Both the position numbers and the translations under genes were made by a program. From positions 1 to 57,441 of the forward strand of contig NZ_WIOK01000031.1 in NCBI RefSeq assembly GCF_009467825.1: a DNA stretch of 57,441 nucleotides, read 5' to 3'. A model generated the notes under the pieces. That model was given only the letters and a program-made list of their open reading frames with translations. It was not told the DNA's origin and searched no databases. Positions 1 through 57,441 of this stretch are shown here, piece by piece. Position 1 is the stretch's first letter; each line of letters begins with the position of its first letter. This DNA comes from Cyclobacterium xiamenense. Its GTDB lineage: Bacteria; Bacteroidota; Bacteroidia; Cytophagales; Cyclobacteriaceae.

Positions 1-37
1 TTGTACTGTCGATCAGAGCAAATAATCATAAAAAAAA

Positions 38-69
38 ACCACGAAGGATATAGTTTCATCCTACGTGGT
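38..69 (-). terminator. Rho-independent terminator of the hydroxyacid dehydrogenase gene
   Basis: Inverted repeat with arms ACCACGaAGGAT and ATCCTaCGTGGT around a short loop. On the minus strand it is followed by a run of eight T residues. It starts right at the stop codon of the dehydrogenase gene, so it fits as that gene's transcription end. Confidence 0.8.
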
Positions 70-1070
70 CAAATTTTATTGGATTTTCCAAGAAGCCCTT
101 TGTAGACCTCGGGATTTACCGGATAAGGCAATTCTTTCCCCTGCAACCCTGCAATGATATTTTCCACGGCACAACGGGTCATGGCATCTCTGGTCTCTTT
201 GGTAGCAGAGCCGATGTGCGGAAATACCACGGCATTGTCCATGTCAAGCAAGGGGTTGTCCGGATGCATGGGCTCGGGATTGGTCACATCGATTCCTGCG
301 CCCCAAATGATTCCATCTCGGAGAGCCTGGGTCAATTCATCTTCGTTGTGTACCCCTCCCCGGGAGGTATTGATAAATAAAGCGGAGGATTTCATCTTTT
401 TAAACTGCTCCATTCCAAACATACCCCTGGTATCTTCGGTAAGCGCGGTATGCACAGATACGACGTCGCTTTGCGCGAGCAGCTCGTCCAGGCTTACGCG
501 TTTGGCTCCAAACTCCCGCTCGGCTTCCGGATTTACACCCCGATTGTGGTACAGGATATTCATGTCCCAGGATTGGGTGCAAATGCGGGCCAGTTCGGCA
601 CCAATCCTACCTAAGCCCACAATTCCCAGCGTTTTTCCCGCCAGGTCGATGCCCAATCCCTCGGTAGGTTGAGAGATACCCCATTGCCCCTTTTTGATTT
701 TTTTGTGATGAAACAAGGCCCTGCGGGCCACGGTGAGCATCAGCAAAAGGGCGGTTTCGGCCGTAGCTTTGTTCAACACATTCGGGGTATTCCCTACGGG
801 TATCCCACGCCGGGTAGCCGCTGCCACGTCTACCCCGTCAAAACCAACGGAGTGCAAGGCGACTACCTTCAAATGTCGGCACTGATCAAAAAAATCTGCA
901 TCCAGGCCTGCCTGACCGGCACTCAAAAAGGCGTCGTGCCCTTTGCAAAACTGAATGGCTTGCCCCCTATCCAAAATGGGTTTTTCCTTCCACACCGTGT
1001 ACTCCACGCCCGCTTCTTCCAACATGCGGTATCCGATTGCCGGAATGATTTTATTGATAAATACTTTCAT
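69..1070 (-). CDS. D-2-hydroxyacid dehydrogenase (NAD(P)-dependent)
   Basis: 333-residue cytoplasmic oxidoreductase of the D-isomer 2-hydroxyacid dehydrogenase family, which interconverts 2-oxoacids and D-2-hydroxyacids. Visible marks: Rossmann motif GLGRIG at about 152-157 and the catalytic trio R237 (NTSRGG), E266 (NPEP) and H285 (PHIGSA). The arrangement resembles glyoxylate/hydroxypyruvate or 2-ketogluconate reductases, but the substrate cannot be read from sequence. The ATG at 1070 is chosen because the protein then starts MKVFINKIIP, as the family does; an upstream in-frame start would add 15 residues of low-complexity leader. The M42 peptidase gene ends 63 bases upstream on the same strand, so the two may be co-transcribed. 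Confidence 0.9.
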   Translation of the reverse strand: MKVFINKIIPAIGYRMLEEAGVEYTVWKEKPILDRGQAIQFCKGHDAFLSAGQAGLDADFFDQCRHLKVVALHSVGFDGVDVAAATRRGIPVGNTPNVLNKATAETALLLMLTVARRALFHHKKIKKGQWGISQPTEGLGIDLAGKTLGIVGLGRIGAELARICTQSWDMNILYHNRGVNPEAEREFGAKRVSLDELLAQSDVVSVHTALTEDTRGMFGMEQFKKMKSSALFINTSRGGVHNEDELTQALRDGIIWGAGIDVTNPEPMHPDNPLLDMDNAVVFPHIGSATKETRDAMTRCAVENIIAGLQGKELPYPVNPEVYKGLLGKSNKI

Positions 1071-1133
1071 AGACAGATGGGTTGGACCGCAGCGAGCAGA
1101 AGTAGTCCGGCACACTGCGGTCTTTTGGGCTTT

Positions 1134-2201
1134 TTATTTTACGTACCGGAAATCAAATTTTTGGTCAAAATCATCCAGAAATCCAATCATCAGGGCGATG
1201 ACGTGCTCGATGTCTTTTTTACTCGCCGTCTCCACAGTGGTATGCATGTATTTCAGCGGAAGGGAGATTAAAGCCGATGGGACACCCCCATTGGAATAGG
1301 CAAAGGCATCCGTATCGGTACCGGTGCTTCTGGAGGAGGCGGAGCGCTGAAAGGGAATGTCTCGTTTCTTGGCGCTATCGATGATCAGATCCAGCAGTTT
1401 TTTATGCACCGCAGCCCCACAGGTCAAAACCGGGCCGTTTCCGGCGGTATAATCCCCGCTGGTAATCTTATTGTACATCGGTGCAGTGGTATCGTGGCAC
1501 ACGTCCGTAATCAACGCGATGTTGGGTTTGATGGAAGCGGCGATCATTTCGGCCCCACGCAAACCGATTTCCTCCTGTACGGCGTTGACGACATACAGCC
1601 CAAACGGCAATTCCACTTTTTCCTCGCGGATTTTTCGGGCTACTTCGGCTATCATGTATCCGCCGATGCGGTTATCGAGTGCTCTCCCGGAGTAGAATTT
1701 ATTGTTCAAATCGGTCAATTCATCTTTGAAGGTGACCACACAGCCCACGTAAATCCCCATTTCCAGCACCTCGTCTTTAGACCGGGCACCCACATCGATA
1801 AAGATATTCTCCATTTTGGGGGTCTCCTCTTTGGCCTTGTCGCGCACGTGAATGGCGGGCCATCCAAATACACCTGGCACCACCTTGTCATCCGTGTGGA
1901 TGTTTACCCGCATGGAAGGAGCAATCATGTGATCCGAACCTCCGTTTCGGATGACGTAAATGTATCCCTCCGGTGTGATGTAATTAACAAACCAACTGAT
2001 CTCGTCCGCATGTGCCTCGATGACCACCTTGAAGTCTGCCTTTGGATTGATTACGCCTACTGCCGTACCGTAGGCATCCGTAAAATAATCGTCCACAAAT
2101 GGGCGGATATAATCCAGCCAGATCTGCTGACCCGAGGCCTCAAATCCGGTAGGTGATGCATTATTCAGGTATTCGTGCAGGAATTTTTCGTTTGTCTCCA
2201 T
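1134..2201 (-). CDS. M42 family metallopeptidase (glutamyl aminopeptidase type)
   Basis: 355-residue dinuclear-metal aminopeptidase of family M42, usually a cytoplasmic oligomer that trims peptides. The metal and catalytic residues are in place: H64 (AHADE), D176 (ALDNRIGG), the glutamate pair E210-E211 (QEEIGLRGAE), D233 (DVCHD) and H320 (KYMHTTVE). The length is typical. The family is often mis-annotated as endoglucanase or cellulase; nothing here supports that. It lies directly upstream of the hydroxyacid dehydrogenase on the same strand. Confidence 0.92.
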   Translation of the reverse strand: METNEKFLHEYLNNASPTGFEASGQQIWLDYIRPFVDDYFTDAYGTAVGVINPKADFKVVIEAHADEISWFVNYITPEGYIYVIRNGGSDHMIAPSMRVNIHTDDKVVPGVFGWPAIHVRDKAKEETPKMENIFIDVGARSKDEVLEMGIYVGCVVTFKDELTDLNNKFYSGRALDNRIGGYMIAEVARKIREEKVELPFGLYVVNAVQEEIGLRGAEMIAASIKPNIALITDVCHDTTAPMYNKITSGDYTAGNGPVLTCGAAVHKKLLDLIIDSAKKRDIPFQRSASSRSTGTDTDAFAYSNGGVPSALISLPLKYMHTTVETASKKDIEHVIALMIGFLDDFDQKFDFRYVK

Positions 2202-2326
2202 AGTTCATTTTCTATTAGCAATAACTCCAGGCTTACCGCCATGAAGGGCTAAAATTACAGATAAGATGGGGTTGAAAAAAACCAGCGGGACATTTCCTGG
2301 CTATTTTTCGAATATACGGGATGGGG

Positions 2327-2359
2327 TTGGCTGGTTTTTAGATAAACTTTCTATATTCG
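2327..2359 (+). promoter_or_regulatory. Possible Bacteroidota-type promoter for the Ppx/GppA gene
   Basis: TTG at 2327-2329 and TATATTCG at 2352-2359, 22 bases apart, resemble the -33 TTTG and -7 TAnnTTTG boxes of Bacteroidota. The -7 box deviates at one position and the spacing is slightly long. It sits about 25 bases before the ATG. Confidence 0.35.
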
Positions 2360-2383
2360 CAGAAACTTTTGAAAACCAGGTTC

Positions 2384-3349
2384 ATGAAAAATAAGGCCGC
2401 AGTCATTGACATGGGCACCAATACCTTCCATTTACTCATGGTTGCGCTGGGTGAAGGAGGTTTTGAAACCCTGTACAAGGAAAAGGTACCGGTGAAAATC
2501 GGACAGGGAGGCATCCAGCAAAACCTCATCCTTCCGGATGCCCAAAAACGGGCCCTGCACACCCTCCACCACTTCCAGCAGTTGATTCGCGGGGAAGAGA
2601 TTAAGCCGGTTTTCGCCTTCGCTACCAGTGCCGTGCGCAACGCGGAAAACGGATCATCCTTCGTAAAACTAATCCGGCAGCAGACAGGCATTGCCGTTCA
2701 GGTAATCGACGGAGAGCGGGAAGCAGAACTGATTTACAAAGGAATACGCATGAGCGGCTGCCTGGACAGCGGCAATGCCCTGATGATGGATATAGGAGGT
2801 GGGTCCGTCGAATTCATTGTCGGAAATAAAGACACCATCCACTGGAAGGGGAGTTTTGAAATTGGCGGACAGCGCATGCTGGATCGTTTTCACTACCACG
2901 ACCCGATTTCCAGGGAGGAGACCGACAAGCTTTACCAGTATTTGTCACAAGAGCTACACCCCCTGCTTGCCGCCATTCGGGAATTTCGACCCAGCCAATT
3001 GGTAGGAGCTTCTGGAACGTTTGATACGCTTACCGATATTTACCTGGCTTCCCGTCAGGAAAAAAAACGTCGGGAGGTGCACCGGCATCGCTTGCCAATT
3101 GATGCATTTTATGAAATTTCCGATCGGCTGATCCAATTGCCTAAAAAGGAACGGCTCGAAATCCCGGGAATGATTCCCATGCGGGTAGACATGATCGTGG
3201 TGGCCTCCTGCCTGATCCGGTATATCCTGCGCCAGATTGATTCCCAAGACATGCTTTGTTCCACCTATTCCCTTAAAGAAGGGGCCCTGGCGGAAATCCT
3301 GGAAGGGGTGGGGGTAAACTCGGACCTTACCGTCGGGATCGGGGAATAA
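2384..3349 (+). CDS. Ppx/GppA family exopolyphosphatase / pppGpp phosphohydrolase
   Basis: 321-residue member of the actin-like ASKHA superfamily that hydrolyses polyphosphate or pppGpp. Visible motifs: the N-terminal phosphate loop IDMGTNTFHL (about 8-17), ATSAVRNAENG (about 80-90) and the second phosphate loop DIGGGS (136-141). It is the short form: the C-terminal HD-like domain of E. coli Ppx is missing, as in many Bacteroidota. The ATG at 2384 is preferred to a TTG 15 bases upstream because the first beta strand starts right after it. The neighbouring genes do not indicate whether polyphosphate or pppGpp is the substrate. Confidence 0.9.
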   Translation: MKNKAAVIDMGTNTFHLLMVALGEGGFETLYKEKVPVKIGQGGIQQNLILPDAQKRALHTLHHFQQLIRGEEIKPVFAFATSAVRNAENGSSFVKLIRQQTGIAVQVIDGEREAELIYKGIRMSGCLDSGNALMMDIGGGSVEFIVGNKDTIHWKGSFEIGGQRMLDRFHYHDPISREETDKLYQYLSQELHPLLAAIREFRPSQLVGASGTFDTLTDIYLASRQEKKRREVHRHRLPIDAFYEISDRLIQLPKKERLEIPGMIPMRVDMIVVASCLIRYILRQIDSQDMLCSTYSLKEGALAEILEGVGVNSDLTVGIGE

Positions 3350-3425
3350 ATGGGGACAATGTTTTCCCATTACTTTTACTTTTTGCATTTTTGCACCCGT
3401 ACAAGTACCCCTTTTCGCTTTATTT

Positions 3426-4502
3426 ATGAATTTTAGCTTCGCTCAGTTAGAAAATTTCACCATCCATATTTTGCAAAAAATAGGCTGCTCCGAGGAGGAC
3501 GCCCGTACCGCCGCACGCGTGCTATTGGCTGCCGATGTGCGGGGCGTGGATTCCCATGGGGTGGCCCGCCTTTCGGGCTATGTGCGGCTCTGGGAGGCCG
3601 ACCGAATCAATGCCCGTCCCAATCTGCACATCGTGCACGAAACGCCGAGTACGGCGGTGGTTGATGGAGACGGAGGTCTGGGCCTGGTGGTGGCTCCCTT
3701 TGCTATGCAAGTGGCCATTGATAAGGCAAAAACAGCCGGGACCGGATGGGTGTCCGTTAAACATTCCAACCACTACGGAATTGCCGGAATTCATGCCATG
3801 GAAGCATTGAAACACGACATGATCGGGATTTCCCTGACGAATGCCAGCCCCCTGGTAAGTCCCACCTTTTCCAGGGAGCGCATGTTAGGGACCAACCCCA
3901 TTGCGGTGGCCATCCCGGCAAACAAGCAACCCCCATTTGTGCTGGACATGGCTACGACCACCGCAGCCAATGGTAAATTGGAAATTCTACAGCGGAAACA
4001 ACAGGAAGCTCCTCTGGGATGGATACAGGACCGGGATGGAAATCCCACTACCAGCCCGCTTGGTGTCAAAGACGGAGGCGCCTTGTTGCCGTTGGGCGGC
4101 GATCGGGAACACGGGTCCCATAAAGGATACGGGCTTGGCTCGGTGGTCGACATATTTTCGGCGGTACTATCCGGAGCCAATTACGGCCCCTGGGTTCCGC
4201 CTTTTGTGGCCTTTCTTGAACCACACCCCCATCCGGTGGGAGAAGGACTCGGTCATTTTTTTGGCGCCATGCGCATCGATGCCTTTCGACCAGCCGACGA
4301 ATTCAAAACGCATATGGATCAATGGATCGGGCGTTTCCGAGAAGCCCTACCAGTAGCGGGTCAGGAGAAGGTGCTGATTCCCGGAGACCCGGAGCGGGAA
4401 CTGGAGGCACAACGCATGCAGGAAGGCATTCCCCTCCTGGAACCGGTCATAGCGGATCTAAAGGCACTGGGTAAAAAATTTAACGTGGAATGGATCGCAT
4501 AA
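3426..4502 (+). CDS. Ldh family oxidoreductase (malate/L-lactate dehydrogenase, MDH2 type)
   Basis: 358-residue NAD(P)-dependent dehydrogenase of the type-2 malate/L-lactate/ureidoglycolate/sulfolactate family, which is not a Rossmann fold. Family blocks seen: GVDSHGVARL near 40-49, VKHSNHYGIAG near 111-121 (active-site H116), GTNPIA near 155-160 and the late KGYGL block. The length is normal. It follows the Ppx gene by 76 bases and may share its transcript or have its own promoter in the T-rich gap. The exact 2-hydroxyacid substrate is unknown. Confidence 0.9.
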   Translation: MNFSFAQLENFTIHILQKIGCSEEDARTAARVLLAADVRGVDSHGVARLSGYVRLWEADRINARPNLHIVHETPSTAVVDGDGGLGLVVAPFAMQVAIDKAKTAGTGWVSVKHSNHYGIAGIHAMEALKHDMIGISLTNASPLVSPTFSRERMLGTNPIAVAIPANKQPPFVLDMATTTAANGKLEILQRKQQEAPLGWIQDRDGNPTTSPLGVKDGGALLPLGGDREHGSHKGYGLGSVVDIFSAVLSGANYGPWVPPFVAFLEPHPHPVGEGLGHFFGAMRIDAFRPADEFKTHMDQWIGRFREALPVAGQEKVLIPGDPERELEAQRMQEGIPLLEPVIADLKALGKKFNVEWIA

Positions 4503-4671
4503 GGCATCCGTCGTCAACAAGTAGCGCTCAACCGCTCGTTTCCCCCAACTACCCCTGGAGATCGAGTCAGCGGGTCAGAGAGATGAGTTTCCTCCGGAGA
4601 GTAGGCCGGGTAGTCTGTCATGGGGCTGGCACCAATGCGACTTTTCTTACGCTAAAAAACCTCCTTCAACG

Positions 4672-5922
4672 ATGAAATCGAGGGCCTTTTTTAAAACCCT
4701 GGGACCGGGGATCCTATTTGCCAGCACGGCAATCGGTGTTTCCCACCTGGTGCAGAGCACCCGGGCCGGTGCGGAATTCGGGTTTGCCCTGGTAGGTTTT
4801 ATCCTTGCTGCCAACCTGTTTAAATGGCCCACGTTTGAATTCGGCTCCCGGTACGCCTCCGCTACCGGGCGCTCGCTAATAGACGGCTACCAGCTCCTCC
4901 ACCCCGGATACCTCAAAATGTATCTGGGTATCAATTTGCTTTCCATGTTTTTTGTAAATGCTGCCGTCACCTATGTTGCCGCCGGTTTTCTGCAGTTTCT
5001 TTTTGGAATCGAGGTTCCTGCCGCCTACTATTACCTGCCTTCTTTGGTATTACTTGCCTTCACATTTTTCTTTCTGGCGCTGGGCCGCTATGCGCTATTG
5101 GACGCTGGTATTAAAGTCATCGGCACCTTCATGCTGCTCAGTACCTTACTGGCATTTTTTATCGCACTTTTTAATGGACCCGAAAAGCCCTTGGTGATGC
5201 AGCCCCTGGCGGAAATAATCAGTCCGGCTACCCTACCATTCATTATCGCGCTCATGGGTTGGATGCCCTCTGCCATCGACTCCTCTACCTGGAACAGCCT
5301 GTGGACGACCGAGCGAATCAAGCAAAGCGGGTACCGGCCGACGGTAAAGGAAACCGTTTTTGAATTCAACCTTGGCTATTGGGTTTCCGCAGCATTGTCC
5401 ATTTGTTTTGTGGTATTGGGGGCGTTCCTTTTATACGGAACCGAACGTGTGCTTCCCAATAACAACGTGGGTTTTGCGTCGGGAGTAGTGAGCCTGTATG
5501 CAGCCAACTTGGGGGCCTGGACCTTTCCGATCATCGCTGCCGCGGGCTTTACCATCATGCTTGGAACATGTATTGGCGTGATGGATGGCTACGCCCGGTC
5601 TACGGCAAGAGCGGTAGCAATTTTGCGAAACAAACCCGAAAGCCGCCGTCAATACCTTTTCTGGATCGGACTCATCGGTCTGGGAGGATTCGTTACCATC
5701 CGCTTTTTCATGACCTCCTTTACCGAATTGATCAATCTTGCGACCATCATCTCCTTTTTGATCGCGCCGATCATTGCCTTTCTCAATTACCGGCTGGTTT
5801 TCAGTGAGCACCTGTCGACAAGCCAACGTCCGGGCCGAATCACGCATGTGATTTCACTGATGGGGATTGGGTTTCTTACCCTGTTTTCGTTGGGCATGGG
5901 CGGGTACTACCTTTTCTATTGA
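4672..5922 (+). CDS. Divergent Nramp-superfamily membrane transporter
   Basis: 416-residue polytopic inner-membrane protein with about 11 hydrophobic segments and an Nramp fold, starting with the typical LGPGILFASTAIG block. The substrate-site motifs of metal-transporting Nramps are replaced: GVSHL (22-26) stands where DPGN is expected in helix 1, and MPSAID (198-203) where MPHN is expected in helix 6. The protein therefore probably does not move Mn2+ or Fe2+ by the standard site, and may carry another substrate. ATG at 4672 matches the family start. The 169-base gap upstream shows no recognisable gene. Confidence 0.85.
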   Translation: MKSRAFFKTLGPGILFASTAIGVSHLVQSTRAGAEFGFALVGFILAANLFKWPTFEFGSRYASATGRSLIDGYQLLHPGYLKMYLGINLLSMFFVNAAVTYVAAGFLQFLFGIEVPAAYYYLPSLVLLAFTFFFLALGRYALLDAGIKVIGTFMLLSTLLAFFIALFNGPEKPLVMQPLAEIISPATLPFIIALMGWMPSAIDSSTWNSLWTTERIKQSGYRPTVKETVFEFNLGYWVSAALSICFVVLGAFLLYGTERVLPNNNVGFASGVVSLYAANLGAWTFPIIAAAGFTIMLGTCIGVMDGYARSTARAVAILRNKPESRRQYLFWIGLIGLGGFVTIRFFMTSFTELINLATIISFLIAPIIAFLNYRLVFSEHLSTSQRPGRITHVISLMGIGFLTLFSLGMGGYYLFY

Positions 5923-5992
5923 TAGTCCTTAAAAACCCCTGAGGGGTAGGGCATCCCGCAACCGTTGAAAAAAACTTAACTTTGAATAAAAA

Positions 5993-6036
5993 AAGCCCGC
6001 TCCACGGAAAATCCAGGAAGCAGGCTTTTACTCTTT
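5993..6036. terminator. Bidirectional terminator
   Basis: Stem AAGCCCGCT (5993-6001) pairs with AGCAGGCTT (6019-6027) with one wobble. T-rich tails lie on both strands. It sits between the convergent Nramp-like and DUF4397 genes and probably ends both transcripts. Confidence 0.75.
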
Positions 6037-6055
6037 TTTCTAGCCTGGGCGGGCA

Positions 6056-6790
6056 TTAATTATTTACTAATATATCCGCACTTAGATTATTGGTGTTTCC
6101 TGCAGGAGGGCTGGCATAACCCCGAGCTACAATGGTGTACACGCCTCCAGACCGTAAATTTAGATCCGGAATAGACAGCGCTTCTTCTCCGGTAGCTGCC
6201 AGGTTGACTTGAAAGGACTGTAGACCACTAGCTACCGTTACAAAGGAGCTGGCGCCCAGATATCCCTGATCTTCTACCAGCAAGGTCTCGCCTTCATCTT
6301 CTTCCGATCGAATCACGTTTACTTCCGGAGCATCGGGTGACAAGTGAACAAACCGCACGGCGGCTTCTCCTAGTGCGGGAGCTACCTCCTCGTCTTCTAC
6401 CAACATCGCTTGTATGTTGTCGTACTCATTTACATAGAAAAGCGAATACGCTTCACCAGTTTCAAAAGTAAAGGTGGTATCTACCACAACGTTGGATGCA
6501 CTTACCGGACTTACCCGCATGGTTCGTTCCCCCGCATAAAAGTTGAGGTAATTCGTATAATCCGCATACCGCAGCGGGTAGTAATTGATCCGGCCGTTCT
6601 CCATCAATATGTCAAGAGAGGGCGCATCCGGAGAGGCGTGGTACAATCCTACATAGGATATCTCAGGCAGGGGCACCACATCGTCGTCATTTGTATCACA
6701 GCCGGAAATCACCCCAGCGAATAGCCCAAGAGAAGCGATGGGTAAAAATCCGAAACTTTTTATGATTTTTTTGATTTCTACTTTCAACAT
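6056..6790 (-). CDS. DUF4397 domain lipoprotein
   Basis: 244-residue predicted lipoprotein. The signal peptide (residues 1-30) ends in a lipobox ISGC with C31, followed by an acidic DTNDDD stretch, typical of surface-exported Bacteroidota lipoproteins. The rest is a beta-rich DUF4397 domain with YHASPDAPSLDI near the start and a second copy of the motif, VHLSPDAPEVNV, in the middle. The domain's function is not established; it is usually found on secreted or surface proteins. It is transcribed alone, with a terminator directly downstream and an AT-rich upstream region. Confidence 0.85.
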   Translation of the reverse strand: MLKVEIKKIIKSFGFLPIASLGLFAGVISGCDTNDDDVVPLPEISYVGLYHASPDAPSLDILMENGRINYYPLRYADYTNYLNFYAGERTMRVSPVSASNVVVDTTFTFETGEAYSLFYVNEYDNIQAMLVEDEEVAPALGEAAVRFVHLSPDAPEVNVIRSEEDEGETLLVEDQGYLGASSFVTVASGLQSFQVNLAATGEEALSIPDLNLRSGGVYTIVARGYASPPAGNTNNLSADILVNN

Positions 6791-7140
6791 AATAATACAG
6801 GTTTAATTTTATTTGTTAAATTTATTCGTTAACTGATATAATTTGTACAATCACCATGCCAGATAGCCAATCTGTACAATAGATTGCAATTACCAGAGAT
6901 CCAATCGGAGGGGAACACACGGTGTTCCCCTCCGACCTCCGATTGGACAAGTACTCCTGCCTCGTAATACATCATTTACATGCTTAAAGACCCAACCAGA
7001 TCTGTTTTTTTTAAACAACGGACACCTGATCCGGGAGTGTTAGATTGGGTCAAGGGAGAACATCGAACTGAGTAAATCAGAACTATTTTTTTAACTTCTC
7101 GGTTAAGAGGGTGTACCAACGAAACAAAAATTGATAAATT
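6791..7140. other. 350-base divergent intergenic region
   Basis: It separates two divergently transcribed genes. The DUF4397 side is AT-rich and likely holds its promoter. The centre holds the strong palindrome at 6901-6946. No ORF or RNA gene was recognised. Confidence 0.6.
6901..6946. repeat. Nested palindrome with alternative pairings
   Basis: A perfect 14-bp inverted repeat (arms 6905-6918 and 6922-6935, three-base loop, GGGGAACAC/GTGTTCCCC core) is nested in a larger one. CCAATCGGAG at 6901-6910 can instead pair with CTCCGATTGG at 6937-6946. There is no T-run after it, so it is not a plain terminator. Confidence 0.75.
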
Positions 7141-7341
7141 ATGGATTTAACAAAGAAAGCTAAGGAAGAATTAGAAGATCGAATTGACAAAATTGAAGAG
7201 TTCATCGCGTCCAAAGGCGTTGGTGCTACCTATCTCAAAAAAGCACAAAAGACGCAACGAGACATCAACCTGGCACTGCTCCTGGTAGGAATTGTCACCG
7301 TGGCAGGGATTGCCGCCTGGGTTAACGGAAAAAATAACTAA
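7141..7341 (+). CDS. Small membrane protein, unknown function
   Basis: 66 residues. Residues 1-40 form a strongly charged amphipathic helix or coiled coil rich in K and E. Residues about 44-62 are a single hydrophobic segment, followed by a short polar tail. No family was recognised. It has a clear ATG after an AT-rich leader and its own bidirectional terminator, which supports a real gene. Confidence 0.65.
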   Translation: MDLTKKAKEELEDRIDKIEEFIASKGVGATYLKKAQKTQRDINLALLLVGIVTVAGIAAWVNGKNN

Positions 7342-7365
7342 TGCAATTGAGGTAAACCGCCGAAT

Positions 7366-7412
7366 TTCGTCCACCCCATTCCAAGACCTGCGGTGGACGA
7401 ACTTACTTTTTC
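7366..7412. terminator. Bidirectional terminator
   Basis: Perfect 10-bp arms TTCGTCCACC (7366-7375) and GGTGGACGAA (7392-7401), with a T-rich stretch after them on the plus strand. It lies between the convergent small membrane protein and P-type ATPase genes. Confidence 0.75.
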
Positions 7413-7441
7413 ATACCGATCAACTTTCTCCACATGTTACC

Positions 7442-10228
7442 TTATAAGTTCTTTTTAATCTGCTTCATCACTTGTATGATGATCAATGGCAAAAAGCTCG
7501 TTCCAACGATTAGCGCCCATATTCTACCTTCCATTTGCTGAAACGACAAAATCTCGTTGACTTTTGGGGTAAAATACGCCAGGGCCAGCAGACTTAGACA
7601 CAAGCCAAGCGCCATCCAGATGTACTTATTTCGCGTCACCTGATTGAAAAATACATTTTCTTTTCCTTCCCTCATGTTGAATACGTGCAGCAACTGGGCA
7701 AAGGCGAGGCTGAAAAAAGCCACATTGTTGCTGATTTCTTCGGGCTGTTCCCATACAAAATGCGCAAAGAAATACGCTCCGGAGACGCAAGCAGTGAGTA
7801 CGAGTGCATACACAACAATCTGCATCCAATTTTTACGCGTCAAAAGCGGTTCCCGGGGATCTTTTGGTGGAACTTTCATCACGTCCGCATTGCCTTCACC
7901 CACACCCAGAGCCAGGGCTGGAAATACATCAGACAGGATGTTTAAGAAAAGCAACTGCAAGGGCAGTAAGGGCAAGGAAAAAAGGCTGAAACTAACCAGC
8001 GCAATAATCAGGATCTCACTCAGGTGGTAGGACAATTGGTACATGATAAATTTCCGGATATTGCCAAATATAACGCGCCCCTGCTCAATCGCTTTGACGA
8101 TCGAACCAAAGGCGTCGTCTTTTAGCACCATGTCCGAAACCTCTTGCGCCACCTGCGTGCCTCGTTGGCCCATGGCAATTCCGATATTGGCTTTTTTCAA
8201 GGCCGGCGCGTCGTTGATTCCGTCACCGGTCATGCCCACTATTTCCCCTTTATCCTGAAAGTATTTGATCAGGTTTAGCTTTTGTGAAGGGTCTACCCTG
8301 GAAAAAATGCGAACCGCTGTCAATTGATCGCTATCCGCTTCTTCCAGTTTTGCATCCAGGTGCTTCCCAGACATTGCCAGCTCCTCCCGGTCCGCTTCCT
8401 CGTCGATCAAATTGACTTTTTCTCCAACGTTTCGGGCCGTTCCTGGGTGGTCACCGGTCAGCATCACCACCCGAATTCCCGCCTCCGCACAGGTATCCAT
8501 GGCGGTTGCCACTTCCATACGCGGCGGATCAATAAACCCAATCAAGCCAATAAAGATCATGTCCTGCAAAAAATCATCCGCTTGCTTCCCTTTAGGCAAC
8601 TGATCCAATTCTTTGTACCCAAAGGCCAAAACCCGTAAGCCTTCCTCGGCCAACTGATCGTTCCTTTCCGACCACTGGGATTTTTCTTCCTCCGATAAGG
8701 CTTTAACCTCCCCGTCTACCAAAATCTTCGCGGACCGATCCAGGAAGGCATGGGCAGCACCCTTTCCGGCCACGTAGTGGGTTTCCCCCTCTTTATATAC
8801 CGCTCCCATGACCATCGCTTCGGAGTCAAAGGGATCGTGTAACTCCCGCTTTAATTGACGCAGCCGCTCAAATTGGGACGAGTCTACCCTTTTGGAAAAA
8901 TGGAGCAGGGCCAGTTCCAGCGGATCACCCTCGCCTGCCCCGGCCTGTGGTTTCTCATCGGGGTCCTCTGCAGGTGCGGGCGGTTTTTGGTTTTCTTGCG
9001 CAGATTCATTGCCTCCTTGCCCTGACTCTTCTGTCAATTGGGCATCGTTTGCCAAAACGGCGACCTTAAAGAGATGGTGAAAATTCGTATTTTCCCTGGG
9101 TTTTTCCACGCCGGATACCTTCACTTCCCCACTATCTAACCAGTCAATCTCCAATCGCGTATCCGTTGGAAATACCAGGGTGGTAGCTGTTAACTGGTTT
9201 TTTGTTAGGGTGCCGGTTTTATCGGTAAAAATGACGGTGGTCTCTCCCAGTGTTTCCACAGCTTCCAGCTTTTTTACAATGACGTTCTTTTTTGCCAACC
9301 GCAGCATGCCGCGGGCCAGGGCAATGCTGGCCACAATGGGAAGCCCTTCGGGAATGGCGGCAATGGTCCAGGCGATGGAGGTTTGAATGAGCTCGTAAAT
9401 TTCCTTTCCTGTCAACCAGCCTACAACCAGAAAAGCCAGCGCAAGTCCCAGCGTTACATAAATCAGGTTTTTCGTCAGCCGATTTAATTTCTTATTCAGC
9501 GGGGTACTGTCCTTTTCTTCCTCCCCAACTAATGCCGAAATCGTCCCCAACTCGGTCTGCATACCCGTTCCGTACACGACTGCCTTGCCAGTTCCGGTGG
9601 TGACGGCAGTACCTTTGAATAAGATATTGGTTCGGTCGGCTACTTGTTTTTCTTCGTCAATCGTATCTGGCGTTTTGGCGACCGGAACCGACTCCCCGGT
9701 GAGTGGCGACTCGTCAAGGCCCAGTTCTGTGGCCGCTAGCAATCTGCCATCCGCTGACAGCAGGTCTCCCGACTCGACCAGCAAAATATCGCCTGGGACA
9801 ATTGCCTCGGCATCAATGGTCGTTTTCTCTCCGTTACGCAAGACCCTGGCCTGAATCTTATCCATCTCCTTCAAGGCCTCCATGGATTTTTGGGCCTTAA
9901 ATTCCATCCAGAAACCAATGAAGGTATTGATCAGCAGCACCACCAGAATGGCAACGCCCTCTGCGATGTCCCCAAAAAGAAAAGCCAACAAGGCAGCTGC
10001 AGACAAAAGGTAAATGACCGGGTTCATCACCTGCGCAAGGAGTATCTGCCAAATACTTTCCCTGTCCTGTTCTTCCAGGGTGTTCGGCCCAAATTTCTTT
10101 CGCCTTTTTTCTACCTCCGTATCGGACAAACCCTTTTCTGGGTCCACTTCCAATGCCTGCAGGACATCCTGGACGGATTGCCGATAAGGGTCGTTCAAGG
10201 TATTGCTCGATGCAGTTGCTTTTTTCAT
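7442..10228 (-). CDS. Cation-transporting P-type ATPase (P2, Ca2+-type)
   Basis: 928-residue inner-membrane pump. Domains in order: N-terminal cation-ATPase domain, TGES of the actuator domain (177-180), PEGLP in helix 4 (293-297), phosphorylation site DKTGTLT (336-342), nucleotide-binding domain and TGDGINDAP hinge (667-675), then a C-terminal transporter domain with about six helices. PEGLP plus the overall layout fit P2 pumps for Ca2+ or possibly Na+; the ion is not proven. Residues about 400-435 form a low-complexity insert rich in Q, P, E and G inside the nucleotide-binding domain. It lies 46 bases after the GH65 gene on the same strand, so it is probably the last gene of that operon. 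Confidence 0.92.
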   Translation of the reverse strand: MKKATASSNTLNDPYRQSVQDVLQALEVDPEKGLSDTEVEKRRKKFGPNTLEEQDRESIWQILLAQVMNPVIYLLSAAALLAFLFGDIAEGVAILVVLLINTFIGFWMEFKAQKSMEALKEMDKIQARVLRNGEKTTIDAEAIVPGDILLVESGDLLSADGRLLAATELGLDESPLTGESVPVAKTPDTIDEEKQVADRTNILFKGTAVTTGTGKAVVYGTGMQTELGTISALVGEEEKDSTPLNKKLNRLTKNLIYVTLGLALAFLVVGWLTGKEIYELIQTSIAWTIAAIPEGLPIVASIALARGMLRLAKKNVIVKKLEAVETLGETTVIFTDKTGTLTKNQLTATTLVFPTDTRLEIDWLDSGEVKVSGVEKPRENTNFHHLFKVAVLANDAQLTEESGQGGNESAQENQKPPAPAEDPDEKPQAGAGEGDPLELALLHFSKRVDSSQFERLRQLKRELHDPFDSEAMVMGAVYKEGETHYVAGKGAAHAFLDRSAKILVDGEVKALSEEEKSQWSERNDQLAEEGLRVLAFGYKELDQLPKGKQADDFLQDMIFIGLIGFIDPPRMEVATAMDTCAEAGIRVVMLTGDHPGTARNVGEKVNLIDEEADREELAMSGKHLDAKLEEADSDQLTAVRIFSRVDPSQKLNLIKYFQDKGEIVGMTGDGINDAPALKKANIGIAMGQRGTQVAQEVSDMVLKDDAFGSIVKAIEQGRVIFGNIRKFIMYQLSYHLSEILIIALVSFSLFSLPLLPLQLLFLNILSDVFPALALGVGEGNADVMKVPPKDPREPLLTRKNWMQIVVYALVLTACVSGAYFFAHFVWEQPEEISNNVAFFSLAFAQLLHVFNMREGKENVFFNQVTRNKYIWMALGLCLSLLALAYFTPKVNEILSFQQMEGRIWALIVGTSFLPLIIIQVMKQIKKNL

Positions 10229-10274
10229 GGTCCAAATCGGTTACACTTTTAGTCGCTTTACGGTTGCTTGCCAG

Positions 10275-12680
10275 TTATTCGTTCAAAAAAAACTCCCTTA
10301 CCTCGCCCAGTTTGAATGTATGGATTTTCCCTTGTACGCCTATGTTAACCTCGTTTTTCCAACCGGTCTCAAAAGTGATAAGTAGCTTTTTGTCATCCAG
10401 CGAAACGGCGATCCAATGGCGTCGGTACTGCACCCGCAAGGATATTTTCTTCAAGTGATCCAATAAAGGCGGATCGATCCACAAAGCATCCTCCCCAACT
10501 TCCAAGCCAAGAAAAGCCCGTTGCACGAGATCCAGGGATCCGGCCATGGCACCGAGGTGTATGCCTTCGGGCGTAGTGCCGCCTTGAATGTCTTCAAAAT
10601 CACTGATCAGAACGGTCTCAAAATTATCCCAGGACTGCTGCTGATCGTATTTCAATAAAATCCAGGAAAATACCACCCGGCTCAGGGTGGACCCATGGGA
10701 GGTACGGTCCCGGTAGTACGCGATATTCTTTGAAACCAGTTCCTCCGAAAATTCAAGCCCGAGGTTCTCAAAAATGCGCTCAATTTCCGTTTTCGTAAAG
10801 AGGTAGAAAAGCATCAATACATCTGCCTGTTTGCTGGCCTTGTAGCGATTGGGGGTATCTCCTTCACTTTCCAGCACCCGGTCCAGCCGGTGAATGTCGT
10901 CGTATTTTTCCCGGTATGCTTCCCAGGGAAATTCCTCCAGCGTTTCATACCCTTCGAACTGGGAAATGACGTGTTTATCCAGAAAGGGCACGTACATTTT
11001 TTTGCTGATGTCCTTCCACAATTCCAGATCCGCCTCGGTAATATGGAGCTCCTTCATCAGCTCCCTGCGCCTGCTTTTCTCGATTATATCCACGATATGA
11101 ATCGCCTTTTGCATCACCCAGGCGGCCATTACGTTGGTATAGGCGTTGTTATTCAATCCCAACTGATCGGAATCGGGATAGGAGGTGTGGTATTCATCCG
11201 GGCCTACCACGCCGTGAATTTCATAGCGGTCCTTTTCTTTGTTATGCGTAGTCATGCTCGCCCAAAAGAGGGCGATGCTCAGAAACATTTCCGCACCAAA
11301 AAAAGAGAGAAACTGCTGATCGTCCGTAGTCAGGTAATAATTCCAAATATTGTAGGCAATGGCCGAACTGATGTGCCGCTGCAGGTGGGTATTGTCGGGA
11401 ATCCAGTTTCCGGACGCTGGATTTAGGTGCATCACCTGCGTTTCTTCCCGGCCGTTGCTGCCACTTTGCCAGGGATACATGGCCCCTTTTTTTCCCACTT
11501 CCGCGGCAGCAAACCGCGCCTCTTCCAGGCGGTAATACCTGTACATCAGCAAGCTGCGTGTCAGGTCTGGAAAACGCAGGTTTAAAAATGGAAAAATGTA
11601 TACCTCGTCCCAAAAGATATGTCCCCGGTACCCCTCTCCATGCAGGCCTCGGGACGGTACGCCCACATCCATGCCGATCGTATTGGAGGAAACCGTTTGC
11701 AGCAAATGGAAAACATGCAGACGAAGCAATTGTTGGTTTCGATCACCGTTGATAATCCCAATATCTGCCCGGTTCCATAGCTTCTGAATGGCCTCCCCGT
11801 GCCGCACACAAATCTCCTCGAAACGTCCGGCGCGTTGGACGGATTTTTTTGCTTCGATCCCGGGGTGACTGATGGCACGGTCTCTACTCGAGTAGATACC
11901 CACCACCTTTTCCAAGGTATAGGTGGTACCCTCCTCCACATCTACCCGCAACAGCTGCTCGATGTACCCTTCTCGCTGATTGGTGCTTATCAACGGGGTC
12001 AGTTGCCGCTCACCCTGGTACAAGGAAGTGCGTGCGGCCTGCGCCATCAGTATCCGGGATTGTCGGGTTTCGGCCAATAAAAAAATGGCATTGTCACCGA
12101 TTTTTTCCGTCGTGGCAGGCTTCAAATGCCGGCTCTCCAACTCTCTGTAGCGGGGAACATTGTCATTGATCACGTTTCCATCCAGGGCAGAACATATCTC
12201 CAGGCTGCCGCTCCAGTTTTCGGGTGTAAGCGACCAGTGGATAGCGGCAATGTGCTTGTCCCGCATGCTGACGATCCGCTTGCTGCGGAGCGCAGTTCGT
12301 CTCCCTGCCTCGTCTTCGACACGAAACTCACGGATCAGCGTGCCTGATCTCATGTCCAGCGTTTGCTGATAATCCAGCACATTTTGGGTATTGAGATTAA
12401 GCCATTCGCCTCTTTCCGGCCTGAAATTCAAACAAAGCCAATTCGGGAAATTGACAAAATCTTCGTTCTCAATTACCCTCCCGGAAACCTCCGTCCCGGC
12501 CCGGTTAAATCCCCCGGCCAGGTAGGTGCCCGGATAGTTCACTTCGTCGGCCCGGTTTTCCTCTGCAGCTCCCCGGGTGGCGATGTAGCCGTTTCCGAGG
12601 GTGCACAGGGTTTCCCTGAGTTTTTGCTTTTTGGGCTCCCACCCATCGTAACGTATGCTAAAATTATCCTTCATATTCAC
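10275..12680 (-). CDS. Glycoside hydrolase family 65 protein (disaccharide phosphorylase type)
   Basis: 801-residue cytoplasmic enzyme with the GH65 layout: N-terminal beta-sandwich, helical linker, (alpha/alpha)6 barrel and small C-terminal sheet. The catalytic acid E496 lies in GPDEYH (493-498), and the barrel motif HIFWDEVYIFPF is at about 354-365. GH65 enzymes mostly phosphorolyse maltose, trehalose, kojibiose or nigerose to beta-glucose 1-phosphate and glucose. The adjacent gene has a beta-phosphoglucomutase-like domain that would use this product, and a trehalose-phosphatase domain, so trehalose is a reasonable guess for the substrate. That last step is inference. Confidence 0.88.
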   Translation of the reverse strand: MNMKDNFSIRYDGWEPKKQKLRETLCTLGNGYIATRGAAEENRADEVNYPGTYLAGGFNRAGTEVSGRVIENEDFVNFPNWLCLNFRPERGEWLNLNTQNVLDYQQTLDMRSGTLIREFRVEDEAGRRTALRSKRIVSMRDKHIAAIHWSLTPENWSGSLEICSALDGNVINDNVPRYRELESRHLKPATTEKIGDNAIFLLAETRQSRILMAQAARTSLYQGERQLTPLISTNQREGYIEQLLRVDVEEGTTYTLEKVVGIYSSRDRAISHPGIEAKKSVQRAGRFEEICVRHGEAIQKLWNRADIGIINGDRNQQLLRLHVFHLLQTVSSNTIGMDVGVPSRGLHGEGYRGHIFWDEVYIFPFLNLRFPDLTRSLLMYRYYRLEEARFAAAEVGKKGAMYPWQSGSNGREETQVMHLNPASGNWIPDNTHLQRHISSAIAYNIWNYYLTTDDQQFLSFFGAEMFLSIALFWASMTTHNKEKDRYEIHGVVGPDEYHTSYPDSDQLGLNNNAYTNVMAAWVMQKAIHIVDIIEKSRRRELMKELHITEADLELWKDISKKMYVPFLDKHVISQFEGYETLEEFPWEAYREKYDDIHRLDRVLESEGDTPNRYKASKQADVLMLFYLFTKTEIERIFENLGLEFSEELVSKNIAYYRDRTSHGSTLSRVVFSWILLKYDQQQSWDNFETVLISDFEDIQGGTTPEGIHLGAMAGSLDLVQRAFLGLEVGEDALWIDPPLLDHLKKISLRVQYRRHWIAVSLDDKKLLITFETGWKNEVNIGVQGKIHTFKLGEVREFFLNE

Positions 12681-12724
12681 TAAATACGTTTGGTTCGATT
12701 TGGTGCGTTCTTCCTCCCCTGCAC

Positions 12725-14278
12725 CTACTTCGGGGCGGGCTCTTGCCAGCGGCGCAATTGCGCTAAAAATTCGTAGACTTCCTCGGTATCATTCAGCCGG
12801 TAGTTTGCATGGGTCTCTTCCCCATGGGTACCGACAAGAATACCGGTTCCCTGCAAGAATCGAAGGGCGTCTTCATCCGTAATGTCGTCGCCGATAAAAA
12901 TGGGTTGGTGGCGCTTCCGTGCCAGATCCAATTTATCCAATAGCCAGTTCAGTGCATGCCCTTTGTGCCAGTCCAGATTCGGCTTGATTTCCCGGATTTT
13001 TTTCCCCTTGCCAAGTTTTAATTGCTCCTTCCCTTCCATGACTTCCGCGACTGCCTGCTTCAGTTCCTTTACCCGGGACTTCTCCACCTTGCGGTAGTGC
13101 ACGGCGATGGCGTATTTTTTCCGCTCCACTTCGCAGCCTTCGATGGATTGGATCCGCTTTTTTACCGCTTTTTCCACCTGGTCCAGTAGCGGCAATATCT
13201 CCTGACCGGGTTCGTATTGCATTTCCAGGCCATCGGGTCCGGATATCTCAAATCCATGGCTGCCGGCATAGATCAATTGGTCAAGGCCGACTTTGGATCG
13301 CAGATCGCTTAATCCCCTGCCGCTAATAATGGCTACGGTAAACTCCTCCGCCAGATCCGCAAGTACTTTCTTGTTTCCATCTGTCAACACAGCGGCATCG
13401 GGGTCGTCCACAATGGGCGTGAGCGTGCCGTCGTAATCGAAAAATAAAACCGGTTTTTTGCCGTTCATTTCGCTGAAAATTTGCTGCATGCTTTCAAGTG
13501 CATGCGGAAGTGAGTCGGGTAGCTGCGCCCTGCTTGTTGTTTTCATATACGTATCTATTTCTGTAAGTTGTTTGACGACTTGATCTGCTCCTGCGTCCAG
13601 GAGTTCCTCGGTTTCTCCGTTTCGGGCAACCCCGATGACCCGGGTAAAATGGCCCCGCTTCGCTGCCCTGATACCAGCAATTGCATCCTCCACGACCAGG
13701 GTATGCTCCGGGCTAGCCTTTAGTTCCTGCATGGCTCTGAGAAATACGTCCGGTGCAGGTTTGCCGGGAAGTTGCTCCCTCCGGGCCGTCTCTCCATCTA
13801 CCCGGACGTCGAACCAATGCAACAGGCCGGCCGATTCCAAAATCTTCCGGCAGTTTCTGCTTGCGGAGATGACCGCTAGTTTGATCCCTTCCTCTTTCCA
13901 CTTTTTCAGCATTTCCAGGGTATCCGGAAATACATCCACTCCCTCCTTTTCCATCAATTCCAAAAAAAAGGCGTTTTTTCGTTTGCCCAGACCTACAATG
14001 GACTCCGCTTCCGGCCCGTCATCGGGATCGCCTTCTGGCAAATGCAGGTTGCGGGATTGAAGAAAAGCACGTACCCCGTCGAGCCTGGATATACCGTCTA
14101 TGTAGCGTTTGTAATCCAGGGGGAGATCCAGGGGAGGCTGTTGCTCCCCGGGAAGTTTTTCCAAAAAGGCATCAAACATTTGTTTCCAGGCCCGGGCATG
14201 AAGCCGCGCACTATCGGTGATCACGCCGTCCATATCCAGGATAATGGCTAGAATGGTGGGATTTGATTTTTCTGACAT
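12725..14278 (-). CDS. Fusion: beta-phosphoglucomutase-like HAD + trehalose-phosphatase
   Basis: 517 residues with two complete HAD phosphotransfer domains. Residues 1-240 are beta-phosphoglucomutase-like: nucleophile D15 and D17 in LDMDGVITDS, SASRN near 138-142, GKPAPDVF near 172-179 and VEDAIAGI near 196-203. Residues about 270-515 are OtsB-like: FFDYDGTLTP with D281 and D283, SGRGLSDLR, GSHGFE and GDDITDED at 463-470. The expected roles are beta-glucose 1-phosphate to glucose 6-phosphate, and trehalose 6-phosphate to trehalose. The gene lies 44 bases upstream of GH65, so the operon could link making and phosphorolysis of trehalose. No trehalose-6-phosphate synthase gene is in the window. 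Confidence 0.9.
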   Translation of the reverse strand: MSEKSNPTILAIILDMDGVITDSARLHARAWKQMFDAFLEKLPGEQQPPLDLPLDYKRYIDGISRLDGVRAFLQSRNLHLPEGDPDDGPEAESIVGLGKRKNAFFLELMEKEGVDVFPDTLEMLKKWKEEGIKLAVISASRNCRKILESAGLLHWFDVRVDGETARREQLPGKPAPDVFLRAMQELKASPEHTLVVEDAIAGIRAAKRGHFTRVIGVARNGETEELLDAGADQVVKQLTEIDTYMKTTSRAQLPDSLPHALESMQQIFSEMNGKKPVLFFDYDGTLTPIVDDPDAAVLTDGNKKVLADLAEEFTVAIISGRGLSDLRSKVGLDQLIYAGSHGFEISGPDGLEMQYEPGQEILPLLDQVEKAVKKRIQSIEGCEVERKKYAIAVHYRKVEKSRVKELKQAVAEVMEGKEQLKLGKGKKIREIKPNLDWHKGHALNWLLDKLDLARKRHQPIFIGDDITDEDALRFLQGTGILVGTHGEETHANYRLNDTEEVYEFLAQLRRWQEPAPK

Positions 14279-14383
14279 CTGGCTGGTACAATTGGTGCTG
14301 AGGGTACGAAATGGATTAAATGCAATGTCACCGGGAGAAAGACCAGGTATGATGGCTACATCCCGGGAAGGACAATTAGCGAA

Positions 14384-15448
14384 TCAGGCGACGGTGATTT
14401 CATTGCTTAGGTACACATCCTGGATGAGCTGCAATAGCTTCACCCCTTCCTCCATGGGGCGCTGGAAGGCTTTTCTTCCCATGATCAGGCCCGTACCACC
14501 GGCACGCTTATTTATTACGGCCGTTTTGACCGCCTCTTCCAGATCGCCTTCCCCCGAAGAGGCACCGCCGGAATTGATAAGGCCGATCTTTCCCATGTAA
14601 CAATTGGCCACCTGGTAGCGGCACAAATCGATCGGATGGCTGCTGCTCAATTTGTCGTACATATTGGGATGAGATTTTCCGAAGCCGATGCTGGTAAATC
14701 CCCCGTTGTGGGTGGGGAGCTTTTGCTTGATGATATCCGCCTGCATGGTGACACCCAGATGATTGGCCTGTCCGGTCAAGTCTGCGGCGGTTTCGTAATT
14801 CTTACCGTCTTTTTCAAAACCGCTGTTCCGCGTGTAGCACCACAGAATGGTGGCCATGCCTAGTTGGTGGGCTCTTTCAAAGGCCTCAGCTACCTCCATG
14901 ATTTGCCTGTTGGATCCTTCCGATCCAAAATAGACGGTGGCACCGACGGCGGCGGCTCCGAGATTCCAGGCGTCTTCCACAGAGCCAAACAGGATTTGCT
15001 CGTGTTTGTTGGGGTAAGTCAGCAGCTCGTTATGATTTATTTTTGCGACAAAGGGAATCTTGTGCGCGTATTTTCTGGCAAACAACCCCAGGGTTCCCAT
15101 GGTGGTGGCTACGCCGTTGCAGCCGGCTTCCAGGGCAAGGCGGATGATGTTTTCCGGATCAAAATACACCGGATTGGGTGCAAAAGCACTACCTGCCGAA
15201 TGCTCGATGCCCTGGTCAACAGGCAGGATGGAGAGGTAGCCGGTTTCGCCCAGGCGACCATGGCCGTATAGCGCGGCCAAATTGCGCAGCACCTGTGGGT
15301 TTCGGTTGCTGTTTGCGAATACTTCGTCAATAAAATTGGGAGACGGGAGTTGCAGGGATTTTTTGTCAAACGTTTTGCAGGAATGATCCAAAAAATAGCC
15401 CACATCGGTTCCGAGTAATTCGTGTATGCGATCAAATCCAGTGTTCAT
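14384..15448 (-). CDS. fbaB: Class I fructose-bisphosphate aldolase (FbaB/DhnA type)
   Basis: 354-residue Schiff-base aldolase of the archaeal-type (DhnA) class I family, cleaving fructose 1,6-bisphosphate to the triose phosphates. Family blocks: [10 protein letters not shown] (75-84), [10 protein letters not shown] (112-121), [13 protein letters not shown] in the barrel, and [10 protein letters not shown] and [12 protein letters not shown] near the C terminus in the phosphate-binding region. The length is typical. It is first in a same-strand run, 105 bases ahead of the phosphoglucomutase-like/trehalose-phosphatase fusion, consistent with feeding glucose units into glycolysis. Confidence 0.9.
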
Positions 15449-15683
15449 TGGTTAAAATGTTTGTGTTTACAAAAGGAGAAAGTAGCATTCCCGGGTGAAA
15501 ATAGCAACCGGAATACCGGTAAATGGGTACATTTATTGTACCAAAGTCCCTGATTGGGGTTGTTTTAGCCAAAAATTTAAAATTCCGTCGAAAAACCGGG
15601 AAAATCTCCTTTTTGGAGGGCGGGCCTATTGCTTTTTTTCCAGGCATCTCTTCCCTAGCCGACAGGATCCTATGGGCTGCACT

Positions 15684-15951
15684 CATCGCTGGGAGATGAC
15701 GCCCTTTCAGGGCTAAAATTAGGCAATTGAAGTTAGGCGTCAGAGCCGATTACTAACCGAATCCCTGAACGCTATCTAGCATGGAATACCATCTCTGTAG
15801 AAAACCCCGAGCGCTGAAAGCGCGAAACATCCCAGCACAGGGTGCAGCCCTGTGAAAAAATAGATAAACGGATCCCAAGACCTGTAGGGGCGAAACATTT
15901 TCGTCAATCCCCATGCCGGAGTGCAAGAACATATCCCGCCCCTACAGGGCT
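15684..15951. repeat. REP-like module, copy 1
   Basis: About 268 bp. Starts with CATCGCTGGGAGATG, has CGCCCTTTCAGGGC, GCGCTGAAAGCGC and CAGGGTGCAGCCCTG short palindromes inside, and ends CCCGCCCCTACAGGGCT. Nearly identical to the copies at 16798 and 17099. Confidence 0.85.
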
Positions 15952-15977
15952 CAGACCAACTGAGTCATTCTCTATCG

Positions 15978-16160
15978 ATGGGCTACACCCATCGCTGGGA
16001 GAAGACGCCCTTTCAGGGCTTGATTAGACGGAAAAACACGGGCCATCAAACACTGACAGGGCACAATATCCAAGAACAGGGTAAACCCCTGTGATAAAAT
16101 GACCTCAATCCGAACATACCAAGCCCTTAAGGGGCGAAATATGTTTGTCATTCTGCCCGC
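15978..16160. repeat. REP-like module, degenerate copy
   Basis: Begins with GATGGGCTACACCCATCGCTGGG, a palindrome plus the module start (only its ends resemble the other copies), contains CGCCCTTTCAGGGCT and AAGCCCTTAAGGGGCGAAAT, and shows substitutions and deletions against copy 1. Confidence 0.7.
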
Positions 16161-16196
16161 CTGCGTAAAAATCCCGTCTTTAACAAACGATTACTG

Positions 16197-16649
16197 CTAA
16201 TCCCAAACGTACCCCTCATCGTATTCAACGCAGTATTTCTCTAAAAACGACCGATACTCTTCCTGGAATGTCTGTTTGGCGTGGTGTACATGCTGGTTGG
16301 AAATATATTGAATTAAGGTTTCAACTTCCGAAGGATCTACTGAAAAAGCGCCATAACCTCTCTGCCAATAGAAGTTTTCCAATCCTGCTCCTTGTGTCTT
16401 CACCCATTTTGAGGAATAGGATTTCAGATCTTCAAGTAAATTTACCAAAGCAACCTTTTTTGAAAGCAAACAAAGCATGTGAACGTGATCGGTATGCCCA
16501 CCAATTTTGATAACCTGACAATCCATTTTATTGCAAATACCACCCAAATAACGATGGAGCGAATCCTCAATCGCATTACTTATTAACGGGAGGCGATTTT
16601 TTGTACTGAAGATTAGGTGAATATAAATTTTAACGAGGGACTGCCCTAT
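16197..16649 (-). pseudogene. RAYT/IS200-like tyrosine transposase, start codon apparently lost
   Basis: About 150-residue Y1 transposase of the REP-associated type. The readable frame begins at an ATA (16649) as GQSLVKIYIHLIFSTKNR, the normal family start, and continues through HTDHVH (the HUH-type metal motif) to the catalytic tyrosine region YISNQHVHHAKQTF near the C terminus. An in-frame TAG lies a few codons upstream of the ATA and no ATG, GTG or TTG lies between them. The first usable start, a TTG, would remove about 35 residues. The body is otherwise undamaged, so it is either recently inactivated or uses a rare start. It sits inside the REP-like modules it would be expected to mobilise. 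Confidence 0.75.
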
Positions 16650-16797
16650 TGTGTATTTATTCTAATTGTCAAAAAACCAGCAGGTTAAATATATTTGAAT
16701 TTTGTTTTATTTGCAAATTTAATCGTTCACTAGAGAGATATCCCGCCCCTAAAGGGCTGCCAAAACGATCGATTCCATTGCTACGATGAGTTGCACC

Positions 16798-17060
16798 CAT
16801 CGCTGGGAGATGGCGCCCTTTTAGGGCTAAAAATAGGTGGTTCAAAAACCAGACCCGATTAATAACCGAATCCCTGAACGTTTTCTAGCAAGGAATACCG
16901 TCTCTGCAGAAAACCCCAAGCGCTGAAAGCGCGAAACATCCCAGCACAGGGTGCAGCCCTGTGAAAAAATAGATTAACGGATACCAAGCCCTGTAGGGGC
17001 GAAACATTTTCGTCAATCCCCATGCCGGAGTACAAGAACATAACCCGCCCCTACAGGGCT
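16798..17060. repeat. REP-like module, copy 2
   Basis: Matches copy 1 over its whole length with scattered substitutions, from CATCGCTGGGAGATGG to CCCGCCCCTACAGGGCT. A short extra end fragment (CCCGCCCCTAAAGGGCT) lies upstream at about 16743-16758. Confidence 0.85.
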
Positions 17061-17098
17061 GCCAAAAAAATAATGACATTACCACGATGTGCTGCACC

Positions 17099-17328
17099 CA
17101 TCACCGGGAGATGGCGCCCTTTCAGGGCTAAAATTAGGCAATTGAAGTTAGGCGTCAGAGCCGATTACTAACCGAATCCCTGAACGCTATCTAGCAAGGA
17201 ATACCATCTCTGTAGAAAACCCCGAGCGCTGAAAGCGCGAAACATCCCAGCACAGGGTGCAGCCCTGTGAAAAAATAGATAAACGGATCCCAAGACCTGT
17301 AGGGGCGAAATACATTTGTCCATCCCCA
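17099..17328. repeat. REP-like module, copy 3
   Basis: Almost identical to copy 1 over about 220 bases, lacking the last part. A further half-copy (CCCGCCCTTTTAGGGCTAAAATTAGG) follows the next gene at about 18247-18272. Confidence 0.85.
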
Positions 17329-17601
17329 ACGTTAGAAAACATTACATCCTTTACTCGAAAGGGTCCATTTTCGGGTATTTGGAAACACCCGGTTTGCCAA
17401 CTTCGAAATTAAAACTAGATTAGTAATCATTTTCCAATAATTTTAGTTAAATTCCAATGCAGTCGGAAACAAACGAAACCGACCATGCTTGTGAAAAACA
17501 AAAATTGCGGTGGTCCCTACTCGCACAAAAAACGGTTAGGTTTTCAAGCGAATGTTTACAAACAAAAAAATACGAACCTTTCATCATAAATTAACCGGAT
17601 T

Positions 17602-18234
17602 ATGAAATACAGAAATCGGATGGTTGCCTTTATTGGCGCTGTACTTTTTTTGAGTGCTTCCTGGAACGGGTATGGACAGACCAATATCCGGATAGGAATT
17701 ACTGGTGGGGTAAACGCCGGTCAGCTTAAAAACAGTATTAACCTGACAGATAGGTTATGGAAGTACAATGCAGGGCTTGCATTTGCAAAACCACTTTCTG
17801 GAAATTTTTCCATGGCAAGCGAACTGGTCTACAGCAAACAGGGTAGCAGTATAGACGGATCCCAATCGAACAAATTACTTACCCATTTTGACTACATCGC
17901 GCTTCCCGTCCTGATTCGTTTCAGACCAGGTGGGAAAAATGTTTTCCTCCAGGCAGGTGGCAAGTTTGGGTATTTGCTAAATGGTGAAAGGTTAAATACC
18001 AACGATGATTCTCCAAACAACATACCGCATCTCCGCCAGTGGGACGCCGGAGCCTTAGCGGGTCTGGGCTATCGGTTGGGAAACCATATTGTCGTCGATG
18101 TCCGGTATTATCATGGATTGGCACCTTTGATTAAAGATCATTGGATAATGGATGGCGATTTAAATCCAATTTTTTATGGGGCCGACCGATTGGTTCATCG
18201 GGTTTGGTCGATGAATCTGACCTTTTACCTGTAA
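17602..18234 (+). CDS. Outer-membrane beta-barrel protein (PorT-like)
   Basis: 210 residues. A signal peptide (about 1-25, ending near WNGYGQ) is followed by alternating hydrophobic and polar beta strands and a C-terminal strand ending in an aromatic/leucine pair (MNLTFYL), as in small outer-membrane barrels. GGVNAGQLKNS and the SELVYSKQG block fit the outer-membrane beta-barrel domain common in Bacteroidota. The function is unknown. It stands alone between REP-like sequences, and its upstream 270 bases are AT-rich with no other gene. Confidence 0.75.
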   Translation: MKYRNRMVAFIGAVLFLSASWNGYGQTNIRIGITGGVNAGQLKNSINLTDRLWKYNAGLAFAKPLSGNFSMASELVYSKQGSSIDGSQSNKLLTHFDYIALPVLIRFRPGGKNVFLQAGGKFGYLLNGERLNTNDDSPNNIPHLRQWDAGALAGLGYRLGNHIVVDVRYYHGLAPLIKDHWIMDGDLNPIFYGADRLVHRVWSMNLTFYL

Positions 18235-18349
18235 GTAAAAACTATCCCGCCCTTTTAGGGCTAAAATTAGGTGGGTTAGGCGTACAACCAGGAAAAAAGT
18301 TAGCAGACCAAACCTGGGGATGGTGCCGGTCTGCCGACCCAATCGCTCG

Positions 18350-20542
18350 CTAGTGAAGGACCTTGTCAAACTCCACTTCCTGCGCGGCCAATACAAATAC
18401 GATGGTCGGTAAGGCCTTGGTTTTTTCTTTTAGAGCGGTGTAGTACACCTCAAAATCTCCTTCCAATTCGGGGACAGCCAGGCCGACGAGCACCAAATCG
18501 CTTTCGGCAGATTCCTCGCGCAGGATCTCCCAGAAATCCCTCCCTTCAGCCACCAGTAACTGGTAGCTAAAACCGGTTCGCATGCCGGAAAAGATGGCAT
18601 CCAGGTTTTTCCGTGCCCCGGCTGAGGCTTCGGTATTGGGCACGACCATTTTTACGTTGACCGTCGCCTGCTGCCATTCCCGGCTGTTTTTGAGCAGGTA
18701 GGCCAAAATAATCATCAGACTGCCATTCCGCTTCATTCCCCCCCACCAAACATCGATTACCCGCTTTTTTTTAAACCCTTTGTTATTGTCGTCCTTTACT
18801 ATGATGACGTTTTTTCTGGATTTGTAGAAATGCCGGATCATTTCGGAATAGGCGTTCAGATGGGCTGCGTCCCGGGTATCGCCCAACAAAACGGTATTTG
18901 GTACCAACTGGCCCAGTCCGTAGGCGTTTACCAATTGGGTGGACCCGGTGAAGGGATCGGGGGCACGCAGTACCCGAACCAGGGCCTGCACGTTTTTATT
19001 GCTTAGAAAATCGGCTATCTGCCCCTCGTAGTCTTTGACTTTCTCCTGAGGCACGTTGGACTCGGAAACGATGGTACTGACCGTAAATAGTGCGTTGCCA
19101 TTGGTAATGTCATTGGCGAGCTCGATCAGCCGCCAACGCTTCGCCGGGGAACCCGATAGCACCAAGATATTGGGGCGCCAGCTTTTCGCATCGCCTTCTT
19201 TTTCGAGACGCAGCAGCGCATACCGGATGATGGAGGAGAGCATTCCCCGACCCAGTCCTCCCCAGGTACCTTTGATTTTTCTTCGCTTCAGCCAGATAAA
19301 GATCATCCCAATCACCAAAAAAGCGGCAACGGTAGCCAAGGCATTGATAAGAAACATGACCGCCGCGCATCCCAGGGCCCCCAATACGGAGAAAAACCAA
19401 TGCACCTTGAACTTGGGGCGGAAGGAAGGACTTTTGAGAAAGGTTTCGATGCCTGCCGTGACATTCAGTACCGCATAGGTCGTAAGAAAAAACATGGTCA
19501 GTATCGGCGCGATCAGGTTGAGATTACCAAAGTATACCGTAACCAGGGTAAGCCCGATGGTAAAGACCGTGGCCGCCCGGGGGATTTTCTCTTTCCCCGA
19601 AACCCGGGTAAAAAACCGCGACCATCCCGGCAATATCTTGTCATTGGCCAGAGCCTGCAAGACCCTTGGTGCACCCAGCAAGCTACCCGTAGCACTGGAC
19701 AGCGTGGCTCCCCAGACGCCCAGGAGAATCGCTCCACCCCATAGTGCGATCCGCTCCATGATCAGGGGCTCGGCCACCAGCGTACTTGCGTCTACCCGCG
19801 CAGCCAGGACGATCGGGAGTACCATGTAGATGACATAGCCCACACCCACCGCCAGAAAAGTCCCCCTGGGAATGGAACGGGCAGGATCTTTCAAGTCCCC
19901 GGACATGTTCACCCCGGTCATTATGCCGGTAACTGCCGGGAAAAATATGGCAAAGACCTGCCAGAAACCCACGGACTGGGAAGCGGGCACGCCCCACAAT
20001 TCGATATGGGAATCCTCCAACGGACTACCCAATAACAGCGATACCAGCGACAATGCAATTAAGCCCAGGATTACATACTGTGCCTTGATGGTCGCCTGCG
20101 TGGAAAACAATGCGAGCGCGCCCAGTGCCCCGGTGGTTACCAATCCAATCCACCGGGCATCCAGGGCGGGAAAGATGGCGGTCAAACTTTCCGAAAAGCC
20201 GATGATATACAAGGAAACGGAAAAAGCCTGGGCCAGGTACAGGGGAATGCCCACTGCCCCACCGATTTCGGCACCCAGGGACCTGCTGATCAGAAAATAG
20301 GCCCCTCCACCCTTCACCGGGGCGTTGGTAGCCACGGCGGCAATGGACAGGGAGGTAAGAAAGGTGATCGAGGTAGACAGGGTGACGATCAATAAGGTGC
20401 CAATCAGGCCCACGTTACCGACGACCCAGCCAAACCGGAGGTACATGATCACGCCCAGAATGGTCAGCAGGGAAGGGGTAAATACGCCTCCAAATGTTCC
20501 CAATTTCGACTGCTTTTTCGATGGTTTGGTTTTTCCTGGCAT
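18350..20542 (-). CDS. Amino acid permease / SLC12-type cation-chloride cotransporter homologue
   Basis: 730-residue inner-membrane protein. Residues about 1-450 hold some 12 hydrophobic segments with an APC-superfamily start (GTFGGVFTPSLLTILGVIMYLRFGWVVG), where the second half closely resembles Na-K-Cl cotransporters. GGAYFLISRSLG and the MTGVNMSGDLKDP block are also SLC12-like. The C-terminal ~280 residues are a soluble alpha/beta domain resembling the regulatory tail of this family. ATG at 20542 (MPGKTKPSKK) is preferred to an upstream in-frame TTG at 20578. The transported ions or substrate cannot be determined from the sequence. Confidence 0.85.
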   Translation of the reverse strand: MPGKTKPSKKQSKLGTFGGVFTPSLLTILGVIMYLRFGWVVGNVGLIGTLLIVTLSTSITFLTSLSIAAVATNAPVKGGGAYFLISRSLGAEIGGAVGIPLYLAQAFSVSLYIIGFSESLTAIFPALDARWIGLVTTGALGALALFSTQATIKAQYVILGLIALSLVSLLLGSPLEDSHIELWGVPASQSVGFWQVFAIFFPAVTGIMTGVNMSGDLKDPARSIPRGTFLAVGVGYVIYMVLPIVLAARVDASTLVAEPLIMERIALWGGAILLGVWGATLSSATGSLLGAPRVLQALANDKILPGWSRFFTRVSGKEKIPRAATVFTIGLTLVTVYFGNLNLIAPILTMFFLTTYAVLNVTAGIETFLKSPSFRPKFKVHWFFSVLGALGCAAVMFLINALATVAAFLVIGMIFIWLKRRKIKGTWGGLGRGMLSSIIRYALLRLEKEGDAKSWRPNILVLSGSPAKRWRLIELANDITNGNALFTVSTIVSESNVPQEKVKDYEGQIADFLSNKNVQALVRVLRAPDPFTGSTQLVNAYGLGQLVPNTVLLGDTRDAAHLNAYSEMIRHFYKSRKNVIIVKDDNNKGFKKKRVIDVWWGGMKRNGSLMIILAYLLKNSREWQQATVNVKMVVPNTEASAGARKNLDAIFSGMRTGFSYQLLVAEGRDFWEILREESAESDLVLVGLAVPELEGDFEVYYTALKEKTKALPTIVFVLAAQEVEFDKVLH

Positions 20543-20961
20543 GTTGGTTGGTTTATCAGCGAAGGCCCAATTGGGCAATCGTTTTCAAACTCCCAAAAAA
20601 GGTAATAAATACCGGCAATTCCCAACTATCCCGCAAAATGCTTTTGCTACCGACACGAGGCCGCCGGTGCCGAATGCGGCCGGTGTGCAAGCGCTTCTTT
20701 CCGGCAATTCTGCCATTGAGCGGGCACATCACTCTTCGACGGCTGATCCATTTTCCCGGCTCAGCCAGAGCAACCAGTCTGCTTCGGGCTTAAAGGGCAC
20801 ATTTCCCAAAAATTCACCATCGGCTTCCCCGGGGAAGTACGCGAGCCACAGTAGCCTGATACGTTTCGGCAGCGGATTGGAGGAAATCCGCCAGTATTGA
20901 TTGTATTTTACTGTTTATTTATTAAATTGATTCATTCATACACCAAATAACAATATAACCT
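20543..20961. other. 420-base intergenic region with a start-less ORF
   Basis: On the minus strand 20915-20729 reads as an uninterrupted ~60-codon frame with protein-like composition (YWRISSNPLPKRI, LLWLAYFPG, PEADWLLWLSREN) ending in TGA, but no ATG, GTG or TTG start lies near its beginning and a TAA is just upstream. It may be a gene remnant. The plus-strand end is AT-rich and probably holds the doxX promoter. Confidence 0.35.
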
Positions 20962-21357
20962 ATGGAAAAGTACCTCGGAAAATTTGCCCCCCAATTGTAT
21001 GCCCTGTTGCGAATCGTGGCGGGATTCAGCTTCGCCATGCACGGTTCCCAGAAATTAATCGGCTGGCCCGGAGGCGAAGAACCCAAAGAATTGTTCTCCA
21101 TGATGGGCGTTGCCGGCGTGGTGGAATTGGTGGGAGGGATTCTCATCATGATCGGCCTGATCGGTAGTATCGCCGCCTTTATCTCCAGTGGGCAGATGGC
21201 AGTAGCCTTCTTTATGGTCCATGCCCCACAGGGATGGAATCCCTTACTCAACGGCGGTGAAAAAGCGCTGCTGTTCTGCTTTATTTTTCTATTTATCGCT
21301 GCCAAAGGCTCGGGCATTTGGAGCGTGGATGGGGAGAAAGTAGCGGCTACGAGCTAA
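20962..21357 (+). CDS. DoxX family membrane protein
   Basis: 131 residues with four hydrophobic helices and the family start LLRIVAGFSFAMHGSQKLIGW. GGxLxxxGL-type signature seen as VELVGGILIMIGLIG. DoxX-like proteins are small inner-membrane proteins; in some species they interact with redox or detoxification enzymes. It lies 390 bases before the zinc formaldehyde-dehydrogenase-like gene but is probably a separate unit. Confidence 0.85.
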   Translation: MEKYLGKFAPQLYALLRIVAGFSFAMHGSQKLIGWPGGEEPKELFSMMGVAGVVELVGGILIMIGLIGSIAAFISSGQMAVAFFMVHAPQGWNPLLNGGEKALLFCFIFLFIAAKGSGIWSVDGEKVAATS

Positions 21358-21746
21358 CCAAAACGGCTAGCCATTAAAGCTTAGGCGAGGGAGGACCACT
21401 TCCGGGCCTCCCTGCCCATCCGGACTGCCCGCAGTTAATTTACCCAACCCGCTTTTCGGAAGCTATGCGGGCCATCCGGGTTTCCCTGCAGCCTTTCCTG
21501 AACCACCGCCGCATCGCGCTTCCCGAAATTCCGTGTATAGAAAAAGTGAATCGCGCATTCCATCAAACCCGATCGCCGATTTTTTCTTGAGACAGCGATC
21601 CGTTTTTTCGTTCAATTGAATCACAAAATTTCCAGTTAATTGCCTTTGACAAAATAATTGGTTACATTAATTCGATTGTTTAAAATTTCAGCCTGTCTGA
21701 AAAAAAGCACCTTAAAAATCCATTACCCAAAATAAACCAAAAACAC
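21358..21746. other. 389-base intergenic region
   Basis: No gene seen. The first half is GC-rich, the second half AT-rich with a long A/T leader just before the dehydrogenase start (TTGACAAAATAATTGG near 21646), which may include a promoter. Confidence 0.5.
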
Positions 21747-22937
21747 ATGTGTAAGAATCACGGAGTAGCCTATGTAGAACCCGGGAAAGTAGAGGTCCGG
21801 GAAATCGATTATCCAAAATTGGCCCTCGGAGACCGAAAATGCCATCACGGGGTCATCCTAAAAATCGTCTCTACCAACATTTGCGGAAGCGACCAGCACA
21901 TGGTACGGGGCAGGACCACCGCCCCGGAAGGCCTGATTCTGGGCCATGAAATTACCGGACTCGTGATCGAAGCTGGAAGGGACGTAGAATTCATTAAAGA
22001 AGGTGACCTGGTATCGGTGCCCTTCAACATCGCCTGCGGCCGCTGCCGCAATTGCAAGGAAGGAAAAACAGGTATTTGCCTGAACGTAAATCCCGCCCGA
22101 CCGGGCGCTGCCTACGGGTACGTAGACATGGGTGGCTGGGTTGGCGGCCAATCGGAATACGTAATGGTCCCCTATGCCGATTTCAACCTGCTGAAGTTTC
22201 CGGATAAGGACCAGGCCATGGAAAAGATACGCGATCTGACCCTGCTCTCCGATATTTTCCCAACCGGTTATCACGGCGCAGTGACCGCTGGCGTATGGCC
22301 CGGATCCATTGTCTACGTGGCAGGTGCAGGACCGGTCGGACTGGCCTGTGCGGCTTCCTGTCATTTGCTTGGCGCCGCCGTGGTGATTGTAGGCGATATG
22401 ATTCCCGAACGCCTGGCTCAGGCCAAAAGCTTTGGCTGCGAAACCATCGACCTGAGGAACAAAACCCCATTGCCTGATGCCATCGCCGAAATCGTAGGTG
22501 TACCCGAAGTGGACTGCGCCGTGGATTGTGTGGGATTTGAAGCAAAAGGCCATGGAGCAGATGCCGATAAAGAAGCACCGGCCACCGTACTGAATTCCGT
22601 GATGGACATTACCCGTGCCGGCGGAAGCATTGGCATTCCCGGCCTTTATGTGACCGGAGACCCGGGAGGCATCGACGCCGCTGCCAAAAAAGGGAGTTTG
22701 AGTATTCGCCTCGGTCTCGGCTGGGCAAAATCGCACTCCTTTCATACCGGACAATGCCCCGTGATGAAATACCACCGGCAACTGATGCAGGCCATCCTCT
22801 ACGATAAGGTGCAGATCGCCAAGGCAGTAAACGTACAGGTGATATCCTTGCAGGAATCCGTGCAGGGATACAAGGACTTTGATGGAGGTGCCGCCAAAAA
22901 ATTTGTTATCGATCCCCATGGATTAATCCCTAATTGA
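21747..22937 (+). CDS. Glutathione-independent formaldehyde dehydrogenase-like zinc enzyme
   Basis: 396-residue medium-chain zinc dehydrogenase closely resembling glutathione-independent formaldehyde dehydrogenase (Pseudomonas FdhA type). Catalytic zinc ligands C46 and H67-E68 are visible (TNICGSDQH, GHE). The four structural-zinc cysteines are C97, C100, C103 and C111. The Rossmann motif GAGPVG is at 193-198. The insertion near 112-135 (RPGAAYGYVDMGGW) is characteristic of this clade. It would oxidise formaldehyde or small aldehydes with NAD. It has its own strong terminator. Confidence 0.9.
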   Translation: MCKNHGVAYVEPGKVEVREIDYPKLALGDRKCHHGVILKIVSTNICGSDQHMVRGRTTAPEGLILGHEITGLVIEAGRDVEFIKEGDLVSVPFNIACGRCRNCKEGKTGICLNVNPARPGAAYGYVDMGGWVGGQSEYVMVPYADFNLLKFPDKDQAMEKIRDLTLLSDIFPTGYHGAVTAGVWPGSIVYVAGAGPVGLACAASCHLLGAAVVIVGDMIPERLAQAKSFGCETIDLRNKTPLPDAIAEIVGVPEVDCAVDCVGFEAKGHGADADKEAPATVLNSVMDITRAGGSIGIPGLYVTGDPGGIDAAAKKGSLSIRLGLGWAKSHSFHTGQCPVMKYHRQLMQAILYDKVQIAKAVNVQVISLQESVQGYKDFDGGAAKKFVIDPHGLIPN

Positions 22938-22945
22938 TCCAATCG

Positions 22946-22982
22946 CCTACCGGGCCGTATTGGGCCTGGTAGGTTTTTTTTT
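22946..22982 (+). terminator. Rho-independent terminator
   Basis: Stem CCTACCgGGCC pairs with GGCCtGGTAGG, followed by nine T residues. It lies 8 bases after the dehydrogenase stop codon. Confidence 0.9.
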
Positions 22983-23137
22983 AGTTTTAAAGAAACAGAA
23001 TTGCCCCAATTCATACGATTTTTTCGAGCCTGATTTTCGAACGGAATGAGCAGCGGATCAGGCCCATGTGCTGTGCTTTCGGGTAAATTGTAACCGAATT
23101 TCTTTACTTTAGCACGAAAATCGACCGACAGGAACTT

Positions 23138-24643
23138 ATGAAAATACGATTACTCCTAACCGGCCTGCCACTAGTTGCACTCGCTTTTTTTGCTTGTGAA
23201 AATCGGGAGGCAAAAAATGAAAAACTCAACGTGCTGTTTATTGCGGTAGACGACTTACGTCCGGAACTGGGTTGTTACGGCGTTGATTACGTGCATACAC
23301 CGAATATCGATAAACTGGCAGGAGAAGGACGGGTATTTTTCAATCACTTTGTCCATGCGGCCGCATGCGGGCCGTCCCGGTCCACCCTGCTTTCGGGCAC
23401 ACGGACCACCGATTGGGACATTTTCAAAACCATCCGGGAATCCGGAACGAAACCAACCGGTATTTTTTCCCTGCCTCAACTCTTTAAAGAAAACGGGTAC
23501 CGCACCGTCGGTATCGGTAAGATTTCCCACCAGCCCGGTGGGGTGATGGATTCCCTACAAACCTTGCACGAAGTGCCTTACAGTTGGGATGAATCCTATG
23601 CTCCTGTTGGTGAATGGAGGGAACCCTGGAGTGCCTTTTTCTCCTATGCCGGAGGAAAGGCCCGGACAAGCTATTACGGCCGGCCAACCAACCGCAGCCT
23701 GCCCCCCTTTGAAGCGGCGGCGGTGGTCGATGAGGGCTACGCAGATGGGCACAACGCCGCAGCAGCCATCCAGCAATTGCGGCAACTCAAGGATTCCACG
23801 TTTTTTCTGGCTGTGGGATTCTATAAACCCCACCTCCCCTTTAATGCTCCCAAACACTATTGGGACTTGTACGATCCGGAAAGCATCCCCACCTCCCAGT
23901 ATCCGAACATGCCAGAAAATATCGCCTCCGACCTAAGCCTGCACTACGGACGAGACAGCTACGAACCGCGGGGAACCTACACCTGGCCAGGCGATACCCT
24001 TGGCTGGAAAATCACGCCGAAACGGGAAAAAATCCTCAAACACGGGTACCTGGCAGCGGTTAGCTACGTCGATGCGCAGATAGGGAAGGTACTGGACGAA
24101 CTGGAACGCCTGGGTTTGAATGACCGTACCCTTGTGGTTTTGTGGGGAGACCATGGCTGGCACCTGGGTGATTACGGCATCTGGGGCAAACACACCAATT
24201 TCGATATCGCCCTCAACAGTCCACTTATCGTCCGGCAACCCGGAATGAATCAACCCGGTGCGGCGGCTGACGGGATGGTGGAGACCGTGGACATTTTCCC
24301 TACACTTGCCGAACTCTGCGGGATTACAGCCCCCGACCACCTGGAAGGGACAAGTTTCAAAGCTGCTTTGGATAACCCGGAAGCCCCGCTCAAGGAGTTC
24401 GTAGTAGGAGAACGGGATGCCTGGGGGGTACGTGGAAAAACGGCACGAACCCGCGACCACCGATTGATGGTATGGATCGAAAAAGCGAGCGGGGACACCC
24501 TGGAAATCAATCTGTTTGCGAACCGGGAGCAACCCATGCCCTATCAAAACATCCGGGAGGACCACCCGCAACTTGTCGCGGACCTGAAGAAAAAACTAGA
24601 AGCGGCTGAGCGGGAAAGAACTGACTTTTTCTCCGGGCTATAA
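23138..24643 (+). CDS. Sulfatase lipoprotein (iduronate-2-sulfatase-like)
   Basis: 501 residues. Signal peptide with a lipobox-like FFAC and C20, so probably anchored outside the inner membrane. Formylglycine sulfatase signature CGPSR with the cysteine at 77; metal ligands D38-D39 in AVDDLRPELG; GDHGWHLGDYG and the H-rich GKHTNFD block occur later. The architecture is that of S1-family sulfatases related to iduronate-2-sulfatase, which cleave sulfate esters from polysaccharides. No glycan-utilisation neighbours are next to it, so the substrate is unknown. The formylglycine-generating or anSME enzyme needed for maturation is not in the window. Confidence 0.9.
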   Translation: MKIRLLLTGLPLVALAFFACENREAKNEKLNVLFIAVDDLRPELGCYGVDYVHTPNIDKLAGEGRVFFNHFVHAAACGPSRSTLLSGTRTTDWDIFKTIRESGTKPTGIFSLPQLFKENGYRTVGIGKISHQPGGVMDSLQTLHEVPYSWDESYAPVGEWREPWSAFFSYAGGKARTSYYGRPTNRSLPPFEAAAVVDEGYADGHNAAAAIQQLRQLKDSTFFLAVGFYKPHLPFNAPKHYWDLYDPESIPTSQYPNMPENIASDLSLHYGRDSYEPRGTYTWPGDTLGWKITPKREKILKHGYLAAVSYVDAQIGKVLDELERLGLNDRTLVVLWGDHGWHLGDYGIWGKHTNFDIALNSPLIVRQPGMNQPGAAADGMVETVDIFPTLAELCGITAPDHLEGTSFKAALDNPEAPLKEFVVGERDAWGVRGKTARTRDHRLMVWIEKASGDTLEINLFANREQPMPYQNIREDHPQLVADLKKKLEAAERERTDFFSGL

Positions 24644-24655
24644 ACGGGTCGGGAT

Positions 24656-25906
24656 TCAATCCAATAGGGAAGGGTCACCCAATTTGCCCATAAAAAGGAC
24701 GACACCGCTGTGGTTTTCCTGAATAAAAAACACAAATGGTTTATCCAGCTTATATTCTGAAAAAGAGGGTAACCCAGGAGCACTGGTCTCTACAATCTCC
24801 ACGATGGTAGCGGCTGCAGCTTCGCTTCCTTTTTCGTCCACTTCGATCAGGGCCTCGTGGATTACCCGACTTATCGTCAAGGGACCGGTAGTATTGGCAA
24901 ACAGACGGGTAAAATTACCTGGATGGTTTTGAAATGGAAGGGTAAGCCCCAAGCTTATCAGGTCTTCCTTCAGGTTATCCACTTTGTAGCGCATGCTAAA
25001 TTTTGGCATGTGCAGCAGAAAATTCATTTCCTCGGCCTCTTCGCGGAACTGCTCCAACGATTCCAGGTCCAGCCCTTCCAGCTTTTCTTGCAATCCTTCA
25101 TCCGATGTCAAAATCCCCAGGCTATACTGCCCGGTGCTGTAGGGGATTTCCAGGTAATCCATCCCATTTTCCCTCCGAAATTTTAGGGTAGTGGCCTCCT
25201 CCAATTGCATCATATCGACCTGCACCTCAGTCCCATCGAAGGTGGTGAATGGAGCTTTTTTCGTTAGCCTCTCATCGAACCGGTACTTCCAGTCTGCTTT
25301 AAAGTAGATGGCATTGACCAGGTACATGACCGCACTGGCCGGAACCTGATCCAACATATCCTTTATCAGGCCTTCCGTATTCGTTTCAATCCACCGATTG
25401 ATGATGTCGGCTGCTTGGGGATTGGCCATGTCCAGGGCAGCCAATTCGGCGGCATAGGCGTCACGTAGGCTACTGGCAAACCCTTCATCCAGGGTATAGC
25501 CTTGCTTGTACCAAATGGCATTGGCTATGGATAAACGGACCTTTGGATCCAATTCCATCAAAAACCGGGTAAGGGTACCTGCCGCCTCGTTTGCCTCCTC
25601 CATGTCTAACCCTTCAAAATGGAGTACTTGCCTGAATTGCTCCAAGGTCTCCCCCTCATTTCCGTTCATAGCCATGGCAAGTGCCTGGTGAATGCTGTAG
25701 GGGCTGAAAAATTGGTTGGGCCCCTCCCTGCTTTGTAGCTGCTGAAAGAGGTCCATTGCAAAAGCAGCACTGCTGTTAACCAGAGAATTCTCTGCCAGTT
25801 GAAGGGTCCGAATCCTGGGTTTCAGTGGTTCATCTTCCCCAGTTATCCCATTACAGGACCAAAACAACCCGCAAAGCGAAGCGAAAAGAAAGCAGTAATT
25901 TTTCAT
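24656..25906 (-). CDS. Serpin family protein, lipoprotein
   Basis: 416-residue serine-protease inhibitor fold. A signal peptide ends at C18 (FWSC, an imperfect lipobox). Serpin hallmarks: NAIWYKQGY near 130, INRWIETNTEGLIKDML, NAIYFKADW, the C-terminal LDKPFVFFIQ and GKLGDP. The hinge GSEAAAAT is of the inhibitory type (small residues at P12-P9), so it is likely a working suicide inhibitor; by canonical counting the scissile bond falls at T|S, though the exposed loop is longer than in alpha-1-antitrypsin. It is a paralogue of the serpin at 26513, with the small membrane-protein gene between them. It ends 13 bases from the convergent sulfatase gene. Confidence 0.9.
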   Translation of the reverse strand: MKNYCFLFASLCGLFWSCNGITGEDEPLKPRIRTLQLAENSLVNSSAAFAMDLFQQLQSREGPNQFFSPYSIHQALAMAMNGNEGETLEQFRQVLHFEGLDMEEANEAAGTLTRFLMELDPKVRLSIANAIWYKQGYTLDEGFASSLRDAYAAELAALDMANPQAADIINRWIETNTEGLIKDMLDQVPASAVMYLVNAIYFKADWKYRFDERLTKKAPFTTFDGTEVQVDMMQLEEATTLKFRRENGMDYLEIPYSTGQYSLGILTSDEGLQEKLEGLDLESLEQFREEAEEMNFLLHMPKFSMRYKVDNLKEDLISLGLTLPFQNHPGNFTRLFANTTGPLTISRVIHEALIEVDEKGSEAAAATIVEIVETSAPGLPSFSEYKLDKPFVFFIQENHSGVVLFMGKLGDPSLLD

Positions 25907-26056
25907 GATAACATCCGGTTTCGGGTATTCCCCAGACGCAAAACGAACCCCATGTGCTACAATGCTTACCGGAAAAAGTAACGTTCATGGTCATTTTTTC
26001 CCTGGAAGGTACAAATGGGCTGCAGGTATCACGAAGACATAATTTATTTGAAAGGC

Positions 26057-26353
26057 CTAATGCTCCTCAGACTCCGAAGGCTTAACGGTTAATTCGATGG
26101 ATTTATTCATCAGTTTTTCAGCCATCCACCTTAAAACTAACCAAACCAAAAAAAATCCTACTGCATCCGTCAACCCGTTGAGCATGATAAAGTCAAGCTG
26201 CTCGTACCAATCCAGGTGCCGTTGGTGGAAGAACCAATCGTAAATTCCCGTACCCAAAGAAAAGAGGACCAAAACCCAAAGGATAGTACTGACAGCTGGC
26301 CAATAAGGTAACTTTCCGGTAGTAAATTTAAAATGCATCATTTTGTCATCCAT
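26057..26353 (-). CDS. Small two-helix membrane protein, unknown
   Basis: 98 residues with two hydrophobic segments (about 21-38 and 57-76) separated by a polar YDWFFHQRHLDWYEQ loop, and a charged C-terminal tail. No family was recognised. An alternative start is M5. It lies between two serpin genes on the same strand, which suggests a local link but is no proof of one. Confidence 0.55.
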   Translation of the reverse strand: MDDKMMHFKFTTGKLPYWPAVSTILWVLVLFSLGTGIYDWFFHQRHLDWYEQLDFIMLNGLTDAVGFFLVWLVLRWMAEKLMNKSIELTVKPSESEEH

Positions 26354-26512
26354 TTAGTTGGATACAAAATAAAGGATGCGCATTGATCCCTGCATTGACC
26401 TATGTTAAGTTTGGTAGATAACCCTTTACCACCAACCCTGAATGATTTGGCCCAGCTTTAAAAATACTATCAGGCCAACTCTATGATCTCAGCATTTAAG
26501 TTAATCCCTGAT

Positions 26513-27775
26513 TTAATTCAGCAGGGAAGGATCGCCCAGTTTTCCCATAAAAAGAATGGCACCGCTGTGCTTGTCCTGGATTAAGAAAACAAAGGGCTTG
26601 TCCAGACGAAAGACGTTTGGTTGGCGCGGCGGACCAACAGAGGTAAATTCTATTTCTACCACCGTGGCCGCCGCCGCTTCACTTCCCCGCTCGTCCACCT
26701 CGATCAACGCGTCGTGGATCACCCGGCTGATAAACTTGGGTTCGGTGGGATGCGAAAACAATCGGGTAAAGTTCATCGGACTGCGATCAAATGGTTTCTT
26801 CAGGCCCATGGCTATCAGGTCTTCTTTCATTTCTTCCATTTTATAGCGCATCTTGAACTTGGGTAGCTGTAGGATAAAATTGGCTTCTAAAGCCTGCTCC
26901 CGCCAATTTTCCAGATCCTCGAAGGAAAACCCTTGCAGTTTTTCGTCCAGATCAAATTCATCCGAAGTAATCACGCCCATGTTGTACTGACCAGTACTGT
27001 AGGGGATCTCCAGGTACTTCAACTCCCCGTTGCTAAAGTACCGAAAGGTGGCCGGCTTTTCCATCTGCATCATGTCTACCTGCACTTCCTGCTGGGGGTT
27101 GATATAAAACGGAGCTTTTTCGGTATTGGAAGCATGGAAGCGGTATTTCCAATCGGCCTTGAAATAGATGGCATTGACCAGGTACATGGCCGCAAGGGGA
27201 GAAATTTGATCCAGCATATCCTTGATCAGCCCTTCGGTATTGGTTTCGATCCAGTTGTTGATCACGTTGACCGATTGAGGATTACCCATATCCAAACCGG
27301 CCACTTCTGCGCCAAAGCTATTGCGAACCGTTTCTTCAAACTCCGGATGTACGTCAAAACCCTGCTTGTACCAAATGGCATTGGCAATGGACAGCCGGAC
27401 TTTCGGGTCCAGTTCCAGTAAAAATTTGGTTAGGGATCGGGCCGCCTCGTTGGCCTGTTCCAAGGTCATGCCTTCGTAGCGCAAGACCCGGGCGAACTCC
27501 TCCAGCACCTCTCCCTCGTTGCCGTTCATGGCCATGGAAAGGGCCTGATGGATGCTGTAGGGGCTGTAAAACTGATTCACGTCTTCGGATTGCTGAAGCT
27601 GATGGAACAGGTCCATCGCAAAGCGAGAACTGGACAGGACCATTTCCTGCTCTGCTGCCTGCAGCGCCCGGAGGTTGGGTACTGCGGATTCCTCTTCGCC
27701 ACCACCGGTCCAATCACAAGCGCTCAGCGCGAAAGATGCGCAGAAAACACCGATCAAGTATTGTTTCCTTTTCAT
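26513..27775 (-). CDS. Serpin family protein, lipoprotein (second copy)
   Basis: 420-residue paralogue of the serpin at 24656 with the same sequence blocks (NAIWYKQGF, NNWIETNTEGLIKDML, NAIYFKADW, LDKPFVFLIQ, GKLGDP). Clear lipobox LSAC with C20. Hinge GSEAAAAT is again inhibitory. The exposed loop differs from the first copy (EFTSVGPPRQPN against VETSAPGLPSFS), as expected if the two target different proteases. Bacterial serpins are thought to protect against host, predator or competitor proteases; that role here is inference. The upstream 200 bases are AT-rich. Confidence 0.92.
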   Translation of the reverse strand: MKRKQYLIGVFCASFALSACDWTGGGEEESAVPNLRALQAAEQEMVLSSSRFAMDLFHQLQQSEDVNQFYSPYSIHQALSMAMNGNEGEVLEEFARVLRYEGMTLEQANEAARSLTKFLLELDPKVRLSIANAIWYKQGFDVHPEFEETVRNSFGAEVAGLDMGNPQSVNVINNWIETNTEGLIKDMLDQISPLAAMYLVNAIYFKADWKYRFHASNTEKAPFYINPQQEVQVDMMQMEKPATFRYFSNGELKYLEIPYSTGQYNMGVITSDEFDLDEKLQGFSFEDLENWREQALEANFILQLPKFKMRYKMEEMKEDLIAMGLKKPFDRSPMNFTRLFSHPTEPKFISRVIHDALIEVDERGSEAAAATVVEIEFTSVGPPRQPNVFRLDKPFVFLIQDKHSGAILFMGKLGDPSLLN

Positions 27776-27989
27776 ACAGGTTTGGTTTTTTATCTATCTA
27801 CCGACTTTACGTAAAAAAGGCTTCAAACGCTACATGTCCGGATACATTTTTCTAGCACCTTTTCTGCATCGTCGGGGAATGCCTGCCGGAGCGGCCTTGA
27901 TCCCCTCGCCCAAGAAGCATCCTATTGGGATATGAAAACCAACTAGCTCGTTTGATCGTATTGTCTTTATGCACTAGACCCTGTTTGCC

Positions 27990-28679
27990 ATGACGATACG
28001 CTTCCTTCTGATCTGCTCCCTCGCCTGGTCTCTTCCCCTGCTGGAAGGAAAATCCCAGGAACTACTGGCCGGTATCCATTTCGACGCCGGGATCCCGACA
28101 GGCACGTTTAGAAGCACATCGGACATTCCTTTGGTACCCGCACTCGGGTTACGTGTGCTGCATGGGATTCGCAAGACACCCATTTTTATCGGTGCCGATT
28201 TGGGGTATGGCCGGTATGGCACCGCAGTGACCAAAAGACGGGACCTGTTTCCAGGGGTAAATCAGGGTTTCCGGATCCGGCGAAACAACAATTATGTCAA
28301 CCTTATGGGAGTAGTAAGGGTGATGCCCGATTTGAATTCCCGTTACAGGCCGTTTTTGGAAGGACAGATCGGCGGCATCCATACGTATACCCGCTCGCAC
28401 GTACGGGAAAACCGATTGTCCGAGCCGATCAGCTCCGGAACCGAATTCCACGACTGGGCCCTGATGGGGCAGGTGGGGGTAGGGGTCATGGTTGCGGTGA
28501 ATTCCAGCAAGGATACGTTTCTGGAGCTAAAAGTCAGTCGGGTTGACTCGGAGCCTATGGACTTTCTCACCAAAAAAAGTGCTTCTTACACCGATCAAGG
28601 CGAATTGGTGCTGCTCCCCAAACGGGCTGGCATTGCCCTGCTTCAACCTTCTCTGGGGTTTAGGTTCCTCTTTAACTGA
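27990..28679 (+). CDS. Outer-membrane beta-barrel protein
   Basis: 229 residues with a signal peptide (about 1-24, SLPLLEGKSQ) and an alternating beta-strand pattern ending in LGFRFLFN. Blocks such as FIGADLGYGRYG and YRPFLEGQIGG resemble the small outer-membrane barrels of Bacteroidota. The function is unknown. The short AT-rich upstream region has no other gene. Confidence 0.7.
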   Translation: MTIRFLLICSLAWSLPLLEGKSQELLAGIHFDAGIPTGTFRSTSDIPLVPALGLRVLHGIRKTPIFIGADLGYGRYGTAVTKRRDLFPGVNQGFRIRRNNNYVNLMGVVRVMPDLNSRYRPFLEGQIGGIHTYTRSHVRENRLSEPISSGTEFHDWALMGQVGVGVMVAVNSSKDTFLELKVSRVDSEPMDFLTKKSASYTDQGELVLLPKRAGIALLQPSLGFRFLFN

Positions 28680-28832
28680 ATGTATATCCAGGCGCCTATT
28701 GGCCTTACCGGCTAGTACAGTCTGGAAATTTGATTCGAAGGTATCCCTTCTTTTTCACCACATGGCATTTGCTTTTTTCAGGATTTATTAGAAGATTATA
28801 GAAAATTTTATCGCCGATTACCCATATAACCC

Positions 28833-30071
28833 ATGCAACGAAGACAGTTTTTAAAATTGGGTTCCCTGGGGACCATGGCCGCCTTGTCTGGCCTTCCCTT
28901 GGTATCCCAGGCCCGCTCCGATTATAAAATCAAAAAAATCCGCTACTACGCCGCTCCCGGCTATAACAAACCGCTATTTAATCAGGCTAGAGGTATCGTT
29001 GAAGTAGAAACCGACTCGGGATTGATCGGGATTGGAGAAGGAGGTACCCCGGACATGGTGCGGCAATGCGCCGAGATGCTGATCGGAGAAGATCCCTTCC
29101 GCATCGAACACCTCTGGCAGTACCTGTACCGGGGCATGTTTTATCCACCCGGAAAAGAAAAACTGCACGGGCTGGGTGCCATTGAAATGGCCCTATGGGA
29201 CCTGAAAGGCAAGGCCCTGGATGTTCCTCTCTACGAACTGCTGGGCGGCAAGACCCGGAATTACGTGGAATGCTACGCCACCGGCTTTCGGAAATCCACT
29301 GCCAATACCATGGAAGGCCGGGCGCTGGACTGCCTGGAAGCGGGCCTCAGGTGCTACCGCATCGGTCCTACGGGAGGAAATGGAGACATGCCCTTTGATT
29401 TTTACGAACACAGCAAAAAAACCATTGCTCTCTGTGAACAGCTGGACAAGGCAGTAGGCGGCAGCGGCAACTGGGCAGTGGACCTGCACACCCGGTTTGA
29501 TACCCCGGAAGCCATCAAAATCTGCGATGCCCTGGAAGAATTGGAGCCCTATTTTGTGGAAGATATCATCCGATCGGAGAACCCGGAAGTGTACCGGACC
29601 ATCCGTAACATGACCAAAGTGCCCATTGCAGTAGGCGAACAATTTGGCGACCGCTGGGACAGCAATGTACTGATGGAAAACCACCTGATCGATTATAGCC
29701 GGGTGACCCTTCCCAATACCGGTGGGATTTCGGAGCTAAAAAAAATCATTGCCATAGCCGAAACGCATTACGTGGGTATCATCCCCCACTTTACCGGCCC
29801 GCTTTCTACCGCAGCGCTGGTGCACGTGCTGGGCTCCTCCAGCCCTAGCCGCTGCATGATTGAACTTGCCGGTGGAGAACCGGAAAAACCCGCCTACTTC
29901 AACGAAGATTTTATCGATTTCAGAGAGGGAAAGGTACACCTCAATGACAGACCAGGATTGGGGGTCACTTTTGATCCGGAGAAGGCATACTTCCTATTTG
30001 AGGTAACCAAAAACACGGAATTTACTCATCCCTTCCTGAAAAGTCCGGATGGAGCCATCCATAACTGGTAA
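28833..30071 (+). CDS. Mandelate racemase/muconate lactonizing enzyme family protein, Tat-exported
   Basis: 412-residue enolase-superfamily protein with a twin-arginine-like leader (RRQFLKLG, residues 3-10) and signal peptide to about 29. Metal ligands sit in WAVDLH, YFVEDI and VGEQF. The lysine often found at the end of the second barrel strand is replaced (CYRIGP), and the conserved histidine occurs in IPHFTGP. Family members dehydrate acid sugars, so this is probably a sugar-acid dehydratase acting in the periplasm; the substrate is not known. First of three tandem enolase-superfamily genes. Confidence 0.85.
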   Translation: MQRRQFLKLGSLGTMAALSGLPLVSQARSDYKIKKIRYYAAPGYNKPLFNQARGIVEVETDSGLIGIGEGGTPDMVRQCAEMLIGEDPFRIEHLWQYLYRGMFYPPGKEKLHGLGAIEMALWDLKGKALDVPLYELLGGKTRNYVECYATGFRKSTANTMEGRALDCLEAGLRCYRIGPTGGNGDMPFDFYEHSKKTIALCEQLDKAVGGSGNWAVDLHTRFDTPEAIKICDALEELEPYFVEDIIRSENPEVYRTIRNMTKVPIAVGEQFGDRWDSNVLMENHLIDYSRVTLPNTGGISELKKIIAIAETHYVGIIPHFTGPLSTAALVHVLGSSSPSRCMIELAGGEPEKPAYFNEDFIDFREGKVHLNDRPGLGVTFDPEKAYFLFEVTKNTEFTHPFLKSPDGAIHNW

Positions 30072-30116
30072 TCCCGGTACCTTCCAAAACCCATCCACCC
30101 AAAAAGAACCCCTCGC

Positions 30117-31382
30117 ATGAAATCCCAACCCAAAAAAAACAGCACGAACGGCAGCCGGGCTTTATCCCGCAGGGCAGCCATACAGTCGGTACTGGGACTG
30201 GCAGGAACTAGTCTGATGCTTCCCCTGTCCTCCTATGCCGAACAACCCGCCCCTCAAACCTTGCAAAAAAACGAGGTGCGGATCACCAAATTAGAAACCT
30301 TTCTGGTCAAACCCCGATGGATATTTCTAAAAATTCACACCGACGCCGGTGTCACCGGGCTGGGAGAACCTTTGCTGGAGGGACGGGCACTGACCATTCA
30401 GACCGCCATCAAGGAAATTGAGCCCTACCTGATCGGAAAAGACCCGCGTCGGGTGGTGCATCACTGGCAGGCCATCTACCGGCATGCCTTTTACCGGGGC
30501 GGACCCATTCTTACTTCGGCCCTTAGCGGCATTGACCAGGCCCTTTGGGATATCAAGGGGAAATTGCTGGGAATTCCTGTCTACGAACTATTCGGTGGCC
30601 CCACCCGGGACCGGGTGCGGATATACGGTAGGGCCAGCAATGCCGAAGACATGAAGAAACGCAAGGCCGAAGGCTACACGGTCATCAAAACCGGGGTAGC
30701 CAAAAAACAACCTGCCCGGATGGTGGAAAACCCGGCCTTTATCGACTACGCGGTGGAGAACTTTGCCGCGCTGAGGGAAGCCGGCGGCCCGGAAATGGAC
30801 ATTGGCATTGATTTTCACGGGGCCATTTCTCCACAGACCGCCAAAGTATTGATCAAGGCCCTGGAGCCCTATCAACCCATGTTTATCGAAGAGCCCTGCC
30901 AGGCCCAAAATGTGGACGTTCTGGTAGACATTGCCCGAAGCACACACCTGCCCATCGCCACCGGCGAACGGATCTTTACCAAATGGGGATTTCGGGAATT
31001 GCTGGAAAAGGGTGCAGCGAGCATTTTACAACCGGACCTGTGTCATGCAGGTGGCCTGACCGAAGGTCGGTTGATCGCCGGAATGGCCGAGGCCTACTAC
31101 GCCGCCATCGCTCCTCATAACCCCATGGGCCCCATTTCCCTGGCCTGTGGCCTTCAGCTGGCCGCCAGCATCCCCAACTTTTTGGTGCAGGAACAGGTGT
31201 CTCTGGGAGAAGGTTACCTGAAAAAACCCTTCCGGCTGGAAGCCGACGGCACCGTATTGCTGCCGGAAGGTCCCGGACTGGGCATCGAACTGGACGAAGC
31301 GGCTCTGGCGGATAAAATTGGACACGACTGGACCAACCCCGAAACCTACGATCCCCGGGATGGATCGGTGGTGGATTGGTAA
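30117..31382 (+). CDS. D-galactonate dehydratase-like enolase-superfamily protein, Tat-exported
   Basis: 421 residues with an SRRAAIQS twin-arginine-like leader and a signal peptide to about residue 42. Catalytic and metal motifs: VIKTGV (lysine), DIGIDFHGAIS, MFIEEPC, ATGERIF, LQPDLCHAGG and IAPHNPMGP. This pattern is closest to D-galactonate dehydratases. The 46-base gap from the previous gene and the same strand suggest an operon. Specificity is inference; a periplasmic location is predicted from the leader and is unusual for the canonical cytoplasmic enzyme. Confidence 0.85.
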   Translation: MKSQPKKNSTNGSRALSRRAAIQSVLGLAGTSLMLPLSSYAEQPAPQTLQKNEVRITKLETFLVKPRWIFLKIHTDAGVTGLGEPLLEGRALTIQTAIKEIEPYLIGKDPRRVVHHWQAIYRHAFYRGGPILTSALSGIDQALWDIKGKLLGIPVYELFGGPTRDRVRIYGRASNAEDMKKRKAEGYTVIKTGVAKKQPARMVENPAFIDYAVENFAALREAGGPEMDIGIDFHGAISPQTAKVLIKALEPYQPMFIEEPCQAQNVDVLVDIARSTHLPIATGERIFTKWGFRELLEKGAASILQPDLCHAGGLTEGRLIAGMAEAYYAAIAPHNPMGPISLACGLQLAASIPNFLVQEQVSLGEGYLKKPFRLEADGTVLLPEGPGLGIELDEAALADKIGHDWTNPETYDPRDGSVVDW

Positions 31383-31430
31383 GTACGAAGGACAAAAGGC
31401 GATAACGAACGAAACAAACCCAATCAGATC

Positions 31431-32774
31431 ATGAGACCAAAAAACACAACACGAAGAAACCTACTTAAAGGACTGGGACTGGGGGCTGCTGCCGGACTAT
31501 TAGGCGTGCATCCCCTTGCACATGCACGAAACGAAAACGCAACACCCACCTCGCTCAACGGGCTTCCCCCATTAAAAATCACGAACGTGAGGGCGATCGG
31601 AACGGCTCCCAGCGGATCAAATCTCATCGTGGTCAAAGTAGAGACCTCCGAACCAGGCCTGTATGGATTGGGCTGCGCCACCTTCACCCAACGAGCCTTT
31701 GCTGTAATCACGGCCATCGAAAAATACTTACAGGACTTCTGTGTGGGAAAAGACGTGGACACCATCGAAGACATGTGGCAATCCGCCTTTGTGAGTTCCT
31801 ACTGGCGCAACGGGCCCGTCCTGAACAACGCCATCAGCGGGCTGGACCAGGCACTTTGGGACATCAAGGGCAAGCGGGCCAATATGCCCGTGTACCAGCT
31901 ATTGGGTGGAAAATGCCGCTTTGCGGTTCCTTGCTACACCCATGCCAGCGGCAACACCCCGGAGGCCGCAGCGGATCAGGTATCCGGATACATGGAAGAA
32001 GGCTACCGGTACGTGCGCATACAGCAGGGAGGCTACGGCGGAACCGCCCTTACCGGAGAGCCGGACTTCAAAAAACAAGGCTACGGGAGGGAATCGGATC
32101 AATACATGGACCAGGGGAAATACATTCGGGATGTGCCAAAGCTTTTTGAGACCGTGCGCCGGCAATGTGGAGAAGAGGTGGAATTGCTGCACGATATTCA
32201 CGAGCGACTGGAACCCATGGATGCCATACGGGTGGTCAAAAGTACGGAGCCCTACCATCCGTTTTTTATCGAGGACCCCTTTTCTCCGGAGCAGATGGAA
32301 TGGTTTCAGGCCCTTCGGGAAGCCACCACGGTTCCGTTGGCCATGGGCGAACTCTTTAACAATATCAACGAATTTAAGGAGCCGATTACCAACCGGATGT
32401 TTGATTACATCCGCATCCACATCTCCCAAATCGGAGGCATCAGTCCGGCCATGAAAGTAGCGCGGCTGGGAGAATTTTACGGAATAAAAACCGCCTGGCA
32501 TGGCCCGGGAGATGTATCACCCGTAGGGCACGCCGCCAATGCGCACATTGACCTGGCGGTGTGGAATTTTGGCATTCAGGAAGCGGCGCGTATTTCCGAG
32601 TTGTCCCGGGAAATCTTCCCTGGTTCTCCGATCATGAAAGACGGCTACATGTGGGTAAACGAAGCTCCGGGCCTGGGTGTGGACATCAACGAGGACCTGG
32701 CCAAAAAATACCCCATGCATACCCGCTCCAACTGGACCGTACGGAAATTTGACGGGACGATTATCCGGCCTTAG
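31431..32774 (+). CDS. RspA/mannonate dehydratase-like enolase-superfamily protein, Tat-exported
   Basis: 447 residues with a twin-arginine leader (TRRNLLKGLG, about residues 5-14) and signal to about 33. Metal and active-site motifs: VELLHDIHERL, FFIEDPFSPEQ, LAMGELFNN, IRIHISQIGG and WHGPGDVSPVGHAAN. These are typical of the mannonate-dehydratase/RspA subgroup. It follows the galactonate-dehydratase-like gene by 48 bases. The three tandem enzymes probably form one exported sugar-acid degrading set. No transporter or regulator is adjacent. Confidence 0.88.
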   Translation: MRPKNTTRRNLLKGLGLGAAAGLLGVHPLAHARNENATPTSLNGLPPLKITNVRAIGTAPSGSNLIVVKVETSEPGLYGLGCATFTQRAFAVITAIEKYLQDFCVGKDVDTIEDMWQSAFVSSYWRNGPVLNNAISGLDQALWDIKGKRANMPVYQLLGGKCRFAVPCYTHASGNTPEAAADQVSGYMEEGYRYVRIQQGGYGGTALTGEPDFKKQGYGRESDQYMDQGKYIRDVPKLFETVRRQCGEEVELLHDIHERLEPMDAIRVVKSTEPYHPFFIEDPFSPEQMEWFQALREATTVPLAMGELFNNINEFKEPITNRMFDYIRIHISQIGGISPAMKVARLGEFYGIKTAWHGPGDVSPVGHAANAHIDLAVWNFGIQEAARISELSREIFPGSPIMKDGYMWVNEAPGLGVDINEDLAKKYPMHTRSNWTVRKFDGTIIRP

Positions 32775-33013
32775 ATTGAAAGAGAGATTGGCCTTCGACG
32801 GGCTCAGGCGTCAGGTTGAAGGGAAATTGATGGGAGATTGGCCTTCGACGGGCTCAGGCGTCAGGTTGAAGGGAGATTGATAGAGATTGAAAGGGAGATT
32901 GAGGGGAGATTGGCCATTTTTCAATCTTATTCAATCTCTTTTCTTCAATCTTTGTCAATCTATTTTCTTCAATCTATTCAATCATTCTTTCTTCAGTCTT
33001 AAATCCAATTAGG
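32775..33013. repeat. GATTGA / TCAATC inverted-repeat region upstream of an S23 gene
   Basis: The left half is dense in GGGAGATTGA units, including two tandem copies of a ~50-base unit with CCTTCGACGGGCTCAGGCG (32789-32838 and 32837-32886 approx). The right half is dense in the complementary TTCAATCT units. The RNA could fold into a long imperfect hairpin ending just before the S23 start codon. A second version lies at 33400-33676. Confidence 0.8.
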
Positions 33014-33385
33014 ATGGAAAACAGCAATTGGGTCAACTACAAAATCGATGTCAGGGAGCGGCTTAAACGATTTGCACTTGGGGTATTGGCCTTGTCCGAA
33101 AAATTTCCAAAAACAACCCGGGCAAATGTGATCAATTACCAAGTGACAAAATCCGGAACTTCCATGTATGCCAATTACAGGGCCGCAATGAGAGCCCGGT
33201 CCAAGGCGGAGTTTTTCAGCAAGTTAAGTATTGTCATTGAGGAGACCGATGAAACCGAAATGTGGCTTGACCTGGTGATAGCAGCTGGCATTTTAATCAC
33301 CGAAGAGGTGAAAGATCTTCACAAAGAAAGCCTTGAATTGCTAAAAATTCTCTCGCATATGCGTAAGAGGGTTTCCTCGAGGTGA
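33014..33385 (+). CDS. Four-helix-bundle protein (S23, 23S rRNA-intervening-sequence type)
   Basis: 123-residue all-helical protein of the S23/TIGR02436 family, with RERLKRFALGVLALSEKFP near the start and YRAAMRARSKAEFFSKLSI and VIEETDETEMWLDL in the middle. The family was first found in intervening sequences of 23S rRNA genes and is related in fold to the Avd protein of diversity-generating retroelements; its function is unknown. It sits between two inverted-repeat regions of the same type, the second of which carries a truncated duplicate of this gene. Confidence 0.88.
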   Translation: MENSNWVNYKIDVRERLKRFALGVLALSEKFPKTTRANVINYQVTKSGTSMYANYRAAMRARSKAEFFSKLSIVIEETDETEMWLDLVIAAGILITEEVKDLHKESLELLKILSHMRKRVSSR

Positions 33386-33399
33386 CAGGAATAATATGT

Positions 33400-33676
33400 T
33401 TTGGGAGATTGAGTGGTGATTGGGCTTAGTCGTCAGATTGAGGAGAGATTGATAGGAGATTGGGCTTCGTCAGGAGATTGATAGAGATTGAAAGGGAGAT
33501 TGGCCTTCGACGGGCTCAGGCGTCAGGTTGAAGGGAGATTGAAAGGGAGATTGATGGGAGATTGATGGGAGATTGGCCATTTTTCAATCTTATTCAATCT
33601 CTTTTCTTCAATCTTAATCAATCTATTTTCTTCAATCTATTCAATCATTCTTTCTTCAATCTTAAATCCAATTAGG
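33400..33676. repeat. Second GATTGA / TCAATC inverted-repeat region
   Basis: A rearranged copy of the region at 32775: GGGAGATTGA units with the CCTTCGACGGGCTCAGGCG block (around 33502-33522), then an almost identical TTCAATCT half leading to a second S23 start. Confidence 0.8.
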
Positions 33677-33898
33677 ATGGAAAACAGCAATTGGGTCAAC
33701 TACAAAATCGATATCAGGGAGCGGCTTAAGCGATTTGCACTTGAGGTATTGGCCTTGTCCGAAAAATTTCCAAAAACAACCCACCCATATGACACACCTT
33801 TTCAATTTTTTTTCGACATTTCGAATTGCCGGCTCACTTGCGGAGGGCTTCGGTTCAGTAACGGTATAAATCTATGTCTTCCTCAAACATTCAATTAA
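33677..33898 (+). pseudogene. Truncated duplicate of the S23 four-helix-bundle gene
   Basis: The first ~35 codons match the S23 gene at 33014 almost exactly (residues MENSNWVNYKID, RERLKRFAL and so on), then the match stops abruptly after AAAACAACC (33782) and the frame runs on with unrelated residues into the next gene. It is therefore a recent 5' duplicate cut off by a rearrangement. Confidence 0.85.
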
Positions 33899-34566
33899 AC
33901 CCCGTCAAACTGGGTGTTCAGCTTGAAAACATGCCTCATGGGGTGTACAGAAAACTATTGGTCCCCGACTATATCAATATGATGCAACTGCACGCTGTTC
34001 TCCAAATTGCAATGGGCTGGACGTTCAGTCACTTGTTCCAATTTATGGATACCCGGCAGCGACCGAAACTGATTGCCAGCTTTGGCGCATTTGAATCGTA
34101 CGAGGAACCACTACCCTATGAATACGAAGCTCACAGGCTTCTACTGAAACGAGACTACATGGAACGGATTGGCAGGAAAAACCTGTGGTACTGGTACGAT
34201 TTCGGGGACGACTGGTGGCATAAGATCAGCTTCTTAAAGCCGACAAAGCAGGATCTAATTGAATTCAAGGGGATTCCCATTTGCATGGACGCCTATGGAA
34301 AGTGTCCTCCAGAAGATGTAGGCGGTGCCTGGGGGTACCAGGATTTTTGTGATGCAATCGATAACAAAAAACATCCGGAATACCGCTCCTATCGAGAGTG
34401 GCTGGGACTGGATATGAAAATGCCCTATGAACTGGAAAAGGTGTCCATCACTCCAATAAACGAAACGCTAAGGGCCTATTTTCATTCGAGGGAGTGGAGC
34501 CGGGACACCCAGCAGTCCTTTCAGGAAGGCTGGGTAGAATTCTTCGAGAGCAGAGAAGTAAGTTGA
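33874..34566 (+). CDS. Plasmid pRiA4b ORF-3-like family protein
   Basis: 230 residues of the pRiA4b ORF-3-like family (also annotated IS1096 passenger TnpR-like). Marks: KLLVPDYINMMQLHAVLQIAMGWT at 26-48 in the start region, YWYDFGDDWWHKI around 108-120 and PPEDVGGAWGY near 148-158. The function is unknown. Two more members, one broken, occur inside the cas locus at 44598 and 46668. The start overlaps the pseudogene frame just upstream. Confidence 0.85.
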   Translation: MSSSNIQLNPVKLGVQLENMPHGVYRKLLVPDYINMMQLHAVLQIAMGWTFSHLFQFMDTRQRPKLIASFGAFESYEEPLPYEYEAHRLLLKRDYMERIGRKNLWYWYDFGDDWWHKISFLKPTKQDLIEFKGIPICMDAYGKCPPEDVGGAWGYQDFCDAIDNKKHPEYRSYREWLGLDMKMPYELEKVSITPINETLRAYFHSREWSRDTQQSFQEGWVEFFESREVS

Positions 34567-34842
34567 TTTCTTCCGGCGCAGTTGGTTCATTTCCAGAACA
34601 CAATGCATCGTCTCCATGATCACCCATGCCTCAAGAAAACATTACAACAAAAATTCGGAAAAAATACCCCGATCCCGGTATTTTATTTCTTTTCCATTTT
34701 CCCGATATTGATTTCGATTGAGGACGACCATTTTCCCCAACTACCTATTTCTTATTTCGTTCTTTTAATGGTTTCACTGCTGTGAATCACGGGCCGAAGG
34801 TGTGGGCCTTCCGGTAGCAACGGGCATTCCTATAAACGAGAC

Positions 34843-35136
34843 ATGCGGTTATTAATTACACTTCAAAAAGAGGCGGGATCGCTTCTCCCAATCAATTACC
34901 AATACGAACTTTCCTCCCTGATCTACAAAACCATCGACCGGGCAGACAGCCACTTTAGCGACTTTTTACACCAGCAAGGCTATCTGGCTTTTGGCCGTTC
35001 CTTTCGCCTATTTACGTTTTCGAGAATTTCTTTTGATCGATACCGTGTGGCCAGGGAATCGGGTAGGATAAATCACCATGGACAAATGCCGGATTCGGGC
35101 ATTTGGGGAGTCAGGGATTTGGTTGTGTGGGGGTAA
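34843..35136 (+). pseudogene. Truncated Cas6-like gene (N-terminal remnant)
   Basis: 97 residues resembling the N-terminal RAMP fold of Bacteroidota Cas6: MRLLITLQKE, PINYQYELSSLIYKTI, HSHFSDFLH-like HFSDFLHQQGY, and RSFRLFTFSRI. A stop comes after about 97 residues with divergent sequence near the end, and the C-terminal half with the glycine-rich loop is absent. It is probably the remains of an older cas6 or second CRISPR-Cas locus. A complete cas6 lies 740 bases downstream. Confidence 0.7.
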
Positions 35137-35173
35137 GAGAAAGATAGAAAATGAAAGAAGGAAAAATGAAAAG

Positions 35174-35341
35174 TTATTTGTTGTTTTCCAACTGTAGTCG
35201 AATGGCTTCCTTCATTAACCGCTCACCTTCTTTCTTTGAAACAGGTCTCGCCACGGCTTTTAGTGATTTCCATACCCGCTCCCTTTCTTCATTGGTACTG
35301 GCCTGTGCAAAGGGGTTAAGGTTTTTTGCTTTTTTGTCCAT
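35174..35341 (-). CDS. Small antitoxin-like protein (55 aa)
   Basis: Minus-strand ORF MDKKAKNLNPFAQ... (55 residues, ATG at 35341, TAA at 35174). It is highly charged, with a helical C-terminal region (LMKEAIRLQLENNK). It starts 24 bases after the end of the preceding gene on the same strand. The order toxin then small antitoxin, and its size and charge, fit a type II toxin-antitoxin module. No family was firmly recognised. Confidence 0.55.
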   Translation of the reverse strand: MDKKAKNLNPFAQASTNEERERVWKSLKAVARPVSKKEGERLMKEAIRLQLENNK

Positions 35342-35364
35342 ACCTCAAATATACTGTAATTCTA

Positions 35365-35640
35365 TTACCCGGCACAATAGAAATGTTCTATTTCCTCTTC
35401 ATCAGCGACTTTCACCTGAAGAATTTTGCGTTTTAGATTTTCACTAGTTGAAGCAATCAGTAAGATCCTTTTTTTGGAACTATATCCGCAAGCAATGGTA
35501 TAAAAATCTTTCATAGGATAGTCTTCCAGCGTGGAAAGCCTGTGCCTGGGATTGTCCAATACAGAAAGAATTTCAGATTGAGTTATCCTGTCCGGATAGT
35601 CACCATTCCTTTCACTTAACCCTGAAAAATCTATATCCAT
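35365..35640 (-). CDS. Possible BrnT-like toxin
   Basis: 91-residue protein with ITQSEILSVLDNPRHRL, DFYTIACGYSSKKRILLIAST and a C-terminal EEEIEHFYC. The layout (short helix, beta strands with a hydrophobic CGYSSKKRILLIA core, C-terminal helix) recalls BrnT and related RelE-fold toxins, but similarity is weak. The downstream 55-residue gene would be its antitoxin. Both lie antisense between the cas6 remnant and cas6. Confidence 0.5.
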   Translation of the reverse strand: MDIDFSGLSERNGDYPDRITQSEILSVLDNPRHRLSTLEDYPMKDFYTIACGYSSKKRILLIASTSENLKRKILQVKVADEEEIEHFYCAG

Positions 35641-35878
35641 ATTTGCCTGGCTTTTACATAAATAAAGGACCGGAGGAATTGTTTTTCCTCCGGGAAATCC
35701 AAGATGGTGCGATTAAGCTCTTTCTAAAGAGTAAAGCGTAATTTTTCAATACCTTGAATGAATTTCAATCAAAGACTAGTAAAATTAAAAAACTAAAGTG
35801 TTATCTAAAAAAATAATTATATTTAATTCCTGTGTAGAAAAAAGCAAATTTCCGCTTTTTTAAATAAATTCCAGTGAA

Positions 35879-36535
35879 ATGAGATTAATCTTAAAGACAT
35901 CACCCGCCAAGACCCTGGTCCCTTTCAACTACCAAAAATTTTTGGTGGGCAGGTTTCACAAGTGGCTGGGAAATAATAAAGAGCATGATGAACTATCCCT
36001 TTATTCCTTATCCTGGCTACAGGGTGGCGAGATGGTAAAAGAAGGGCTGAAGTTTTCCCTCGGAGCCGAATGGAGCATCAGTGCTTTTGACGTATCGCTG
36101 CTCAAAACCTTAGTCAGCAATATCCAGGAGGATCCGGAAATCAACTTTGGGATGCATGTAACGGACCTGGTTATTGTGAAGGAACCTCCGTTTGATACCA
36201 GGCAGAAATTTTTTCTGAACAGCCCCGTGTTCATAAAGCGGAATCAAGGCAACAGGGTTCACTATTACCTGTTCAAGGATCCAGAAAGTTCGGGGCTATT
36301 GACCCAAACCCTCCAAACAAAGCTGGAAAAAGCCGGATTGAGCTCCGAAGGAGTAAGGGTATCTTTTGACCACAATTATCACCATCCCAAAACAAAAATA
36401 ATTGATTACAATGGCATTGGCTGTAAAGCCAGTATGTGCCCAGTCATTGTCGAAGGAACTCCGGAGCAGGTTGCTTTCGCATGGAACGTGGGAATAGGTA
36501 ACTCCACCGGTATTGGATTTGGCGCATTAAAATAA
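35879..36535 (+). CDS. cas6: CRISPR-associated endoribonuclease Cas6
   Basis: 218 residues. RAMP-fold protein that cuts the CRISPR precursor RNA within the repeat. Start MRLILKTSPAKTLVPFNYQ, HH pairs in FDHNYHHPKT near 162-170, and the C-terminal glycine-rich loop GIGNSTGIGFGALK. First gene of the cas operon, with an AT-rich 240-base promoter region upstream that shows no other gene. It precedes the next cas gene by 7 bases. Confidence 0.9.
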   Translation: MRLILKTSPAKTLVPFNYQKFLVGRFHKWLGNNKEHDELSLYSLSWLQGGEMVKEGLKFSLGAEWSISAFDVSLLKTLVSNIQEDPEINFGMHVTDLVIVKEPPFDTRQKFFLNSPVFIKRNQGNRVHYYLFKDPESSGLLTQTLQTKLEKAGLSSEGVRVSFDHNYHHPKTKIIDYNGIGCKASMCPVIVEGTPEQVAFAWNVGIGNSTGIGFGALK

Positions 36536-36542
36536 TGAAAAA

Positions 36543-37127
36543 ATGACATACTATGTTGTAAAATATTCCGGCCCATTTGGTTTTATTAAGCCCTGGACGG
36601 CTGTTAGAGACAGTGAGACGTTTAGCCAGCAGTTTTTGACCCCTTCCATAATAGAGGGCATTGAAAAAAAGCTATTCCCTGAGCTTTTATCCATTTCAGG
36701 CATACAGAAAATAGCAGGTCACAGACTGTCATACGATCAAGTGTCAGGGCAACAGGAGGTGATTCAAACCAGAGGATGGAATGCAACCAGAAAAGGCAAA
36801 GAGTTCCTCTTCGAACGACCCAAGGCGATATTGATACGGGGCATTTTGCAAAATCCGATCCTCCATTTGGCTTTTACATCCAAAGGCGATGCGGCAAACG
36901 CAAAAAAACAACATGTATGTCTTTGCAGGAATGAAGATATGTTGTATCCCGATAATTTAATTGAGGCCAGTAAAAAGTCATTTCAACAGGATGAAGAGAG
37001 GTTCCCAGGCTTCGAATTAGTCTTCGAAAAAACTGAAAAATCATTTCTGGTAGGCTATCACCGAATAACAAATGAGCCTATGTATGGATGGATAAAAGTC
37101 GTTGGCAAACCGGTTTCATCCTTCTAA
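36543..37127 (+). CDS. cas5: CRISPR-associated Cas5-like protein
   Basis: 194 residues of the RAMP superfamily. MTYYVVKYSGPFGFIKPWTA at the start looks like the Cas5 N-terminal ferredoxin-like strand, followed by TFSQQFLTPSIIEGIEKKLF, comparable to the TPSxxxxxLE helix of Cas5. It would cap the 5' handle end of the crRNA in a Cascade complex. Its TAA stop overlaps the ATG of cas3 (TAATG), so translation is coupled. Confidence 0.75.
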   Translation: MTYYVVKYSGPFGFIKPWTAVRDSETFSQQFLTPSIIEGIEKKLFPELLSISGIQKIAGHRLSYDQVSGQQEVIQTRGWNATRKGKEFLFERPKAILIRGILQNPILHLAFTSKGDAANAKKQHVCLCRNEDMLYPDNLIEASKKSFQQDEERFPGFELVFEKTEKSFLVGYHRITNEPMYGWIKVVGKPVSSF

Positions 37128-39274
37128 TGGAAAAACTACTCGCAAAGTCCGCTCCTGAATTCACTCCGCTAAGAGACCATCTTTTGCATGTCTCCTTTGC
37201 GGCACAGTCCTTTGCCAACTATTTGCGAATGGAAGAATCCGTGGCATTCAATGGTGCAATTCTTCACGATATAGGGAAAGCACATCCTGAATTTCAAAAA
37301 AGGGTAAAAGACAAAGGGAGGTACACCAAAGTTTTTAGGCATGAAATATGTTCATTATTCTTCCTATCTATATTCCCTGAAGAAGAATACCCAGCTTTAT
37401 TGGATATGGTCATTGCTCACCACAAATCAGCCAAAAATGATTCTGGCGACAAGGGGTTGTTGGATTTGGAAAACGGATATGACTATATCGACTACCATCT
37501 GGGCAATTGGGATCAATGGTCACCAAATGCCTTTAAACTACTAACTGATCTCGGAATTCCCTGTAGCCCGTTTGGTGAAGAAGTAGCGAGACAAAATCTT
37601 TCCTACGCAATATCCTATTGTAAGAAACAAACGAAAATTAGGGGATATGCGGAGTGGAGAGGGTTGCTCATGGGGGCGGATCACTTTGCATCAGCTCTAA
37701 TCAATAGGACCGAGGAAAACCTTAAAAAAGCTTTTCGTGTACCCAATCTTACTTTTTTTAACCGTACACATCCCCTTTACCCTCTTTCACAGAAAGAAAC
37801 CGATTCTCCAAAGAAACATACCCTTGTTGTGGCCAGTACGGGTGCGGGGAAAACGGACTATCTTTTCAAGAGGACAAAAGGCCGTGTGTTTTATACGCTC
37901 CCGTTTCAAGCGTCTATCAATGCCATGTTTAAGCGGGTGTCCAAGGATTTGCAAGCGGACAACCCGGATCTTGACATAAGGGTTTTGCATGCCGCCTCTA
38001 TGGTGGTCCGGCAGAATCGCAGGGAAGAGGAGAGCGTTTTGCAGCCACTGTTCGGTTCGGCGATTAAAATAATGACACCGCATCAATTGGCTGCAATTGC
38101 TTTCGGAATGAAAGGTTACGAAGCCATGTTGCTTGACTTAAAAGGGTGTGATATCATCTTGGACGAAATCCATACCTATACAGGCGTTTCTCAGGCAATA
38201 GTACTAAAACTAGTTCAGATTCTCAGGCAATTGGGCTGTTCCATTCACATAGGAACGGCTACTATGCCAACAAAGCTATATCAGAAAATAGTCGAAGAAT
38301 TGGGCGATGATATCTTAGAGGAAAAACTAACTCCTGAGGAGCTGGATAAATTTGACCGGCACACTCTATACAAAATCAATTCGTTTGAAGAAAGTTTGCC
38401 CTTTATCCATCAGGCGATTGAAGAGGAAAAGAAAGTATTGGTAGTCTATAATCGGGTTGCCAGAGCGCAAAAAGCCTATCTCTATTTAAAAGAATTGTAT
38501 CCGGATACTCCGATTCTTTTGCTCCATAGCCGCTTTAAAAGAGCTGATAGAAATTTTAAAGAAAAACAATTACTTGGCTTGGATGAGGAAGGAAATCAGA
38601 ACGGAGAATTTAACACCTCTTCCGAAGCTTGCATAGTGGTATCCACGCAGATCGTAGAAGTAAGCCTGGATATCAGTTTTGACCTAATGGTGACAGAGAC
38701 TGCCCCAATAGATGCATTGATTCAGCGTTTTGGGCGGATTAATCGAAGAAGAACCGAGGACACCATAGGGAAAACCAAGCCAGTCTTTGTAATTGCTCCT
38801 TGGGAAAATAAAAACGACTCCCTGCCCTATGATGTGGAAGTACTCCAAAGGTCCTATGATGTTTTGGAGGACAACCAAGTTTTAAAAGAGCGGGATTTGC
38901 AGGGGAAAATTGACTATGTGTTTCCCGCAATTGATTTTATGAATATAGAAGAACATGCTGTATTTAAATCAGATGGTAAAATTTCCATTGACAAGCTTAC
39001 ACATCGGAGCAAATCGATTTTGTTTGAATTGCTAGATATTGACGGAGTATCCTGTATTTGTGAAGCAGATTTGGAAGCATATGAAAATGCGAGTTTCGAA
39101 AGAAGGTTGGAAATGGAAATACCGGTAAGGTATTTTGCAGTGAAGGGAATGAACCAAGCACAAAATGGCAACAAGCCCTTTATCATCCCAGATAAAGCGT
39201 ATGATTTTGAAATTGGCTTGGATGTAAAGCAAATAAGGGAAAGCAACTTTGACGTAAATAACCAAATATTATGA
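37127..39274 (+). CDS. cas3: CRISPR-associated nuclease/helicase Cas3
   Basis: 715 residues. HD nuclease domain first: H47-D48 in HDIGKAH and HH98-99 in AHHKSAK. Then a superfamily 2 helicase with Walker A TGAGKT (238-243), DEIH box (346-349), GTATMP and the QRFGRINRR motif VI. It unwinds and degrades target DNA recruited by Cascade. The ATG at 37127 (MEKLLAKSAPEF) is preferred to an upstream in-frame ATG at 37088 because it overlaps the cas5 stop as TAATG and matches the family start. The stop overlaps the next start as ATGA. Confidence 0.92.
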   Translation: MEKLLAKSAPEFTPLRDHLLHVSFAAQSFANYLRMEESVAFNGAILHDIGKAHPEFQKRVKDKGRYTKVFRHEICSLFFLSIFPEEEYPALLDMVIAHHKSAKNDSGDKGLLDLENGYDYIDYHLGNWDQWSPNAFKLLTDLGIPCSPFGEEVARQNLSYAISYCKKQTKIRGYAEWRGLLMGADHFASALINRTEENLKKAFRVPNLTFFNRTHPLYPLSQKETDSPKKHTLVVASTGAGKTDYLFKRTKGRVFYTLPFQASINAMFKRVSKDLQADNPDLDIRVLHAASMVVRQNRREEESVLQPLFGSAIKIMTPHQLAAIAFGMKGYEAMLLDLKGCDIILDEIHTYTGVSQAIVLKLVQILRQLGCSIHIGTATMPTKLYQKIVEELGDDILEEKLTPEELDKFDRHTLYKINSFEESLPFIHQAIEEEKKVLVVYNRVARAQKAYLYLKELYPDTPILLLHSRFKRADRNFKEKQLLGLDEEGNQNGEFNTSSEACIVVSTQIVEVSLDISFDLMVTETAPIDALIQRFGRINRRRTEDTIGKTKPVFVIAPWENKNDSLPYDVEVLQRSYDVLEDNQVLKERDLQGKIDYVFPAIDFMNIEEHAVFKSDGKISIDKLTHRSKSILFELLDIDGVSCICEADLEAYENASFERRLEMEIPVRYFAVKGMNQAQNGNKPFIIPDKAYDFEIGLDVKQIRESNFDVNNQIL

Positions 39275-40587
39275 TCACAGCAGTAATAGGTAGGACTTTT
39301 CTCAATGCATATAATGAAAAAAATGGCCAAGAGCTGTCCCCTAGAGCATTTTTTGAAAAGGAGTATTGGGAATTGTTTTACAACCATCCAAAATACATGC
39401 AATGGGTAACCAATTCGCCTTTTGTACAAATGAAAAGCGGACAAAAGCCTCATTTACTTTCAATCGACCAACGAATAGAAAAGCTCGAAAACCTTTTCGA
39501 AAAAGCCAAAAATGAAATCCCTGATGCGAGTTTTGCTTTGGGGTATCCGGCTTCCGAGTCTAAGGAGTATGCGAGCACTTCCGGATTAGTCAGTAATGTG
39601 GTTATACCGGCGGATGAAGATGAAGTTTACCTATCCTGGATTGGAAGCGGCTTGGGGATTACCGTTGCTGGTGGCTTTTCCATTCTTTTTGATAACCCCA
39701 GTATTACTCTTCAAACCTTCAAGGGTTGGAAAATTTATCGAAAGTATTTGAACGATCCTACTTTGGAAAAACTTCGGGGAAATCAAATCAACACGTGGAA
39801 CGGGCGGTGGTTGACCTATTCGCTAAATCCTGAGGAATACCGGGAAGATTTTGATTTTTCAGAACTGACCAACCAGAAAATATTCAAAGTGGATACAACC
39901 ATGGCAGAAGTATCCACAGTAAGCTGGAGCCAGTTGTTTTTTAGTCTTTCAACACAATTTCCCAAAGCTGAGATGATGGGATATGTTTATGGTTTTGGCC
40001 AGACAAATAAAACCATTGGCTTTATTCCTTTTCAACTAAAGTCTGGAGAAAATATCAAAGAGGTTTATCAAAAACTCTTTGGAAACTTTAAAACTAACAA
40101 AAAAGAGTTTGAAAGCCTGTTCGGGATGCATATCAAACGGGCCTGTGAATTGGGAAGTATAGGATTACAAGCACTTCGCCCTGAAAGCATGAAAAAATAC
40201 ATGACAGATGGCAAAAATCTATCCTTCAAAAAAGAAGAAGACACAATTAATTATCAAGCATACAAAACCTGGTTAGTCGCTATGTTAACACGAAACAAAG
40301 AAGAAATTACAGACTATACCCCTAAAATGGCTGAGGTCATATTGCGGTATAGAAATACCGGAAAAGGAATGTCAAGGGTCACACTGGTAGAAAAGGAGCT
40401 GTTCACATCCAAATCCAAACGGGGATTTATCGAGTCTTTGACCCTAATGATTCCGGATTTGGATGGGGAAGATTTGGAGTCCCTCAAAACACTAAAAGAT
40501 GAAATACACCTGATGACGAACGAAGAGTTTGGCTACTTCCTAACGCTTCTTAAGTTCGATTACGCATATCAACAAAAGAAATCATAA
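39271..40587 (+). CDS. cas8: Cas8-like large subunit of the Cascade complex
   Basis: 438 residues. Not a close match to any well-known Cas8 from memory, but its place between cas3 and cas7, its size, and its type I-B-like partners make the large-subunit role likely. Notable blocks: LSWIGSGLGITVAGGFSILFDNP (about 127-149), KGWKIYRKYLNDP, QINTWNGRWLTY and VILRYRNTGKG. In this role it would recognise the PAM. ATGA overlap with cas3. Confidence 0.7.
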   Translation: MITAVIGRTFLNAYNEKNGQELSPRAFFEKEYWELFYNHPKYMQWVTNSPFVQMKSGQKPHLLSIDQRIEKLENLFEKAKNEIPDASFALGYPASESKEYASTSGLVSNVVIPADEDEVYLSWIGSGLGITVAGGFSILFDNPSITLQTFKGWKIYRKYLNDPTLEKLRGNQINTWNGRWLTYSLNPEEYREDFDFSELTNQKIFKVDTTMAEVSTVSWSQLFFSLSTQFPKAEMMGYVYGFGQTNKTIGFIPFQLKSGENIKEVYQKLFGNFKTNKKEFESLFGMHIKRACELGSIGLQALRPESMKKYMTDGKNLSFKKEEDTINYQAYKTWLVAMLTRNKEEITDYTPKMAEVILRYRNTGKGMSRVTLVEKELFTSKSKRGFIESLTLMIPDLDGEDLESLKTLKDEIHLMTNEEFGYFLTLLKFDYAYQQKKS

Positions 40588-40605
40588 TCCAAAAATAGTT
40601 AAAAC

Positions 40606-41673
40606 ATGAATACCATTTACATAAGAACTTTAAAGAGAGCCGAACACACTGTTTTCAATGTAGCCAGTGGCCAAAAGTATTATTATGACGTTCAGTTCAA
40701 CAAAAGAATCCCTTTTTCTAGCGGGCAGCAGGTAAAGCGGTCCTTGATTGACGCGCTTTGCGAAGCAATTGACCAAACCCCATCCCCCACTACTTTTTTG
40801 TTTGAAGTGGATAAGCAAAAAAAGCTCAAAGAAGGTGAGGTTTATGGAACTTGTGATCCAACCTACGCTGACCAGTTATTTGGCGGTTGGATGAAAGCCT
40901 CAAAAGGTGGGGGAGAAAGAACCCTTAAAAGAAGAAGCCCGCTATCCATTTCTGCCATGCGTGCATAACATCCATTATTGGCCGGTATGGATTCAAGTGG
41001 TGGAGAAGCAGGATCCTTCGACAGAAGTGAGCGGCCCAACAATGCCGTAATTATTCGCGACGAAAAAGGAAATATACTTACTGAAGAAGAAATCGATGTT
41101 GTATTGAAAACTGAGGGTAATACTGATAGAAGTTTGGGAAGGAAATGGTTGAATCCTGCAGAGCGGGCAACAGGACTGTTTGTCTTTGACATTGCCATAG
41201 ATTTACGGAGGCTCTTTTCTGTCAGTACCAATCAGCTTGAGCCGGAAATGGCTGATTCTACGATCGGAAAACTGAAGGAAGAGGGTTGGATTGAGTCGAA
41301 AAATGTATTCGGTCCCTGCCTGGTAGCACCAATGGCATTGCGGGCGAAATGGATTCCCGGCCTTGCCAAAGCCATCCTCAACTGGCGCATCACTTCAAAC
41401 CAATCACGAACATTCAGTTTGATGGATACCTTGGCTGTTTCCATCAGTGATAATGCCAACCTGATTGCTGGTAGCATCAGAGCCAAACTATCCGAGGAAG
41501 ATTCCAAAAAGGCAGATCCCATTATAGACGAAGGATTGACGGGAGTAGACACGTTTATTTCGCTTCAAGCAGGGGGCTTTATTCATACCAAAGGGGAAAC
41601 AGCAGATGCCCTCGAACGCGCAGAGAAAGCTTTAATCGAGAAAATGATGGCCTTTGATTACGAAAACCAATAG
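40606..41673 (+). pseudogene. cas7: cas7 interrupted by an in-frame TAA
   Basis: One continuous reading frame of 356 codons for the Cascade backbone protein Cas7, with a single TAA at 40966-40968 (codon 121). The N part starts MNTIYIRTLKRAEHTVFNVA and ends RRSPLSISAMRA before the stop; the frame continues HPLLAGMDSSGGEAGSFD without any shift. The C part reads to MMAFDYENQ. The downstream half could restart at TTG 40978 or ATG 40987. Both halves keep Cas7-like blocks (KGGGERTLKRRSP; NWRITSNQSRTFSLMDT). With a normal stop the complex would lack its backbone, so interference should fail. A sequencing error is also possible. Confidence 0.85.
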
Positions 41674-41758
41674 TCCTGGGGATTTAAATTAATTCCTTCC
41701 CAAGCTCAAAAGCGGCTAGTGGAAGCTTATGCAAGTAACATAAATAGGGTAAATTCCC

Positions 41759-43168
41759 ATGTTCGACCAATTCTACCAACAATCCAGTGAGCAGCTAAAG
41801 CTGGCTTTCCTTGAGGAAGTGTTCCGAAAATACCCGGAGCTCAAAGAGGAATTCCTGGGTTTTTACTTGAAACCCTCGGGTAAAACCTTGAAAATGACCG
41901 TCCGCGACCCGGATGATTTTATTATGGCCAGTGCTGATCTCATCAGGGCGGACCTTGAATCTATCAATATCAATGAGCCTGATTGGCAGGAGTATACCCC
42001 CCCTCATAACGGGTATATCCCAGAGTATGAGGCCATGGAACACATGGCCGAAGGCGAGATCAGCAGGATCATTGGCATTCATGTAGCGGAGGTAGAAAGG
42101 TACTGTACCGAAAAACAGGTCGATCTGGCCTTCTTATACATGTTCAGCCTCCACCAGGCCTGCACAAAAGCCGAGCTCGACGATGAATACGAAACTTTGC
42201 CCGATCCGGTGAGCTCCATGCTCAATCAACTCGATCAGCACCTGCAGGATTGTGTCCCCCTGTTCAGTGTCCTACATGCTGCCGACGATCAACTGTTCAC
42301 CATTGCTTCCGTGCTAATTGATCAACATCAGAAATCCCCTTCGGATGATCATGAACTACTGCCCTTTTTCGAATCGTATCTTTATTTCCTCATTCACTCA
42401 GGGGCAGAGGCCAACATCCTACTTGACGTGCTAGAGCAAAAAGAGGCTATCGATGCCCTCCCCTGGCTGGTTTCTGAATTGCACCGAAAAGCTGGTGGCC
42501 TGAAAGCCTGGGAAAAAACCGCCCTGATTTTCTTTAAAAAAAACAGACAGGTAGCAAGCGCACTCTTGGACCATTACAAAACGGCTAACAAACAGGAGTT
42601 TGTACGCATTGCAAAAACGCTCTGGTCGGAAGGGCTTTTTCAGGAAGAATTTGCCAGCCGGTATTTCGACGTATTAGAGCCTTCTGACGATCCCAACTTG
42701 TACAAGCAGGTGACGATACGCTTGAACGAAAGAAAATTTTCGGAAAATTACTACCGGGTACTTCAGGAACTGATGGGAATGGAAGAACGGATGCGGTATA
42801 TTGAAAAATTCCATTGGGATCGGCCGGCCTATGTTCTGGCACTTTGTATGGACGGGAAATACACCCAGGCAATAAATTATGCCCGGCAGCATGCTGACCG
42901 GTGGAATATTGTGGCAATAATGACTCCTTGCATTCAAAGCGACCCAAAGGCTGCTTTGAGCCTGTTGGATCAGAAAATACAGGAACTACTCATCGATGAA
43001 CGCGGGAGGAATTTTTATGAAAGGATTGCCCAATTACTGAAAATAGCTGCGAGTACCCCCGGTATTCAGCAGGAGGCCGCGGACCTGGCAACAAAGATTT
43101 ATTCCATTTACTCCAGATTAACCGCGCTTAGGGCTGAACTGAGGTCTGCGGGTTTGATCAACATGTAG
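41759..43168 (+). CDS. Unknown 469-residue helical protein inside the cas locus
   Basis: Almost entirely helical by composition, in repeating pairs of amphipathic helices (for example LPWLVSELHRKAGG, ALLDHYKTANKQEFVRIAK, EFASRYFDVLEP, YVLALCMDGKYTQAINYAR), so probably a HEAT- or TPR-like solenoid. No catalytic motif or signal was seen and the family was not recognised. It starts 85 bases after cas7 on the same strand and is followed by the vapBC pair. Its position between interference and adaptation genes makes a CRISPR-linked role possible, but it may just be a passenger. Confidence 0.8.
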   Translation: MFDQFYQQSSEQLKLAFLEEVFRKYPELKEEFLGFYLKPSGKTLKMTVRDPDDFIMASADLIRADLESININEPDWQEYTPPHNGYIPEYEAMEHMAEGEISRIIGIHVAEVERYCTEKQVDLAFLYMFSLHQACTKAELDDEYETLPDPVSSMLNQLDQHLQDCVPLFSVLHAADDQLFTIASVLIDQHQKSPSDDHELLPFFESYLYFLIHSGAEANILLDVLEQKEAIDALPWLVSELHRKAGGLKAWEKTALIFFKKNRQVASALLDHYKTANKQEFVRIAKTLWSEGLFQEEFASRYFDVLEPSDDPNLYKQVTIRLNERKFSENYYRVLQELMGMEERMRYIEKFHWDRPAYVLALCMDGKYTQAINYARQHADRWNIVAIMTPCIQSDPKAALSLLDQKIQELLIDERGRNFYERIAQLLKIAASTPGIQQEAADLATKIYSIYSRLTALRAELRSAGLINM

Positions 43169-43359
43169 GAAATCTTCGGCCCGCACAACGCTCCATTACC
43201 TTTGTAATAGGGCAGAAACCTGATTTAAGGTAAAAAAGTCGTAACAGATTAATTTGACAGCGACTTGAAAATAGAATAATCTATCGTATAGTATTTTCGT
43301 ATGTTTCAATACTATATTGATGACGGATAAATAATTAAAATTCCAACGAATTGATTGCT

Positions 43360-43584
43360 ATGAAAGTGACTGCAATATTACCTGATGATATGATAGCGGA
43401 TGTGAAAGCATTTACCGGAGGTAAAAACATCAACGGCAGCCTGATATAAGCACTGAATGACTGGCTGTACTTGAAAAGGATCGAAAAATTAAATGCTACC
43501 TTGTCCAAAGGCCCGGTCACTTTTCAGGAGGGGTTTTCTGCAGAGAAGGTGAGAAATCGTAGCAACGGACATGATCGTTCCTGA
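43360..43584 (+). pseudogene. VapB-type antitoxin gene with an in-frame TAA
   Basis: Frame starts MKVTAILPDDMIADVKAFTG, continues GGKNINGSLI, hits TAA at 43447-43449, and then runs on in frame as ALNDWLYLKRIEKLNATLSK to a normal stop at 43584. This is a small RHH-like antitoxin of the DUF2191 type. Its end overlaps the vapC start by 14 bases. The antitoxin would therefore be truncated after 29 residues. Confidence 0.75.
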
Positions 43585-43948
43585 TACCAGTATCTGGATA
43601 GAATTCCTGAAGCAAAATGATCCGGTGACTGCCCGTTTTTTGACGTTACTGAAAGCCGGGAAGATAGCCGTTATTGAACCCATCTTTGCAGAGCTCCTCT
43701 ACGGGGTCAGAAAACCAAAAGACAAAGAACTGGTACTTTCCTATTGGCAGATTTTGCCAAAACTGGATTTTGAGCGTGGTTCCATGTTACGGGCTTCCCA
43801 TTTTGCCAACGACAATAATTTTCACAATCTAGGGATGGGCCTGATGGACGCTTCAATCATGCAACCAGTAATTAATAACGGTTATCAGTTGTGGACCTTG
43901 GACAAGAAGGTACTGAGTATCCTGGATGCCGCTCATAGGTTTGATTAG
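43571..43948 (+). CDS. vapC: PIN-domain ribonuclease toxin VapC
   Basis: 125 residues with a complete PIN active site: D5 (VPDTSIWIEF), E41 (FAELLYG), D93 (GLMDASIM) and D111 (TLDKKV). VapC toxins cut RNA, and need VapB for neutralisation; here the cognate antitoxin frame is broken, so either the toxin is silent or the antitoxin is read through. Confidence 0.88.
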   Translation: MIVPDTSIWIEFLKQNDPVTARFLTLLKAGKIAVIEPIFAELLYGVRKPKDKELVLSYWQILPKLDFERGSMLRASHFANDNNFHNLGMGLMDASIMQPVINNGYQLWTLDKKVLSILDAAHRFD

Positions 43949-43959
43949 TAAGACTCCCC

Positions 43960-44466
43960 TTGACGATCACCGGCACCCATATCGCCTACCTTCACACCTG
44001 CCACCGCAAACTTTGGCTCTTTGCCCATGCCATCCGAATGGAACACACTTCCCAATTGGTAGCCGAGGGCAAACTAATCGGTGAGACCAGCTATCCCGAT
44101 AGGTCCAAAAAATACACCGAATTGGAACTCGATGGCATCAAAATCGACTTTTACGATGCCAAAAACAAAGTCATCCATGAGGTCAAAAAAACCGATAAGG
44201 TAGAACGGGCGCATATCGCCCAGGTAAAGTATTACCTGTATATGCTGTCCAAAAATGGAATCGAAGGGGCCAGTGCCTTACTTGAATACCCCAAAATGCG
44301 GCAAACTCAAATTGTGGAATGGGAAGAAGGAGATGAAGCTTTGGTAAGTACCTATATTCAGAAGGCTACCGCCATTATCAATCAGCCCCACTGTCCCGCG
44401 TTGGTTAGACTCCCCATTTGCGAAAAATGTAGCTACTATGATTTTTGCTATTCGGGAGAGGAGTGA
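43960..44466 (+). CDS. cas4: Cas4 exonuclease, copy 1
   Basis: 168 residues. Cas4 of the type I systems trims protospacers so that spacers are acquired with the right PAM. Iron-sulfur cysteines: C14 and the trio C154, C157 and C163 (ICEKCSYYDFC). RecB-type nuclease motif with D63, EVKK (E74-K76) and Q88 (HIAQVKYYLY). The start is TTG at 43960; no ATG or GTG lies nearby. About 90% identical to copy 2 at 46034; the middle part (VERAHIAQVKYYLYMLSKNG) matches at DNA level. Confidence 0.9.
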   Translation: MTITGTHIAYLHTCHRKLWLFAHAIRMEHTSQLVAEGKLIGETSYPDRSKKYTELELDGIKIDFYDAKNKVIHEVKKTDKVERAHIAQVKYYLYMLSKNGIEGASALLEYPKMRQTQIVEWEEGDEALVSTYIQKATAIINQPHCPALVRLPICEKCSYYDFCYSGEE

Positions 44467-44597
44467 TGGTTGTTAACGGGGTGATCACAAATGGAATAAA
44501 CTGCTAGTAACGGGATGTTTGCCAACAACCAATTTTCAATTAAGAACAATAGGGATGAAGAAATAAAAAACCAATAAAAAAATCATCAAAAAACCTA

Positions 44598-44818
44598 TTG
44601 TTGTTTAAACTAAAAAAACATGTCAAAGAAATTTCCAAACCTCTTGTATGGCGCAGACTCCTGTTTCCAAATCATTATACATTCAGTCGCTTTCATGTAG
44701 TAATCCCAGCTGCATTTGGATGGGAGGATTATCGCTTATACCAATTTTCACCCATTCCAAACCCCAAATCAGTGTTGCGGACAAGGAATGAGAAGAGGAA
44801 GAAATGAAAAAACCCGAA
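44598..44818 (+). pseudogene. Decayed pRiA4b ORF-3-like gene
   Basis: The first ~52 residues match the intact gene at 46668 (LKKHVKEISKP, VWRRLLFPNHYTFSR, AAFGWEDYRLYQFSP). Then a small deletion relative to the intact copy shifts the frame (about 44755), giving ...RNEKRKK and a stop, and the homology ends near 44818 where the ATPase gene region begins. The original ATG is now TTG. Confidence 0.85.
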
Positions 44819-44855
44819 AATTTCAGTTGGCTGCTACTCATTTTTTCATATCTTG

Positions 44856-44876
44856 CGTTACGTAGATCACGTAACG
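44856..44876. promoter_or_regulatory. Palindromic operator candidate upstream of the ATPase gene
   Basis: Perfect inverted repeat CGTTACGT-AGATC-ACGTAACG (8-bp arms, 5-base spacer), 13 bases before the ATG at 44890. The following TATATCACGAAATATGA contains a partial copy (TATCACG). The position overlaps the promoter/ribosome-binding region, as for a repressor site. Confidence 0.6.
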
Positions 44877-44889
44877 TATATCACGAAAT

Positions 44890-46011
44890 ATGAGAAAGCC
44901 TGCCAATCCATTTGTCCTTAGCGGTTACCACAGTCCCGCCTATTTCTGCAACCGGAAAAGGGAGTTGGCCTGGTTGGAGGAACAATTTAGCAACGAACGT
45001 AACGCAGTGATTTATGCCTACCGCAGGATGGGCAAAACTGCCCTTATAAAGCAGTTTTTCTATTACCTGGAAAAAGAAAAAAGGGCCAAAACGGTGTTTG
45101 TGGACTTACTGGGCACGAGCAGCATGCAAGAAGCCAACAAAAAACTGGCAAATGCCATTCTTCAGCAGTTTGAAAACCTACATACCGGACTAGGCAAAAA
45201 AATGCTGGCCATGCTCAGTTCATTGGGCGCAACCATTAGTATGGATCCCATTAGTGGTGCACCTCAGATTTCCCTTGGATTGGTTCAGGCCTCCGAGGCA
45301 GAACGCTCCATGGAAGCCATTGGCACCTTTCTTAAAGAGCTAAAACAGCCCGTCGTCGTCGCTATTGACGAATTTCAACAAATCACTTCTTATACCAGGC
45401 AAAATGCCGAAGCGATTTTCCGGTCCTGGACGCAAGAATTTCCCATGATACGTTTTATTTTCAGTGGCAGTCATCGGCATATGATGCAAACCATGTTTAC
45501 CGACCATGGACGCCCTTTTTATAATAGTGCGCAGCTCTGGTCCTTGGAGTCCATAGACAAGACGGACTATGCTGTATTTATCCGGGCATTTTTCAAAAAA
45601 GTAAACCTCGAAATCAGTAAACCGCTGCTGGATGACATCTTTGCCTGGTGTCGCATGCAAACCTATTATGTACAGCTTATCTGCAACAAACTCTATGGCA
45701 GAAAGCAGGTCATTGGCGAGAAACTACTTTCGGAGGTGAAGCAGGAAATTATACAACAGGAAGCACCGCTTTTTGGCACCTACCAGCAATTGTTAACTGA
45801 TTTTCAGTGGAGGACATTGAAAGCCATCGCCTTACAAGAAATCGTACCCTCCCCCACGGCTCAGGAATTCATTGCCAAATATAACCTTGGTGCTGCCAGT
45901 TCAGTAAGTACAGCCCTTCAGTTACTGGTAAAAAAAGAGTTTGTTGTTTATCAAAACGATCATTACCGCCTTCACGACACCTTATTAATGAGGTGGCTAC
46001 AGCAACTTTAA
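44890..46011 (+). CDS. AAA/STAND-type ATPase (archaeal-ATPase-like)
   Basis: 373 residues of the PF01637-like ATPase group. Walker A reads YAYRRMGKT (42-50), with alanine where the first glycine is usual; Walker B is VVVAIDEFQQI (D160-E161); sensor block FIFSGSHRHMM near 190-200. The C terminus is helical with a winged-helix-like end (FVVYQNDHYRLHDTLLMRWL). Such ATPases are common in mobile or defence contexts with unknown targets. It interrupts the duplicated cas4 unit and has its own palindromic operator. Confidence 0.85.
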   Translation: MRKPANPFVLSGYHSPAYFCNRKRELAWLEEQFSNERNAVIYAYRRMGKTALIKQFFYYLEKEKRAKTVFVDLLGTSSMQEANKKLANAILQQFENLHTGLGKKMLAMLSSLGATISMDPISGAPQISLGLVQASEAERSMEAIGTFLKELKQPVVVAIDEFQQITSYTRQNAEAIFRSWTQEFPMIRFIFSGSHRHMMQTMFTDHGRPFYNSAQLWSLESIDKTDYAVFIRAFFKKVNLEISKPLLDDIFAWCRMQTYYVQLICNKLYGRKQVIGEKLLSEVKQEIIQQEAPLFGTYQQLLTDFQWRTLKAIALQEIVPSPTAQEFIAKYNLGAASSVSTALQLLVKKEFVVYQNDHYRLHDTLLMRWLQQL

Positions 46012-46033
46012 TACGCCTGATTTAGCGCAATAA

Positions 46034-46543
46034 TTGAATACCACCGGCACGCATATCGCCTATCTCCACACCTGCCACCGCAAACTTTGGCTCTTTGCCC
46101 ATGGCATTCGGATGGAGCACACCTCGGATATCGTGGCCGAGGGCAAACTTATTGGAGAGACAAGCTATTCCGACCGGACCAAGAAATACACCGAACTGGA
46201 ATTAAACGGCATCAAAATCGACTTTTACGAAGCCAAAAACAAAGTCATTCACGAAGTCAAGAAAACCGATAAGGTAGAACGGGCGCATATCGCCCAGGTA
46301 AAGTATTACCTGTATATGCTGTCAAAAAATGGAATCGAAGGGGCCAGTGCCTTGCTTGAATACCCCAAAATGCGGCAAACCCAAATTGTGGAATGGGAAG
46401 AAGGAGATGAAGCTTTGGTAAGTACCTATATTCAGGAAGCTACCGCCATTATCAATCAGCCCTACTGCCCTCCGTTGGTTAGACTCTCCATCTGCAAAAA
46501 ATGTAGCTACTATGATTTTTGCTACGCGGGAGAGGAGAGATAA
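46034..46543 (+). CDS. cas4: Cas4 exonuclease, copy 2
   Basis: 169 residues, about 90% identical to copy 1 and with the same residues: C14, EVKK, Q88, and C154/C157/C163 (ICKKCSYYDFC). It also begins with TTG. It is followed by the intact pRiA4b ORF-3-like gene and then cas1 and cas2, so this is probably the native operon copy. Confidence 0.9.
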   Translation: MNTTGTHIAYLHTCHRKLWLFAHGIRMEHTSDIVAEGKLIGETSYSDRTKKYTELELNGIKIDFYEAKNKVIHEVKKTDKVERAHIAQVKYYLYMLSKNGIEGASALLEYPKMRQTQIVEWEEGDEALVSTYIQEATAIINQPYCPPLVRLSICKKCSYYDFCYAGEER

Positions 46544-46667
46544 TCGGTGAACGGGTAATTAGGTGTGGGGTAAACAGTTAATGAAGGGATGTTTGCGAAC
46601 AACCAATTTGCAAATAAGAACCATATGGAAGAAATAAGAAAACCAATAAATTAAATCAAAGAACCTT

Positions 46668-47228
46668 ATGTTGCTCCAACTAAAAGTCCAAATCAAAGGA
46701 ATCTCCAAACCTCCTGTATGGCGCAGGCTGTTGGTTCCGGATCATTTTACGTTCAGTCGCTTACATGAAGTTATCCAAGCTGCATTTGGATGGGAGGATT
46801 ACCATTTATACCAATTCTCACCCAAGGGCTATGGTTCTAAACCCCAAATCGGTGTGGAAGGAGACGAATGGGAAGAGGAAGAAACGAAAAATGCCGAAAA
46901 AATAACCTTGAACAAATACCTTCGCATGGAAGGGCAGACCTTTACCTATATCTACGACTTTGGAGATGACTGGACACATACCATTCTGGTAGAAAAGTTA
47001 ATCGATAAAAAAGCCTTCCGGGCTGAATTATTGGCCGGAAAAGGCACCTGCCCTCCCGAGGACTGTGGAGGCATATGGGGATATGAAAACCTCCAAGAAG
47101 CGCTTGCCGACCCTAAACATGAAATGCACGAGGAGATGCGGGAATGGCTAGGTCTTGAAACGGTTGAAAACTGGGACCCCAATTTCTTCGACCTGGAAAC
47201 GTCCAAAGTCACTGTCTCCACTGTATAA
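46668..47228 (+). CDS. pRiA4b ORF-3-like protein between cas4 and cas1
   Basis: 186 residues: LLQLKVQIKGISKPPVWRR at the start, TFSRLHEVIQAAFGWEDYHLYQF, YIYDFGDDWTHTILVEK near 98-114, PPEDCGGIWGYENL near 125-138. Family function is unknown. It lies 124 bases after cas4 and 36 before cas1 in the same orientation, so it is placed inside the adaptation module; whether it acts in adaptation is not known. Confidence 0.88.
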   Translation: MLLQLKVQIKGISKPPVWRRLLVPDHFTFSRLHEVIQAAFGWEDYHLYQFSPKGYGSKPQIGVEGDEWEEEETKNAEKITLNKYLRMEGQTFTYIYDFGDDWTHTILVEKLIDKKAFRAELLAGKGTCPPEDCGGIWGYENLQEALADPKHEMHEEMREWLGLETVENWDPNFFDLETSKVTVSTV

Positions 47229-47264
47229 CGGGTCAATCCTCATCCCCACCCCTCAATCCTGATA

Positions 47265-48269
47265 ATGAAAAAAACCTATTACCTCTTCAACCCCGGCAGG
47301 CTTAGCCGAAAGGATTTCACATTGAAATTCACGCCTGTAGACGAGTCGGGAAAGGAAGGAACGCCCAAGTACATTCCGGTGGAGGGTGTCTCGGACCTGT
47401 ATTGCTTTGGCAGCCTGGATGCCAATTCGGCCTTGTATAATTTTTTGGGGAAAGCTGGCATCAGCGTGCATTTCTTTGATTATTACGAACATTATACGGG
47501 AAGCTTTCAACCCAAAGAATATTTGCTGGCCGGCAAGATGCAAATCCAACAGACCCTGCATTATTCTCAGGCGGATAGCCGATTGAAAATTGCCAGGAAA
47601 TTTGTCGAAGGGGCTGCATTCAATATCAGCAAAAACCTGAAGTACTACCAAAACCGGGGCAAAGACCTGGAAAACTCGCTTAAGAAAATTACCCAGTTTA
47701 GTATGCTTATAAATGGCTCCGGTGATATTCCTTCTTTGATGGGGGTAGAGGGGAATATCCGGCAGGAATATTACCGGGCCTTTGACCTGATCTTGAAAGA
47801 CCATGCCATGGAGGGCCGGAGCAAGCAGCCGCCCTTGAATGAGGTAAACGCGTTGATATCCTTTGGCAATATGATGTGCTATACGCTTTGCCTGGATCAA
47901 ATTTACCATACCCAGTTAAATCCCACGATCAGTTTTCTTCACGAACCCGGGTACAGAAGGTACTCTTTGGCGCTGGACCTGGCGGAGATATTCAAGCCCA
48001 TTCTGGTGGATCGAACCATCTTCCGGGTATTGAACAAACGAGAAGTCAAATCCAAGGACTTTGATTTTCATGTCAACAAGGTGATTTTGAAGGAAAGCGG
48101 CAAAAAAGCCTTTATCCGGGCATTTGAAGAACGGCTGAATGAAACCATCAAACATAGAACCTTGAAAAAACAAGTAAGCTACAAGTATCTGGTCAAACTG
48201 GAATGCTACAAGCTCAGCAAACACCTGCTGGGAATGGAAACGTATCAGCCATTTAAGGTTTGGTGGTAG
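47265..48269 (+). CDS. cas1: CRISPR-associated integrase Cas1 (type I-B-like)
   Basis: 334 residues. Integrates new spacers together with Cas2. Metal residues E162 (LMGVEGNIRQEYY), H226 (SFLHEPGYRRYSL) and D238/E241 (LDLAEIFKP) are present. The N-terminal region with GRLSRKDFTLKF and YIPVEGVSDLYCFG and the C-terminal KKQVSYKYLVKLECYKLSKHLLG fit type I-B Cas1. It appears intact, unlike cas7. Confidence 0.93.
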   Translation: MKKTYYLFNPGRLSRKDFTLKFTPVDESGKEGTPKYIPVEGVSDLYCFGSLDANSALYNFLGKAGISVHFFDYYEHYTGSFQPKEYLLAGKMQIQQTLHYSQADSRLKIARKFVEGAAFNISKNLKYYQNRGKDLENSLKKITQFSMLINGSGDIPSLMGVEGNIRQEYYRAFDLILKDHAMEGRSKQPPLNEVNALISFGNMMCYTLCLDQIYHTQLNPTISFLHEPGYRRYSLALDLAEIFKPILVDRTIFRVLNKREVKSKDFDFHVNKVILKESGKKAFIRAFEERLNETIKHRTLKKQVSYKYLVKLECYKLSKHLLGMETYQPFKVWW

Positions 48270-48418
48270 GCTGGTATGGGTGGTAAACGAGGGGTAAAAA
48301 ATTCCGTCCTGAAAAACACAGGCTAAAGGAAGAAATGGGCAGGGAAACCATCTCCTTCCAAAAAAAACAAAAAAAGAAATGGCACCCCCACCACTTCATC
48401 AACTATCACGTATCAACT

Positions 48419-48682
48419 ATGTACATCATCCTCGTATACGATATCGGTGAAAAGCGCGTTGGCAAGATGCTCAAACTTTGCCGGCGGTACCTGAATTGGA
48501 TCCAGAATTCGGTTTTTGAAGGCGAGATAACCGAAGTAAAGCTAAAGCAGCTGGTGCATAGTGCCCGGCTGATTATGGAGGAAGAAACGGACAGTTTGAT
48601 TCTATTCAAGAGCAGGGAACAGAATTGGCTGGAAAAGGAAATCATCGGGCAGGACAAAAACGACTTGGATACATTTATTTAA
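48419..48682 (+). CDS. cas2: CRISPR-associated Cas2
   Basis: 87 residues. ATG at 48419 chosen because the ferredoxin-like fold starts directly (MYIILVYDIGEKRVGKML) with the conserved YD; an upstream ATG at 48335 would add a K/Q/H-rich stretch unlike Cas2. Other blocks: CRRYLNWIQNSVFEGEI and ETDSLILFKS. It completes the adaptation complex with Cas1 and lies directly before the leader. Confidence 0.92.
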   Translation: MYIILVYDIGEKRVGKMLKLCRRYLNWIQNSVFEGEITEVKLKQLVHSARLIMEEETDSLILFKSREQNWLEKEIIGQDKNDLDTFI

Positions 48683-48895
48683 GGGGTTTGGTTGTCGATG
48701 AACGCGTTTTTGACACGATGTAGCCTCCCTCGCTGGATCATCTGCTTTACATGACCTTTTTTACGCCTATTCCTTGGGTTGTCGAAGGTCGGGCAAAATC
48801 GGGTTATTGCCGATCGACGACGCAAGAAGCCAAAAACCCGTGCCTGAACCCTTATTTTTAGAGGAATTTGGCCTATTTTTGCATTTCGCCCAACG
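48683..48895 (+). promoter_or_regulatory. CRISPR leader region
   Basis: 213 bases between cas2 and the first repeat, without any gene. It is AT-rich near the repeat (TTATTTTTAGAGGAATTTGGCC...) as leaders are. Position relative to cas2 and the 3' ATTGAAAT handles place the promoter and the integration site here. Confidence 0.7.
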
Positions 48896-51800
48896 GCCTT
48901 AATCGCACCATACAGGAATTGAAATAAAAAGCCGCAGAGGAAAAAAAGAAGTTGGCGGAAGCCTTAATCGCACCATACAGGAATTGAAATTTTCCGGTTT
49001 GGTTCTCACCATTCAGGAGGCTGTGGCCTTAATCGCACCATACAGGAATTGAAATTAGAGAATTGCTTTGATCTCTTTGAGGTCGCTTTTACCTTAATCG
49101 CACCATACAGGAATTGAAATGGATCTCCACCTCTACCTGGTCAAATAGCCGGAAATACCTTAATCGCACCATACAGGAATTGAAATCCGCAGATACAAAA
49201 CTAGCTATATTTATAGGTGTTTCCTTAATCGCACCATACAGGAATTGAAATTTTTAACTAGCAGATAACCACAACTAAATTTAAACAGCCTTAATCGCAC
49301 CATACAGGAATTGAAATATACAGCAGGCCCCCGGACAAATGCCTGTAACGCCCCCTTAATCGCACCATACAGGAATTGAAATAAGATCAAAAACCCGTTT
49401 ACGCTACGGAGGCGTTTCCCCTTAATCGCACCATACAGGAATTGAAATACAGTTTTCAAATGTATTGTAATTACCTCTTTCAATCCCTTAATCGCACCAT
49501 ACAGGAATTGAAATAGCAGTAAGCAAGGACACAGACGATACAAGAACGGGCCCTTAATCGCACCATACAGGAATTGAAATATCAGTTTAAATCCGGGGCT
49601 ATATCCGAAAAGGAATCCCTTAATCGCACCATACAGGAATTGAAATAAAAATACATACGAAGGGTTGGCTGTTGCGGTTAGCCCTTAATCGCACCATACA
49701 GGAATTGAAATAGCACCGTATCCTGGACAATGGACGTTTCCGGGGATGCCCTTAATCGCACCATACAGGAATTGAAATAATCCTGGGTCCATACTACAGC
49801 TATTTTTTACGATGCCCTTAATCGCACCATACAGGAATTGAAATCTGGCACAGCCTACCTATCAGGATGGGCAGCTATACCCTTAATCGCACCATACAGG
49901 AATTGAAATTGTAATTAGCATGGATAGGGTTTTTCAATCTGTGCGGCCCTTAATCGCACCATACAGGAATTGAAATACGAAGGAACGACAGGTACTATAA
50001 TATTAGCTATTAACCCTTAATCGCACCATACAGGAATTGAAATAGCAGGTGAGCGACCTGCAGCAGGTACAGTACGCGCCCCTTAATCGCACCATACAGG
50101 AATTGAAATACGACGATACCCGGCAGCTCCAGGCGGTACTCAGCCCCCTTAATCGCACCATACAGGAATTGAAATCGGGTACCGGAGCCGCATCTGGAAC
50201 CTGGTAGACAATCCCTTAATCGCACCATACAGGAATTGAAATAAGTTGGCGTAGATGAAATGAATGGTTTTTATAGTTCCCTTAATCGCACCATACAGGA
50301 ATTGAAATACATTAGTATCTTCGAAATCAATAAAATGTTTTGCGCCCTTAATCGCACCATACAGGAATTGAAATCGGATAGAAAATCTTTGTCCCAGCTG
50401 CATTTTGGATTCCCTTAATCGCACCATACAGGAATTGAAATATTTTGGATTGACCCGGAAACCGGAAACCTTTGCATGCCCTTAATCGCACCATACAGGA
50501 ATTGAAATTGCCTCACTGGGAGGACAACACGATTGCGGTTTGGAACCCTTAATCGCACCATACAGGAATTGAAATGCCCCTAACGGATTAATCGATCTTT
50601 GGGCCCAGGTGCCCTTAATCGCACCATACAGGAATTGAAATATTAGTACCGGGATCAATAAACCCGGAGAATATAGGCCCTTAATCGCACCATACAGGAA
50701 TTGAAATACGATTGCTAAATGAGAACCTTTTACTTGTGATGGACCCTTAATCGCACCATACAGGAATTGAAATTCCGGAAATTGATGAATTCAGGAATGA
50801 AATGTGGGACCCTTAATCGCACCATACAGGAATTGAAATACCGTTTGCAACGATTGCACACCTAAAAACTGTGTGGCCCTTAATCGCACCATACAGGAAT
50901 TGAAATGTTCCTGAAACGGTTGCAGGAAAGGTTAGGTAGTTTTCCCTTAATCGCACCATACAGGAATTGAAATATATTTAACTTCTTCATTTTGGGTTTT
51001 GTTGTACGGCCCTTAATCGCACCATACAGGAATTGAAATATGTAAGAGTGAAAGTGCTTTTGATTGGCAATGGAAGTCCCTTAATCGCACCATACAGGAA
51101 TTGAAATATTAAAGCGAGACCTTAAAAAATGGGAATCCATTAACCCTTAATCGCACCATACAGGAATTGAAATTAGATAGCGTTTTTGATTTCTTTGAGT
51201 TCTGCTTTACCCTTAATCGCACCATACAGGAATTGAAATTAAGAACAATTTGACACATAGTTCCTACGGACAATTCCCTTAATCGCACCATACAGGAATT
51301 GAAATTTATTTCGCAGATCATTGACAGGGCCAGCGATGCACCCCTTAATCGCACCATACAGGAATTGAAATAAAAGTGTTATCCGTGCCGCCTCGCAAAA
51401 TGTAGGGCCCTTAATCGCACCATACAGGAATTGAAATAAGTACCTGCAAAGTTGCTTTCTATGTCGTAATCTGCCCTTAATCGCACCATACAGGAATTGA
51501 AATATGATTCAAAGAAGTTTTCCCCCGAATCTAACCCTTGCCCTTAATCGCACCATACAGGAATTGAAATAGTGATGCACGTGAAATACTTCAATCCTGT
51601 TTCAGGCCCTTAATCGCACCATACAGGAATTGAAATATAGCTTTTCGTTTCAAACCCTTTTGTGTAGTCAAACCCTTAATCGCACCATACAGGAATTGAA
51701 ATATCGAAAATCAAACGAAACCCGAACAACCCCAGGGTGCCCTTAATCGCACCATACAGGAATTGAAATCGGATTTTGAAGACGAAGCGGGGGGAGAATC

Positions 51801-54339
51801 CGAGGCCCTTAATCGCACCATACAGGAATTGAAATTAAGGGGGTAAACATTTGAACCTCAATAGGTTGCAACCCTTAATCGCACCATACAGGAATTGAAA
51901 TATCAAACCGGGATAGCGGCTATCGAGGTATCGATTACCCTTAATCGCACCATACAGGAATTGAAATTTTTTTTTATTTAGTTTTTAGTTTCACATTTTA
52001 TTTCCCTTAATCGCACCATACAGGAATTGAAATATATTTACCCATTTGACATTTGCCGGGGTAACGAGACCCTTAATCGCACCATACAGGAATTGAAATA
52101 CGTATTTTGTAGAGCAAATTTTAAATAGCATGGGTCCCTTAATCGCACCATACAGGAATTGAAATTGCGCTGGATTGGTCCGGCAAACTAGATATTTCCG
52201 ACCCTTAATCGCACCATACAGGAATTGAAATATCCTACGATGGTCGCATTGCTGGGATGGGTGGAACCCCTTAATCGCACCATACAGGAATTGAAATACC
52301 GAAGCCTTGTGGTACTTTGCCGGGGCGCCGTTGCCCTTAATCGCACCATACAGGAATTGAAATATGATTCAAAGAAGTTTTCCCCCGAATCTAACCCTTG
52401 CCCTTAATCGCACCATACAGGAATTGAAATACGCGAAAGTTGAGGATTTCGCTCCGCGCGTTGCGGTCCCTTAATCGCACCATACAGGAATTGAAATAAG
52501 ACTCCGCAGCGTTTCAGATACAAGCCGAAAACGCCCTTAATCGCACCATACAGGAATTGAAATATTCGCTTTGTCAGGTGGATAATATCCGTGATTTCGC
52601 CCTTAATCGCACCATACAGGAATTGAAATGCATCTACAAGGATGAAAAGGACCAGTACGATCTGGCCCTTAATCGCACCATACAGGAATTGAAATAAAGA
52701 AATACGCCGACATTGCACAGGGGACGCTATTCCCTTAATCGCACCATACAGGAATTGAAATAACCAAAGGACCTTACCATTTTCACCGTCCGATATCCCC
52801 TTAATCGCACCATACAGGAATTGAAATTCACTTCCCTGCTGTATCTTGAGTGCTTCCTCGTACCCTTAATCGCACCATACAGGAATTGAAATTACCTCAA
52901 AGTTTTCGCCTTCGTAATCCTTTTCACCCTTAATCGCACCATACAGGAATTGAAATAGCAGGATATAAGGCAGGTGTTCCGGTTGATACGGGCCCTTAAT
53001 CGCACCATACAGGAATTGAAATTAATTGAAGACGACAAACACGCCTGGAATACATTCACCCTTAATCGCACCATACAGGAATTGAAATTTAACTGAATAT
53101 CGTAGTACATATCCCGGCTAACTTCCCTTAATCGCACCATACAGGAATTGAAATATTTCGAGATAGGACTGGAAAGCGTTGGTTTTAATCCCCTTAATCG
53201 CACCATACAGGAATTGAAATATTCTTTTTTTGCCGGTGCCTGAAAAAGGGGCTTAACCCTTAATCGCACCATACAGGAATTGAAATTGGGTAGCGTGTCA
53301 GGGATGTCTGCGACCGATCCCGTCCCTTAATCGCACCATACAGGAATTGAAATTCACTTCCCTGCTGTATCTTGAGTGCTTCCTCGTACCCTTAATCGCA
53401 CCATACAGGAATTGAAATCGGGATACCTGCAGCAGGGATACAGCCGGTCGCGGGCCCTTAATCGCACCATACAGGAATTGAAATTCTCTTTAAGACGTTC
53501 CTTTCCTTGATTCTCTACTTCCCTTAATCGCACCATACAGGAATTGAAATAGAATCGGGCAAAATAAGCAGGATCGCATGGTATGTTCCCTTAATCGCAC
53601 CATACAGGAATTGAAATTGATCCAGGTGATGCAGTGGCGCATCATGACCTTTTTCCTTAATCGCACCATACAGGAATTGAAATATTCTTGGATTTCATTT
53701 TTGTCTAAGATTAATTTTGTCCTTAATCGCACCATACAGGAATTGAAATCAGCATGATCGGGTTGTTCCGGTACTCGGTCAGGTCTCCTTAATCGCACCA
53801 TACAGGAATTGAAATACCATGAAAGTAAACATCAAAAATGCCGCTCCGATTTCCTTAATCGCACCATACAGGAATTGAAATAAGCTAAAGGATTTTCAAA
53901 AATACATACTTCCAAAGGCCCTTAATCGCACCATACAGGAATTGAAATAAAATTACACAAGGTGGAGGCGGAGGTGGTGCCGGTGCCCTTAATCGCACCA
54001 TACAGGAATTGAAATAAATTGCGCTTTCACCGTATCGGATGCAGCCTGTTTCCCTTAATCGCACCATACAGGAATTGAAATTGGTATAAAATAGCCGGTT
54101 TTTTCGTGTTTTTAATTCCCTTAATCGCACCATACAGGAATTGAAATCCCAGGGCGTCAGCACCACCAGGCGGATTCGGAACCCCTTAATCGCACCATAC
54201 AGGAATTGAAATTGGCATCCCTGTTTTCTTTTCGGTATTGCTCACGTACCCTTAATCGCACCATACAGGAATTGAAATACGACTGCAGGGGTGGGCTCAG
54301 GCTCGGGGGAGGAACCCTTAATCGCACCATACAGGAATT
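48896..54339 (+). CRISPR. Type I-B-like CRISPR array, about 83 repeats
   Basis: I counted 83 repeats (82 complete and one truncated) with 82 spacers. The 30-base repeat begins CCCTTAATCG, has GCACCATACAGG in the middle and ends with the handle ATTGAAAT; units repeat about every 65-67 bases and spacers are 34-37 bases long. Leader-proximal repeats 1-7 carry G, A or T instead of C at the first position, and repeats 73-76 carry T. Two spacers occur twice: 51504-51540 equals 52364-52400, and 52828-52862 equals 53354-53388. The last repeat (54315-54339) is cut off after GGAATT. Frames inside the array that encode repeated FQFLYGAIKG-like peptides are repeat translations, not genes. Confidence 0.97.
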
Positions 54340-54405
54340 AGGACCGAGCGTTAAAAAAAGCCCCGGTGAGGCTTTTTAGCGAGGGGCCAGACCGTAGCGC
54401 CGGAC
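54339..54405. repeat. Small interspersed element, copy 1, at the end of the CRISPR array
   Basis: Begins TAGGACCG, has TAGCGAGG near 54377 and AGACCG near 54389. It replaces the last 5 bases of the final CRISPR repeat. A GAAAT motif lies shortly after it (54410-54418, GAAATGAAATTG), resembling the missing repeat end. Confidence 0.6.
54353..54377 (+). terminator. Terminator hairpin after the CRISPR array
   Basis: AAAAAAAGCC (54353-54362) pairs with GGCTTTTT (54370-54377) around a 7-base loop, with A-run before and T-run after, so it can work in both directions. Lies within the small element. Confidence 0.65.
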
Positions 54406-54447
54406 TGTGAAATGAAATTGTCTCTCCTGCCGCACCCTACAAAAAAC

Positions 54448-54511
54448 TAGGACCGGGTCCCAAAAACAAACCGATGCGGCGCTCTAGCGAGGTATCTGAC
54501 CGAAGGACCGA
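54448..54511. repeat. Small interspersed element, copy 2
   Basis: Same anchors as copy 1 in the same order (TAGGACCG, TAGCGAGG, TGACCG) over about 64 bases, but without the terminator hairpin. The remaining 54512-54730 shows no gene. Confidence 0.6.
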
Positions 54512-54730
54512 TCCATATACCCTTTTTTTCCAACCTTTCCCTGCGGAAAGGGTATCCGAAAGCAGCCAAACCCTCCCTTTCGCTATACCGAAAAGAATTC
54601 CGCAGGCGAGGCAAGCCTCTGCCTTCAAAGCCAATTCCTCCAATCACTCCATCCCAGCACAAAAAACGAAATCCCATAAAAATCCGCTTATCCGGCATTT
54701 TTTGGGACCCGTGTACCGAATACCAGCAAC

Positions 54731-56233
54731 TTACCAGATGCTAGCCAGTTCGTGTACCTGGTGACTGCTTTTAAATCCGGTCAACCGTATCCGGGAATAG
54801 GGCTGTTCCGGGAAAACAATTTCCGACAGAACCAATGCGCCCTGATTCACAAAAATCTCCACCGAAGAACGGTCCAGAAATACCCGCAATTCGTTTACTT
54901 CCATTCCATGAAGCGGAGCCGTATGCAGGGCAGTAAAGGCCTCGCTGAAACCAGTAATTCCAGATTGGCTGCGATCGAAGGTGAGTTGATCGCCCTTTTT
55001 TGCCAGAATGATCCGTTCCCCGGTATCGTTGCTCAGCTCCAGGCTGAAGTCTCCCGCTTCGGGAAACAGCAGCAACTCCGACAGCTCGGCGTCAATTGCC
55101 CAGGAATCCCCTTCCTTTGTGCTACTGGATTTTCGGAGTTTTTCCAATTCGGCCACTGGACTGGAGCGTACCCGATAGGTTTCCCCCTGCCGGACCAGCG
55201 CTAGCTCCCGGGGAAGGGTATTCGCCGAACGCCAGTTTTCGGTCGGTACCACATTGGCATAGGTCCAATTGCTCATCCACCCGATGAATAACCTCCTTCC
55301 GTCCGATTTGGGTACGTTTGACCAGGTTACGCCGGCGTAGTTATCTGCCCCGTAGTCCAGCCATTTCACCTGATCGCTTTCGCTGGTGAAGGTGGATCCG
55401 TCAAAATCGCCGACGAAATACTGGGTGGCAGAGCCGCCATTCGGCCCGCCTGGATTGATGCTGACGAAGAGAATCCATTTTTCCTCCCCCTCCGGGGTAG
55501 TCAAGGGGAAGAGGTCCGGACATTCCCAGACGCCTCCATAGGCAGCCCATTCGGGTTGAAAATCGCTTTCGTAGGTCCATTCCAGCAAGTTGTCGGAAGA
55601 ATAGAAACGGATACGGTCCTTTACCGCCAACGACATGATCCACCGCTCCCCTATCCAGGCAACCTTCGGGTCTCTGAAATCCCGTATTCCCGGGTTTTCC
55701 AAAACCGGATTGCCCGCATATTTGGTCCAGTTCCGTCCTCCATCGGTGCTATAGGCTATTCCCTGAGTTTGGTAATCTTCCCTCCCTGCTTCGGCCCCTA
55801 CGGGATCGTGATAGGTATAAATGGCGACAAGTGGCGGGTTATCTGCGGTGCCAAGGCCGCTGCTATTCGTTTCGTCAAGGACAGCTGACCCGGAAAATAT
55901 CCAACCCAGGCTATCCGGGGCAATGGCAATGGGCAAGTGCTCCCAATGCACCAGGTCTTCGGATACCGCATGTCCCCAATGCATGGCCCCCCAGACGTTG
56001 CTGTCGGGATAGTGCTGGTAAAACAGGTGGTATTCTCCCGCGTGATAAACCATCCCGTTGGGGTCATTCATCCATTGGGACGGGGGGCTAAAGTGGTACT
56101 GGGGTCGAAACAGTTCATCAAACCGGCCGTCCGGCTCGGCGCTCTTTTCCGAAGGGGCCGGAGAACAGCCCACGGATAGCGCCAGTACGGATACGAACAG
56201 TAGGTAGAGGATGGTGTTTATTTTTCTATGCAT
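54731..56233 (-). CDS. Glycoside hydrolase family 32 lipoprotein (fructanase/invertase type)
   Basis: 500 residues. Signal peptide with lipobox SVGC and C23. GH32 five-bladed propeller with nucleophile D57 (WMNDPNG), stabiliser RDP (R187-P189) and the acid in ECPD (E237), followed by a C-terminal beta-sandwich. It would hydrolyse beta-fructosides such as inulin, levan or sucrose outside the cytoplasm. ATG at 56233 is preferred to one 39 bases upstream because the signal peptide starts there directly; the longer form would add a K/S-rich leader. No susCD-like partners are in view. Confidence 0.9.
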   Translation of the reverse strand: MHRKINTILYLLFVSVLALSVGCSPAPSEKSAEPDGRFDELFRPQYHFSPPSQWMNDPNGMVYHAGEYHLFYQHYPDSNVWGAMHWGHAVSEDLVHWEHLPIAIAPDSLGWIFSGSAVLDETNSSGLGTADNPPLVAIYTYHDPVGAEAGREDYQTQGIAYSTDGGRNWTKYAGNPVLENPGIRDFRDPKVAWIGERWIMSLAVKDRIRFYSSDNLLEWTYESDFQPEWAAYGGVWECPDLFPLTTPEGEEKWILFVSINPGGPNGGSATQYFVGDFDGSTFTSESDQVKWLDYGADNYAGVTWSNVPKSDGRRLFIGWMSNWTYANVVPTENWRSANTLPRELALVRQGETYRVRSSPVAELEKLRKSSSTKEGDSWAIDAELSELLLFPEAGDFSLELSNDTGERIILAKKGDQLTFDRSQSGITGFSEAFTALHTAPLHGMEVNELRVFLDRSSVEIFVNQGALVLSEIVFPEQPYSRIRLTGFKSSHQVHELASIW

Positions 56234-56487
56234 TGTCGATGATTTTTTTTTGCTTTTTTTTGCAAATAGCAAATAAAATGCGGTTTTTCCGGTGCTACGT
56301 TCTAGCTAAGGTCAACTTTCCTTCGGGATCTACCTCCGTAAAAGGCAAGAAAATGTACTACGCCGACCAAAATCTAAAACTGAGGCAAGTTACTAAAGTT
56401 AATGCGCAAATCTGTAAACACAAGGAGGATAACGAAAATTGAAACCAATACAACGCCCCAAGCCAGCAACCAACGCCTTGTCATTAC

Positions 56488-56518
56488 TTGCACGCGTTGT
56501 CTCCATGCCCTAGCTTTG
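56488..56518 (+). promoter_or_regulatory. Bacteroidota-type promoter of truA
   Basis: TTG at 56488-56490 and TAGCTTTG at 56511-56518 (perfect TAnnTTTG), 20 bases apart. The expected transcription start falls only about 4-6 bases after the box, at or very near the ATG at 56523, so the mRNA may be leaderless. Confidence 0.65.
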
Positions 56519-56522
56519 TACC

Positions 56523-57323
56523 ATGCAAAGCCGGCCCTATACCTACCTCTTCCGCATCCAATACCTGGGCCTTCGCTACCATGGCTGGCAGATTCAGAAA
56601 GGAGTGAAAACCATTCAGGGTACACTCCAACGTACCTTTCGCTACCTGCTCGGGCACGAGGACTTTACCTTGCTGGGAGCCAGCCGCACAGATAGCGGGG
56701 TGTCTTGCCTCAATGGGGCCTTTGAGCTGTTTCTGCGGCAGCCATCCGATCCCTCCACCCTGCTGCAGGAGGCGAACGAAAACCTCCCGCCGGATATTCG
56801 CCTGCTCAGCTGTCGGGAAGTCCCTGCTTCCTTTAACATCATTCAGGACGTCTGCTGCAAACAATACGGGTATTATTTCTTTTTCGGTGAGAAGCCCCAC
56901 CCGTTTCAGACCGGCACGGTGGCATATGCGGGAAAAACCCTGGATCTATCGCTGATGGCGCAGGGAGCTGCTCTTTTTGAAGGCAGGCACGATTTCCGCA
57001 GGTTTTGTAGCCCGGGGAAAAATACCGATGACTTTCAACGGGAAATTACGTACGCGGCCATCCTTTCGGCGAAGCATTCCCTGGTTCCACTGACACCGGA
57101 AAATACCTTTGTTTTTCGGGTTCGTAGCAAGGGGTTTTTAATGCATCAGGTCCGGCGAATGGCTGCTGCCCTTTTCCTACTTGGTACCCGAGAAATGAGC
57201 CTGGAAATACTGGAATCTGCACTACTCGGAAGAGAAGCAAGTCTGTTGGGACCAAAGGCTCCTGCCGCCGGACTGGTGCTGGAAGACCTGGAGTTTCGAA
57301 ACGGAAGTCTGGATGGCGAATAA
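56523..57323 (+). CDS. truA: tRNA pseudouridine synthase A
   Basis: 266 residues. Forms pseudouridine at positions 38-40 in tRNA anticodon arms. Catalytic D57 in SRTDSGV (usual GRTDAGV); RIQYLGLRYHGWQIQ at the start; KNTDDFQREI and FLMHQVRRMAA near the C terminus as in the family. The final window bases after 57323 hold no recognised gene. Confidence 0.9.
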   Translation: MQSRPYTYLFRIQYLGLRYHGWQIQKGVKTIQGTLQRTFRYLLGHEDFTLLGASRTDSGVSCLNGAFELFLRQPSDPSTLLQEANENLPPDIRLLSCREVPASFNIIQDVCCKQYGYYFFFGEKPHPFQTGTVAYAGKTLDLSLMAQGAALFEGRHDFRRFCSPGKNTDDFQREITYAAILSAKHSLVPLTPENTFVFRVRSKGFLMHQVRRMAAALFLLGTREMSLEILESALLGREASLLGPKAPAAGLVLEDLEFRNGSLDGE

Positions 57324-57441
57324 TCCGAGAGCAAATGCCTAGCTCATATTCCTCAAAACAGCAATGTAGTTGCTATGAATCGGGCTTTATTGGACTTTGA
57401 ACGGGCAACCCTTTTTATATTTTTCATCTCACGTTAAATAA

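What the first reader, a model, noticed from the sequence alone, without database searches (positions are those of the whole stretch)
40606..41673. cas7 carries a single in-frame TAA in an otherwise intact type I cas operon
The reading frame is continuous for 356 codons except for one TAA at 40966-40968. Both halves keep Cas7-like sequence, without a frameshift. The array, cas1, cas2, cas3 and cas6 look intact. Either interference is lost, or the stop is bypassed, or the two halves are made separately with restart at TTG 40978 or ATG 40987.
Basis: seen in the sequence. Interest (0 to 1): 0.75.

Follow-up and report, generated by a model that had tools for sequence, protein, structure and literature searches.

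The report
Recent stop mutation in CRISPR cas7
A Cyclobacterium species carries a fresh single-letter stop in the gene for the backbone protein of its CRISPR immune complex, so the defence is probably switched off while the genes around it still look sound; this is an ordinary kind of gene loss.

Summary
A type I-B cas7 is open over 356 codons except for TAA at 40966-40968, and both halves match Cas7b. Cyclobacterium roseum has the same gene, unbroken and identical at 1067 of 1068 bases. The effector cassette (about 33.8-46.2 kb) is nearly identical between the two species, whereas flanks, cas1, cas2 and spacers are not; the cassette was shared recently and the stop is younger still. No second cas7, RAMP gene or self-targeting spacer was found. 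Best reading: a very recent natural nonsense mutation that disables Cascade. A base-call error cannot be excluded without reads. Such mutations in type I effector genes are on record (E. coli UTI89 csy2). Found on the way: a CreR-like crRNA-like element lies divergently upstream of cas6. In 7 of 64 relatives its guide matches a site upstream of cas6 beside a CCN PAM; here the PAM and one seed position are lost. One Chlorobiaceae cas7 has an independent stop two codons away, unexplained and possibly chance.

The parts
40606..41673 (+). cas7 (Cas7b, type I-B) with one internal stop
   Evidence: only match found in the genome
40966..40968 (+). in-frame TAA, codon 121, close behind the conserved KRRSPLSIS motif
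35879..36535 (+). cas6
   Evidence: TIGR01877 88.9 bits, above cut-off
36543..37127 (+). cas5
   Evidence: PADLOC PDLC01480 E 7e-86; identical to C. roseum at 585 of 585 bases
37088..39274 (+). cas3 (HD and helicase)
   Evidence: TIGR01587 and TIGR01596 above cut-off
39271..40587 (+). cas8b
   Evidence: PADLOC PDLC01511 E 2.7e-176
43960..44466 (+). cas4, first copy
   Evidence: PF01930
46034..46543 (+). cas4, second copy
   Evidence: PF01930; repeat D4
47265..48269 (+). cas1
   Evidence: TIGR03641 436 bits
48335..48682 (+). cas2 (homology begins at residue 29, about 48419)
   Evidence: PF09827, TIGR01573
48896..54344 (+). CRISPR array: 83 repeats, 82 spacers, last repeat degenerate
35670..35750 (-). 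CreR-like RNA gene: handle-like TTGAAA, guide 35725-35742, degenerate repeat 35695-35724, hairpin 35670-35693
35787..35804 (-). site upstream of cas6 that corresponds to the CreR-like target; here without a CCN PAM and with a seed mismatch
35755..35878 (.). tract before cas6, 84 of 116 aligned bases identical to C. roseum, beside a stretch 109 of 110 identical
33800..46200 (.). effector cassette nearly identical to C. roseum (53 of 62 pieces of 200 bases at 98-100%, nine at 89.9-97.5%); flanks more divergent

Best explanation
A very recent spontaneous nonsense mutation has disabled the only cas7 found for a type I-B system. Shown: the stop; one cas7 match in the assembly; a near-identical intact copy in C. 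roseum; recent sharing of the cassette; no internal stop in 13 of 13 other full-length family genes. Inferred: translation ends after 120 residues, the fragment lacks most of the Cas7 fold, no Cascade backbone forms, and interference, primed adaptation and any Cascade-based autorepression are lost, while cas1, cas2, cas6 and the array stay intact because too little time has passed for them to decay. The stop needs no special cause. A link with the lost CreR-like match (either overexpression made Cascade costly, or the match drifted once Cascade was dead) is possible but not shown.
For: Cas7 differs from C. roseum at 1 of 1068 bases, in the stop codon (C. roseum identified by the title, contig length and coordinates of L029). 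cas6-cas7 hold 10 substitutions against C. roseum: 3 synonymous, 6 missense, 1 nonsense; random substitution would give 21%, 74% and 4.7%, so at least one nonsense in ten has probability 0.38 without selection. Against up to five outgroups the missense differences in cas3 (2), cas8 (1) and ORF41759 (1) look like changes on the C. roseum side (at cas8 residue 115 one of five outgroups shares the C. roseum residue); those in cas6 (3), PIN (1) and ATPase (4) could not be polarised. No other cas7 found, no RAMP match. The column holds an aliphatic residue in 80 of 80 relatives, inside a well-predicted region (pLDDT 93 and 87 for blocks 111-120 and 121-130); the model resembles Cas7 chains of Cascade. 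Precedent: nonsense mutations among S. epidermidis escapers and a stop in csy2 of E. coli UTI89 (PMC3784566, passages).
Against: No reads were available, so a base-call or assembly error is not excluded. No self-target explains a selected loss: 80 of 80 distinct spacers have no match in the assembly outside the array at E 0.001. No expression or activity data exist. A second, independent stop two codons away in L072 is slightly odd under pure chance.
Confidence: 0.73

Rival explanations
1. Sequencing or assembly error: the strain has an intact cas7.
For: The gene is otherwise identical to an intact copy (1067 of 1068 bases), as an error would look; no read depth is available; the assembly is a draft of 97 contigs.
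Against: No homopolymer or repeat lies at the site. The draft is 99.99% complete with 0.51% contamination. Substitution errors in short-read drafts are rare (recalled; the sequencing method of this draft is not known to me). The error would have to make a stop by chance.
Confidence: 0.16
2. Two-piece Cas7: the N-terminal 120 aa and a C-terminal piece started at TTG 40978 or ATG 40987 assemble.
For: Both halves keep family sequence; possible starts follow 9 and 18 bases after the stop; L072 has a stop two codons away; [quoted passage not shown] salivarius NCK 1352, with a split cas7 (csm5), showed stronger repression than an unsplit one in one cell-free set-up, though none was evident with pre-expression (PMC11288051, passages).
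Against: The halves are conserved because the stop is young, not through selection: nothing but the stop differs from C. roseum. The bases before the starts are not A-rich. The break falls between invariant residues. A start at 40987 (codon 128) drops the conserved HPLL at 122-125. 13 of 13 other full-length family genes are unsplit.
Confidence: 0.06
3. The stop is read through at a useful level.
For: The frame continues intact.
Against: TAA is recognised by both bacterial release factors (recalled); the next gene upstream, cas8, itself ends at TAA (40585-40587); no recoding signal distinguishes this gene from the intact copy, the other 1067 bases being the same.
Confidence: 0.03
4. The loss was selected because Cascade had become harmful: self-targeting, a wanted mobile element, or overexpression after loss of CreR-like repression. 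This concerns cause and is compatible with the main explanation.
For: Of the three Cyclobacterium copies aligned, only this one lacks the CCN PAM and has a seed mismatch; the tract before cas6 is replaced or fast-changing.
Against: No self-target was found; 30 of 82 spacers matched nothing in 245 family genomes beyond this array; the order of the two changes is unknown.
Confidence: 0.15

Closest known systems
Nonsense mutation in csy2 of the type I-F system of E. coli UTI89 (PMC3784566, passages)
   Same: single in-frame stop in one Cascade gene; other strains have an intact copy
   Different: there a spacer matches a resident plasmid; here no self-target was found, and the gene is cas7 of type I-B
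cas7b (Cst2/DevR) of type I-B CRISPR-Cas
   Same: both halves match the PADLOC family; operon cas6-cas5-cas3-cas8-cas7 with cas4, cas1, cas2 and array
   Different: internal stop
CreR, crRNA-like regulator of cas operons (PMC12737573, passages)
   Same: degenerate repeat and short guide; in 7 of 64 relatives the guide partly matches a site upstream of cas6 beside a PAM
   Different: in this window the guide-target match is degraded; expression untested
Split cas7 (csm5) of L. salivarius NCK 1352 (PMC11288051, passages)
   Same: a cas7-family gene in two coding pieces
   Different: type III-A, overlapping coding sequences, repression reported in one set-up; here no sign of adaptation to two pieces

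Membership tests
type I-B CRISPR-Cas | Cas8b, Cas7b, Cas5b, Cas3 and Cas6 in one operon | tested here: met
   cas7 interrupted
type I-B CRISPR-Cas | working Cascade (interference) | not testable with these tools
   needs experiment; expected to be lost
type I-B CRISPR-Cas | cas1b, cas2, cas4 and an array of the system | tested here: met
   TIGR03641 436 bits; PF09827 and PF01930; 83 repeats
pseudogene by nonsense mutation | stop in an otherwise intact gene that close relatives carry unbroken | tested here: met
   1 of 1068 bases differs from C. roseum; 13 of 13 other full-length family genes unbroken
pseudogene by nonsense mutation | product without function | not testable with these tools
   inferred from loss of residues 121-355
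CreR-like cas regulator | degenerate repeat outside the array with a short guide | tested here: met
   35670-35750 minus strand
CreR-like cas regulator | guide matches the cas promoter beside a PAM | tested here: not met
   met in 7 of 64 relatives, all 7 with CCN; dinucleotide shuffles gave 14 pairs in 1950, none with CC; in this window 13 of 15 positions (6, 12, 18 left out) and TAG in place of CCN
CreR-like cas regulator | Cascade-dependent repression | not testable with these tools
   needs experiment
two-piece Cas7 | split conserved in relatives, or a start signal of its own for the second piece | tested here: not met
   13 of 13 others unsplit, 79 of 80; no new signal

The most novel reading that the evidence does not exclude
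Cas7b tolerates, or uses, a chain break right after the KRRSPLSISAM stretch: two lineages (this Cyclobacterium, codon 121; a Chlorobiaceae MAG, codon 119) stop there, giving an N-terminal piece of 118-120 aa and a C-terminal piece that together, or the N-terminal piece alone, still serve Cascade or a regulatory role.
Probability: 0.04. Interest if true: 0.6.

Novelty: new member of a known kind. Interest (0 to 1): 0.3.

Why it matters
If the stop is real, it catches a CRISPR system at the first step of decay, with an intact, almost identical cassette in a sister species as a natural control. It also suggests that effector cassettes move between species without their adaptation genes and spacers. 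The CreR-like element found beside it makes a testable prediction about how cas expression behaves when Cascade is lost in Bacteroidota.

Tried and rejected
Self-targeting as the cause of loss: the 80 distinct spacers (of 82) against the own assembly gave only the array and its two duplicate spacers; the duplicates were detected at E 3.4e-11 and 1.1e-10, so exact targets would be seen, but targets with many mismatches could be missed. Phage sources: the whole array against 50,697 phage records, no match at E 0.01. Prophage targets: 30 of 82 spacers against 245 family genomes, no match outside the own array. A second cas7 or a type III system: no match. Solved structures by sequence: none at E 1. 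By fold, Cascade Cas7 chains match, but with rmsd of about 9-17 in the 50 rows shown, so I did not map codon 121 onto a solved complex. CreTA (a toxin guarded by Cascade) was considered for the 91-aa ORF 35365-35640: no family match, and in two CreR-bearing relatives looked at by eye (Marivirga, Anditalea) the sequence at that place differs; not pursued. A recurrent split site: wider surveys found no further full-length cas7 with a stop (22 other matches in 395 genomes of the phylum: 19 clean, G501, which is the same gene as L072, and two short stop-bearing matches, G234 and G291; 9 other matches in 395 genomes of the class: 8 clean and G234 again).

Literature: searches for nonsense or split cas7 (15 of 15 listed, 15 of 62 listed, 1 of 1) and for Cyclobacterium with CRISPR (3 of 3) showed no report of this stop in the listings; only open-licence papers are held.

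Full report
The observation. Frame 40606-41673 is open for 356 codons apart from TAA at 40966-40968. There is no frameshift, repeat or homopolymer at the site. The product before the stop is 120 aa. Both parts match one PADLOC Cas7b model, at profile positions 1-118 and 129-346 of 347; NCBIfam sees the first half as Cst2/DevR (E 1.9e-6, below its cut-off) and not the second; Pfam sees neither.

The setting. The operon reads cas6, cas5, cas3, cas8b, cas7, then an unassigned 469-aa ORF, a PIN-domain gene, cas4, an ATPase, a second cas4, a PRiA4_ORF3 gene, cas1, cas2 and an array of 83 repeats. The cas genes other than cas7 are uninterrupted. The assembly is 5.78 Mb in 97 contigs, 99.99% complete; protein searches found one cas7 and one cas1 in it, and there is no RAMP family match, while 4 of 14 control genomes ring.

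The close relative. G153 is Cyclobacterium roseum SYSU L10180 (contig length and coordinates agree with L029). Its cas7 is identical at 1067 of 1068 bases and unbroken. Of 62 pieces of 200 bases between 33801 and 46200, 53 are 98-100% identical and nine 89.9-97.5%; these nine include the tract before cas6 and pieces in and around the two cas4 copies. The 13 pieces to the left are 72-96%; of the 13 to the right the first aligns at 97% to the other cas4 copy and the rest are 75-93%. cas2 is 80% and cas1 89% identical. No spacer of the 82 here equals one of the 26 readable in C. roseum, whose contig ends inside the array. I infer that the effector cassette was exchanged recently between species without the adaptation genes and spacers; direction is unknown. 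Which species this genome is was not determined.

Age and neutrality of the stop. In cas6-cas7 there are 10 substitutions: 3 synonymous, 6 missense, 1 nonsense. Random substitution predicts 21%, 74% and 4.7%, and at least one nonsense among ten with probability 0.38. Against five outgroups the missense differences in cas3 (2) and cas8 (1) lie on the C. roseum side (at cas8 residue 115 one outgroup of five shares the C. roseum residue); those in cas6 (3) cannot be polarised. So the stop is young, and no damage to cas3, cas5 or cas8 in this genome shows.

How unusual it is. In the family, 14 of 196 genomes have the gene: this one broken, 13 others with a full-length unbroken match. In the genus 4 of 12 have it, the three others unbroken. 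Of 80 relatives kept from 236 in the genome collection, 79 have no internal stop. The exception, L072 from a Chlorobiaceae MAG, stops at residue 119, two codons from ours; L067, another Chlorobiaceae MAG with 78.5% identity over 7.1 kb, is unbroken. In 395 genomes of the phylum 22 others match: 19 unbroken, G501 (the same gene as L072), and two short stop-bearing matches. In 395 genomes of the class 9 others match, 8 unbroken and one of those short ones. These sets overlap. A second stop within two codons would occur by chance in about 5 of 355 cases (my arithmetic); codons one step from a stop stand in 49 of 80 relatives at column 121 and in 34 of 80 at column 119 (my count from the table). 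I treat it as probably chance, but unexplained.

Consequence. Codon 121 follows an invariant KRRSPLSIS stretch and precedes an invariant HP. The predicted structure of the C. roseum protein (mean pLDDT 83, pTM 0.82) matches Cas7 chains of Cascade complexes. Residues 121-355 hold the long strands at 187-199 and 273-281 and the helices at 243-259 and 335-349, so a 120-aa fragment should not fold as Cas7 (inference). Without Cas7 no Cascade backbone forms (established knowledge).

Two pieces or bypass. Because only one base differs from an intact gene, no new start, A-rich leader or recoding signal has evolved. A-content in the 22 bases before TTG 40978 and ATG 40987 is 0.32 and 0.27, against 0.36-0.59 for seven of eight gene starts and 0.23 for cas1. 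A type III-A system with a split csm5 gave repression in one cell-free set-up but none evident with pre-expression (PMC11288051, passages), so a two-piece protein is not impossible.

Cause. No self-target was found, so no pressure to lose immunity is shown. Spontaneous loss is frequent elsewhere: 1e-4 to 1e-3 per cell per generation in S. epidermidis, with nonsense mutations among the escapers, and a natural stop in csy2 of E. coli UTI89 (PMC3784566, passages).

A regulatory element nearby. A degenerate repeat lies on the minus strand at 35695-35724, upstream of cas6. With a handle-like TTGAAA, an 18-base guide (35725-35742) and a terminator-like hairpin it has the layout of CreR or CreA RNAs (PMC12737573 and PMC9458426, passages). 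In 7 of 64 relatives with a readable region before cas6 (of 65 with a cas6 match among 80 loci), a guide following TTGAAA matches a site in that region at positions 1-11 except the sixth, and all seven have a CCN PAM; dinucleotide shuffles gave 14 pairs in 1950 and none with CC; simple shuffles gave 2 in 1300. The other 57 relatives, among them another Cyclobacterium (L036), show no such pair by this rule. In C. roseum and C. lianum the mismatches over 18 bases fall only at positions 6 and 12, flipped-out positions in Cascade (recalled). In this window the guide differs from both at position 3, the target has further changes and TAG stands in place of CCN. The tract 35755-35878 is identical to C. 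roseum at 84 of 116 aligned bases, while the bases to its left are 109 of 110 identical. So an autorepression loop, if it works in the relatives, is probably open here. Whether that preceded or followed the stop is unknown; with Cascade dead it would be open in any case.

Verdict. Probably a real, young, inactivating nonsense mutation in the only cas7 found, of a kind already on record. The main remaining doubt is a base-call error. The CreR-like element and the cassette exchange deserve more attention than the stop itself.

Noticed in passing
35670-35804, minus strand: CreR-like crRNA-like element divergent to cas6; guide-target match with CCN PAM present in 7 of 64 relatives but degraded in this window.
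   Followed up: partly
33800-46200: Effector cassette nearly identical to C. roseum (53 of 62 pieces at 98-100%) between flanks of mostly 72-96% identity, adaptation genes not included: recent exchange between species.
   Followed up: partly
35755-35878: Sharp tract of 84 of 116 identical bases inside the otherwise near-identical cassette.
   Followed up: partly
L072:8001-9047: Independent stop at cas7 residue 119 in a Chlorobiaceae MAG, two codons from the window's stop.
   Followed up: partly
34843-35136: N-terminal remnant of a second cas6 (PADLOC Cas6b E 5.4e-23; PF21350).
   Followed up: no
43960-44466 and 46034-46543: Two cas4 copies in a duplicated unit of about 2 kb (repeats D4 and D8).
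   Followed up: no
51474 and 52334; 52798 and 53324: Two spacers occur twice in the array (repeat starts given).
   Followed up: no
33874-34566: PRiA4_ORF3 gene whose end differs from C. roseum by a one-base gap that changes the last residues.
   Followed up: no
41759-43168: 469-aa ORF downstream of cas7 without a family match, with relatives in the loci of C. lianum, Lunatimonas and Belliella at 53-63% identity.
   Followed up: no
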